From: Paramecium tetraurelia
Lineage: Eukaryota > Ciliophora > Oligohymenophorea > Peniculida > Parameciidae
Direction: 5' to 3'
Length of the DNA: 64,000 bases
Assembly: GCF_000165425.1 (NCBI RefSeq)
Contig: NW_001799066.1
Location: forward strand, 826,601-890,600
A program made the translations under genes and the position numbers. Below the pieces are notes generated by a model, which did not search any database, was not told the DNA's origin, and saw nothing but the letters and a program-made list of their open reading frames with translations. This document shows positions 1 to 64,000 of the stretch, piece after piece (position 1 is the first letter of the stretch; each line of letters begins with the position of its first letter).

Positions 1-1017
1 AAACTTAGGTTTGTTTTGAGATTTTTCACAAGTCTTATCTAATTCTAGATAACCATCCAGATTCAGATCTTATACTTGTAATTTTGGCTTTTCTTATTAT
101 AGTTATGTGCCACTTTAAGTTTTTAATAATTTATTAGTTCTATTTTTGATCTACAAATCCTATAATTAAGCAAAAGTATATACAGATCTTCCGAAAAAAT
201 GACGAGCAATCTAAGCCCATTTAGATCCAAGTTAATTATATAACTACAATAATTTTTGATCCTCTGAATTAGACCATGGCTATTTCTTGACATCTACAAT
301 ATCTGACCTTAATTTATTTATGTATCTCTCCCGTATTTGTTTGCCTGTCTTATTTTTTAATACTGTCAACATATGATATTTTATTTACTTGTAGCTATTG
401 CTGCCCAATTGTTTTCTTCCTTATTTATATTGTCTAAAATTAATTAATCTTCTTCCGGAGTCCATTTGCTTTTCTAGGGTTATTCAGGTTTATGCTTTCT
501 CTGCCAATACTATTTGCATTATGCCATGGTTCTTCCTGACATTCTTTCAACAATCCTCTGCCAATCTCCATTAAATTAATAATACAAATTTGCTAGTAAA
601 TCATTTTCATCTTAGGTCCATTTTTTTATTTTCCCAGTCTGAATTCTATTCTAACTAATTGATTACATTTTTTTCAATCTCTCTACTTCTACTCCTGGAT
701 TCACAGGTGCAATCTTCCACTTTATATTGATTATTGAAAATCTAATTTTTGTTTATCAAACTTGAATCAATTTCTATAGCAAAATTATTTGTAGATGACA
801 ATCTCTAAACAGCATCCAAATTATCAGATATTTCATTGAATTCTTCCTAAAAACTAAAAGAATTTCATCAATTATACTTCATATCTCCAAGTTATTCACA
901 TTCAAACTTTAATTAATTGTTTTAATCTAAAAGGTCATCTAGAAACTAATTTCCCTAAATAAAACAAAGTTAATCATCGTTCTAAGGATCAAAGATGAAG
1001 TCTTCATCATAGCTCAT
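1..1017 (-). CDS. R1R2R3 Myb-like DNA-binding protein, 3' end beyond window
   Basis: A nuclear Myb-family regulator is likely. The start ATG is at 1017 and the frame runs off position 1. After an acidic N-terminus of about 120 residues come three tandem Myb repeats. Repeat 1 starts at KKWTQDEN (about residues 122-170), repeat 2 at SKWTPEED (about 174-220), and repeat 3 at KQPWSNSED (about 228-274). The spaced tryptophans and the basic third helix of each repeat (for example IKNRTNK in repeat 3) are visible. Three tiny introns restore the frame: 639-666 (28 nt), 363-388 (26 nt) and 160-183 (24 nt). Three-repeat Myb proteins act in cell-cycle transcription in animals and plants; the role here is inferred from family only. 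The C-terminus is not seen. Confidence 0.85.
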
Positions 1018-1535
1018 TTTAAATAAATATAAGTAATTATCAAAAAAAACACATCATAATTCATATTCTTTCAACTTCTCAACAGCTATATCTCGTATTT
1101 CTGAATTTAAGAACAAACCATTTAATGATTGTTAAAAATATACATTTTAATTTACAATTGCAAATCTATCTAGTTAAAATATTATAAATATAATTATATA
1201 ATACAACATATATTTAATAAATAATATAATGATAATAATAATAATTCGTATTTGAAAAAGAACCATTTTATATTCACACAAATCCTAATATAGATTCAGT
1301 TTCAATAAAATATTAATAAAATTACTTAACCAATTCAAAAACAATAAAAAGCACTTAAAATTCTAATTTAATGCATTAATTTATTACAATAAATATCAAT
1401 TATAAAGATAGATATCAATTACAGAGTATGTAGGTTCCAAATAAGAATTTGATATCCAACAATCTGTTGATTATTGTAATAGAAATTAACAAACTATAAA
1501 TTAATTAAGTCTTATAAAATCAAAATTGATAAGTT
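1018..1535. other. Gene-free A+T-rich spacer
   Basis: About 500 bp between two minus-strand genes. It holds poly-A/T runs and short AT-alternating stretches (for example around 1185-1245), with no frame of convincing coding character on either strand. It must contain the promoter of the Myb gene, but no element can be named. Confidence 0.5.
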
Positions 1536-2628
1536 TCAGTTATTTTAATATTTTTTTTTTTTCCAAAGATCTATTAGTGATTTTATACTTTTAATTTGCA
1601 AATTTTAGATTATTTCTTATTCTTAATTTAAATTATCCGAGCAAACCATCAGAAACATACCCATATGAATTGAAGTCAAAGTGTTATGAAGTGTTTCACC
1701 ATTGCTGTCCGATTATTTAAAAATTGGATCCAGAGTCCCATTTACAAGGATCTCAAATATATATTTTGATATAATAAAAAGGTTTCCTATTACTTTCTCT
1801 TTATCGTTTTTTGTAAATTATAATAAATCATCCTTAAATAATGTAATACAAGATAGCGTATAAATCAACTAAAAGACTGTTATTTATTTGGCTTCAATTT
1901 CCTTTGACTTTTTTTTAGTTAGTTTCTCTAATTGAAACATTTAATAGAGGATGGAATATAGAAGATTACAATGATTGATATCATTTTCATCATAATGCTT
2001 TCCTCCTTCTGCTATAATGATTTGTTTTTAACTCTAATAAAGTGATTATTTAGTTGTAATTGTGAAACAGCAACATTTTGCTTAAGTTTTTTTTTTTAAA
2101 TATGGCTGATTTATCTCTTATATGTTATATTTAACTAAGATTTCACTTAAAGCCTACATCTAACTAAAATTCAAATATATTGTACCAATTGACATAAAGA
2201 TGTTCTCCTTTGCCCTTTTTTTATTTTGGAATAGGGGATTCTAAATTTTCATCATCATCATACACACTATTAAAGTCTTCTTACCTATCTTCAATTAGGT
2301 TTTAAGATTCATTTTATAGCTTTATTTATATTTTTTTTGGTTTTGATTACGAATTCTGTTGTTGAATTATGTATTATTATTGTTTGTGTTACTATTATAG
2401 TAAATCTTATCTTTGATCTTCCGATTCATTCCCATATTCTTGGCGAGAGTATCGAGTATTCTACTTGTGATTCGAATCATTTTTGATATTTTTGGGGAAA
2501 AGATTTACTTGAGTGAAATCAGCTCGTTTTTAATATTGTTGCTAAAATTGAGATTATTAAAAGGTTTGACACATTGTGCTGGCTGTTCCCAGTCTCTCAA
2601 TTTATTTCTTATCTTCATTATTACTCAT
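1536..2628 (-). CDS. Hypothetical protein with Gln-rich N-terminus
   Basis: I do not recognise this family. Translation with TAA/TAG as Gln gives a first half rich in Gln, Asn and charged residues, then an acidic patch (VYDDDEN). One 22-nt intron at 2164-2185 joins this to a helical, hydrophobic second half (for example LLYSILYQMFQLEK and LIYTLSCITLF) ending in a lysine cluster. The total is about 355 residues. Without that intron the frame closes early, so the junction is supported by the long open frame after it. The second half has the look of an alpha-helical repeat fold, but no motif allows a name. Confidence 0.6.
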
Positions 2629-2711
2629 TTATGAAAAAAGTATTAATTAATATATATATACATCATAGAAAATCAGCATCAAAACATATTGACCACATAT
2701 ATTAATTAAAA

Positions 2712-5700
2712 TCACTTGAACATTCCAAATACTCCACTTGATTTCTTTTTATCAATTACAGAACTTAATTTGATAATTAAAGTTTCACTTATTTGCTATT
2801 CAAATTAAACTCCACTTAATTTTAACAGATGAGATGCATAAGACTGGAATTCTTATTTTTTTCTACTTTAAATACGATAAATTACTCTTATTGCAAAGCT
2901 TCAAAGAACTTCTAGATATTCTTCTTTAGGTGTTCAGCCAAAGCTCCATTTTCTGAATTAGAAACTTTTTCTGCCATCTTTTATAGTTCATCTGACATCT
3001 AATTTAATTTCTCACTTAATGATCTATTCTCATCTTTCATCAACTTGTTTTATTTCTAGATATTATAATTTTATTTACCATATAAATATCTTCATTTTAT
3101 TCATGCTGTTTCATTTACAAAGTCAATTAATGATTTTCAATCTTCAAAATTTCTAATTCTCTTTTGAGTTTGACAATAAGCTATTTAATATTTAAACTTG
3201 GATCCTCTTCATCCATAGATTAATTGATCTTTAACGCACTGTTTGGTTCGCTCATTTTATTACGTCTTGATGAATTCTCATGTTGACTGGTTATATCAAT
3301 TATTTATTGGCTTAATACACATCTCTCATTAATCAATGAATTGATTTCCTATTTCTCTTTATCTGATTATTTTTTAATATCATCAAGTTATTTTTGAAGA
3401 GCAGGAACTCCATAGACTGTTTAGCAAACCTACCTAAGGATTGATTCGCATTCTGAACTCAGTCCAATCTAATTGATTTATGATGCCCATTGCTATTCTT
3501 AATTGAGAACCTTTTGTAATACACTGAATGTTATTAATTATTTTTAATCATGTTATTAATGGATGTTTGTTGTTGTTTCTTGCCAAACCTTAACAGTCTT
3601 ATTTAAGACGTTTATTTACAATAATAAACTGTCATTTTCCTTTTTCAATTATTCATTTATTTTATGAGTTTCTTTGCTTTCAAATAAAATTGTTTAAATT
3701 TCTAACTCTAAGCCTGTACACTTTTCCCATAATAAATGATATTTCTCCTATTAATTTAATTCATCTTTTTCATCATCTAAATGCTCTCCAATTAATACTT
3801 ATAAAGGAGACTGAATAATCCTTTGTAATTATTAATTTTTTAGTTATTAAATTTATTATTATAACTCTTCTATTAAAGCCTTGTGTTGGCTAGGAGATTC
3901 ATAAATTATATTTTCTTAATTCAAGTTTTCAATTTATTATTACAATAATCTATTTTAATCTTATAATTGTTATATAATTTAATCTTTTGACAGTCCCATA
4001 CTCCTTTTGATTGCTAAATCATATGCTTCACTTACATTTTCACTAACTGCTGGCAATATGTTCTACTACTAAGTACCACTTTTTTCATCAAATTCTAAAT
4101 CAAAAATTCTAGAATTCACATGTTCCTTCATTTCAACTTTATAATCATTGTCTTAATCCTCTAAAGGATTTGATAAGGATTCTTGCATTATTCCTTTATT
4201 CAATTTTTCAGATTCATTATTATTTTCTTTATCTATTTGTTCAGTATTTTATGATTAACCTATTTATTCATTTTAGATATATTAACTACAACATTATTAT
4301 TCTCTCCATCTAACTAAACTTTCATCCTTATCTAGCAATGCTTACTAAAGTTAATATAACTCTTATTCTAATCTTTGTACCTAATCTTTTGATTATTGCG
4401 CGTTTTCCAATTCATTCTACAATTTTTCTTATAATTGATAATTTTCGGATAATTAAGTATTGTGAGCTTGTTTCTCAGTTTGTAGTTATTCCATAAATTA
4501 CAATTATTAATCCTGCAATTCTTCATTCTGCAAACTCAATTCTTTTATCTAATTCTCCTATTCCTCATTTTTTTATTACAATAGAGTTATTTAATTTGTT
4601 AATTAATCTATTTTTTCATTTTGTTAGCAAGCATTAATTTCACTCTATTTCTTTAAGTCCTTAATTTATTCATTAAGCTATTCAAGTTCTAAAGTTATAG
4701 ATTCTCTTTGATTTTCAAGTTGCAATTGTAACTCATTCAATTATGATATTTTGTTCTCCTAAGTCTACTTTTCTTCTTAATACACTTTTATTTCATTATT
4801 TAATTATTCTAACTTTTACTCAAAATCAGTCTATATTACTTTTAGATTTGAAATTTATTCACTTTTATCTTGGTTCAATTAGATTAATTATTGTTCTTAT
4901 GTCTTGAGTTATTCATATTTGATTTCAATTGTTTTCATTTCTTCTTGTAACTAATGATAATTTTATTCATTTGTAATATTATCCCTTTCTAATTAATTTA
5001 TTTAGTTCTTAAAATTATTTATTTCCTCTTTGAGTTTATCATTTTCCTCCCTAAATAATTTCTCTTTTTGCTCTTTAATTTATTTCTCTTATCTTAAATT
5101 TTCGAGATGACTACTTAATTCTGAAGTTTAAATTTCATTTTATTCAAGGAATGCGATTTTTTCCTTTAAATTAACTATCTATTGATTTAGTTAGACTATT
5201 TCAATATTTTTAAGTTCATCTATTTGTTTTTAATCTTTTTCATTCTATTGTTTTAAATTCTCTGTAATAAGTTATTCATCCTTCAATTAGTTTTAGATTG
5301 ACTCAATATTTTATTGATAGGTTGTATTTTATTCTTATAGTTCAATTAAACGTTGCTGTAAATCAAGTTCTTAATTTGTAATCAACTCTATTTTTTAATC
5401 TTTTTTTGCATCCTCAGATTTTTATAACTCAATTGTAAATATTAATTCTTATATTCTGTCTTAATTATTTTATCTTTCTTCAAATAAAGTAGCAAGCGAT
5501 TACTTTAATTGTGATATCTCTTATTATAAAATATATTTTTCATTTTAGATTTATTCTTACTTCTGTGCATTATTGGATTAGTTTCTGTTTAGTATTTCAT
5601 TTTCTTATTCCAAGTCCTGCAATTTCTCTTATAATTAATCATATTGAATTTTTATCTCTTTAGATTGAGTTTAAAAATAATTGATTTGAAATTCTGAATT

Positions 5701-8700
5701 TTCTAAATTTGATTTTTAGTCTTCAAGTAAAGTATTGGCCTGATTTAAATTTTCATTTAAAACTTCCATCTCTTTTTGCTATTTTTCACATTCAATTTAC
5801 AATGTTGAAATTTAATTTTTCAAACTTTCTATCTCATTACAGTATTCAATTATTTTATTATGTAAAGATAGCAAATTTTCTTATTATTAATTAGTTGTTA
5901 AAATATATTATTATGCTTCCAACTTCTATTATTGTATAATACCTTCTAATTATTATTTGCATTTAAGTTCTTCTTCTTTTTGTGCTTATTCATTTTTCAA
6001 TTGTCTAGAGGTTATTTCTAATTCTTATTTTATATCATCTAGATTCTCAGATGTTTCTTATAGATTGTTGTTTAATTCTTCTATTTTAGAATCTTTATAT
6101 TATATTTGAAATTATTAATTCTCTAATTCATTTTGTAAATCTATAATTTATTATTCTAAATCCTTAATTTTATCACTTCTTTCATCTAAATTCTATTTTG
6201 AGTCAATTTAATAGCTCTCTAATTCTTTTTTCATCATTTAAACTTATTCATTCAGTTTACAATTTTCAGCAAAATTGATATTTGCACTATTTCTGAATTG
6301 AGCTATCTGCTCTTATAATTAATTTATTAGAGCCTTATTTTAATCAATTTATTCCTTATAAATCTTTAGATCCCTATTTTATATAGATATCTCTTAGTTT
6401 TTGTCTTCAATTTCTTCTTCCAAATTTTTCTTCTAATCACCAATATCATAATAGGCATTCTACAAAATATCATAATTTTATTCTTTATCATTCAAATTTT
6501 GTTACAATTCTTCGTTATTTTTTTATAAATCTTAAAGTTACTCCTAAATTTCAGATAGCTATTAAGCTTAGTTATTTTATTGAGATATCAATTTTTCTTA
6601 GTCTTCAATCTGCAATTCATAAGAAAGGCATTTTGCTTTTAAGCAGTCTAATTCAAACTTGCTTGCCTGCTCTTTCATAGCCATTTCATTAATTTCTTCT
6701 TGCTTGATTTATAATTCAGCAATATTATCTTATAATCTCTATTCCTATTATTCAATCTAATCTTTCAATTTTAAATTATGTTGTTCACCTTATTCTATTT
6801 TTTATAACAAATCTTTAATTTAAATTAAACTATCTTCTTATTATTAAAATAATTTGCCCTTCTCTATTTCAACCTAATTCAAATCAAATTTCAATTTTTC
6901 TAAATCTTAGCTAGTTTCATTCAGCTTCTTACTTTATTCTGTAATAACTGTTTCATTTTCCACTATCTACTGTTGCAATTGCTTCAATTAATTTTATTAT
7001 GAGATAATTTGTAATTATAATAGGTCTTTTTATTAATTGATATCCATCGACTATGAATCTAACTATTCACTTTTGTAAGTTATTTGTTGATTTAGTTAAT
7101 TTAAATCTTCTTTCAGTTTTTGAATTGAAACTAATTAATCTTAATTTAAGTTGATTTAAGTTTATAAATTTTATTATAATTCTTATATTTATTATTATTG
7201 AGCTTTGTGATTATTATTTTCATTTGTTAAAAGCATAATCTCATTTTTAAGTTCATTAGCGATTAATTCTTACTATCTTACTCTATTTTCAGAGGATAAT
7301 AAATCCATCTTAAATTTTTCAACTTCTTGTGATTTCTCTTAAATTTGTTTTAGATAATCATTTACATCACTTTGAAGTTATGAATTTAATTAACTATGAC
7401 TGTTCTCTTTATCATTTAGCTATTAAATGAGATTTTGATTCTAAATTAACTTTTTATCTTAGTTTTCAGTTTAGGTTTTCAAACTTTCTAATTTGGCTTG
7501 TTATTCTTTTTCTTTTTGTTTTAAACCTTCAATTTATAGTTCCAATTATTTATTCACTTCTAATAGCTTTTAGGTTTAGTTTTATTATTTAAGTTCCAAA
7601 TTTTCTTTGATAGCATTTTATAATTATTCTTATTCTATTTCCAACTATTATTTATTTTGCTCTAATAATTGATTCTTTTCTTCAATTTCCAAATTTAGTT
7701 CTTCCTAGGCTAAGGTTAAATTTGAATTTATCTGCCGTAACTACTAATATTCTTCCTCCAATTTTTTCAATTTTTTTAATTCTTACTTAACAAGTTTAAT
7801 TATATCTTAATTTTAATCCAAATTAACAGAGATATTACCAGTCATTTGCTAATGCCATTATTAAAGCATTTAAGAATACTTTTTATTATCTTATTCCAAA
7901 TTAGATATTTACAATAGATATTATGAATTCTATTTTTATTATTCTAAATTTAAATTTCTAAAATCATTCTTTTGTTATTCAACTTAAATCAGTTTGGAAG
8001 TAATTTATGATATAATTTCGTCAAATTTGTCTAATTCTGTTTAAAATTTTGATATTTATTTATTGTTACCATCAGAAATAAATAATTAATCTCCAAATTT
8101 ACTGCTTTATCTTGAGATTGCATTTTTTGGAGATTAAGATTTATATAAAAGATTATTTTACTTTTATTTGATTAATTGAATTAGTTATTCAAAATATTTA
8201 TCTTTTTCATCTTATAATACTTAAATTTGGTGAGATAAACTTTCATTTTCATTTTTCAACAACTCTAACTTATTGTTTATATCTTATAATTTATCTTGTA
8301 ATATTTATTATAAGTTATTATCTTCTGCTTTTTTCAATCTTTCTTGTAAAATCTTATTTCTCTGTTATAGTTCTTCATTATAATTTTCATATTTAATTAA
8401 GTCTTATTGTCCCTTATTTAATTACCTAACTTATTAATTAATTTAATTTTCAGCCTAATTGATTACATCATTTTTTGAGATTATTTCATTTTATAATTAT
8501 TCAATATTTTCTAAAAGGTGATCTTTTTGATTGTTTAATGAGATTAATGAAATTTTTAATTTGTTTATTTCTTCCTATTAATCTTTTTGATTGTCTAATT
8601 CTTCATACAATTATTTTTCCTTTTGCTAATATTACTAAATAATTTTTTCATTTGTCATCATGACTTTGTTTTAATCGTCAATCTGTTTGTGTAATAATTA

Positions 8701-9999
8701 TATTTAAGATTATTGCTTGATTATTTAAACATTCAATTAATCATTGAGATTCTATAGCTCTTAATTGTTTTCTTCTCCAAACTTTTCTTGTATGACTAGT
8801 TATTAATATTTTTTTTCTAAATTACTTGATTCCAATTTCAATTCATTAATCACTTAGATATACTTTTAAGTATCAATATCTTTTTTATTTTCAACCAGTT
8901 TTTTGTATTTCATCAAATCATTTTATAATTAAATTAATTTTTAATCCTTATCTTTTAAAGTATTTTTAGATAAAGAAAATTAATTAATCATTTCTTTGAG
9001 ATTTTATGAAAGCTCTTTGATTGTATCTTTTTAACCATATTAAGATGTTTATAAACATTATGATACTTAATAGTTTAATTTTTCTATTTAAAGCATGACA
9101 TTTTCATGTAAAGATACTAATTTTTGATGCTCATTCTATATATTATCTATTTACTCATGTTATGAATTTTATTTTTTTGGGGTTTCAAATCTAGATTTTT
9201 CTCTAGCTATAAATGCTAAAATATTCTTAACTTCATCTATCTTTTCTTTACTTTCTTACTTTTTAATTAGTTTGGATAGAATATCTCTCATTTTCTCTTC
9301 TTTAACCAATAAATCATTTAATCTTTTCTACTTATATTATAATGCAGTTTATAGGTTTCCTTCCAGCTTTATTATTCGACTGTCTGCCTTATCTAATTAT
9401 TAATGACACTCATGTTTAAACTATTCCAATTTTTGTTATTAAATTAGAATTTAATTGTCGTAATTCTTCCTCAAGTATTCTATTTCTTGATCTTTAGTCT
9501 TCAAAATGTTGTACAACTATTTCATAATAGTTTTTCTTTCCTCGGCTTTTTTCTAATAACCTGATGTTAATTTGTGTAGATTTGATTTTTCTATTTCTAA
9601 TTTTTCTATTTGTTCATCTTTACTTAATTTACATAATGGAATATTTGCGATGAAATCATTGATTTACATATTTTAATCTTCTAATTAGGAGACTTTGCCA
9701 TCACTTTCCACTTTTTCATCATAAAAGTGCCTCTTTTTTTTACAAGAGCTAGATCTAGATGGTTGTAATGTTGAATTAAATGGCAATTTCCTCGAATCAA
9801 AGTATTCAGAATAATTGGCCCTTGTTCTATTTTTTACACGATCAGTTGTGAAAGATGAAGTATGTGTTAATTATTTCACTTGGTCTGATTGTCTCTAATT
9901 TAAACTCTTTATACGATCTAGTAAAGTGTTCCCCGAATTTGAGGGCGGAGATGAAGAAGTGGGTTTAGTTTGTCTAGGAAGTAAAGGTTTTTTATTCAT
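2712..9999 (-). CDS. Giant coiled-coil protein, golgin-like
   Basis: One of the largest genes here, about 2,400 residues if only the detected intron is present. The N-terminus (MNKKPLLPRQ) is short, Ser/Pro-rich and probably unstructured. From about residue 130 nearly the whole chain is heptad-like, rich in Glu, Lys, Gln, Leu and Asn, as in tethering or scaffold coiled-coil proteins. A 23-nt intron at 2844-2866 leads into a compact C-terminal segment (LAEHLKKNIQKFFEAL, then SYASHLLKLSGVQFEQQI). Its hydrophobic spacing resembles a GRIP domain, the Arl-binding Golgi anchor of golgins. The golgin call is an inference; the protein could also be a cytoskeletal or basal-body coiled-coil. I did not trace every codon of the middle 6 kb. 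Confidence 0.7.
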
Positions 10000-10074
10000 T
10001 TTGAATTATTTGGTATTATAAATAGTATAATTATCCGTAAGATCAAGCAATATTTAAAATAAAAAATAATACAG

Positions 10075-10395
10075 ATGAGTAAGCAAGAAATAGATTTCAT
10101 CAATAAAGCGCATGAGAAGTTCTCTTAATTTATTTTGGATCACTAAACTCTAGACGAATAAATTAGAGCTATAGAATTAAGATAACTATATAATAAACCT
10201 TTACAAGTAGAAAGTTATGAGAAAGAAATATAAAAAATAAATGAATAAAACGAAAAAGAAATGCAAGATTTAGAAAAACAAAAAAAGGAGTTAAACAATA
10301 AGAAATAACAATTAGTACCAATCTATGAAGTTATTCGCGATTAAAAATTCCCTTATGATTTAGGCGATTGTTTTGAAGTTCCAGATGACATATGA
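10075..10395 (+). CDS. Small coiled-coil protein
   Basis: A 106-residue open frame begins 75 bp from the divergent start of the giant coiled-coil gene, so the two share a very short promoter region. The sequence MSKQEIDFINKAHEKF is followed by a Glu/Lys/Gln-rich helix (residues about 40-80) and a short acidic tail ending in DCFEVPDDI before TGA. No intron is needed. I recognise no family. The length and composition suggest a small subunit of a coiled-coil complex; that is speculation. Confidence 0.6.
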
Positions 10396-10511
10396 TTTCA
10401 TGTAATTTTTATTGTAATTAATTCATTTCAATCCAGAAAAAGTTTAAAGTGATAAATTCCTTGAATTTCTTTCCTTTTATTGCATTGTAAACAATAAATT
10501 AAAATATTTAT

Positions 10512-12112
10512 ATGTTAAACTCAAAGAAGTTCATTAAAACAAATCAGTTAACTGAATTAAATAATTTTCTACTTTAAGTTAAGCAAGCATTTCTAACAGA
10601 TGTACAACATAAATCTATTAAATAAAGGATTTCCAATAGGCTATTGAAACTACAAATGTAAATGACAATAAAATTCCATTACAAGAGATTCTTCTAAATA
10701 ACATTCCTTAAGTAAAGTAGGATTAATAAAAGTAACCTACTTAATTACCTACGGATGAAATTTAACATTTACTCTAAGGATTGACAACTCTATTGGAAAA
10801 AAATTTATAAGAATCTCATGATTTGTATCAGATATTCTAATCCAATAAGTAATTTAACAGTAAAGGTGAAAATTCTAATTCTTCTTTCAAATATTAAAAT
10901 GAAGAAAATGTTGAAGAATTGCAAGAAGAAATCAAGTAAAACGAAATACGATTATTGTAAATGCAAAATTCAAGACTATTGAGTAAAATTGAGTCTCTAA
11001 ATGAGTAAATTACTTAGCTAGAACAGGATATACATGAGAACTCTAAAGATTAACGATAATTGATCAGTTTAATTAATTCTACATATTGTATTTAGAGAGT
11101 TCAATATACAGTTAAATAAAATACAAATGTAATTTTAAGCAAAGTAAATGAAGAAGAAATAGAGTAAGGAGTCTTTGTCATTGTTGACGATTAAATAATC
11201 TTATCTCCTTCTTATCTCGATGAAAATAAAATGATTCTGAATATTTCTTAAATTTTAGATGTCACTTATTAAAATGATTTATAGATTACAATTCATTATA
11301 ACGAGGGTAAATTAATTTTAATTTTGGAAAATCACTAAGAATTTGCAAAGATAGATTTATCTTTATGGTCAATCCTAAGAAAAAATATCAGTATAAATTA
11401 AGAGTATTTTAAAGTAATTAATTAATTAGGAAATTGTTTGAGAATAGCTTATTTGAAAGACCCTTCAGATAAGAAATCAATATAGACTATAAGAAATTAA
11501 AGGAGCAATTATCCCACATAATTCCATGGATGGAATAGGATTAGAAATAATAATAACAATAATAATAGTTCACATTAAATTTCAAAAACTCTGACCATTT
11601 TCCTGAAATTCCCTAGAGCAATAATATACAATTGCAATCTCATTAATCACCTGAATTAAGAAGTACATTACCAAAGCAAATGATTCAAATTAATTAATAA
11701 ACTAAATTATAACATGCTCTGCTTTAATTAAAGTAGGGTTTTTCCATGATTAAATATTCGGAAGGATAAAGAAAGCCAAATATAAAGATCATTTATTTGA
11801 CTGAAAATGAATAATATATCAAATGGAAAGAACGAATTACAACCGGGTGATGTGTATAATACTATCGAACCCCAATCCATTTAAATTTCATAAATTAAAG
11901 AAATAAAAGATAGCGCCATAGGATAAGGTTTTGAAAAGTTTAAAAAATATCGGTAAGGAAAGGAGACACTTGGGATTACTATTATTGCTTAAGAGAAATC
12001 TAGAATTAGACGCTCCTAAATAAGAAATATAAAGATTTATTTTTGGAATGTCTAACGATTTTACTCAGAAAAAAAGCAAAATAATAAACCAGAATATAAA
12101 AATAGAAAATGA
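10512..12112 (+). CDS. Coiled-coil protein with PH-like domain, apparent frame break
   Basis: The start at 10512 (MLNSKKFIKT) needs a long 38-nt intron (10602-10639). A coiled-coil follows, then a beta-rich stretch, a second intron (11404-11429, 26 nt) and a short polyGln. The C-terminal third looks like a PH-like domain: QGFSMIKYSEGQRKP, a strand IKIIYLTE, then a region with ISQIKEIKDSAIGQGFEKF and LGITIIAQEKSRI. Between the strand ending IKWK and the segment GDVYNTIEPQ the frame shifts by one base near 11821-11832, with no intron signal. This may be a sequencing error, a damaged allele, or two overlapping frames. PH-like folds often bind phosphoinositides; that is not testable here. Confidence 0.55.
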
Positions 12113-12226
12113 TTCAATATTATTTACTAAACAAGATTTAAACTATTATTAATCTGATTGACTCGTTCTTTGTGTTATTTAATAATTTATATCCAAAGTT
12201 AAAATTAAAAATGAGAAATCATAATT

Positions 12227-13849
12227 TCATTATTATTATGCCAATTCCAGCTTTAATCTATCATATTCCATTTTTAATTTTGCATACTTGAAATTCCTCA
12301 CTATATTATCCATAGTCTATTTAATTTGAATTCTAAATCTTCTATCTCATCTCTCAATCTTTTCATTATCAGCTTTACATTCCTTTTACTAATAGAAGTT
12401 TTTTTGAACATCCAATATACATTATTTACATACATTGAAATCTTTCACTTCTATTTTTTTTTTCCTCCATATTCATACTGTTACAATTTTTTGCTCTAAA
12501 TCCTTCTTTGCTTCATAAATCTTTACCTATGTCTTTTCTTTATATTTTTATCTAATTATAGAGATATTATTTACTTGTATTTTGTAATTTACTAAGTACA
12601 TTTCAATTCAGATTGTTCTAATTTGGATTTTAATGACAATACGTCTAAAGTTAGATTATCTATTTGTTTATCTTTCTCAGCAATTATTTGGCCTAAATTC
12701 TTTAACTTTGAATCTTTATCTCTCTTCTCCATCATAATTTTACTCAAATTATCTAAATTTGCTAATTCTTATTTTTTATAAACTTATATTTGCTTTTCCG
12801 AATCTTAGAGCTATTATTAAAGTCTCTATAAAAATCAGAGATAATGATACTTTTATTTCGTTAAGGTTTTTGTCTAAGGAAGCAGTGTAACTTAATTCTA
12901 AATTTTTTATTTCCTCTTATTAATTTATTATTTATTTCTTCAATTCATTTACGATACCCATTTATTCAACTAAAGTTTAATTCAATATTTACTTTTCAAT
13001 TATTCCATTTATTGATAATGATCTTTATGTAGTTAACTTATTTGCTCATTTAACCTTTTCTAACTATCTTGTTTTTCTTAATAGATTTATCTTTCTGCAA
13101 TACTGAGTTATAATTATAACTTATTTTATTTTAAAATTATACTTCCTATTTTTATTATTGAGCTTTGTACAAGTCATCAACAAACTTTGATAATTTTTCA
13201 TTTAAACTTTGAGTTTATTATTATTCAGCAATTAACAATTCTACAGTCTCATTATTCTTTAAACATAATTTAGAATTATTTTCCTCTAATTACTGCATTT
13301 TTTAAAAAAAGTTTCTCGTTCTTGCTTCCACTTCCAAATTTTTTTCTTAAATGAAATCAATTTTCCATTTTTTATATTATTCAATTTCTCCTTACAACTA
13401 TTCTATAAAAAGATCCTTTTATTCAATTATCTCTTCTAATTTTCTTGTATAATCTCTATCTTTTTTAACACTTAATGTTAACTAATGTAAAATTTCACTT
13501 ATTGTGCTTGAAGACGATAAATTTTTATCTTTAACAATTTAACTGATTGTTTCCAAAAGCAGTTCTTTATCCACTAAATAATTAAATCAATGTTACATTT
13601 CAACGCTTCGGTAAGGTTTAATATAGTATCTTTTAATTGATAATTCTCCTCAAGTAATGGCTAAATTAAAGACATAAAATATTTGGTGTTTTCAGAATCC
13701 TTTGTATTTTCCTAAGGATCTCCATATTTAGAAATATAAAAGCTAATTTCTTGATTGCTCAAATGCATTAATTTTGAAGAAGGTGATATCTATCTAACTT
13801 TCTCAGTTTTATAATTACGACCTTCTCGATTATAATTTTATAAATTCAT
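12227..13849 (-). CDS. Coiled-coil protein
   Basis: About 530 residues starting MNLQNYNREG, on the same strand as the giant coiled-coil gene upstream in coordinates. A 23-nt intron (13574-13596) joins the N-terminal 90 residues to a long heptad-rich body (for example KLEEIIEQKDLFIEQLQGEI and QQLEENNSKLCLKNNE). The frame ends ELAQQQ then TGA at 12227. Composition is typical of ciliate basal-body, axonemal or scaffold proteins. No catalytic or targeting motif is seen and I cannot assign a family. Confidence 0.65.
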
Positions 13850-14000
13850 TTATTATTATTTATATAGCTTTAATAAACTCATTTTTTTTACTTTTTCCCT
13901 CTAGCCTTCTATTACTCAGCTATTTTTTCTTAAATGGCCGACCTACTTTTTTCTGTTTTTAGGCCTTCGGATTAAAATTATAATCTAGTTTATTTGTAAT

Positions 14001-14384
14001 TCATTACTTAGCTTATCTACAGGCTTCATCCTCACACCCATGCCTTTCAGCATATAAATGATATTGACAAAATTAATTATTACAAAATTTGCATTTCTAA
14101 CCCAACCATTATACAGTTTATATACATTGAATATTATTGGACATAAAGGAACATTTTTTCTCATCTTTTAAAATGATCGAATTATAAAATTCTTCCTCCT
14201 CTTTTTCCTATTACTCTTTAGTTTTTTTGTTATTTTTATTATTTTACTTTTTTTCTTGTTATTATTGTTATTGTTTTTATTATTGTTATTGCTGTTATTA
14301 TTGTTGTTATTATGATTTTTTTTGTTATTATTACTGTTGTTATTATTTTTATTATTATTATTACTACTATTATTGTTATTGTTA

Positions 14385-14433
<49 letters not shown>

Positions 14434-16995
14434 GATGACTGTTATTACAACAATTGTTTTTATTATTATTCTTCTTCTTTTTTTTCTAAAGTTTAACTTT
14501 TATCAACTTTTGTATCATCCTAATTTTGATTTTAAGATATTTTCTAATCAATTGCTTCACCCTATTGTTCGTCTTTGAATTGATCATCCAAATTTTAATT
14601 ATTTGGAATTTTATATTTTAGTTAGTTTTAAGGTTTTCAATCTATCATTACCGATACTTTCATGATTTAATTGATATTTTTCTGCTAATTCATGAAGCTC
14701 TTTTCTTTGAAAACCATTTTACTTTTTTTAAAATAAGTTCTTGATCTTTTGAATTTATAAAATGAAGAATCTATTATTCAACCTAAGATATAATATTTTA
14801 ATCTTATTCTTATTGAACAAGATTTTGCTCTATTTATTGATTTTCAATTTTATTATAAAAATGAGGATGTTGCTTTTGAGATTATGTATTTAACCTGGTC
14901 TTTATATCTTACTAAACTTATTCTATCTTCATTGGGATTTAAATCTTATCATCGTGTTAATATTCCTATGCACTCCTCTATTCTCCATTTTCTACAAAGT
15001 AATCAATTAATCTTTTCAAAAAGGCATCATTTGAAACTGTTTCACTATCCCCTATAAGGCAAACAAATTTTTTGGCTCTTGTAACAGCAACATTCATTCT
15101 TCTAGATTCACATAAGAAACCTACTTCTCCCATCTGATTAGATCTGACCATTGAAATTATGATACAATCTTTTTCTCTTCCTTAAAATCCATCCACGGTT
15201 GAAATTTCAATATCATTAATTTTAGACTTTAATAATTAAACTTAAGCATTATAAGGTGTAATAATTCCAATATCTTATTTCTAAACACCCAGGTTAATCA
15301 GTTCTTCAGAAATTATTTACACTAATCCTGCTTCGCCAACATTATATTTGGATTTATTTTAATCATCAAAATATAATAAACTTTCTTATTGTTATTCATA
15401 AAAATCACAGCATGAAGTATCAACAAAGAGTAAAATTGTATCACTTACTGTTCTATTTGCAACTGTTTAATCAGCAACCAAATGACCATCATAAAATTCT
15501 TAAGATGACCATTACATAATTGATTTATTCATTCTATATTACACAGTTAATAAAATGTTAACGTGAAGTTCATTTTCAACTCTCTCGAATAAGGTCATTT
15601 CCAATCCAGTATTTTTAGTTTTTACAGTTGGGGGTAACTAGCAATGATCTCCAGCTAAGACTACTTTATTTCCTTTAAGAATTGGAATCCAACAACTTAT
15701 TTCTAATGATTGTGCACATTCATCAATAACAACAACATCAAATTTAATATTTTTGGTTAGTTATTAAAATTGAAATTAACCGCTTCCAACATTTGTACTA
15801 AATATTACTTAGCAATCTTAAATAGCCTCCTCATAAGCCAATTATTATTATTCAAAATACTCCTTTTTTTTTTATTTTAATTTATCCCTAAGTTCAGCAG
15901 CTTCTCTTCTCTCAGCTCTATTAAGTTTTTTTTCAATCTATTAAATCTCTGTTTTTATTGTCTTCATTCTAAATTAATTATCATTTTGAATACATTGCAT
16001 AACTTGTAGTCTTTTTCACTAATTGATCAATACAAACATATCTGACTTAATCTGTCATCCTTGCAGGATTACCTATTCTACAAACCTTCAATTAACTTAT
16101 ATTCTAAATTCTTTCAATCATATTATCAACTGCAATATTAGAATTGGCGCATGCTAAAATCTATCAAAGGTAAAATCTATTAAATACTTTATGTCTTTGA
16201 ACCAAAACAGCTTATTTAATATATTCACAAACAGTTCTTGTTTTTCCTGTTCCAGGAGGACCATGTATTAAAGAAATATGAGGCTGATTCATTGCCTTTT
16301 GAACTGCAATCTTTTGTTAATCGTTTAATTATTTTATTGTATCACCCTAGAATTCCATATTTTAATTTATTTTCTCCTTCATTTTTTCATCTTAATCACC
16401 AAACAATATCTATATAATTGGATGCTTTTCATATTATTATTTTATATCATCAATTACTTATAAATGTCTATATTTCAATAAAGAATTACCTTTTATATGT
16501 GACTTGATTTTCCTGTAAACAAATCCCATAGATTGAATTATCATCTGGGATTTTACAATTTTGTTCTAAAATAATTCTTAAGTTCTTTCTATATCTATCA
16601 ATTACACCAATTGCTTCTGGATTTTTAAATTTTTATGAAGTTAAGACGTTAGACCATATATAAATGCCCACTTGATCACCTTGTTTTAATCTAAAATTTT
16701 CTTATTTTACTTCTGAAAATTCTTTGGTTTATTCTTCTTTGTTGTCTTCTTATTGTTATAATTTTTATTATTATTCAAAAACAAGTACTTATCTATTACC
16801 AAATGTCAATTTAGTTTTGGTTAATTTCAATCTTCCTAATCCATAACCAATTTGTATAATTTGAGTATAAGTCAATTCTTAGCTTATTAATTAAATGAAT
16901 TTTTGTTCTTCTTCGTGTTCTTATTTTATCCACTTTTATTATAATTCACAAAACTACTCAAATGATTCATAAACTTTTGATGTCTACTTTATCAT
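14001..16995 (-). CDS. IGHMBP2-like SF1 helicase with R3H, polyGln and AN1 finger
   Basis: This matches the SMUBP-2/IGHMBP2 branch of UPF1-like 5'-3' DNA/RNA helicases. After an N-terminal beta-barrel region ([11 protein letters not shown]) and a 22-nt intron (16468-16489) comes [16 protein letters not shown] and the Walker [17 protein letters not shown] (motif II), QYRMN, STVDGFQGREKD (motif V) and [11 protein letters not shown] (motif VI) follow. Then come an R3H domain ([17 protein letters not shown]), a roughly 90-residue glutamine-rich tract coded mostly by TAA repeats, and a C-terminal AN1-type finger with LGQKCKFC and [10 protein letters not shown]. That order matches IGHMBP2, except that the polyGln is unusual. 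Apparent single-base frame breaks flank the R3H domain (near 14723-14729 and 14580-14625), with no intron signal. The family acts in ribosome- or tRNA-linked RNA processing. Confidence 0.85.
14227..14475. repeat. Trinucleotide microsatellite coding polyGln
   Basis: On the plus strand this is a dense run of TTA, TTG and TTT-type triplets, including a perfect run of about 15 TTA units near 14390-14432. Read on the minus strand in the helicase frame it is TAA with some CAA, TAG, CAG and AAA, so in the ciliate code it gives a near-pure glutamine tract with a few Lys and Ser. The perfect part is expected to vary in length between strains. Confidence 0.85.
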
Positions 16996-17047
16996 TAAAT
17001 TTATAAAGTATAATATAAACTGTTATTATTAATATTTGTGGTAATTT

Positions 17048-17722
17048 ATGGAAATAATCATTCAGCAAACCATAAAAAAATTCAATAGAGGAGTATTCAT
17101 TGCTTTGGAGGGTCTTGATAAATCAGGCAAATCGACTTAAGCTAAATTACTTTCATAAAAATTAAATGCAAAAAAAGTGTCCTTTCCTGACAGAACTACT
17201 TAACTTGGACTTATTATTTCTGATTATCTAAGAGGAAATAAAAATATGAGTGATGAAGTGATACATTTATTATTTTCAGCTAATAGATGGGAGTAGCAGT
17301 AAGAAAGTTTAATATATTCTAGCACATCTATTTTGAAATAACTTTAAGATGGTACTAATATTGTAAGCGATCGTTATGCATATTCTGGTGTGGCATTTTC
17401 TGCAGCTAAAGGTTTACCAATTGAATGGTGTAAAGCTCCAGATGCAGGACTTATTTAACCAGATATGACATTCTATTTAACTGCTCCCATTGAGGAACTA
17501 AGCAAAAGAGGGGACTATGGAAAGGAGATATACGAAAACTCTTCATTTTAATAAAAGGTAGGCAGCTTTTTTGATCAATTAGCATTGGAAGAAAATTTTT
17601 ATAAAATTGATGCTCTTAAAAGTATTGACGAAATTTAAGCTGAAATATTGAATCGTATCTCTGAGAAACTTAATAATACTAGTTCATTATAATAAAAAAA
17701 ATTGTGGAAGTAAGTTTTGTGA
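17048..17722 (+). CDS. Thymidylate kinase (dTMP kinase)
   Basis: Phosphorylates dTMP to dTDP for DNA synthesis. The P-loop is [12 protein letters not shown] (residues about 18-29). FPDRTTQLG gives the nucleotide-binding Arg, [15 protein letters not shown] (residues about 105-120) is the family DRY/Q loop, and [10 protein letters not shown] is the lid. At about 220 residues it has the usual length. The start ATG at 17048 leaves a short N-terminal extension. The end is uncertain: as written, an eight-A run at 17694-17701 keeps the frame open into the convergent neighbour, whereas one base fewer would stop it at 17722. The last few residues are therefore provisional. Confidence 0.85.
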
Positions 17723-17797
17723 GTATGATTTTATTTTATAATCTCTGTTAAATGAGTTATATTAAATTTATGATGAAATATATAATAAAGTAGGACA

Positions 17798-19358
17798 TCA
17801 CAATTCAGATTTTATCTTTTTTGGAATCTAATCCTTATGCAATGACTAAATTTTAAGTGATAAATTACTTTTATTTCTAAATTAAGATTCTCTGGAACTC
17901 TAAAATAAGGTTTTTAACCTTCAAGGCAATCACAAAATTATCTAATAATATTTTCGATATCAAGTTTTTCTTTAACTAGTTCTTCATCCTTTATTCTGAT
18001 GCCATAAAAAAAGCTTTCACTAAAGTTAAAGAGAGACCCAGGAGTATCATTTTCATCTCCTTAGACATAATCTGTTTGGAAACTTTTGGGATAGAGATGA
18101 AATTCTATTGCTTTATTTACATCACCTTCATCCAACATTTTATTTAACTTTCTTAGTTTAGATTCTATATGACTTTTCCATTGAATTAGATCATCCTTAT
18201 TCTTAGACAATGCTCTTATTTACAGATAAGTGTAATAGATATCAAAAAATTAAATTTTCTTTAGTAAGTCAGACTATTATAAATAATTCATAATACCCAT
18301 TGTAATTCAGATAAACAAATCTTTTACATGATGATATTTGCTAATTTCAATTGTTCTTCAATAATTGTAAACGTACAATTCGATACATTATATGCTGAAT
18401 TAATGTATGGATACACTGGTGTTAGAATTGACATTACATTATGTTACTTCTATTATTATTCAAAAAGAGAATTTCTCCAAATTTCATCACATTTTTGAAT
18501 GACAACTGGTAATTCATTCCATTTCCATTAGGAGAAAATGAAGAAGAATCTTTCAATCAATCCTTAAACACTGTAGTTGGGATAGAGTTAAAATATCTTA
18601 TGAGTCAGTATTTACCATGAAATTCCTCCCAAATAGCCCATCACATTCCCATAGATACCTCTATTGATTGCCCAAGCTTTAATAAACTTCAGAAAGGACA
18701 AATATGATTTTTAATGACAGTATTTTGAAAAGTAATCACTTACTTTTAATCCATTTAGAGACCTACTAGATTTCTCATCAACCGGATCGCTCTGACTTAA
18801 AGGCTTCATTATCTTCTTAACACATGCAAAAACTAGATCGAATTGTATTCCTAAATTATAGTATGAATATTTAAAAACCTGCAAATTTAAATCTAATCAA
18901 AGGAACCATAGCTTCTTAAATACAATACAAATTTGTCACTTTCGAATTAGAACTCAAAATTGAAGGCAGTTGTTAAAAAAAATGAAGTTCTCTATCGATT
19001 TAAGGTGGAGCCAATATGATTAAATCAATGTCACTGTCTTTCCCATTTGCTCCAAATCTGTAGGATCCAAAAACTGCCAATTCTCCAGCAAATTCTTACT
19101 CAACTGATTAATATAGTTTTAACCAACGAATAATGTTCTATCTTAACTCCTCTATTAATTTATCTTTTGTTTTCTTACTTATTTCATCATCAAAAAAATT
19201 GATTGATTGCTTTTACTTAAAATTAGTAATACTTATAAAATTTTTGGTATGTTTGCATCGCTTTATGGTTCATAATAAAAATCTGTTTGTTGTGTATAAA
19301 TTTCATGAGGGTTTCTAAATTTATTAAGCATATCCTATGGGCTGACAAACTATTTCAT
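17798..19358 (-). CDS. Poly(A) polymerase
   Basis: Nuclear poly(A) polymerase of the beta-superfamily nucleotidyltransferases. The catalytic core FGSYRFGANGKDSDIDL supplies the helical GS motif and the DxD acidic pair; FDLVFACV gives the third Asp position. SRSLNGLKVSDYF, KAWAINRGIYGNVMGYLGG and LTPVYPYINSAYNVS match the central domain, and FFDIYYTYLQIRA with WKSHIESKLRKL the RNA-binding domain. About 480 residues, a little shorter than animal enzymes because the Ser/Thr-rich tail is missing. At least four introns are needed: 19210-19232, 18851-18878 (GTT donor), one 23-nt intron near 18290, and 17846-17868. It ends 75 bp from the convergent dTMP kinase. Confidence 0.9.
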
Positions 19359-19652
19359 TATTAATAAAATATTATTATATGATTAAATTTAAAATAAACT
19401 ATATTATCATAAATAGTGAATTAAATTCAATACTTAAAAGTATGTTTATATATATTTGATGTAATTAGCTTATAGATTATTGATAATATTACACAATATA
19501 GTTGATTTTCTTCTCATATGAGTTTACCTTCAATTTCTTATAACAAATGCTAAAATAAAATAGGAATGTAAATAATTGAGGGAAATATTTGTTTTATATA
19601 ATGCTTGATGTTTTGGAATATATTAAAATCTTTAATTTTCATTTTTCAAATT

Positions 19653-20145
19653 ATGGCAGAATAAACATAAGACAAACAATTCAAGGGAGTTAAGAAGTTC
19701 ACTTACAGAGGTCTCTAACTTGAAGAGTTGGTTAAACTACCTATGGATAAATTGGTGGAATAATTCAGAGCCAGATAAAGAAGAAGAATCTCAAATCAAG
19801 GGGAGAAGGTACATGCCTTCTAAAATTTAATGAAAAAGGTAAAGATTTGATAGTGAATATTTAGATTAGAAAAAGCAAGAAGGAAACATTGCCTGGTGAG
19901 AAACCCAAGCCTGTCAAGACTCATTAAAGAAATACAATTGTTGTGCCAGAAATGGTGGGTTCAATTGTTGGAGTTTATAATGGAAGACAATTTAGCAATG
20001 TTGAAATCAAGTTTGATATGATCGGCAGGTATAAGTGATTTAAGCAAACTTTAGATATTTGGGCGAATTTTCATTAACCTATAAACCAACAAGACATGGA
20101 AAGCCAGGTGTTGGTGCAACTAAAGGATCTTAACACACAGATTGA
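19653..20145 (+). CDS. rps15: 40S ribosomal protein S15 (uS19)
   Basis: A small-subunit head protein near the decoding centre. The order [84 protein letters not shown] and [12 protein letters not shown] matches eukaryotic S15 end to end, with about 145 residues. Two 26-nt introns (19839-19864 and 20029-20054) are required and restore perfect family alignment, which validates the intron rule used across the window. The start ATG at 19653 gives MAEQTQDKQF. It lies 66 bp from the convergent coiled-coil gene. Confidence 0.96.
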
Positions 20146-20211
20146 TTTATGGATTTAAAAGTACATTAAATTAATTTATATATATTTTTATTTTCTTATT
20201 ATCATACTTAA

Positions 20212-21899
20212 AGCTTGCTTTCACTTTGTTTTGATGTAGTGTCTTAAACTAAATTCAAAGGTTTATTCTTTTCTAAGAATCGTTTATATCTTAACTACTC
20301 AATTATTTATTCTCTTTATTTAATGAGACTCATATTTGATTTAAATTTCTTTGATTCTTTATCCATTTGCTTATCACATTTATTATTATATTATTATTTT
20401 ATGTTTACGAATCTTTTTTCATTTTCTGCGCTTAATTCTCTAATTTTATCAAATTTCTCTTCCAAATCATCCTTCTTTTTTTATAAGTGTTCTGCTAAAT
20501 ATTAATCTTTTTTTGCAAATTTCTCTTCAACTTTTTATCTTTTATTCCTAATAAATAGAAATAATATATTACTCAAATTATTTGAGTTTATCTGAATATC
20601 TCTTTTTAAATTATTCTTCTTTTTGTTTAATTTCTTCAACTTGTTCTTTTTCCAATTCTTATGATTTATGCATTTTTAGTTTCTTTTTCTCTTCCTTCTA
20701 AAATTTTTCAATAACCGACGCTAAATTAGAATTATAAACATTTTAAAATTAAGCTTCACTTCTACTAATCAACAAAGGCAATTTTGTCGACCATTGATCA
20801 GATTTTGTGTTGTTTTTCATTGATTTATGTGTTCTCTCTGTTTATATTTCTTATAATCTCTGTTGCATTAATTAATTGTCCTATTCATCCTTCTTTTTCA
20901 AAACTTAATGTAATTTTTCCTCATAAATCTTTTATTTTTCTTCCAATACATCTACATATGTTTATTTAATATGGTCAACTCTCTTTTATCTATTTAATTT
21001 ATTATTTATTATATACGCTTTTTCGATATTTTATTCAGTCTATAATTTTTTCATTTGAGCATTTTTATATTTTTGCTCCTGAACAACAGTCTTCATCTTA
21101 GTGGAAACTTCTAAGCTTTTAGAAACATCTTTTCTAGCAATTTATGATTTCTGCTTTAAATTGTTTAATCTATTCTTTTTCTTTTTTTCCAATATTAAAT
21201 CAAGCTTCTCCTTGTACTTTTCTTATTCTTCTTGATTTTATTCCTCTAATTCTTTTCTTTTCTATAATATTTTTTTGAAATAATTTACCTATTATAGTTT
21301 GTTGAATTTTTATAATTGGCGATCACTAGATTACACCTGACTATCTATCCAACTTTCGATCATTTCTGTTGGACTTTTATAAGGCGCATATTCACTAATA
21401 TTGATACTGCTATTCATGCTTTGATCCAGATTTTAGATCGATTTGGGACGTTACTATTTTTCAATCCATTCTTCTCTTTTATACTTGTTCCTTTGCAAAA
21501 TCACAGACTTTTTTATTTATGCGACTTAGAAATAGTGCAACCAGTATCTCTTGTCTGTTAACTCTTAAGATTCTCCATTTTTTTTAAACTCTTATTTCTC
21601 TCTATGAGTAAAAGAAATAATTGTACTGCAATTCCAATTAGTTAGAAAATAGGTGTAAATCCTACAATGCCTTGTTAGTTTTTGGAGATTAAGGATCTAA
21701 TTTTGTATTATTCAAATTGACAAGTGTCTCACTGGGTTTGATTTTGAAGTCTTTGAGGAATTTCTTATCTAAAGTCCTGTCATAGATGTCATAAACTCAC
21801 TTACTTAGGATTGCATGTTTTCATCAATTAAGTGGTCAGTTTAAAGACAGCTTCTTCAAATCTAGGTGCTTGAACCTATTCATTTTATTATTATTCCAT
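20212..21899 (-). CDS. Coiled-coil protein of unknown function
   Basis: About 530 residues beginning MEQQQNEQVQ at 21899. Two introns, 28 nt near 21785-21812 and 25 nt near 21608-21632, keep one open frame through QTHTLFSN-like and DKRYWLHYF segments into a long basic coiled-coil (KLDLILEKKKKNR, NIEKAYIINNKLNRQKR). A third 27-nt candidate near 21270 is optional because its length is a multiple of three. The frame ends DTTSKQSESKLQV and TGA at 20212. No domain is recognised. The basic coiled-coil is reminiscent of cytoskeletal proteins. Confidence 0.65.
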
Positions 21900-22546
21900 T
21901 ATTAAATTAATTACAGAAAATAGAAAAAATCGACTACTACATTCCAAAAAAGGATTAGATCCTTTGTCAAAAATACACATATTTCAAAGAATTAATAAAT
22001 AGATTTGGATAATATAATTAGAGTTCGTTGGTTAAAACTGTTTTTGTTTTAATTTACAGAAATGAAAATCAAATTTTAGAAGATACATGTTGATTTTATT
22101 GTCTTTTCATCAGATATGTAAATTATTGGAATAATTTTTAATAATTATATCATAAGAACATTTCATAATGAAAGAATATAGGTCAAAAATAATGTATATC
22201 CTTGAAATAATAATGTTTAGTCAATTTTTTGATTTCCTTTCTTTTTTTGTTTTAGTTTTTTTCATGCTGAGGCTGAAAAATAATTTAATGATAATTCTTA
22301 GTTATTTATTACAAAATGCTAGGAAATAACAAACCTTTTAATTACATCTATTCTACATCTTATGCTGATAATTATAAATTTTTGATGCTTATATAGGATT
22401 AATGTGTTGAATCAAATGCATTTGTTCAGTATTAATGGCTTACCTTATTTAAAAACATTGTCTTATTCATTTCTAGTATTTAAGTAATGGATATAAACAA
22501 TCAGATAATAATTTTATGATTGATTACTGAATTTAAATATTATATT
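21900..22546 (+). other. Spacer with possible small multi-exon gene or relic
   Basis: Plus-strand stretches with coding character are present but I cannot join them. One around 21930-22090 reads KIEKIDYYIPKKDQILC and continues to a TGA. Another starts with ATG near 22318 (MLGNNKPFNYIYSTSY) and, with a 29-nt candidate intron, could end at 22530, just 17 bp from the convergent neighbour. No shared frame or start is clear. It may be a small gene, a decayed one, or chance openness. Confidence 0.25.
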
Positions 22547-24586
22547 TCAATTTAGTAAATTTTATTACTCATCTTCTATGGGTGCGAATACAAATTCTTC
22601 AGCTTCCCTCAACTTCCAATGAACTTCGATCTTCATTTTGTCTTTTATAAATTTATAAATTTAAATAAGATCTTCAACATGTTTAGCTTCTATTAATTTA
22701 CATTCCTTTTTGGCAAGAATTTTGAAGTTATGCAATTTTAAGTTTTCAGAGATAATTTATTCTATATTGATATTTTCATTAGCAATTTAAATTACTTATG
22801 GATATCCATATGTAAATTTAATTCGTTCTCTTATTCGATTAAGTTAGTGTTTTAGATTATCAATAAATTCCTATTTTCTATGATTTTTCAATTGTATATG
22901 AATTGTAGTTTATGCAAGGATGATATCTTGAACACAAACATCTTGAAGAGTCTTAAGGATATTGTTCAATTTATCAAAATCATTAGATTTCAATTTTCGA
23001 ATTACAATCCATTCTTACCATTTCTCAAGTTGATTCAATTAACAATCCATTTATAAATTTAGATTAGCTAGATCGATATCTGGATGAGGTTCAAAATTTT
23101 GATCTAGAATTTGATTGTATTAAATTTCTTTTAAGAACTGGTTATTCATTCTTAAATCTTACTTGTATTGCACTTAATTGGACTCTCCTCTTTCATGAGA
23201 AGATTAATTAGCATATTTTCTATTTTTGGTTCTACCATCAATAAAATAGTCTCTACCCATTCTTTCAAAGCCACTAATATTTTAATTTAAATTAAGAATT
23301 TTAATTAACTATTTCAAATGATGATGTCTGACAGCTTTAGATTGATCTCCTTGTCTTTTAAAACAAAATGTCACTTCACATTATTAATGATGTTCAATCA
23401 ATTCACCAAATGTATAGACAAATGAACAGTTAAGTTCTCTAATCAACTCTATTTTAATTATGTAATGTCCTTCAATTTATTCACCCTCTAATGAATAGAC
23501 AGGTATCAAATCTACTTTGACTTGTTTGTCAAATACCAAGGAAGGATGAATCAAATCAAGACAATCATCCCATAGACATTATCTAAAATAGTAATTGTTA
23601 TTTCCAACAGAAAATCCTCTCACTTAGAATGAGTCTTTGATTCCAATAAATAGAGTGCCTCCCTTTTGATTCATAAATGCAGAGACCGCTTTCTTGACTA
23701 TGAATTGATTTTTAGATTCTAAATTGACCATCTCCTTATATTCAATAGTTTCATCCTCTGGAACATGAACGAACTCATTTAATATAAACAATTTCCTATT
23801 CAATAAATCCTCCTTGCATCTAACAACCTTTACATCCTTAAAAATTGGAATGGACTCATAATATTCATTCAATTCAATATCCACAAACTTTTAAGCCAAT
23901 TCATTGCTTTCGTATTCAATAAATTTTTTGATTTGTTGAATCAATTGCATATGCAACTAATTTGATGAGTAAATGTCTAGATCTTAAGCCAATTTAATTA
24001 TGTTATCGAAACACTCTTAGGATTTCTAATAGCATGATAAACAGATATTACATTCTAGGTGTATTCTTCAATTAAATTATAAGCAGACATGTAGGTTTTA
24101 TCAAACAAATTAATTTTGATTGATTATGCAAGGGTACTGATTTCCGAATCATAAATTTAAGGTATGAGCACCATAATATTGTTAAACTTAAATTTTTGAA
24201 ATAGAGTAATCAATAGTTTTATGGTATTAGAATGTGAAGCTAAATTTTTAATTGTTAAATAATGTACTGAAGTATCTTTCCGTAATATTAGCTAAATTTT
24301 CCTCCTCAATCAATTTGAGGGGAACCATTAAACCAAAAAATAAGGTCAATAGACACAGTAGACTTAGATTTTGTTCGTCAAGGTTGTCACAACACTCCTG
24401 CAATATTTATTTGAAATGATCTTAATTATTGGACAACTGATTTAATAGTTGTTCTTGTTCAGTCAACTGTTGATTCTCCAACAAATGATCAGTCCATACA
24501 GTGATTTATTTATATAATGGGTTTAACTATAGTTTTTAGATGAGATCCAATTCGTTTTTAAATGCAAGGTAAAATTTTTCCTTCAT
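22547..24586 (-). CDS. AlbA_2/Schlafen-type domain protein
   Basis: About 670 residues from MKEKFYLAFKNEL. A 28-nt intron (24240-24267) joins a helical N-terminal region. Near residue 310 the stretch ETIEYKEMVNLESKN, then IVKKAVSAFMNQKGGTLFIG, is the signature of the AlbA_2 (divergent AAA-4, Schlafen core) fold: a Glu-rich entry strand, a helix with AFxNxxGGxLxxGI, and a basic patch. Later segments (YFRQCLWDDCLDLIHPSL, FCFKRQGDQSKAVRHHHLKQL) fit the second half of that domain. The C-terminal 200 residues are charged helices. In animals Schlafens bind or cleave tRNA; bacterial AlbA_2 proteins are usually regulators. Whether this one has nuclease activity is unknown. Confidence 0.7.
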
Positions 24587-24631
24587 TAATTAATTATTTT
24601 ACAATTCTTGTATAAAAAAAAACAAACTAAT

Positions 24632-26076
24632 TCAAAATGCTTGAATGTTTCTCTGTGAATCTAGTTAGGAAACTTAAGGTTATTATTGTTAAGTCTCATT
24701 GATTAGGGGTTTCATAGTGGTCTTGACTTCTTCTGTTCTACTACTCCATTAAAAGATTTCAGCTTCTTTCTGGTTGGAATATTTAAGGATGGATTCTTCG
24801 TCGAATAGACTTCTGCAATTAGGACAACTCTGGTGATATGTGGTATCACATTACTTTATGTACATTCATCCATTTATCAAAGCAAGATGTATGGAAGATA
24901 TGATTGCAATAGGTGACTCTTACACGTGAATCATCGTAGAACAGGTCAAGGCAAATCAGGCATTGATTTAGTGTCACGAGTTTCTCGCATTTATTTCGAA
25001 GTGCCGCGAATTCTTAGGATGGGAAGAATTAATCAATGAGGGATGGAGCATGTTTTAGTTCGTATTTCTGATTTTCTTTCTCAGGTTCTTTTTATTTTTT
25101 AAAACATTTAGACTTTATAAGACAAAACAAAAAGCAGAATGATATCGAGGATAAAATAGTAGAAAGAATTATAATGAGTTAGTTATTATCGGTATTTTGA
25201 ATAGCACTTTCCAAATAAGTGTGGTTGTTGGTATCAAAATATATTAGAAAATAGTAATTGATGGAGGAGTTAAATTGTTCTCTGAAATTGTTTACTTATT
25301 CGTAGCATTGATTTATCTAATCTAAGGAAATGTATAATGTTTTGTTATTTTATTATGTAATTAAGTTTGGATTGAAATTTTAGGTAATGCAGAATCCGTA
25401 GAAGGTAGTTGAATTTTGAAATTCTAATAAGACTGATTGACTTTCATTTTACCCTTTTTAGACATCAACATAATAAATCTTTTTACCCTAAAATATTTAT
25501 TATGAAGTGAGATCATCTATGATAAGATTGCAATCTTAGCCAACTTGATAAAAATTGCAATTGCAAAATTGATTTTTACATTCGGTTTCATTTTAACATT
25601 CCCTGATATAAAGTGAATAAATACAAAATGCATTAATTGGAAATGATTTATTATATTCTAACTATTATATTGGCTTCATAAGTTGACTGAAATCCAATAT
25701 ATAAAGATTCATCGTATTAATAGATTTGATAGTAATTTGATATTTCTTTGCTGGTTGACTGCTTCTACAAAATGAGATACTAAGTTTATCTCGTTTGATA
25801 GGAAAACCAATTTACAAAGCATCTAATTAAATTGAATACTCACTTTTCTTCTGATAGCAACTACTTGAAGGTAACGGATTCTGGCTTAGTGAGGCAAATA
25901 AATAGAAAGGGTTGGACCTGTTATTCCTCAATATATTGAGAATCCAAGGTGACTTTTATTTGATTTTTTGAGATATTGAAAGGGATGGTGATAAACTCAA
26001 TTCCTTTGAATGAATATTGTTAGATAATTGGCGCTGTCAAGAAACACCCAAGAAAGAGGAAATAACAAAATATCAT
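24632..26076 (-). CDS. Membrane-anchored RING-H2 E3 ubiquitin ligase with EGF-like segment
   Basis: About 455 residues. A signal peptide (MIFCYFLFLGCFLTAP) leads to a lumenal or extracellular part holding a Cys-rich EGF-like stretch (CILECQNETECKN, FCNCNFYQVGQDC). A single transmembrane helix (LIIILSTILSSISFCFLFCL) follows, then a cytosolic RING-H2 (CLICLDLF, YCNHIFHTSCFDKW, SCPNCRSLF). Cys/His ligands appear in the C3H2C3 order. Introns include 25823-25843 (GTG donor), a 22-nt one near 25600 and a 34-nt one splitting the RING at 24830-24863. The layout resembles membrane RING ligases that sort endolysosomal cargo. It ends 46 bp before the AlbA_2 gene start. Confidence 0.85.
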
Positions 26077-26195
26077 AATTATAAAATTATAAACACTCAG
26101 GTATTTTGTACAGAATTGAAAAATTTATAGGTTTTTGAATGAGTAAGGTATTGGAAAAATGTAAAAATCCCAATATATATAAATATTAAATTATT

Positions 26196-26889
26196 ATGAA
26201 TACATCCTCAAAACCATTTATTATCAGACACATACAGTAGAACTATTTGGTTTCAGCTGATTCCTCTTCATTCGACGCAAATATAGAGAAAAGAGCACAA
26301 TTTGTGCAAGGAGCAAACACTTTTATTGCAGTACCAATTCAATTGAAAATTAGGTCATGTTGAGTTATGACAGCATATAGCATGGATTCTAATTTTTCCA
26401 ATATTATGATAAGTGCTTGTCTTACGCTTACATGATAGGGGCATTGCTAATAGGGAATATATTTTGGATTTTGTGTTCAATTTTTGGGTTTTATTCGATT
26501 GATGCAAAGAATTCAAAGAAAATTCAAAGGTATGAAGTATGTGGGACTAGGGATATTATTGGACATTATTGTCAGTTTTGATCACTAGAATTCTGGTCTA
26601 TGGCTATATGGCATATTAAATGAATTAGTATCGCTTGTACCCAGAATCTGAAAAAGTGATAAGTGACATTGTGTGTGAATCGCTTAATCAAACGGGATTG
26701 ATTATTATACAAATCACAATAGAATCAGTAGTTTTGTTGATCATGATCTTTTTCTCGCATTCCATTCGACGATACATAACATGTAAATTTGAAATATATT
26801 ACTAGCGTGGTAATTCAACGAAAAGTCAAAGAATTGGGATGGAGTTTGAATTAATATCAACTTATATAAATCATAATGTTTTAGATTGA
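26196..26889 (+). CDS. Multi-pass membrane protein, apparent frame break
   Basis: Starts MNTSSKPFIIRHIQ. A 23-nt intron follows ANTFIA. Hydrophobic helices are visible at YMIGALLIGNIFWILCSIF, YYWTLLSVLITRILVYGYM and LIIIQITIESVVLLIMIFF, with a charged C-tail ending HNVLD. About 215 residues. Around 26531-26540 the frame changes by one base without splice signals, consistent with one missing base. The 3' end overlaps the convergent neighbour by 19 bp. I recognise no family; a tetraspanin-like topology is possible but the diagnostic Cys motifs are absent. Confidence 0.55.
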
Positions 26890-29683
26890 TCATATTTTAA
26901 TTTCTCTTATTCAAATATTTCGTAGTTTTGCAATTAGATCAAATTATATTTGTCCAAAGTCTTGGTTACATCTTTCATCAGAATTTGACTCTGTCTCGAA
27001 TATTATTCCTAATACAGTAAGATCTACTCATGTTCCTATTGTTGTATTAAGAGATTAGCCCATCTAATCAATTCATTCAATTTCAATTGTGATTTCTGTT
27101 TCATATTCACCATGTTTGGACAATCATAGTAATACACAATCATTTCATCACTGACTACAATGTCGTGGATAATGTCAGGCTGATTGATCAATGTCTGCAA
27201 ATAGGACTCTAGAACATCACCTTCATATTTCTTCATTCTGATGAGTTCATAGCAAAAGTTCCAAATGAAAATTTAAGATCTCTTCCCATATATTTGACAT
27301 AATTTAATCAAACTAAGGTAATACTCCTGCAATTATTATTGAATATAAGCAATCAACTCTTACAATGCATACAAATTGAAGAAGGAATCATGAGATCCAT
27401 GATGATCTTTCTAACACTTTTATTTGATCTGATTTATTAGTTTCATCTAAGATTCAATATAAAAGTAATGACTCAATGTAATCTAATATTCAATATCTAC
27501 AGGAATATGTTTTAAATTCTTGAACTATTGACTTCCACAAATGAGACTCTACATCAAATGTCTATAGGCTTTCAATAATTATTAAATCTCTTCCAATTAT
27601 TATTATCCAAAGTTTTATGCCACAATATAATGCTAATAGTAACATATCAATGTCTAAATGATTCTCAATAGAAATATGTTATCCTTCTCATTACTTAGTA
27701 TCTTTTTGAATAGCTGATTCAGCCATATTGCAAATTCACCTGTCTTAAAATTAATACTTGGTTTTATAATGTCCAAATTCATAGATATAGTTTAACTGTA
27801 CAAAAAGTTAACAATCTAAATGATCCGAATACAAAATTAATGATCATTCCATTATTAGTTTTCAAATAATTCTAAATTCTTATTAAATATATTTACAAGT
27901 GATCATTAACAATTGAGGACTGTATGTTACCTTTTTCCCTATTAATTTAGATATATTCTCATCTTATTGAATTAAATCTTTTGTGATGATAGCCAAGAAA
28001 GATGCAATAAATAAATGAAATCCTCTCCACAATAATTCATTTGATAATTCAGATGTGTTCAATATTGAGCTTTTAAGTATATTATTAAAAACGTATGTAA
28101 TCAATTACCTAATAAAATAGTTAGGAGTTCTGGGATCTTTGAATCCATCAATATCTTCATTCTTCTATTTGAGATGTTCTAACTCAGCTAATTTAAGCCA
28201 TTAAAATAGCATATCAATTTTGCCATTTTGGAATTAGTTCATAAACACTGTTGATATTAGTTTTAAACTTGTATCGTAAATCTTTAATTAAAGAAAATAA
28301 GTACTGATTTTTGTAATGAATTTTGACTCTCATCAGTTTCTAGTAAATCCTCATCTTAAAGACCCATTAAGAATTTTGGAAATGTACTTAAGAAGTGTTT
28401 ATTGGATAACAAAAATAATTAATTTTCTTTGTTATTTCTCATTAATGTGTACAAGGTAGTTATCAATTATTGTTTCATCATGACAGGACAGAGGTACAAA
28501 TAGTTTAGAGTTAATTCCATAACATCATGATTCTTGAATGTTAGTTTTTCATCAAACATTTGATATTCAGTTATTTTGATTGTAATAGGAATGTTCAAAA
28601 GCCATTCCAATATTGCACAAATGAGTGGTTCAGAATGTAAATTCTCAATAAACTTCGTATTTTTAGAGGATGGTATCATACTCAAAATAAGTTTTTATAT
28701 AATCTATTTAACATATTGATGATACCGAAGGGTTCTTGTTCGTGATCACTTGAAATAATTTAATGCAGTAGACTTGAAGTACTTAAGATGTTGTCGAATT
28801 ATATAATAGGACGATAAAACTGATGGCCTCAAAGTTTTAGAATACTTTCTGAATTACGTCTGCATTAACTAAGGGTAATTGATTCTAAGTATAAGTATAC
28901 TAGTTTTACTAGGAGAATGATTAACAAGGTTTGAACTTAACAGTAATTGTGATCCTTGGTACAATAGGAGAGTAATTGATGAACTGAGATTCCAAATAGT
29001 TATTCTAGATCGGTGAGGTTGTTTCCTGTGGATTATTTTAAATCATTAATCATTTGATTGAAGATGTCGTTGATGAACAATCCAAATTGATCTATTTTAG
29101 TTTGAGTTTCTTGAGTTATGGTTTATTATGGGTTTTCTTTATTATTGTGTTATTCACAACAAATCATATCATCAATTTCGGTTGTTTTAAGCTGTGATTA
29201 TTGTCGACAATATTACCATGTATTTGACTATCTCCAATATTCCAAAACTCTTAAGTAATTCCCTGTACTTTCTATCGTAAATGGTTTTCAAAATGGTGAA
29301 ATATTCAACTACCACTTTTTTATCTTCGAATTCATAGACAATCAGTGGCCATATAAAATCTAATAAAATCTATGCTCAATACATTAATAATTACATCTTC
29401 TTTCAAGGTTTCGTTAACTTTGGTGTAGATTACGAATAGTTAAGAGATGAAATCAAATGTTATCAAACTTATAGGCATTTTGATTTCACTCCATCTCTTA
29501 AAAAAACAATCATTCTTAGCTTCAGTCTATATTTATTTTTCGCTTAGAATTTGCGCCAAATGTTACAACTAAATCAACATTTCAGATGTCGTGAATGTCG
29601 ACACTATATTTCTATAACATCTTACCCTTTTTGTGAAAGAGTCTAATGAATTCATCCAGTGTTTTGAATTCAATTTGATCCAT
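26871..29683 (-). CDS. Large helical protein of unknown function
   Basis: About 900 residues from MDQIEFKTLDEFIRLF. An ATG further upstream at 29790 leads into a separate short frame that I do not join to it. Introns of 22 nt and 25 nt lie near the 5' end. The chain alternates amphipathic helices (LITFDFISQLFVIYTKV, VVEYFTILKTIYDRKYREL, FINDIFNQMINDL), which suggests a HEAT/ARM-type solenoid such as a nuclear transport receptor, but no diagnostic motif was found. The C-terminus (RQSQILMKDVTKTLDKYN) is a charged helix. I did not verify every intron in the middle. Confidence 0.55.
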
Positions 29684-29863
29684 AAAATAATTAATATATA
29701 TAACCATAAAGACATACCAAAACTTTGTATAAGAAATATAATAAACTCATAATATGATCCAAAAGAGCACCGAATTCTTATCTCTAACATTCTAAGTAAA
29801 TACTAAAAGTTAGATTAATTTAACTAAAATTTATAATAGGTTATTTAATTGTAACTGTTCTAG

Positions 29864-32463
29864 ATGATAGTCAGAAGAGATCGCATTCATCATCAAGGTA
29901 AAACCAATCGAGATTTCAAGTAATCTGTATCATTTCATTCAAGGATGTTAGATTCATTCAAAAATACTTCAATTAATCAAATTAATTCTTAAGATGGAGA
30001 TAGAATTGCTTCATTATCTGTTCCCAAAAATAAGAAGTTTTCAGAAATCTTAGACCAGAAGTCTAAAAGAATTGTACAATGCAAAGATCCTGTTGAGGAA
30101 ACAAAAAATTCAGCTAAAAAATTTAACCAACATCATTTAATTGGCTATCCGAGGTATTCAGACCTTGTAAAATTAGATCCTCCAATTTGGAAGAGAAGGA
30201 ATTGATGAAAAGAGTGTTTTGTGGTGATTCTAATACACTTTTCTTTGATGAGGAACACAGGTAAAGTTAAGAAAGTCCGGTTCATACAAAATGTATTATT
30301 CTGTACTTATCAATTAGATGAGTAGAAGGAGAAATTAGCATAGTAGAAGAGAGAGGAGAACACTACAGGAATTCAGGAAACATAGTTAGTCGGTTTAGAA
30401 AATAAGAATACACTCGAAGGCAAGGTAGACCTAGAAAAAGTCAGAGATATCAGAAGAGCCATTAGAAGAAGATATGCAAATAGAAAAAACTTTTAAAAGA
30501 TCTTCAATTTGTGGGATGAAGATTCCAATGGTGCTGTTAGCGTTAAAAATCTATACAACATGATCTAAAGATTAGGAATCAACATAAATATTGATGAGGC
30601 AAGAGTCTTATTAGCAAGTGCAGACATGGATGGGTCAAGTGATTTAGGATTAGATGAATTTCTAGATCTCATTTTCAATGATAAGGATGCTCTTAATGTA
30701 AATTTAAAGGCATTGCCAGCATTAACTGAAGATGAAAAGGATTCTTTGGTAAAAAATCAGGAAACCATAGATTTCCTAAGAAAAGATGCTTTATAAGCTA
30801 GAGATAGAAGACACCAGAATCAAGTCAATCTCATTCTAAAAAACAGAGTATTTATACCCTCTATAATTTAAGTTATAATAATTGGGACAACAACTCACCA
30901 TGTAAGATGAATTACAAAAGGGATACATAAGTTTTGGCAGATTTGAAAGAGTAATTAAGAAATTAGAGATAGATCCCAGTGTACTATCTGATCAAGATCT
31001 CAAAATCTTATATGACAATTTCAAAAATCAAGATGACACATTTGATTATAAAAAGTTCTTGAATCATCTTAAATCATTCTAATTGTAAGAGGAAGTTTAC
31101 AACGACCCATATTCAAACAAGAATCAGGAACCAGTTGATAAGAAATAGTTATTATTAAAAAGCATGAAATATTAAGAGGATCAACTTATTACTTTATTCG
31201 ACATAACAAGAGTAGATGCTCATTCCTTGGAGAAGATGAAAACAAAGACAAAGAATCTTATGAATAAGATTTAAAGATATTTACCTTCACATACAAAATT
31301 TGAGGAATTTCTTAAAAGTAAAATCTAAGGAAATAATGTAAATGTAAAAGAATTTTCTCATGCGATCATACAATTTTTGGAAAGTGTGAATGAAAAATAC
31401 TAAAAATTCGATCTTGAAAGCATGCTCAGCGTCTTGTAATTTAGCTAATATGAAACTTAAAGATCTGATGAAATTGTTAGGATATTGTTTAAGTAAATGC
31501 TAGATCCATTTAATTTAGTGAAACTGACTAGGAATTTTATGACAGAGCTCAATTGAGATAAAAAGGACCAGCACCTCCTGAGAAAGTATCCAAGGTAGAT
31601 TAACTATTATAGGCAATAGAAAATAAACAATAAGATATTGAAAAATAAATCTGTATGAATTAATAAATATGTCTATAGAATTTTACAATTAGGATGCTGG
31701 AATGACTTGGTACTTACCGAACTAATCAAAGGAATTGTCAGATGTGTTGATGAAGGTTGAAAACTCACTTTTCAACAGAAGTGAAAGAGCGTATAAGTTA
31801 TTTAAAGATTTCGATAAAGATAAAGATGGTTATATTTCTTAGTAGGATATGAAATAGAAATTAGAAGAAATGAATATACTTAATGGATAGGAAATTGGAA
31901 TATTGATTAATTATGTTGATCCATCTAATAAAGGATATGCTACTTTTACTGAATTTCATGATAGACTTAGGGCAGGAATGACGATAGTTGATAATGCTGG
32001 AAATCAGTTAATTTAAATTAATAGTTAACCTGGTAAGACTTTTCAAAATGCAGCCAAAACTTTCTTACCTGAATTGTCAAGATTGACTGAAGAATTCAAA
32101 AAACCTTTCAGGCCTCAGACCAATCATACAGATATACGACCTTCGACAAGATTCGGAGCAACTCCTGTTTACAAAAACACATTCGTAAATTTTGTTCCTC
32201 CGAAGACATCTCCTATGTTCATGACCTAAGGGGAACGATTTTCGAAAAACAGGGAATAATTTATATAAGATGAGAGAATTCACAATAACCAAAAATATGA
32301 AAATAAACTGAATAGAATACGATAATACCATCAATCTTTGGATCAAAGAATTCAATCTGCTCTGGAGTAAAGGGATTAGAAGGATGCAAACAATTTAAAA
32401 TCGAAATAAATGGCTTAATGGACTTATGAACATAAAGCGCATCTTAAAAATGATTATTTATGA
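29864..32463 (+). CDS. EF-hand protein, probably ciliary or cytoskeletal
   Basis: About 825 residues from MIVRRDRIHHQG, assembled over at least five introns (including 30848-30872 with an AAG acceptor and 26-nt introns near 31488 and 31651). EF-hands are seen as WDEDSNGAVSV with SADMDGSSDLGLDEF near residue 230-300, and again as FDKDKDGYISQQDM and VDPSNKGYATFTEF near 600-650. Some loops lack the ideal position-12 Glu. A basic tail with RPSTRFGATPVYKNTF precedes a helix. Calcium sensing is inferred. Ignoring the intron near 31651 would split this into two genes, the second starting MSIEFYNQDAG. Confidence 0.75.
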
Positions 32464-32481
32464 TTAAAAATATAATTATAA

Positions 32482-33078
32482 ATGGGATCAGCTTGTGCTA
32501 AATTTGTATGTTAGGATACTATAGATTCTGAACTTATGTCTTTAGAATCCAAAATGAGAACATTAAATGAAATGAGTAAAAGTACCAAATTATCATCCCT
32601 TAAGTTGAGTATAACATACACTCATCTCACAAATTAAAGAAATTCTGAATCAGAAATAAGAGATCTGGATCACCCTATTAACAAAATCAACAAAAGTAAA
32701 GGAAGAATGAAAAGTTTTAATTTTCAAGAAGATCATCAACGATAATTTTGTCTATCCAAAGTTTCTCGTGTCAATGACAGTCCAGTGACTGTGAAAAGTG
32801 AGACCCGAAGAATCAAAAAGAAACATAATCCTTAGAGAGAACTTATTTAGATTTAAAATCTAGATTTATCATTTTATATTCAGAGAATAAGTTACTAATT
32901 AGAGAATAATGAAGAGCAATCTTAAAGAAGCATACTCAAATCTCCATTAAATAAAAGCTTTAATTCTCTCTCTGAATAGAAAAAAGTACATTTCGCTTAA
33001 GGCACAAATTTTAGATCCAATAAGTCATCCCCTTCCAAAAGAACAAAACTCAATCACTTGAGGAGAAGTTTAATTTGA
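32482..33078 (+). CDS. N-myristoylated PP1-docking protein, paralogue A
   Basis: An intronless 198-residue frame. The N-terminus MGSACAKF has Gly2 plus Cys5, a classic N-myristoylation and palmitoylation context, so membrane anchoring is likely. The C-terminal third carries SILK (residues 150-153) and, 15 residues later, KKVHFA (167-172). SILK and RVxF are established docking motifs for protein phosphatase 1, with SILK lying N-terminal to RVxF as here. The rest is basic, Ser-rich and probably disordered. The gene lies 19 bp after the EF-hand gene and is followed by a paralogue on the same strand. A PP1-targeting role is inferred from motifs only. Confidence 0.7.
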
Positions 33079-33136
33079 ATGCATTCTAAGTTTGTATTAG
33101 CATTATTTATATTATATTTTACTAAAAATTCTTAAA

Positions 33137-33853
33137 ATGGGATCATGTTAGATCTAAAGCTTAGAAACAGATACTATTTCCTTGAAAGCCTCTTCTTCAA
33201 ATCGCATTTATACCAAATTAACCAATAATGGTAATCAAATTGTGTAATCTCAAAATGTGGACAACAAACTTGAATTAGATCAAAAAGTTGAAGATGAAGA
33301 AATCTTGTTAACTGTACAAACTAGAATCATTAAAGACAAGAGATTCTATAATTTTCAAGAAGAAGAGTCTCTAAGAAAAATATCCAATAAAGATGATATT
33401 GAATCTCTCAAAAGAGGCTCAAAACAAAAACGAAGATTATTTAGGACTAGTATTACACATAGTCATTTTGATGAAATTAAACAAAACTCCCCAGGCCTCA
33501 ATTAATCTTTATAAGTAGAAAGAGATGATGATGCCAAATCAGTGAAAAGCATATTAAAAAAAAATAGCAAAATAAAAGATAGTGTAAGTGGTTCCCCTGA
33601 AACAAGATCTGTTCGTTTTGCAAGAGGCACTATCTTTAGAACCAAAAGTCAACGTTCGCTTTGTCATTCGAAAAATAAAAAACATACTCGACCTGATCGA
33701 AAACTGAATGAATCAATATACTCGTAAGAGCATAGAAGTCCTAACTGGAAAAGACATAGAGAATAAGAAACAGTGTAAATTATTAAAATTCCAGGTCTGT
33801 TTTAGATGAATCAAAATATAGGAGTTAATACTAAACTATTCCCTTATTATTGA
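33137..33853 (+). CDS. N-myristoylated PP1-docking protein, paralogue B
   Basis: An intronless 238-residue frame starting MGSCQIQSLE (Gly2 and Cys4, again a dual lipidation context). It shares with the upstream gene the block SILK (138-141), RSVRFA (157-162), then GTIFR and a basic tail with SQRSLCHSK, against GTNFR and SPSKRTKL in paralogue A. The N-terminal halves differ and this copy is 40 residues longer. RSVRF fits the RVxF consensus. The 59-bp spacing and same orientation indicate local duplication. The family is unknown to me. Confidence 0.7.
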
Positions 33854-35144
33854 GAAATCTTAATCTTATCTCAATATTAACAACTATTAATGAGTGTCAA
33901 TTTTAATATTTTTCAAAATACATTGATTCATTTTTTTTTAGACTATTTCAAAAGAAGGTGAAATTTCTTCAAATAAAATATCTATTCTAATTCATAGTTA
34001 TTAAAAATTTTAAATAATTCTGTTGTAAGCTAGGTAATTCTAGTTAATTCTCTTTTACTAAGTTATATATATGAATAAATTTTATAGAACAAATTATATG
34101 AAATCTACATTTTTTTTTATAATCTGGAATATTGGATTTTTGATTTGTGTTTAATTTCATATTTTTTATAAGTGATTTTGAGTTTTAATTTTTCCTTAAA
34201 TTTATGGAATTGATCAAAGTTAATCAAAATTTAAGGCTAAACTCCACAATATGAAGTAGAAAATGGTAAAATTACCATAGAAAACTAAATAAATCAATTT
34301 ATATCTAAAAGTCTGAAGAAATTTCCTTTATTATAAGTTTATAGAATAAATTTTGAAATCAGATTTTATAAAATGATAGTGTGATCTATTCCTATTTTAC
34401 TAACGATTTCTAATTTAAATTCCGAAAGCCGATTATCTTTAAATATTAAAATAAAATATATTTTTTTATTCATTTTAATTATATATTTTATTTAATTAGC
34501 TTTAATTAAAGTGAGTATTTAAATATATTATGAAAAATTCTAATAAATAAGTAACTATTTACTTAAGGAAATATAATGCTAATTTATATATGAAGAAGAA
34601 AACCTCATCAAAACTCTATTCTATATTATATTGATATTATGCTTACTAAAAATTCAATCGGATTTGAATAATTATTTAAAACTTACATATTATAAGTAAG
34701 ATAACTTAAAATAAGAACAAAATTATTTCCATAGACAATCTATATTAAAGATAAAACCTATTATTTTATAAAATTTATTAATCAGATAGTTTGAATATCA
34801 TGACTTTAAGATTAAAAATATTTATCAAAAATACATTTTATTTCAACACCAAATATAAGGTTTTATATTTATTTCTAATTAATGTTGTTATCTTATACCT
34901 ATTCTTCATTCTATTTTTATGATATTTAATTCTTTACAAACTAAATCATGTTATTAAAGATTCAGTGAAATGAAAAAACCAAAATGACATATTAAATAAG
35001 TTCTAAATAGGGAGTTTAAAAGATTCATTTAATAGATAAATTGAAAAATGATTTAACATGGACAATAAAAAAACAAAAAAATTAAAAACAACTCATTAAG
35101 TTTGTTTCTTTAAGCTTAATAATAAATAAATGAGAAATAATTAA
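33854..35144. other. 1.3-kb gene-free A+T-rich region
   Basis: The longest stretch without a supportable gene. It contains runs of eight or nine T near 33936 and 34111, long AT-alternating segments, and only short frames in the ciliate code. I see no RNA gene, repeat or mobile-element feature. It could hold a regulatory region, an unannotated non-coding RNA or decayed sequence. Confidence 0.45.
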
Positions 35145-35544
35145 ATGAGAATTGAGATTTCATTGCCAAAATAAGATATCTTTAGCTTACCATAAAGTCG
35201 GAAACAGGAATAGAAAACTCTACAAAGAAGGTTTTATAGGCCTTACAGAAATAAAAGTGTATTTCCAGAATTGAATAGCACGAATGCATTGTATTTGAGC
35301 AAAACTAGTCAGAAATTTAAATTATCACGCAAAGAATGGTAAGACGAGTTACAAACATGTCTCTAGAGTTAATCAGTAAAATGAGTCAAAAATATACTAG
35401 ATTCGTGGGGTTCCTAATAGAAGCAAGGTTTCTTTGTATAGCAGTAAATCGGCACAGAATTTTTGTTTATCGAGCTAATTGTTTAGAAGACCTTTGCCAG
35501 ATTTAAAACCTTTATTGGAAATATCAGCTTAAAAATTATTATGA
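35145..35544 (+). CDS. Small basic protein
   Basis: About 124 residues beginning MRIEISLPKQDIF. A 25-nt intron (35376-35400) is needed. The chain is rich in Arg, Ser, Lys and Gln (RRFYRPYRNKSVFPEL, SKTSQKFKLSRKEWQDEL, NRSKVSLYSSKSAQNF), with no membrane segment and no recognised domain. It stands alone between the gene-poor region and the next minus-strand gene. The splice junction and frame are consistent, but function cannot be assigned. Confidence 0.55.
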
Positions 35545-35841
35545 TAAAATATATTTATACTGATAAAGATTATTTGATAAATAAGATGATCTTATATATA
35601 TATATTGACTATCTCTGAATAATATAATATGAACTAAAGAATAAGTTATGCAACTTACCGATTACAATTGAAGAAATGAATAGATTTAGATGTCAAATAA
35701 TGAAGAAAATTCTCTTCCAAATACATCATATTCATTTGATATCCTTTGATATTGATTTATTATGATGATTATTTGAAGTAGATTAACAATTTTGTTAATA
35801 TAGCAATTGATAAATGCATTAGGTTTTCAAAATATGTAATA

Positions 35842-36843
35842 TCATTTAGGATCTGATAAATCTTGAATGTTGTCTTTTAAAATTGATTTGGCCTATTAAA
35901 TTTAAAGCAAAGCAAAGTTTCTATTCGATTTAACTATACTAATACCTATCTGAAGTGACTTCATCCATATCAGACTTAAGCTTTTCTAAAGCCATTTTTG
36001 TAATTGATAAAGTATTTTATTGTTCTTTTATAGAATTTAGGATTTCTTCTTGTTAAATGAGTGTTTCAGGTATCATACTAAAATAATTGATTCTTAAATC
36101 ATACCTGCCTATGGATTGTCTAATTTCTGTGTGCAATTTAACATTTAATTCATTATTTTATTCATCTACTTCTAATCCTTCCTTTAGAGTGTCTTTCAAA
36201 TCCTAGAATAGAACTAAGATTTTATCTGCTTATTCCATATCTAAATGAGCAGTCACTTAAGCCAAAATGCTTATATGTTGATCTTCACTAATCTATTTTA
36301 ACTTCTCCATAATATCACTGTCATCTTTAATGGTCTGTTTCTCCTAAACTTATGATATTAACTCATCAATGGCTTCGATTAAAGTGTATTGCTCTCCGAT
36401 TTTTTAAATGTATGCTTCGTGATTGGCACTAAATAAAACATCAATTTATTGGGCTTCTTCATTCAAAGTCTCCTATTTTTAAATTAAATATGCATTTTAT
36501 TCCTCCAATTATTTTAATTCATCTTCTAATTATAAGATTGTTCCTTCTAATCTAGCTTACTCAACTTAATATAATTATTGTTGTGAGAACTCATCTTTTT
36601 CCAAATGTCCAACCAATTCTGCAAAATGGTCATCCAGATCTTGAATAGTTGCTCCATTTAAAACTTTGGACTTTAATTAAGTAAATAATGATTTGCTGAA
36701 TTGATTCGATTGATTCTCAATATATTATTTTATCATACATAATGTTCAAACACTTTCGCAAATTTACTCAAATTAACTGGTTTTTAATTGTTTTCTGATG
36801 ATGCTTAAATCAATTAAATTACACCCAAGAGTATTAGAATCAT
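35842..36843 (-). CDS. Secreted coiled-coil protein, trichocyst-matrix-like
   Basis: About 308 residues. MILILLGVIQLIQASS is a clear signal peptide. The mature part is almost entirely amphipathic helix with heptads (LEGTILQLEDELKQLEEQ, LNEEAQQIDVLF, QVTAHLDMEQADKIL), acidic, low in aromatic residues and with no second membrane segment. Signal peptide plus acidic coiled-coil is the architecture of Paramecium trichocyst matrix proteins stored in extrusomes, so this is a candidate family member. Introns: 36716-36738 (GAG acceptor), a 27-nt one near 36070 and a 25-nt one near 35925. I did not see a clear dibasic or propeptide cleavage signature, so the call is tentative. Confidence 0.5.
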
Positions 36844-37000
36844 TAGAAAATTCGTTTTATAATAATAAAATAATACATTTAATTATTTGATGTTTACCTC
36901 AATAAACAGAATTATTTATTTGAACTACTCCACAAAGACTCAAACACTAGATCAAATATATATTTAGATAATTATTTAACTGATTCTCTCTTATTATAAA

Positions 37001-37828
37001 TCATTACACCTTGTAAGACACTCTTAAAAACTTTCCTTTCTTCTATATCTTCACAATATTCACTTTAATCAACTCCTTAACATGATTCACATGAGTACCT
37101 CCACATGGACATCCATCATCGTATTTACACAACTTAATATATCTTACATTCTAAGCCCCCTTGAAATAATGTGGTACTTCTCCCCCCAACCTCTGACTCA
37201 ATTGTTCTTCATTCAAGAATTCCACTTGTTTACTATCGTTCTCTTCAGTCTCATTCAATAATTAGTCGCAAGTTTATTATATGGATACTTATATATCTTC
37301 AGGTTTTCCTTCTAATGTTCCTGTGTATTCAACATATGCTCCATCAGGAAAATGATAACCCTTGGCTCCAGTCCACTTTAAGCCAAGTTTCTTTACTACC
37401 ATATCTATGAAGTGACCAGCTGAATGAAGTCTTGCATAGTTTCTTCTTTGCTATTCATTCACAATCTAAATGACAGCTTGATTTTATTATTTTGCTTCAA
37501 TAAGAAGATCAAATAGTTATTGTTAATGTTGTAAATTCAATAGGACTTGCTATTTTGCCTTGTCATTTTAGAGAGACATTACATTGATTAAACTTAATAT
37601 ATAACATATTCTATACTTATCATTTATCTTAATCTAACCTTCATCGTCTGGTTAACCACCTCCTTGAGGATGGAAAATATTCTCCTTCAGAAGTAATTGT
37701 ATGACATTAACATTTTATTTTTTGGCATCGTTGATGAGTACATTCTGAACATCAAGGATAGCGCTTGGATATTAAGTTAAGTATGAATCTTCTAAATATT
37801 TCTATATCTGAATTTAAGCCTATTCCAT
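37001..37828 (-). CDS. Alanyl-tRNA editing protein (AlaX type)
   Basis: A freestanding hydrolase that removes Ser or Gly wrongly attached to tRNA-Ala. HPQGGGQPDDEG is the conserved N-terminal loop. HSAGHFIDMVVKKLG gives the HxxxH zinc ligands and CPCGGTHVNHVKEL the CxxxH ligands. GYHFPDGAYVEY lies between them. About 267 residues, matching the larger AlaX forms without an alanyl-tRNA synthetase core. One 24-nt intron with an AAG acceptor (37593-37616) is needed. Zinc ligands are intact, so activity is expected. Confidence 0.9.
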
Positions 37829-38425
37829 TTTCCTAGAAAAATTTCTAATAATTCTTTAATAAATTTACATGAGATAAAAACTCAAAATCTAATATTAATT
37901 TTCCTTACTTGCATTAGGGTTTACAAGTGTATATTCAAATCATTTACTTCTTACAATTTAAACAATAATTGTCATTCTTGCGTATCAAAAGTATCTTAAG
38001 AACTCATAAAATTTCTACATAATCTTTTTAGGTTAAATTACATTACTCCTTTAATCAACTATCAATAATTGATATCTTAGGAAAGAATTAAAGGAGTGAT
38101 TAAATATATCAGAAAGATAGAAAATGAATTAAAAGAATTAAAAAAGGAGCATATAGTTATGAAAAGATTCTATGATTTAATATATAGATGTTTTCTCTTC
38201 TCCTGACAGGGTAGAATAATAAGAATAATTATTATATATATATCTATATATTTTCAAATAATTAGGGAGCTTTTTATTATTCAATAAATTTATGAATATT
38301 AGGTTTCTGAGTTTATCTATTTTAATTTTTCTATTTTTTCTGTATTTATATTAAATTTTTTATTTTATTAGAATAAGATTTTAAAATATTATTACCATGT
38401 TTTATACGGTTCCAGAATTTCTTGA
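37829..38425. other. Spacer between divergent genes, with an inverted repeat
   Basis: About 600 bp separating the AlaX gene and a plus-strand Cys-rich gene, so both promoters lie here. No coding frame is convincing. It holds the inverted repeat annotated separately and an AT-alternating tract near 38230-38255. Confidence 0.5.
38044..38098. repeat. Short inverted repeat
   Basis: The arm TACTCCTTTAAT (38044-38055) is matched by ATTAAAGGAGTG (38087-38098), an 11-of-12 bp inverted repeat with a 31-bp loop that itself contains the near-palindrome ATCAATAATTGAT. It could form a hairpin in RNA or be a binding site. Its role is unknown. Confidence 0.5.
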
Positions 38426-39265
38426 ATGGGAGGAAACAAAAGTATTAAATTGTTTCATATATAGTTAGCCATGAATGCATAAAATAAAATGGAATAAGTA
38501 AATAAAGTATCGAAAGTTAAACAAATAGGGGTTAAAGTGGTGTAAGTTGAGGGGAATTATGGGGAACTAGTCATCAACAATAAAAAAGACCAAGATTTCA
38601 ATGATGAATTAAAAAAGATGATAAATTAGAATACTTAATTATAAAATAATCATCAAAATTAGCGACAAGATATCCAAAAAGACAGGGGGGATTGTGCTAG
38701 CCTACAAGTTATGGACAGAAGCAATTAGTCAGATATATTGCCTATACAGATTAAACAGAATAAAGAAGAAATTTATAGCCAAGGAGATTAAAGAATATAG
38801 TTGTCCATCAAAGGAGAAGGCTTTTCAGAATTTAGAATACGTTCAATATGCTTTAAATTGAAATGCCCCTCCTGCCTAGAATATTTTTCAAGTTCCCCTC
38901 CTAAAAAATAATAATAAAATATCTATTAATTTCAATCAGAATGTAAAAAATGCTCAAAACAAATGAGCATAATCTATCATAACTATATCTAATAACTGCC
39001 AGAAAAAACTTAATGGCTCATCGGATCTATAAAAAGTTGTGAAAAAGTTGAATGGCAATTGCTCGCTATATAAGCCTAAGCCACTTGTAAATGTATGTCA
39101 CTTAAGTCTTAATTGCCTTCTATAGAATATACTTTGGAGAAAAACAAATAAGTTGCTCCATAACCTAAACGCTAGAAATTTTAAATTACAGATTAAAATA
39201 GATACCTTTGTCATGGATGCGCTCAAGAACTCAAATTCCAACCTGAGTTCTTAATAATTAAATGA
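38426..39265 (+). CDS. N-myristoylated Cys-rich putative zinc-binding protein
   Basis: An intronless 279-residue frame. MGGNKSIK suggests N-myristoylation. The first half is polar and Gln/Asn-rich. The second half holds CxxC pairs: FKLKCPSCLEYF, SECKKCSKQM, a CKC near residue 225, and LCHGCAQEL close to the end. Paired CxxC knuckles imply one or two zinc ribbons. I recognise no family. The 42-bp gap to the convergent downstream gene is typical of this genome. Confidence 0.6.
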
Positions 39266-39306
39266 TGAATAATATTTGGCTAAATACAAAATTTTAATAT
39301 CATTTT

Positions 39307-40169
39307 TCAGATTGGAGATATTCCTTCAAGTTTTACATATTTTTAGAACAATGTCACTATTATAAAATCTTAGAATTACTTTTTTAATTGTTAATTTTTT
39401 AAATAGCCTTGATCGTTTTGCTAAATCTATCTGTGTATTATTTTTCAAGTAACTTTTCTAATAAATATCATACTTTATCAGTATAGATTGTCTACATTGG
39501 ATTTAAGGATTAGTCATCAGTTAGAGAATCTAAGGAAGCATTTAAATCTTAGTTTTGTTGTTTATATTATTTAAAAGACTAAGATGGTTTCCTTAAAGGA
39601 ATTTTAATTTTTTTATTTGAGGATAATACAGCAGCGTCAAGAATATCTTATTCAATTTTTTTGTTGAAAATCTTTATCTTTATATGGATCATATTTTGGA
39701 TAATTTGTAATATACTAAATTAATTCTAGATCATTATTTATCAGCTAGTTCTTGACAATTTAATTGAGTTTAAAGCCCTTTTATAAGAATGAATGCATAT
39801 GTTTAATGTTATGTAACTCACTATTTTCAAAAGTTTATGGAGTATGAATTTATAATCGAACTTCATGTATATAAGCTCGATTGATTGCGGTTTCTGTATT
39901 TCTATTTTATTGGGTCTGTTTTCTCCTCAAAAACTCTTCAGATAAAAATCACAAAACACATTCCAAATTTTAATCTAGTATCCTTAGAAATCGAAACTCC
40001 TTCACTCTCCTCTGTTTTAATGATAATTTTAGGCACCTCATAATTGGTCGACTGAGCATTAAAAGATATTTCTTACAGCCATTGATTGAGTTGTTTATAA
40101 TTATAATTCAGTGATAGTTTCAGAACATTAAAGAACCCTCCTTCTTTTTGGGAAATATATTTTATTCAT
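39307..40169 (-). CDS. Unresolved gene, possibly broken
   Basis: Protein-like stretches occur in several frames and I could not join them with standard tiny introns. They include NYNYKQLNQWLQEISFNAQ and TEESEGVSISKDTRLKFG near 39965-40130, NRNTETAINRAYIHEVRL near 39855-39910, IQYITNYPKYDPYKDKDF near 39680-39735, and SQSFKQYKQQNQDLNASL with YLLEKLLEKQYTDRF near 39430-39570. The last pair is separated by an in-frame TGA near 39467. The start shown (MNKIYFPKRR at 40169) is a guess. It may be a gene with unusual introns, sequence errors, or a decaying pseudogene. Confidence 0.35.
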
Positions 40170-40207
40170 TAATATATGATATTCAAATATTTACTGGTAA
40201 AATTGGA

Positions 40208-41432
40208 TCAACTCTCATTAAGTTCTTATGTATTTTGCACTTCCATAATCACTTCCTCCTCCACTTTCGTTTTCTCTGGTTTTTTCTATAATAATGAATG
40301 ATATTAAGAATTACTGAATAAAATAGTAATGAAATTAATAAGGTCAAACTAACAAAATTGAGAATAAAGAAGACGTTATTTTAGACTTCACTATCCAATA
40401 AAAATAGATTGTAACTTATCTTTTACATCACTGCTATATAACACATAGTTGCTAATCTTATAATCCAACTAATCTCAGCAATTACTATTAGTTCTGAAGT
40501 TGAAATCTTACACACAATTGGATAAAAAAGAGTGCCTAATCCCAAATAATAGCCTGAATTCGAAAAACTAGTGAGATTAGAGCAGTATCCAAAACATACA
40601 CTAATTTAACCTAATACAATTAATCTATTCTTGTCTATTGAGTCGTAGAATATCATATTAAAGATGATCATAAATAATTATGATGGATGATATTAAAATT
40701 GAATCAGAGAAGTCTAAAAGATTATGACTAAAATTAAATATTTGAAATTTTTTAAAAAGGCTTGAAGAAATTTCTCATGTCCCTCTTCAGTTTAGTTTAC
40801 TTGTAATTCAGTAGTTTAATTCCTTTGCAATAGTTCCTCTTCTAATTATTTCACATTTTATGACAAACCCGAAAAAGGTATTATTGATATCAACAATATC
40901 CTTGCACCAGTTGCGCATAAGTAGATAAGTATTGTTACAAAGTATATCTTTTCTGCACTTAAAATTGCATTTAGAATGCTCCCTATAGCAAATTATAGTG
41001 GAATGAATAATGAGAAAAAGGAGATCGCCTCATCAGTATATTTCAATCTCAAATACATCATCACTTATATTAAATTAATACCTCCAGCAATTCCAATTAA
41101 AAAATTTAATGCTAAATTACCAAGGTCTGGCTGTGGTGCTATAGAAGGATATACAAAATAGATTGGCAGTAATGAAACCAAAAGTATGAAATCAGAGATG
41201 TAAAATACTACACGATTTGAAAACCTTTAGATGTATCTGATTACAAATTAAAAATATTTTCTTACTTGTATAACCTTGATCCAACTGCGCAACCAAAGTA
41301 TAAAATTCCATTTTATAATTAAGAGTTTAAAGCAACTGATAGCATTCCTGAAAGATACATCATGTTCAATGTCAATATGATTGGAGCATAAAACTATTTT
41401 TGATTAGGCAAATAACATTGACTTTTGTTCAT
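40208..41432 (-). CDS. Polytopic membrane protein, transporter-like
   Basis: About 390 residues from MNKSQCYLPNQK. A 29-nt intron follows GSRLYK, and a second (40286-40314, 29 nt) restores the C-tail KKPEKTKVEEEVIMEVQ. Eight to ten hydrophobic helices can be counted, including FYISDFILLVSLLPIYFVY, NLALNFLIGIAGGINLI, YFVTILIYLCATGARILLI and VFFILNFVSLTLLISLLFY. A hydrophilic loop with QLEEELLQRNQTTELQ splits the protein into two halves, as in many 10-12 TM carriers. The substrate cannot be told. Confidence 0.7.
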
Positions 41433-41636
41433 TTATATAATAATATAGTCTAAGAGTTTAAATTTTGTACAAAACTTTGAAATATTATATATAAGAAGAT
41501 ATTTTAATGAATTCGTCCCCGTAATCAGAGATAAGAGGGAGTTGTACATCTATTTGATTGCTTACTATATGAAAGATAATAAAATAATAATACTTTTGTT
41601 TATCAGAAATATATTAATTTATAATATAATATTCTA

Positions 41637-42980
41637 ATGTTTAGGAAAGGAAGGAATGACCCTTTAGAATTGTTAAGAGATCATGTGATTCATCATAAGC
41701 AAATTAAATTGAAAAGCAAAAATACCGACCATAGACTGCTCTTTGATAATAATATCGAATTCAAATGCTCGACTGTAATTGAGTTATCATAAATACAAGG
41801 AAACAGCTTGGAAGTCGAAATCAGGTTAGGAATATACTCTTGGAGCGTTGTGGTGTTTTCTGGATTGTCATTTGCAAGGGCTGGAATAAAAAAATTATAG
41901 AAAAAAGGCATTGGATCTAAACTTTGAATAGGTGTTTAAGGCAGATAATCAAGACATAATTGAATATTTCACTGGCAAAGTCGATTATACAGATTGTATC
42001 AATGCAGACAAGAAGGCCTCCTTGTACAATAAGAAAGCCCTCCAAAAGGATGAGGATGTTGAGTTTGCTAGTTAAAAAAAGGTGAAGCCTGATTCAGAGA
42101 AGGAGGTATATATATGATATAGATTTAGCCACTCACTGAGAAAGAGTTCAATTTAAAGGTGTTTGATGAGATTTTGAGATTCGAAAAACCCATTACCACG
42201 AGAAATAGATTATTTAGAGTTTAAGATAGGACATTTGATGACATTTTGAAAACATCCTAAAAAGTATTTATAATAAGCATAACATATAAAGATCTTTTAA
42301 GGCTAGTATGTAGGAGTAGGCGGAGATGAAGAGGAATTGTAGTAAATTCTTGGAACTAGAACTTAAGATGTTAACAAGGCTAAATAGCTATCAACTGCTA
42401 AATTATCTTATTCTGTGTTGAATGAATTCATTAAATCGAAGGAGAAGCCCATTATTATAGTGCCTCAAATAGCGGAATTGGGAAACCTTTGTTTGAAGAA
42501 TGTGTAGTAGTTTCTAGAGTAAGGATAATATCTGGATCCAAATGGATTGAAATTCACTAACGAATCCAGATCTGTTTAAATTAAAGTGAAGTTGAGATTG
42601 ACTGACATGTAAAGATAATGGTTTTAATTATAGCGAATAATAATTTTTAATATTGGATACTCCCAATACAATAACTAATTGGAAAAGAGTGGTTGCAGTG
42701 TTTTTAAGGGGATCTACCTACGAGTTGAAACAATTCCCAGATTAAAACCCCAATCAATTGTTTAAAAAGTAATTTGTAATACTATCTCAAACTTAGCATC
42801 AGAGGTTATCACTTAAAGTTTGAGGAGGAGAAACTGAAAGATTTGATCAAATAATGGAATGTAAAGGTTTTCGATTTGCATAGAAGCAAAAGGTACTAAG
42901 ATATTGATGTGGTAAATGCATTTTGGGAAGATCTTGAAGCTTTTCTATTGAGGCCTGCTAAGTTACCATCATAATAATGA
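41637..42980 (+). CDS. Cdc73/parafibromin, Paf1 complex subunit
   Basis: A component of the Paf1 transcription-elongation complex on RNA polymerase II. The N-terminus (DPLELLRDHVIHHKQIKL, then EYTLGALWCFLDCHL) matches the Cdc73 N-domain. The C-terminal Ras-like domain is clear: EKPIIIVPQIAELGNLCLKN, WKRVVAVFLRGSTYELKQFP, GYHLKFEEEKLKDLIKQW, VFDLHRSKRYQDID and FWEDLEAFLL. About 400 residues, shorter in the linker than animal parafibromin. Introns include 41775-41799 (25 nt, AAG acceptor) near the 5' end and a GT...TAG one of about 24 nt near 42767. Loss of the first intron would truncate the protein after about 70 residues. Confidence 0.88.
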
Positions 42981-43020
42981 GTATTTTGGATATTTAATAT
43001 TTCTGTGTATTTGTATATTT

Positions 43021-43341
43021 TCAATGCTTTTATTAAAACACTTCTGTTGCATTTTAATATTTTGATACAAACCTATCATTTTCGACATCATAAGTTGGTA
43101 ATACTAATATTCTGTTCTTGTGTAATTCTTATTGGATTTTGTAATTGAGTGCATACTAATAAATTATTCAATTTTGCTTTACTTATTTCCTTCGATTGAC
43201 ACAATTCTAAAAAGTCCAATCCTTCAATTGCACACCCATTTTGTTTGGCAAATTTTCCTTATTGATACAAGCTTGCATTCTCTCATAGAATGTGATGCAA
43301 GGGTTGATGCCACCTGATGTATTGATTCCAATGTATGACAT
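43021..43341 (-). CDS. Small CX9C protein, possibly mitochondrial
   Basis: About 97 residues: MSYIGINTSGGINPC, then CITFYERMQAC (Cys, nine residues, Cys), then LKDWTFQNCVNRRKQ. A 27-nt intron follows, and a basic C-terminal half ends VSKYQNATEVFQQKH. A single complete CX9C pair plus one extra Cys resembles imported intermembrane-space CHCH proteins, such as the NDUFS5-like complex I subunit, but the second pair is incomplete. Assignment is therefore tentative. It ends 41 bp from the convergent Cdc73 gene. Confidence 0.5.
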
Positions 43342-43463
43342 TAAAATTAATTATTATTATTATTATTATTTGAACATTGATAACTAACAAGATTTTTAGA
43401 TTATACTGAATTTCACATATATAATAATATTTGAGATATTATACACACTCCATGATTTCAATT

Positions 43464-45381
43464 TCACTAAAACGCAGGGTTATTAGCATTTCCACAACAC
43501 ATCAATATACAATTAGCACAAGAACATTATATCTTCGGATCTTCAGCTTTAATTGATTGTTATGATCTAATATTATATGAAATATTACAATTGTTTCTAA
43601 CTTTTTGACTTCCCATTGTTGGATTATAAGTTTTCAGCTTGCTTGTACTTCTCAAATGTAGTCCTGTTTGTAAATAATGTTATGATTTATCCATAAAGTA
43701 AATGAGACACTGCTATTATGAACAAAACACTTAAAAATATTATTATTGATTAAACAACTATCTTGGTTATAAATAAAGTATTCGACTGAGACTCTATCAT
43801 ATTATTGAACCAACTATAAATCGGATTGCCATCACTGTATTCCTGGCCAATAAACGCACTATTTAGTATTAAAATATGAATCAAATTTATCCAAATTATA
43901 GAAATAAAGGAAAAGTAAATAAAGTAGTTTTTTGCTCCAATCTATTAGAATGAACATAATCATTACACAATTGTTCACCCAAGGACAATGATGATCATAT
44001 ACTACGATACACCTTTTGCAAAATTCACAATGTCTAGATCTCTCTGGTTTCTTTATTAGACATTCTTAACACACTTCCCAAGGTTCATTATCATTCAATA
44101 ATTTAAACAACTGCTATTAATCTGTGGATTTCTCAATAAAACCAGGATGCAAGAACATGGTCAAGAAGTACAGTATTATACCCAACAAAAAGGAAAAGAC
44201 TGACAAAATCTAAAGCCATTCGTGTTTGAAATAAAATGGATACACAAATAAAATAGTCCCTATCATACAATAAAAGTAGATTATGAAAAAAGCTATGATT
44301 TAAGTCCAACTTACAGAGGGAGGTTTGATGCTATCCTAGTATTCACTACAAATACCTTGGCTTTATATTCAGGAATTCTAATAAGCAATTATTTGACATC
44401 AAAATCTCAAAAACTCCATTTTATTGATTTTCAAAAGCAGCTTCAGCAGGAGTTTAGTTCTTAATATCTCTTATACTTTTATTAGCTCCCTTTTGTAGTA
44501 ATTTCTTCGCAATTCTACAGTTCCCAGTCACAGCAGCCAAGTGCAAAGGGGTCATACCTTCTCCATCCTTCAAATTTATATAATAGCTGTAGTTCGGTAG
44601 TTTGGACAACCATGACAACAAAAATTGGAGGGCAAAAAGACTATCAAAATACGTTGCCCAATGCAAAGGCGTTCCTCCTTGTGAATCTTACTCAACTATT
44701 GATTGACCTTATAAATATAACCATACCATCGCTTAAACTTAATCACCTTAAGCTGCTACTGACAAAGCATTTTAACCTTGAGAATTTTTTATGTTTAGAT
44801 CTGCTCCAGCATCCTTAAGCATCTCCAAGATTGATATAGATCCCACATAGGCTGCAAAATGAACAGATGCAAATTGGTCCTAATTGACTCTATTTATCCA
44901 TTCTTCAAATTGATTTTATGTAGAATTTTGCTTCGCAGTTTCCAACAATTTCTCCACCACTGCGGGCTAATTCTTAAAGCATGCGATGTGAAGTAGTGTT
45001 TACTTTTTCTGATCCAATAACTCGTCCAATTTTAATTTCTCCTTTCTAATTTTCAAATCATCCAAAATTACTAAGAATTCTTCAACTTCTCCCTCCTGCG
45101 TCGCCTTCAGAAGCATATTCAATGCCTTACCGTAATTAACGAAGGGCATCACTTTTCTCAACTCCTCTATTGATTACTACTGATACTTCAATAAATATTA
45201 CAAATTCTGAAAGGGATTTATCAAGTTGATCGTTTATTTAAGAACGTAACAAATCCTAATTTATTTAATAGATTGAAGAACTTCTAATAGGAATTTAACC
45301 ACTCTTTTATTAGTTTTCTTTATTGTTTATCAAAGGACTGCTGATGTTATTTTATTTGTCCAACTCTATTTCTGTATTCAT
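43464..45381 (-). CDS. Ankyrin-repeat DHHC palmitoyltransferase
   Basis: A multi-pass S-acyltransferase of the ZDHHC13/17 type. Ankyrin repeats fill the N-terminal half ([59 protein letters not shown]). Hydrophobic helices and the catalytic Cys-rich domain follow: [20 protein letters not shown], then [16 protein letters not shown], with the DHHC catalytic Cys intact. The post-domain TTxE-like motif appears as [10 protein letters not shown]. About 620 residues. Introns include a 22-nt one near 45230 and a 22-nt one near 43590. Ankyrin-DHHC enzymes act on Golgi or endosomal membranes in other eukaryotes. Confidence 0.9.
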
Positions 45382-45973
45382 AAAATTAAAATTAATTAAC
45401 TATTAAAGCTGAAATTTATAATGATTCCTCAATTACAATACATAACCAATAGTATTAACTTTCAAAAACAATCCTTTAAAAATTATCCTACAATTTTATG
45501 TCTATATATTTATTCATTTTCTTGATATGAACAAAATTCTAATCAAAAATAATTTTGCATTTATTTCAGAAATATTTATCCCAAACACAATTGTTATATT
45601 CTATACAAAATTTAACTTAATCCGAATTCTAATTCTAAGTGATTCATATTTCAAAAATTTCGAAATGGAAATCGTTTTTATCGAGATAAAAATAGTTTAA
45701 TAATGATAAAACCGTACTTTAAAAAACAAATTAAGTGATATCGATTAGAAAATAAGCAATCTACACATTATTAATTTAATACTTTAAGATATATATAATT
45801 GAGAGATTTAAGAGTGGGAATATAAAGATCATCTAGTGGGAAATGATAGAGCAGAGTTAATAATGAATGTAGGTAATGTAATTTTGAAGTAATCAGTAGA
45901 AGGAATAATCTTAGAATAAGTCTAATATTGAATATATATATTATTATAAATAATTAAATAATTGAAAGAAGAA
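45382..45973. other. Gene-free spacer between divergent genes
   Basis: About 590 bp of A+T-rich sequence upstream of both the DHHC gene and the next plus-strand gene. No frame longer than about 30 codons is convincing, and no RNA or repeat feature is seen. Confidence 0.45.
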
Positions 45974-46294
45974 ATGATAAGCGATACTGTATTGCTTGTG
46001 TCAATAATATGTGCAGCATCTATTTTAGTAGTGGTTGGGATATTTTGTGTATGGAGAAAACTGAGGATCAGAACCATTAATAATTTGAATAATAAGCCTA
46101 TGCCTAAGGCGTATGTTGAAATTCCAGACAAAACTGATCGACAAGCCAGGCCTCCAACAAATCCATAATAATGTTCTCCAAAAGGGGATGAGGATAGTAT
46201 AGCAATAAAAAGGAAAGTAAAGAATTTTTCATCTGCAGTGATAAACAAGAAGAAGAATCTCACAATAAAAATACCAACTAAAGAGGAAAGTTGA
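45974..46294 (+). CDS. Small single-pass membrane protein
   Basis: An intronless 106-residue frame: MISDTVLLVSIICAASILVV begins a single hydrophobic helix (about residues 5-27). A basic stop-transfer WRKLRIR and a polar cytosolic tail with PDKTDRQARPPTNP and a Lys-rich end follow. The topology would be N-out with a short lumenal end, or tail-in signal-anchor. It lies 88 bp before a p24 gene on the same strand. No family is recognised. Confidence 0.6.
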
Positions 46295-46382
46295 ATGAGC
46301 TCTATTTTATATCTATAATCTTTTTTGGTTTTAGTAAATTTGTTATATTTAATAAACATCAAATAATAAAAGTAAACCTGAA

Positions 46383-46970
46383 ATGATCTTGCTACTCTTG
46401 GTTGGGCTTGTTGAGGGCGTGTAATTTGGTTATGAAGTGGAGAGAGGATAATCAATATGCTTCGAAGATTACTTTTCTCAGGATGATGTATTCGATTTGA
46501 GAGTAAGAGCAAATTCTTCAAATTATTCTGTGAAACTCGAAGAATCAGAATAGAAGAAATACGTTCCATTATACGAAAGAAGTGGAGCTTGGGAACACAA
46601 TTATCAACATTAATCAAATCACAAAACCTCTCATATGAAGTATTGCTTTATAAATTTGGAAAATGACGGCATCCTCTTTAATATCACATACAAGACGGGA
46701 TCTGAATTAGCAGACATGTAGAAAGTAGCCAAAATCTCAGATTTAAATTAAATGGGCGGTCACATGAAGAAATTGAATAGTATGCTTGATGATATCAAAA
46801 GAGAGAGATCATTCCTCATAGCAAAATACGATTTTCTGTCTAGGATGCAAGGATCAATTTCAAAGAAATAAATAGTCTTTGGTCTAATGTGTTTAGGAAT
46901 TTCATTGATAATAACAGCTATCACTGTGAATTTGATAAAAAGAATCCTATAACAAAAAAAGTCATAATGA
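46383..46970 (+). CDS. p24/emp24 family cargo receptor
   Basis: Type I membrane protein of COPI/COPII vesicles. MILLLLVGLVEG is the signal peptide. The lumenal GOLD region begins with CFEDYFSQDD and contains KYCFINLEN, giving one pair of cysteines as in the family. A coiled region (LNSMLDDIKRERSFLIAKYD) precedes the transmembrane helix IVFGLMCLGISLIITAITV and the short tail KRILQQKKS, whose basic end resembles a COPI-binding signal. At 195 residues the size is normal. No intron is needed. Confidence 0.88.
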
Positions 46971-47029
46971 ATGTAGATTAGTATAGTTTATTGATGAAAT
47001 ATATATTAATTATGTAAAATTATCAAGAA

Positions 47030-48156
47030 TCATTCTATTTCAAACTGTTGTTGATCATACTCTACTTATGGTTCATCCCCTTAATCTGGTTCATCCTGCT
47101 AATTCAACTACTCCTCACCATCATTTTTTTGGATTTCGATTTCCGTTTTGCACAGAGGACATTGCTTATTGTTCTGTAACCAATTCTTTATACAACTAGA
47201 ATGATATATGTGTTTGCAAGGCAATTCTCTCACCTTCTCCTCTTCCTTGAATTCGAACAAGCATACTGAACATCTAAGATTGGTATTGAGATTCTTACTT
47301 GTCTTCTGGCATACTGTCATGATTCAAGGTTCGTTTTGGCAGTTGTTTAATCTATTATTTGGTTAATCCCTTGGGCACATTACTAATTAAATCAGTATTT
47401 TTACCCTATCTATTCTTCCAATTCCAAGAGCTACTCATAAGTCATTGCATCTGGATCGATTTCTTAATCCTAGTATTCGTGGAAGTTCTCTAACTATTAC
47501 TAATCTCCCTGGTATAAATATTGCATTAACTAATAGAGTTGCTGTCTTGTAAGAGGAATGTGATTCTATTACTATTATTATTATTGATCATCCTTGGGTG
47601 AGATAAACGCATACCTCTTAGTTCATATCTTAGTTGGAATTGTTCTGATACTTCTCTTGCATCTCATCCAATTCTTATTAGAGTTGGTCGATCTATTCCT
47701 TCAATTGCTTCTTTTTTGATTTCTACTTTTTTATTTTCTCTTCCAATTAATGAATTTGCTATTCATAAGCTTGATTGGTTTCCTGCAGCTTATTAATTTA
47801 TTCCATATAAGATTCATTAATCTTATTGCAATCATTTAAATACTTTATATTATTATTGAAGTCTATTGCTTAGAATTTTATTCTTCTTTATTAGTTGCAT
47901 ATTCAATTAATTCAATTGATGCTCATTACTTAATTTCAATTAGAAGATGTTATCCTACACATTATTACGAAACTAATTACTTGTTACTTTATATCAAACT
48001 AGTTTTGCTTTTATATTCTTCTCTCGAATTGGTTGTGCATGCCTCTATTTTAAATAATTATCAATCATTACAGTTCTTATTCTTCTTGTTGTTTTATTTT
48101 TAAGTGCTGGGGTTGATCACTCAACAAGCTTTAATTACGAATGTTTGCTATCCCAT
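47030..48156 (-). CDS. Coiled-coil RING-H2 E3 ubiquitin ligase
   Basis: About 316 residues over roughly seven introns of 22-32 nt, several with AAG acceptors (47593-47614, 47822-47843). It starts MGQQTFHLKIKQQ (a possible myristoylation site) and continues as a coiled-coil. Then come QIGNVPKGLTKQQIKQLP and the RING-H2: KCSVCLFEFKEEEKVRELP, CKHIYHSSCIKNWL, CPLCKTEIE. The linker before the RING is a widespread hallmark of RING-H2 ligases. Both halves must be joined by a 25-nt intron. The apparent short frame at 47108-47320 beginning MTVCQKTSK starts inside that intron and is not a separate gene. Confidence 0.82.
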
Positions 48157-48418
48157 TTACACACATTGTACCTGCAATCTACACTTGATTTCCTTTCAAC
48201 AGAGGAGAACCTTTCGTTATTTACGGTCTTCTAACTTAAAACTATTTCACTTATTGTAAATTCAGGATACTAGGATTTTACATTAAATTAATTAATAAAC
48301 ATAAATGAGAATATCGTCTCATTCAATAACGCCATTTTGTTGATTCCCACACTGGAACAAACGTGATTTCTTTATAGTTTTATAGACACAATCAAGACAA
48401 TAATTAATAAATTGAATA

Positions 48419-49814
48419 TCAATAAATAACTTTTGTATCAATTACTCTATAAATTGTAGACTCAGGCGATTCAATTACTTCCAAAACAAAGTCATGTGTC
48501 TAGTCTTGTTCCAGGATCAACTTTTCTAGTAACTAAATCATTTCTAATACAATAATTACCTTTTGATATTCAGCTTGCATATACTCGACATTGTCCCAAA
48601 CCAATGGGAAAGGAAAGAAAGAAGGATTATCAAAAATCAATAATTGTATTACATAGGTTGTTCCCTCTAATGAAGCATCTCTTATGTTAATTTATATTTG
48701 TAATGTTTTTTGTAATCCTGATATTTACAAACCATTTGCTATGACTTCTTTGTAAGAAAATGATTTGAATTTATTGTAAAATATGAAAGCCTCTTCCACC
48801 GAAGTAGGGTAGATGCTTTGAACTTGTCCCTAAACCACAATGATGCTCTCTTTAACTTATTTTTATATCAGATTGATCAATGGAACATATTGTTAATTTT
48901 CATATTTTTTCTTTATTTATGTAACTATACAAAATTAATTATTAAAGTTTTACATGATCCTATTGTTATTGTTTAATAGTTTTCCTGTTAAAAATCTATT
49001 TTAGGAAATACTTGATTGATTTCTTCAAAATGCTAAACATCATAACAGAAATTAGGTAACAACATGATATTGGTTTTATCAGTGATTAAGATCTCGTTTT
49101 CATTGGAACTATAATGATAATCAAAGTTGGTATTACATTTAGATATTTCTTAATTTAATGATAGCTCCTTCTTGGATTTCTAAATCAACCAATCCCTAAC
49201 ATAATAGGGTGTATTGATCGTTTTTGGAGTCCCTTAATTAAACTACATTTTCATCCTTCAATTCCTATATTGAAAATAATCCATCATAGATTGCGTTTGT
49301 TACTCCATACCAATAGAGGTTTATTACTAAATAAATAGATTGACTTACAGCTGGTTTAGGCCAAATATGATTAACTATGATTTGAGATTTTTTATATGCA
49401 AAGTAATTCTTCATTGGAGGGTTCTGTACTATCTTAGGGGTTGAATTTCAATTCCAATGTATTTGCATCAAACAATAAGAAATATGAAGTCTTGAAACTA
49501 TTTCTTCTCCCTTGAGGTTCCCCATTAAACAATTAGTAATGGTATCTTTTTAAGAAGACAATATCCCCAATGGTGTCCAGGGGAGCAGCCTCGGAAAGAG
49601 ATTTGAAGAAATAGAATAGGGTCAGGTATCCATTGTAGGAATCATCCATAATTTTGATCATTTACATGTAATCTCCTTGGCCATGGAGTCTCTTAGGCTT
49701 GGATGCATCTATGATGAAGGCAAACAGCTTTTTCTTTCGTAATTGCTTTTCAGCATCATCAGTTTAGAGTGCTTCAAGTATGTTTTATATGGTAACAATT
49801 TCTTTTAAACTCAT
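48419..49814 (-). CDS. Telomere end-binding protein alpha / POT1-like
   Basis: Binds the single-stranded G-rich telomere 3' overhang. The N-terminal OB fold shows FIIDASKPKRLHGQGDYMQM, IKIMDDSYNGYLTLFYFFKS and IGDIVFLKRYHYQLFNGEPQ, then SYFLLFDANTLELKF. This is the pattern of the POT1/TEBP-alpha ssDNA-binding domain. The protein is about 440 residues, similar to ciliate TEBP-alpha, with further OB-like strands toward the C-terminus ending TIYRVIDTKVIY. Gene-sized or short macronuclear chromosomes make such a protein especially important in ciliates. Central introns were not all traced. Confidence 0.82.
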
Positions 49815-49861
49815 TTAATTTTAAATTATATAATAAAGCGCATTTTAATAGAGTATTAATT

Positions 49862-51367
49862 TCAGGCATCACATAATGCAATGTCATTAATTGCAAATTT
49901 CCCAGAATTCTCTTTCGAAACTCGAAGCAATTTTTGAATTTTCTTTGTTAATATTGATAAGATACATTTCTACATAAGTAGCAATTTGGTGATTTCTTTA
50001 AACATTTTTATAGACAATCATCACAAATGCCACCATGTTAACAAGGAAGCATAACAATTTAAGGTTAGTTTTCAAAGCAAACCTAGCATTTTTCTTCGCT
50101 TTTCACAAGTCCTGACTCTCTTTCTACTGGTGAATTGATTTATTCGGTCTTAGCCATGAATTCGAAAGCCTTGAGTCTGGCCTTATGATTAATCACACTG
50201 AAGTTGCTATTGGATATATGCTATTGCTGTTGCTGTTGCTATTTATTTTATTATTTGTTTGAGTCTTAGACAAAATCAAAGTAAGTTGAGGATATTTGAA
50301 TTAGTTTTTAAGGCAAGGAAATCTTGAGAAATTGATAGGGTAGTTTTTCTTCTTATACAACTGGTTCCTATTGACTGTCATTGTCAAATCCTACATCTTT
50401 GATAAATTGTCTACGATATTTAATGGTAGATCTTACATAAGTTAGAGTTTGCAGATGACTGTGACCACAAGAAGTGAAAAGTTATATGAAATAATCAAGA
50501 TGCACAATAAGGTTGCTTAATTGACAGTCGGAAAGGAATTGACTTCCTGGTTCTAACAGATGATATAACAGAACCACATTGGAATTCCGCTAAATCCACA
50601 TAGATAAAATGTTAACCATATTCCCCCTATCAACTATATTTTGGTTGTCTTCTTTTTGTAGTAATCTATCAAGGTTTCTCCGATTGAGAGTAGAAAAACA
50701 AAGTGCACGATAAAAAATATAACTAATAAACCCCAAGCAATACTGAATGTTGTATACCAACTCCAATAAATGGTGCACTTCCATCTCATGGTTATTAGCA
50801 TCAATTAGAGTACCAACAGTATTTTTACACCTTAAACAAGCTACAAATAAATGGATGCATATACAAAGGAGTATTATGTGATGGTTTCATTGATTGCGAT
50901 TTTTCTAATATTAATAACCACAGATCTGATGAAATAATATGCCATGATAACATAACTGAAATATTGGATGTCCAGTTCTGAGTAGGTGAAATTGACGAGA
51001 ATTATTGTTTTGAAAATTGCTGCGAGGAATGTGTCAATCAAAAGATTGCCTACTGTAATTTTATATCTATATTATTAAGAGTATGTTAACTTGATTTTCA
51101 GAATCGATAGAGTCAAAATAACTATTATATCGATTATCCAATAGAACACTATCATAATTATAAGCTCGTATTCCAACATCAAATAAGTTGTGTAAATCAA
51201 TATATATGCATTAGTAATTATTAATAGTATTAAAAGTTATGATAATCTAGTGGCTGGATTAATTGTGACTGTTGCTATTTCATTCTAATTTTATATATTA
51301 GGTCTAAATAGTTTATTAAATATAATATTATAAACCTTGTTTAATTGCTGAAATCAAAATTATTCAT
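49862..51367 (-). CDS. Multi-pass membrane protein with C-terminal RING finger
   Basis: About 475 residues from MNNFDFSNQTRPNIQ. The first intron (51304-51335, 32 nt) has a GTT donor. Several transmembrane helices follow (LLILLIITNAYILIYTTYL, LIIMIVFYWIIDIIVILTL, FLAAIFKTIILVNF). The C-terminal cytosolic RING is KCQVCFENQPQIVMLPCQHG, GICDDCLQKCLKK, NCYLCRN, in C3HC4 order, followed after a 23-nt AAG-acceptor intron (49943-49965) by KIQKLLRVSKENSG. Polytopic RING ligases usually act in membrane-protein quality control. The start lies 114 bp from the divergent gene. Confidence 0.82.
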
Positions 51368-51480
51368 TAATTATTTTAATCATCTAAAAACACTATATAT
51401 ATAGATCATAATATGTATATAAAATATCATTCAGTTAAAAATAATATATTAAATAATTTATATTAGTTAACTATCATTAT

Positions 51481-52836
51481 ATGATAGAGATATCAATTTC
51501 GTAAATCAGCTTAAAATAAGCATTGGGCAATTGCTAAATCAACATTGGAGTCAAATGCGGTACATTTCTTAAATATAATCAGGTGAAAGGAAAGAAATAT
51601 TGTATTAATAGTTATCATCAACTCAAAAAATAATCAAATATTCCTAGCCTCATCAATATGTATTTGACACCCAAAACACTAAATTTGTAAACCTCTAGTC
51701 ATTATAATACTTAGCTCTAATTTTATATTGAAACCCCTGATGAACAAGGGTACATCAAACTTTTAGGAAGTTCAAAACTCCTTATTAATGATGTCCAAGG
51801 AAGAGAAGTATCTCATAAAATCGAACTTGAACATGGTAACATTATGAATCTCGTATTGCGATGCACTACAGAAGTACGAAACTCTGCGAAATAAATCCCT
51901 GTTATCAACAATAGGATGGATAATTATCATATGATGTCAGTAAACAAGTCAGAACCAATCATAAACAAAAAACGTTATGGAAGTCCTTAGCCCAACAAAA
52001 ATTAACCATCTCGCTCCCCTTAACATAAGAAATTACCACCTTAACCGCAACCTCAACCTGTTGTGATGTAATAATAGCAACAATTTCTGCAATAACAACC
52101 ACAATAACAATTACTATAACCTACTAGCAGCAATTTAAGTAAAAGTAGTGCTTCAAGCATAAAACAATAAAAAATATTGGAAGATTATAAATAAATTATG
52201 CAAAATAGCATACTCGATGAAAGCGAAGAATTTCAAAGTAGTCCAGATCACAGAATAGATCCACCCTAACCTATTATGGAATTTCAAAATAAAAATAGTG
52301 TTACTCCAAGATAGAGTTCTAGATAAATTGACGAAATCCAATTAGCATAATACAAATAAATGGTCAAAGAATTATCATTACTACTTGATGTCTAATAGGA
52401 CTGTGATTCCATTGTTTATGCTGTATAATAGTTGTTATAGAAATACAGAGCTTAAAGTGAGTAAATTATGAAAATATAATGCGATAATCAAATATTGTTC
52501 AGTCAATATAGCAGTCTATAATAACAAAAAAGTCTTATAGAAACGAAGTCAGACGAATTCAGAAATCAGATTAAATCAAAATTAAAAACATACAAAACCT
52601 TATTTGATGAAAATGTTTCACTTAAAAATCAACTTAAAGATGATCTCTAAAAAATAGTTGATCTTAATATACAGATTAGAGAATTAAAGGGAGATCAATA
52701 AGAAAAACAATTAATAGACTCTGAAATTCAAACTCTAAAGTAACAAATAGATAAAGTGGCTTCGAATGTTGATCAAAAATAGTATGATTATGCAATACTA
52801 ACTGAAGAAATTAACTTAATTCAATTTAATGTATGA
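51481..52836 (+). CDS. C2-like and coiled-coil protein, Gln-rich linker
   Basis: About 434 residues after removing two introns (23 nt near 51560 and 28 nt near 51687). The N-terminal 150 residues are beta-rich (MIEISISQISLKQALGN, QFYIETPDEQGYIKLLG, HGNIMNLVLRCTTEV), with the look of an N-terminal C2 domain. A Pro/Gln-rich linker (QPQPQPVVMQQQQQ) follows, then a coiled-coil (LSLLLDVQQDCDSIVYAVQQ, LKTYKTLFDENVSL). This layout occurs in actin- or membrane-associated adaptors. The family call is tentative. Confidence 0.6.
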
Positions 52837-53013
52837 TTTATAATATTCATCATATATCTTATTATATTAACTCGAAATTTATTCGTACTTTGAAATTAAT
52901 GTTAAAATCATTTAATTACTGTAGCAGTAGATTTAGTTTCATCTTTGGATACAATATTACTTAATAATATCTATTATATGAGATTTAATTTAAACATCAA
53001 GATAAACACATAA

Positions 53014-53445
53014 TCAATTGAATTTGGATCGAACTTTCCTCGGATTCTAAAATATTTTCTTCCTGAAATCGTACTTTTCTTTGATAAAGTCAGTGTGAGT
53101 CATTGATTTTATTCTCACATCTGGTAATTGTCCAATAGTAGGTCTTAATTTATTTTCTTCTATAACTGATTTTAGATATTCATTCATTTTAGATTGTTTA
53201 TGCAATTTTGTACTAGATTTATAATTGTACATCCATTCTATGTTTGCAGGTTATGCTAAACGTCTTTTATTTTCTAATATTAATGACATTTTGATGTCTG
53301 AACTAGTTTTTATTCTAAATTCCTAAGGTTTATCAATTATTAAATCATCCAGTCTTAACTTAGTATAATTCGAGTTGTTAGCCTATTACTTATTTATATA
53401 TTCTTCCGAATGTTCAGATTACAACATGCTCCTCTTGCAAGGCAT
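53014..53445 (-). CDS. Small protein of unknown function
   Basis: An intronless 143-residue frame: MPCKRSMLQSEHSEEYINKQ, then a basic centre (ENKRRLAQPANIEWMYNYKS), then LRPTIGQLPDVRIKSM and a C-terminus FRKKIFQNPRKVRSKFN. Strongly basic, no membrane segment, no recognised domain. It is transcribed in the same direction as the next gene, 60 bp apart. It could be an axonemal or nucleic-acid-binding protein; there is no direct evidence. Confidence 0.55.
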
Positions 53446-53504
53446 CGACAGAGTGTGAAACTTTGTTCGCATTATTATTTTTAGGTCAATTAATTATATA
53501 ATAC

Positions 53505-54184
53505 TCAATTAAGATCCAAATATTTATTGATGTAAGAATCACTGTAGGTACTCTCCTCCTAATCATATTCTTCCATTATATTCCGAATGAGAGGTCTGGT
53601 TTGAAATATCTTTAATCCCGATCCATGATGTTCTAACTATTGTTGATACTTAATGTAACTATCCTGAGTATCTGACAATACCTCCACATATTGCTCTTGC
53701 TATTGTTTGTATTCGGCTTTTATATAATTGACTCAATACCAAACTTTAGGGTCAGTTGATCATGCTAAATCTATTTTAACTCATTGTGCAGTTTAGGATT
53801 TACCTGATGTATTTCCTGCATTAAATTCAATTTCTTGACTCTATGAATATTCTAATATATTTTTTATTCCTAATCTAATCGGAGTTTGTGGATTGATTTT
53901 ACAATTGGAATCTTTTAAGTGATTGACTCCAAGCAATGTTTAAATGATTTTTTATGACTGTAGTTCACACGTTGCAAAGGAGGACAATTTTCCTTTATTT
54001 CCTGCAGACACTATGAAAATACTCCTCCTTGGATCATTAATTTTAATTAATATTCGTTAAAAATACTTTAATTTATACACATCAATGTTTTGTATTCTAA
54101 TAGATTTTTATTGCGCCAAATTTATATCTAATGATGATGCCATACCCTAAAATCCAATCTCTTAATTATTAAATCAGTTTGCAT
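53505..54184 (-). CDS. Helical protein of unknown function
   Basis: 219 codons including the stop, after removing one 23-nt intron with an AAG acceptor (53717-53739). The total length checks exactly. It starts MQTDLIIKRLDFRVWHHHQI. The body is charged and helical (CLQEIKENCPPLQRVNYSHK, RLDQEQKIYQNIHRVKKLN, KLHNELKQIQHDQLTLKF) and ends GLKIFQTRPLIRN and KYLDLN. An alternative frame from an ATG at 54143 (MASSLDINL) is open for most of its length but does not continue into the clearly coding 3' part. No family is recognised. Confidence 0.6.
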
Positions 54185-54878
54185 AACAATTTTTCATTTC
54201 AGAAGGAATTTAGAAAAATTTCAGATTTATTGATTTTATATAAGCTTGTGTGTCAAATAAATTATTGAAGGCAGAGAATATTATCAAAACTATGAATATT
54301 TTGATGATTATTAATTGATTAAAATTGATATACTTATATTTTAATGTAATAATGATTAAAATTAAGTATCATCTAAACAATTTTGGAATATGAATACATA
54401 TTAAATACTATTTTTGGTTCTACAATTATTAGTTTGTTTTTTATTATTAGTTTAGATATTAGCATTGAAATGCAGTTACATTAAGAATTAATTTTTAGTA
54501 AAATCTGTAAATTATATGAATAATCTTTGGTAATGTTATTTTAGATTATCCAATTAAATTTATTAATATTAAACAACTTCTGATCAATAAAATCAGAAAA
54601 ATATCATTTTGTTATTCTATTAATATTCTACTCAAAAAGAGTGACTTTTTATGTAGTTAGGATGAGTTTATTAATATGATAATAATTTCTAAATTCACTG
54701 TTATTCAATTTTAGCACAAAAATTAATTTAACTAAAATATTAATTCTCATAATGTTTTCTATTTTAATAGTATTATTTATAAATCTCTTTTCATTTTTTA
54801 TATTAATTAAAAATAAAATTCTGATTAAATTTGTATTATATGCAATTGTGCTCAAATTTAATAATTTAATTAATTATA
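54185..54878. other. Gene-free spacer between divergent genes
   Basis: About 700 bp, extremely A+T rich. Frames such as the one beginning MFSILIVLF at 54752 are composed of Ile, Leu, Phe, Asn and Lys and overlap the start of the next gene in another frame, so I treat them as chance. No RNA gene or repeat is seen. Confidence 0.45.
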
Positions 54879-56817
54879 ATGCATCAATAATTGCCGCCAG
54901 AATAACTAGATCGACTTATTTGTTTGGAAGCCAGAATTCACAAAAAATCGAAAGAGGAAATCATCCAAGAGCAATTCTTATAGATAGAGAGTGAGAAATA
55001 AACAGATGAGAATGATCGTAATAAACAGAATATGGATTCTAATAAAAAGTCTGATGACTTAAAGTGTTCTCAAAACAGTGAGAATTCTCCCTAGAAATTG
55101 TTTACTTCATAAAATTTGAGTCCTGTATAAAAGAAAAGCATAATTACTAAGAAACATTCATAGTAGAAAAAAAAGAAAAAGACCAAGGAAGGCTAATAAA
55201 AAGATGTATATTGATTGAAAAAATTCATAGATCACTCAGTATTTGTAGTATTAAAAAAAGTAATAAAAAGCAAAGAAGTGTGAATAAAAATTAATGGAGT
55301 ATTCAATCTAAGATTCTCCCTTTAAAAATAAAAGTCCATTGCCTAGTGATCCAGCACTAGAGAAACAACTAAAAGAAAAATAAAATTAAATTGCAATTTC
55401 TGAAATAAAAATAAAAGAACTCGAAACTCATAACTCAGAACTTCGCGAAACAATATCTGTAAGTAATATATAAACTAATGTTTTAGTCATTAACTGAATA
55501 GTAATTGAGGATCTAGGATGTAGTGAAACAATTTGCTATAGAGAACGAGAAACTTAAGAAGTAATAATTGCAAGTCTAATTGTAAACAAATCGAGTTAGG
55601 CTTGGTGAGTATGTAGTTTAGAGAGAGAAAACTGCTTTAGTAGATGTTTGGATTGACGGTTAAGAATTGAGAGAAGCCAAGGAATAGTCTAAAAGATTGG
55701 AGGTCTTGAAAGCAGAATATGAAAATAAAAAGAAGAACTCGAAAAACAAAGAAGAACAAGAAATGAGAACTCTTAATGTTAAGCTAAACTTTTTGATCAA
55801 AGAGGAATAATAACTCTAAGAAACAGTTGACAGACTCGAAACAGAAAAGAATTTACATATCAAATAATTAAAACGAGTCTACGAAGAAGAACATGCAAGA
55901 TTTACAAAAAATAATGACTATCCATTAATTGGGGAAAGATATTAAGTTCTAAGTCTATTAGGAAAAGGCGGGTTTAGTGAAGTTTATAAAGTATTATTAT
56001 ATCTTAATAAGGCCTATGATCTTTAAGAATTAAGAGAAGTGGCATGTAAAATACATTAGTTGAATTCCAATTGGTCAGATCATGCAAAACAAAATTACAT
56101 AAGACATGCTATTAGAGAAAATAGGGTTCATAAGGAATTGAATCATCCTCATATTGTGAAACTGTATGATTCAGTTGAAATTGATAAATCTTCCTTTTGT
56201 ACAGTTTTGGAATTGTGTGATGGGCCAGATCTTGCTTATTACATTAAAAAGTACAAATGCTTTCCAGAAAAGGAAGCTAAATTGCTGGTAGGATAAATTA
56301 TCTCGGCCATTAAATATTTAAATAACCATAAGAATAAGATTATTCACTATGACTTAAAACCCTAAAATATTTTATTCCATTTAAATGAACTAAAAATTTC
56401 AGATTTTGGATTATGCAAAGTTTTGGAAGATGACAATTCAAAATTACAACTCACTTCTCAAGGAGTAGGAACATATTGGTATTTGCCTCCAGAATGTTTC
56501 CACATGGGAGATTAACCTCCAAATATTTCTAGCAAAGTGGATATTTGGAGCATTGGAGTGATATTTTTTGAGATGCTGTTCGGTCAAAAACCATTTGGTT
56601 AAGGAGTCAGCCAAGAAAAGATATTAAAAGAACAAGTAACATTTTATTAGAGTTTTAGATCATTGTAAAATCTCAATCTGTGACTTTCCCTTAGAAACCA
56701 ATAATTTCAAATGAATGCAAAGAATTCATTAGAGGTTGTCTAGCCTATAATCAAGTAGATCGTTTGGATGTGCATCAGGCTTCCAATCATCCATACTTTT
56801 AGAAAAAATTAAATTGA
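54879..56817 (+). CDS. Tousled-like protein kinase (TLK)
   Basis: Ser/Thr kinase that phosphorylates the histone chaperone Asf1 and acts in S-phase chromatin assembly. The N-terminus [20 protein letters not shown] leads through a Lys-rich region and coiled-coil typical of the family. The kinase domain starts [12 protein letters not shown]. An insert [15 protein letters not shown] with [16 protein letters not shown] is diagnostic of TLK. Then come HYDLKPQNILFH (catalytic loop, Tyr instead of the usual Arg), DFGLCK, and [14 protein letters not shown]. Introns are at 55206-55230, 55459-55486 and 56636-56658. About 620 residues, close to animal TLK minus the extreme N-terminus. Its 3' end is 23 bp from the convergent ULK-type kinase gene. 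Confidence 0.9.
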
Positions 56818-56840
56818 TTATATTTAAATTATAAGAAATT

Positions 56841-58529
56841 TCATTTAGCACATTTGATCTTTGCATTAACTAATCTTTGATTGAGGATATCTGTTAGTGT
56901 TTCCTTCGGCATTTTTCTCATCTAATGTTAAATGCAATCAAATTACTTATTCAAAATATCTCTGATCATTAAATCTAATATTGACATCACTTAAATTTTT
57001 ATCGAAAAATTCGTTGAGTTAACTAGTTTCTAATAAGTCAATAAGTCCAACCAAAAGCTTTTATTGTAAATCCTCAGTTAAATTTACTTATCTTTCTCTA
57101 CTTTCCTCAATGTAACTAATTAATAAAGAGGTGTAAAGTTTCAAATTATTAAACTATGGAGACATCAATTCATTTCTAATTTACGTTGTTAAATCATTCT
57201 GTTGCATATGTCTAATCACTTTTTATGCTTCATTTTTAAATGATTCAATATTCATCAATAATTATTCGCTTTCTCTTTGAAAAGTAGAATTGAATTATTT
57301 ATACTCGTTGCTACCTTAGAATTCCTCCCATCTACTTTCCCTTCTGTGATCTTAGTCTAGTTGTTTTTTAATTACTTCAGTCTAATTCTATGCTAATTTC
57401 ATCAGAAAATAAGCAATGATAGCTGTCTTTTGTGAGAACGACAAGCTACCATGAAGTTAAACAGCAGAAACAGTATTTTATTCTAATAAGAATGATACCA
57501 TTTAGGCTAAGAATATAATTTTGCTCCTCTCTCTCAAAAGCACTCTCAAGTTCTAAAAGTCTTACTGTTGTTGTTATTAAGGTTGATTGTTTGTCATGTT
57601 GGTTCTATCCTATAGTACTTGGTTAGTTGATGCTTATTTTTTGAGCATTTAAGGTAAATTCTAAATTGGATTAGTATTGGCGCTGCAAGTGATTTATTTC
57701 GCTACACTTGGTTCTTCATAAAAGGTGATTTGCATTAATTGTTGCCAGTCTACTCTTTTACGAGGATCAACTTGCAACATTGAACGAATAAGTTCTTCAC
57801 ATTTTCTTGAGAGTTGATTCACATGCTTAGGGAATGTGATCTCTTTGTTGTCAATTTGCATAATCAATCTAGCTATAGATTTATCTTCAAAAGGACAAAA
57901 TCCAAATAAACACTCATAGAGGACAACTCCCAAAGACCAAACATCTGCTTTGCAATTATAAGAACACCCTTTTAATACTTCTGGAGCCATATAGATTGGT
58001 GAACCAACCATGGTTTGGGTCAGGTCATTGTTATGAAGTAAGCTTTTGCAAAAACCAAAATCGGCTACTTTCACAATTTAATCGTGAAACAGGATATTGG
58101 ATGGTTTTAAATCTCGATGGAGTATATTTTCACGCACCAAAGATCTAATATAGATTTACCTAATTACCTGAAGGCATTAAGAATTTAAGCAAATATCTTC
58201 ATAGTTTCTGGTTCTGTTAAGAATTTTCTCTTTTACAATAATGCTTCTAATGTATCACCATTGCAAAAGTCATAAATCAAGTACATATTATTTTGAGTTT
58301 TAAGCATTTCAATAAATTTAACTATATTTTGATTATCTATTTTTGATAGAGTTTGTATCTCATTAATAGTGAATTCATGTAATTTGGGGACCTCTCTAAA
58401 TTTTTCCAATTTGACCACTTTGATTGCAACAATCTGATCATTTTTCATATTTTTAGCCCTATACACTTTACCATATTGCCCGCTTCCTATCACATCTTGT
58501 AGAACATAATTTTCAATCACTTTGCTCAT
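56841..58529 (-). CDS. ULK/Atg1-type protein kinase
   Basis: About 545 residues. The kinase domain is at the N-terminus: VIGSGQYGKVYRAKN (Gly loop), IVAIKVVKLEK (VAIK Lys), ENILHRDLKPSNILFHD, KVADFGFCKSLL, MVGSPIYMAPEVLKG and DVWSLGVVLYECLFG. Sequence style and an uninterrupted N-terminal kinase with a long Gln-rich and helical C-tail resemble the Atg1/ULK family, a group expanded in ciliates. A 23-nt intron lies at 58145-58167, and a 25-nt one near 56900 before the last exon. All catalytic residues (Lys, HRD Asp, DFG Asp) are present. The role in autophagy is inferred from family only. Confidence 0.85.
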
Positions 58530-59263
58530 TTCAGTTAATTAATAATTTAAAATAAAAACCAACAACTAAATATTAATACATATTAAAATATATGATATTT
58601 TTAATTAATTTCTTCTTTTTCACTTGGCTAAATTATGAATTTATACTCTATAACTACATTATAATTATAAATAGATAATTAATTATAGGAGGAATAATAA
58701 AAAATACATAATTTTATAGTAATCATTAAAGAAATTAGAAATTGAAAGACAAATTTTATTAATCATATTGGATTCAATACCTAAGAAGTTGATCATTTCA
58801 TTAAAACATTGGAAATAGGAACAAGGTTATGTAAGGATAACAGGAGTAAAACTACTGATAGATTTTAATTCAGGATTTGATTCCAATTTACCCACAAAAT
58901 AAAGAATGTATTGATATAGATTAAACATAAGTAGAACATTTTTAGGAGATGGATTTTGATCGCATAATCAACCTTCAAAATATGATTCAATTTTAAAACT
59001 TTTTCTTAGAAATATTTCTATTTATATAATGATAATTCCTATTTATATATTCATTTTGTAGCTAAGTGTTTAATGATAGCTTTATTATTGACAATTCCTG
59101 TATTTAATTAATGTCAGCCTGGGAATACAATCAGTCCAGAAAGCGTGTCTTTGAATTTTGGTTGAACTAAATTAGTAGCATAAGCATATTTGATTTATAT
59201 GATTCTCAAGAATATAATATACATTAAATTTACGATTGGAATAATATTATTATGAAATAAGTT
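58530..59263. other. Intergenic region, A+T rich
   Basis: About 730 bp between two minus-strand genes. Besides the possible relic annotated separately, a short plus-strand frame beginning MIALLLTIPVFNQCQPG near 59070 looks like a signal peptide but closes after 31 codons. No supported gene. Confidence 0.4.
58720..59090 (+). pseudogene. Possible gene relic with in-frame TGA codons
   Basis: A single plus-strand frame carries protein-like sequence without a start codon: KLEIERQILLIILDSIPKKL, HWKQEQGYVRITGVKLLIDF, then TGA, YRLNISRTFLGDGF, TGA, SHNQPSKYDSILKLFLRN and a hydrophobic stretch. The two TGA codons sit where a tryptophan would be natural. With no ATG and no family match, the best reading is a decayed fragment. 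A live gene with unusual exons is less likely. Confidence 0.3.
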
Positions 59264-62200
59264 TCAATAAAACTATTCTTCTGACATATAAAATTATTGG
59301 CTAGTAAATCTACTTTAAGCTAAATTGTTATGAGTATTTGTCAATTTAGATTGGGTTGTCATATCTTCAGTACTATTGAAAGGCTTTATTACTGAAGTAC
59401 TAGTTTTTAACAACTACACAAATTAACAATATAAATTACTTGTCTTTTGGAAAATATCGAGCAGGTGTATCCTAATCGCATAATAAATCTTTAGAGATGA
59501 TTACATAAAATGTCTTGTCCACACATTTTATGAATGGCAGCTAATCTCTAATAGAAAGCTTTGAATTCATAATAAGTAATGTTTTCATGCTTTCCTTTTT
59601 TATAGTATTTTCTAAGTAGCTCTTATACATTCTCAACTCCTTTAGTTTTTTTATTTTGAATTTGATTAAATAAGGTTCGCAAGAAGGTTTCTCCTTTTAA
59701 TTCATGAGGTTTGAATAGTTGTAGTTATTTGCCATCATTTTCTTAATTTTATATTGATTTCACTACTTCCTCGTAAGTTAGCTAATCTACTTAATCTATT
59801 TTTAAATCTGCAGCCATATTAAAAATATCTTTAGCTTCATCTTAATCCAATTATTCCTAGGGATCTATAGGTTATCTGGATGGCTACCTTTAAACTGTAG
59901 ATTCCTTCTTCTAACTTTATGAATAGAATTTAGTTGATTTTTATTTAAAATTTTAATTTTGACTTCTTTAAGTCTCCATTTGTTTCTAAGCCCCTTACTT
60001 GGAACTCATCTATACTTAATCATCATCTGATTCATATTTTAACAGAGATTCTTGAGATTATTATTTACTATGATTTTTGGTTTAATTGGAACTCACTCTT
60101 TCAGTATCAAAGCCGTATTTTTGAACAACATTTCTAAAGGATTGTTGTTGCTTCAATAAGGCATTTTACTCTTCAGACAATTAATTGAGATTCTTTGATT
60201 AAATCATTTTTGGGATAGCTTATAAGACTTTCTATTAAATTTCAATAGGTAATCCCAGATTCAAGATGAAGTTTTCTATAAAATTAGTGAACAACTCAAT
60301 ATCTGTTTGTTACTCCTATTCTACCATTCTTTGTTTCCATGATGCGAAGTATTCGGCTGGATTTTCATCATTGACTTTTATGGCCATTTTAATTGGTTAT
60401 TAGATGGTAGTACTGGATCTTCGTATATGAGATTATGAGGATTGCTAAGAAGAAAGACGAGATTTTGAATGTCTACTGACTTCATCTTCTTCTTTAATTA
60501 GATGTATTCTTGTTTTATTACTTTCAATTATCCTAGTTGACCCTCTGTTAGAATTTATTGCTTGATCTTCTGGAATTTCTTTCATGGAATCTGTTGATTT
60601 CCTGGCGTATTTATTTTTTGTTTTATTTGATAATAAGGTTTCCGACTTTTTGTATCCTTTAACTTACTTATTTTGTTGTGGAGTATTGGATATTTGAACA
60701 CTTTATTATCCCTATTAAAATTGTGATTAATCATAACTTTCAGTTTAGATTCTCCTGTCTGAGGGACTCGAATCATTTTTCCTATCTGTCAAAGTCATTT
60801 TTCTCCCTGATGTTGTCCTTTATGTATCCTGAATAGTTTAAGCTTAAGTTAGATCAGTATCGGGAATGGTTGAGTCACCAATTTTCATTTAATTTACCGT
60901 AGACTTTCTTACAATCGAGGAAGTTAATTGTTAATCAGATTTTGTTATTGAACTCATTTTTCGTAATAATTAGCCATTGTCATTATTCGGAGATACACTC
61001 TTTCTGATTTACTGTTATGATTGTTATTACAACAGCAAACCACTCTTTTGCATTTGCTCTTCATCTAGTTCTTCTATTGATTTTTAATCAAGTGTTGTTT
61101 ATTTGTTGGGTTGCTTGGATGGATGAAGTTCTGTAGATGAATGTTACAACCCTCTTTTATTTTATTATGTATCTGATGTTTGACTACTATTTTTTGAGAT
61201 CTTTTAATCTTTCTAGGATTGGACATGCTGTGTAAAACTCATTCTATGTACAACGTCAGTGCTTTATCTTTTTGTGTAATCGCTGTATTAGATCTATCGA
61301 TTCGATTCGCCACGGTAGCCAATTGAAAAATTATCTTCATCCTAAGGAAAATCAAATTAGGATTTAATTTTGCTTGTAGCTTTGGGTGAATCTTTGTTGG
61401 ATTGATCTTAACTATTACCAAAGTCCATCTATAGGCTTCTTTGGTCTGCTGGTATTGATTTCTTCTTATTTAATTCTCCAGTTAATTGATACAGTCTTTA
61501 TTATAGTTCTTAATTCTCCTTTTATAATTTTGATATTTGTTATTGCATAGTTTGATCTGAAACTTAGACTGCCTAATCTTAAAATGTCTTGCTAGTTATT
61601 ACTAGCAATTGCTTCTCTAATTTTTGTTTATCATATAACAGTTGAGTTCGTTCTTACTCTATAGTCTTTTCAGCAATTTTGGTGGATTCAATTTCAATAT
61701 TTTATTGCATTATTTAGTTCTCCATTTACCTTACTTTATTCCATAACTCTGAGTTCTCCATAAACTTTTTGTCCAGTTCAACATTTTTATTTGACAACTC
61801 CTTTTACAATTGCTCTGTATTATCTGCTCTTCTTAAAGTTGGGGCCTTGCGTTCCCTATTGGAACTGGACAACATTTATTGAGAATTTTATTTGGGCAAT
61901 TTCCTTTCCGAATCCTATTTGGCTCTCCTTACTATAAATCCAGACACGAATTTCATTAAAACCTTATAGGTCTCATGCTAAACATTCTGATAACTATCAT
62001 TGATATAGTCTATGAATTCATTCAATATGTTGGGTATCATATCTTATTGGATTTATTGTTTTTAAGTATCCAAAATTACTGTTTCGATATCCATGGTCTT
62101 CTAAATCATTTACTTATGCACTCCCTTCAGTTTGTCATTCACCTATTAAGTCTATAAGGTATATCTATAATCAATTCTTTCATTTAGAAACTTCTGCAAC

Positions 62201-62977
62201 TCCATACTGTGTTTGTCGCTATCTTTTACTATCTCTTACAATTTGCTTTCATGATATTCCTACCCAATTACGATATTACTTTACCTTCTTAAAATTCCTC
62301 ATAACCTCCAAAATATCGAGATTTGTATCTGTTCCTTATGATATGCATAACTTAATTTTTGGATCATATCGTTTCATAACAATTTACACATTTAATTTAT
62401 TACTTTGCTTCAAAACTTCATTTAAGATACATTTCTGATGATCATCTAGTTCGTATTGCATCCTTGATGAATTATTCAAAGTTCGATCATTCTGTAGATC
62501 GAAAGAATTCAATCGAATCGAAGGCAGTGCATTTGAGTTTTTGCTACTTAATTAACGATTCTTTATTCTCTCATTTTCTGCTAACGGCGATTGGAAGCCT
62601 CCGACTCTAGCCCCTCCCAACCTACCAGTTTGTCCTCCTTCCATCATTCTCTACTTCATTCGTTACATCAAATCAGTTCTAGACAATGGTTCATGTTCAT
62701 GCTCCCCCTCCGTTTGCATTTGATTACTATTCTGAACTGATTTCAATACATCCTTCCAAACTTACGTATATCTCCCTATAGCATGACTATAGTCATTTTA
62801 ATCTCTCGCTTAAAGCATATAGCATAGTTCATTTGATGTAAGCTCCAAATCTTACAGAAATTTTGGCAAACTAATAGAACTTCCTTGTTTAAGCACATTT
62901 TTGCTCAAACCCATTAGAAATTCCCCTATCTTCTCTAAAGTTGCTTTCTCCTACTAAGAAGCTGGAGTAAAAATCAT
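59264..62977 (-). CDS. Long coiled-coil protein with helical C-terminal domain
   Basis: About 1,190 residues from MIFTPASQQEKATLEKIGEF. The N-terminal third is mixed helical with an Arg/Gly stretch (GGQTGRLGGARVGGF). Coiled-coil follows (YTLQTQQVNDKLKGVHKQM), then a long Ser/Lys/Gln-rich linker that also covers the short frame beginning MIRVPQTGES at 60776. A helical C-terminus has EEQNALLKQQQSFRNVV, EAKDIFNMAADLKIDQVDQL and HENITYYEFKAFYQRLAAI, the last two like degenerate EF-hand helices. Introns include a 25-nt one near 62255 and a 26-nt one near 59425. The architecture suits a basal-body or axonemal scaffold. The family is unknown to me. Confidence 0.7.
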
Positions 62978-63013
62978 TAAGCGTATTATATATATATATA
63001 ATATATAACTAAG
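62978..63013. promoter_or_regulatory. 36-bp A+T-rich intergenic spacer
   Basis: The stop of the upstream gene (63014) and the start of the downstream one (62977) are only 36 bp apart. The gap holds an alternating TA tract (about 62985-63008). All 5' signals of the downstream gene must fit here or inside the upstream coding end. Confidence 0.55.
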
Positions 63014-64000
63014 TCACATAAGTTCTGAATATGTTTCCTCGATAATATTGGATTGCTATTACTGTGTTCCCTATCCTGGCTTCTTTTAAAATACACCACT
63101 CTAAACAACTTAAGATTGGGCATCCTCTCCAGTCTAAAATATCTTACCACCCTAGTAATCTTCATGCAACTTGGATCTATATTGCAATCCACCAACCTAA
63201 GAATAATTGACAGAACTGTTGTAAACATCCCAAACATTATCGAATTTCAAAGCAGGTTCAGTATTCAAAGATACAACAGCATTCTCTTATAATCTCTTTA
63301 TTTCTTCTCTTCTTCTCATCCTATTCTCATCTAATTCATTGTTGATTTGCTTCATTTTATTACTGTGATCCTAGAAATTATATTGCATCAATTGTGAATC
63401 AGCAATGTTTCCCTTAAATAACGCAGATTGAATATCAAAGTTAGGCGAATGATTCTCTTTAACCTACAAATCCTTGATCAAGAGTTCTTGTGCTTCCACC
63501 TTTTTCTAATATTGCTCAATTTCTTTTTATAACTTTTTGACCTATTCCTATTACAGTACTTTGTGATCATTCAACATTCCATCCTTGTGATTGATAGTTG
63601 TTTTATATAAAGTCATCTCTTCCTCTTTCAATCTTATGTCTGTTTCATATTTTCTACATAATTCCTAATCTCTTCTCTGAGCATCACTTACTGCTCTTAG
63701 ATTTTCTTTCATTTATTCATATTCATACTCCATTTCCTTTCTTCTCTTTTTAACTTCTCTTACTTATTCAACATACTTTTTATTTTCCTCCACCATTTGT
63801 TCATTTTCCCTTTACAAAGTCTTAATAGTTGACTTCAAATTCTCCATATTCCTTAGATCTCCCTCTAGCTATTTTAGTTTATTTCTAATCTATTCTCTCT
63901 CCTCATAGAATTCAGTCTCAGCTGAAGCTTTGGCTGCATGTATTTATGCCTCATACTTTCTGCGAATCACATCCTCATTGCCATTTGCATCAGCCAATTT
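63014..64000 (-). CDS. Coiled-coil protein, 5' end beyond window
   Basis: About 330 residues visible, entering at 64000 in an open frame and ending SNIIEETYSELM and TGA at 63014. The visible part is a strong coiled-coil (YEERE, LKQLEGDLRNMENLKSTI, EVKKRRKEMEYEYEQMKENL, NNELDENRMRRREEIKRL). A less ordered tail with VGGLQYRSKLHEDYQGG and a Gln-rich end follows. Resembles ciliate cytoskeletal or ciliary scaffold proteins. Start, total length and N-terminal domains are unknown. Confidence 0.7.

Follow-up and report, generated by a model that had tools for sequence, protein, structure and literature searches.

The window analysed here, a whole stretch of 64,000 nucleotides from Paramecium tetraurelia that lies on contig C108 of the 69-Mb genome, contains two short neighbouring genes, here called A and B, which raise the question whether their products dock on the phosphatase PP1 and hold it at a membrane. 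We think that A and B are PP1 regulatory or targeting subunits encoded by tandem paralogues, with A probably tied to a membrane and B doubtfully so, and we give this reading of the sequences a probability of roughly 0.62. When the frames are translated by the ciliate nuclear code (table 6), the adjacent same-strand pair named in a preliminary description of this DNA proves to be real:

32482..33078, + strand: gene A, 198 aa, intronless, with a Met-Gly start, SILK and RVxF; open frame in table 6
33137..33853, + strand: gene B, 238 aa, intronless, with a Met-Gly start, SILK and RVxF; open frame in table 6

The Met-Gly start that had been assigned to both genes is borne out as well. In A, an in-frame stop lies 18 bp upstream of the ATG and the 18-bp gap contains no GT, which makes a spliced upstream start for this gene unlikely, though possible. 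The frame of B has a TTG at 33092 as its listed start, and it is open with no Met ahead of 33137. The same 18 bp (32463-32482) are all that separates A from the stop codon of an upstream gene at 31669-32463, which has EF hands and whose best match among solved structures is CFAP115 (E 2e-12, confined to aa 20-96). As CFAP115 is a ciliary doublet-microtubule protein, the upstream EF-hand gene may be axonemal.

The arrangement recurs elsewhere in the genome. A second A-B tandem pair, found on contig C121, matches the first in gene order, in the gene upstream and in the 18 bp ahead of A (L002 1480-1501), and a third copy of A, A3, stands alone on contig C2. Identity to the A1 of the window amounts to 80% for A2 and 65% for A3, and B1 and B2 are 75% identical. 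The silent divergence is large, with dS values of 0.90 for A1-A2, of 0.67 for B1-B2 and of 2.9, which is close to saturation, for A1-A3, and the corresponding dN/dS values are 0.13, 0.21 and 0.09. Such low dN/dS at high dS indicates that A and B are genes and not chance frames, and both of them are under purifying selection. Genome searches with A1, B1, A3, B2 and the conserved block of B described below returned these five copies only. A weak match to A3 on contig C36 (E 0.08) was discarded, its frames containing neither MGS nor the block, and viral and genome contig collections, which are not built for ciliates and may omit near-host records, yielded no relatives.

A and B are 27-28% identical, and outside the conserved block their homology is weak, with a BLASTP match of E 2e-4 over 46 aa and a profile-profile match of E 2.8e-4 over 99 colinear columns that carries a probability of just 41%. 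One short motif outside the block is nevertheless common to both:

32716..32730, + strand: FNFQE motif of A, common to B; F81-Q82-E83 invariant in five of five copies; close to where the colinear profile match begins
33347..33361, + strand: YNFQE motif of B, common to A; FQE invariant in five of five copies

Neither A1 nor B1 matches a Pfam family at E up to 1 or a solved structure at E up to 10, and a match of A1 to NCBIfam (E 0.018) was taken as chance, its 14.5 bits lying below the cut-off of 60. The densest 30-column window of identity between A and B is a block in which a SILK motif is followed by an RVxF motif and by FAxGTxFR:

32929..32940, + strand: SILK of A, aa 150-153; SILK in A1 and A3, SILR in A2, each inside [GS]IL[KR]
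32980..32994, + strand: RVxF of A, KKVHF, aa 167-171; identical in three of three A copies
32992..33015, + strand: block tail of A, FAQGTNFR, aa 171-178; F-A-x-G-T-x-F invariant in five of five copies
33548..33559, + strand: SILK of B, aa 138-141; identical in two of two B copies
33605..33619, + strand: RVxF of B, RSVRF, aa 157-161; identical in two of two B copies
33617..33640, + strand: block tail of B, FARGTIFR, aa 161-168; F-A-x-G-T-x-F invariant in five of five copies

A1 and B1 contain one SILK and one RVxF match apiece, always with SILK first. The block had been described with a spacer of 14-15 residues; its three elements stand, but SILK and the five-residue RVxF are 13 residues apart in A and 15 apart in B. 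The consensus [GS]IL[KR] (PMC9582199) fits all five copies of the family, and the RVxF pattern [RK]x(0-1)[VI]{P}[FW] (PMC4794898) fits KKVHF in all three copies of A and RSVRF in both copies of B. The stricter RVxF-ext of PMC4794898, in which an extra Lys or Arg stands in front, fits none of them, as this place is taken by Gln, His and Gln in A1 to A3 and by Thr in B1 and B2; RVxF-ext serves screening, and not every member is required to fit it.

The host genome encodes PP1 with pockets that suit these motifs. At locus L015, the match to solved PP1 chains reaches E 8.5e-145, and six of the 30 loci that were fetched, among 79 metallophosphatase matches, are PP1-type by eye. Two strings drawn from the RVxF-groove residues of PP1, one of 20 letters and the other ETLMCSFQ, occur in five of these six loci; L023, likewise PP1-type, is without ETLMCSFQ in the stretch read and has one change in the other groove string. 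The SILK-pocket strings LELEAP and [VI]DEKI are present in six of six. The available text of PMC9582199 gives the acidic pocket for the SILK lysine as Glu54, Glu56, Asp166 and Glu167, with (G/S)IL(K/R) as consensus, and judged by the strings this pocket is intact in all six loci. From sequence and conservation together we infer that A and B dock on PP1, and this reading, which had been put forward before, is well supported, as the motifs fit published consensuses, are retained in five of five copies and have matching pockets in the PP1 of the host.

In the mechanism that we propose, A and B, which are short, have no recognisable domain and are assumed to be disordered, would lie with their C-terminal third along the surface of PP1. 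SILK or SILR would occupy the acidic pocket and KKVHF or RSVRF the RVxF groove, from which FAxGTxFR would continue. Gly2 of A would probably be myristoylated and the nearby Cys S-acylated, which would keep PP1 on a membrane close to the proteins it acts on. Two mutable motifs together with a mutable Gly2 make the placement of PP1 in the cell directly testable.

The preliminary description had further proposed an undescribed system, which is overstated because regulators with SILK and RVxF are already a known class, the combination being on record for homologues of Rif1 as well as for other proteins (PMC3410773). What is new may be the small family with an MG start. As excerpts of the cited papers describe it, mouse Rif1 carries SILK at 2128-2131 and RVxF at 2150-2153 with a spacer of 18 in its PP1-binding region, and both motifs matter for PP1, RVxF most: exchanging SILK for SAAA lowers the PP1 affinity about 20-fold, and RVSA leaves under 0.1% of it (PMC5437018). 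Order and position of the two motifs vary among Rif1 homologues (PMC3410773). Rif1 differs, however, in being a very large HEAT-repeat protein, whereas A and B comprise 198 and 238 aa, begin with MG and have no Pfam match. KNL1 with SILK and PTG with SALK bind to the same surface of PP1, and PTG has an RVxF in addition; the serines of SSILK in KNL1 are phosphorylated by Aurora B, and A and B share the Ser of SILK (PMC9582199, partial text). These two are a kinetochore scaffold and a glycogen-targeting protein with other domains and other places in the cell, and the SALK of PTG comes after its RVxF. No ciliate PP1 targeting protein like A or B was named in the titles and opening lines of abstracts from a search of the Paramecium, Tetrahymena and other ciliate literature that covered few subscription journals, and among the papers listed on myristoylation combined with SILK/RVxF, and on PP1, cilia and okadaic acid in Paramecium, none concerned A or B.

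How much weight the motif pair can bear depends on how readily it arises, for it could be argued that the motifs are incidental and that A and B are short, basic, Ser-rich proteins with look-alikes of SILK and RVxF inside a segment conserved for a different partner. The loose RVxF pattern alone is stated, in the available part of PMC4794898, to occur at random in about 25% of proteins. Each sequence was shuffled 200,000 times and searched for SILK followed by RVxF at a gap of 5-40. The ordered strict pair appeared in 22 shuffles for A1 and in 37 for B1, or roughly once or twice per 10,000, and with the loose RVxF consensus the counts rose to 254 and 419, respectively. Among the 305 stop-to-stop frames of at least 100 codons in the window, three have the strict pair and five the loose one, and among 870 frames of the same size in other fetched loci, a set that leaves out 14 loci at or near the A/B family, the counts are zero and two. 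The third strict pair of the window lies in an open frame at 10524-10886 on the - strand; it is judged to be chance, which counts in favour of incidental motifs. Since the two genes are relatives and were singled out only once the window had been read, their motif pair counts as a single observation, and the shuffle and frame figures lend support without amounting to a test. The retention of the block in all five copies despite large silent divergence is better evidence than these odds. Its core is also rare: the pattern VxFAxGTxF, searched at the DNA level through the genome, has seven exact matches, of which five are the family and two fall in a reading frame other than the local long one, with none in the reversed control, and SILK is found within 50 codons upstream in five of these seven but in none of 19 matches with one mismatch. 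If one mismatch is allowed, 26 matches, the seven exact ones included, compare with 22 in the reversed control. No combination of SILK with FAxGTxF was found in the genome outside the family, in a search that intron-split blocks would escape. At L010 1222-2031, a chance match to VxFAxGTxF lies opposite a frame that by eye resembles a DHHC-type palmitoyltransferase. Against incidental motifs it also speaks that the SILR of A2 stays inside the PP1 consensus, that the RVxF sequences of A and B differ and yet both fit, and that the spacer varies in length and sequence while the motifs stay. We therefore regard incidental motifs as improbable.

The distribution of conservation cuts both ways in this respect. 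Identity is higher in the block than in the rest for A1-A2 (25/29 vs 134/169), A1-A3 (24/29 vs 102/165), A2-A3 (20/29 vs 99/165) and B1-B2 (29/31 vs 149/207), and between B1 and B2 the codons for aa 157-168 differ by two silent changes and by no replacement. Of the gap-free columns, 94 of 264 having been dropped for gaps, 11/29 in the block and 19/141 outside it are invariant across the five copies (Fisher p 0.0035, with block boundaries set after the fact). Among the three A copies, 20 of the 29 block residues are identical throughout, but of the 166 windows that span the same length, 12 exceed this value, some of them overlapping the block. The best-conserved windows of A are aa 19-48 (32536-32625) and aa 104-132 (32791-32877), and Pfam has no match to A. 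As these windows are conserved like the block, A has at least two further conserved elements, and their conservation is not explained by PP1 docking, a point which the incidental reading can claim for itself. Of the earlier argument that conservation of the motifs in otherwise variable proteins reveals selection, the retention in five of five copies thus holds, but the block is not the best-conserved stretch among the A copies; likewise, divergence over most of the length separates A from B but does not apply to the A copies, which share these other stretches.

If docking is accepted, it remains to be asked where the PP1 partners A and B would act, and here the two N-termini differ:

32482..32502, + strand: N-terminus of A, MGSACAK; candidate for myristoylation (Gly2) and S-acylation (Cys5); MGSxCAK in three of three A copies
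33137..33157, + strand: N-terminus of B, MGSCQIQ; Cys4, with Ile6 unfavourable for N-myristoylation; identical in two of two B copies

The PROSITE-type pattern for N-myristoylation, in which position 6 is reserved for small residues, fits all three copies of A and neither copy of B, which have Ile6. Four matches to N-myristoyltransferase are present in the genome. The consensus MGXXXS/T, as given in the accessible part of PMC3688908, fits none of the five, as Ser or Thr does not occur at position 6. A precedent for the arrangement in A is Toxoplasma PPM5C, for which excerpts of PMC8949495 report that Gly2 and Cys4 are both needed for the location at the plasma membrane; PPM5C is, however, a phosphatase of another family, and acylation of A and B is a prediction only. 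Lipid anchoring, which had been predicted for both proteins, is thus plausible for A, with its small residue 6 and Cys5, but doubtful for B, where Ile6 leaves it unsupported. For A we infer lipidation and a membrane location from sequence alone.

The alternative is that A and B do bind PP1 but do not anchor it to a membrane: they would be regulators or inhibitors of a soluble, ciliary or nuclear kind, with a Met-Gly-Ser inherited without a lipid. We hold this to be rather unlikely, if worth serious weighing. Besides the residues at position 6, it can draw on the first 12 codons of A1 and A3, in which six of 12 residues are kept and dN/dS is 0.98, on few sites, so that the N-terminus past MGSxCAK seems not to be held. 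Yet MGSxCAK itself is present in all three A copies, and A3 keeps it although its residues 8-12 all differ; MGS with a Cys is moreover common to A and B. For an inhibitor role one may point to inhibitor-2 (PPP1R2), which likewise pairs a SILK motif, the N-terminal KGILK, with a downstream KSQKW that is taken as RVxF-like (PMC3606321, in part) and has a third motif covering the active site (PMC5437018, in part). In A and B, by contrast, the SILK block lies toward the C-terminus, and neither protein has an inhibitor-2 (IPP-2) match at E up to 1; a genome-wide search with PF04979 gave no match, but as it also gave none in control genomes it has no bearing on absence. A further possibility, that PP1 has a working partner in only one member of the pair and that B is diverging toward loss, takes its cue from contig C2. 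When 33079-35560 of the window is compared with that contig (L006), the gene that follows B (about 35052-35560) has a match downstream of A3, but no match to B is better than chance (none below E 9). The region thus resembles a duplicated segment that lost B, and genome searches with B1 and B2 found two B copies only. Since A and B are far more divergent from each other than the A copies are, B most likely predates the split of the C2 segment and would have been lost there after duplication. Where B persists, however, both frames are open and dN/dS between B1 and B2 is 0.21 overall and as low as 0.07 in the block, and we consider decay of B very improbable.

On C2, the EF-hand gene was not found within the 9.9 kb fetched, but a short remnant of its final codons still precedes A3, as though this piece served as the leader or promoter of A.

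Beyond the docking and the probable anchoring of A, one may speculate on what a membrane-tethered PP1 partner would do in a ciliate. PP1 was reportedly implicated in the backward swimming of Paramecium by Klumpp et al. in 1990, and Momayezi et al. are said to have localised it in Paramecium cells in 1996. A and B could then represent a ciliate-specific, lipid-anchored PP1 targeting family whose two tandem versions, with differing RVxF motifs and anchors, would bring PP1 to the membrane of the cilia or of the cell surface and thereby set how long backward swimming lasts after a stimulus; we put this forward as a long shot. A minor observation concerns the opposite end of A, as all three A copies terminate in Ser-Leu-Ile (33067-33075 in the window, likewise in L002 and L003), which resembles a class I PDZ-binding C-terminus.
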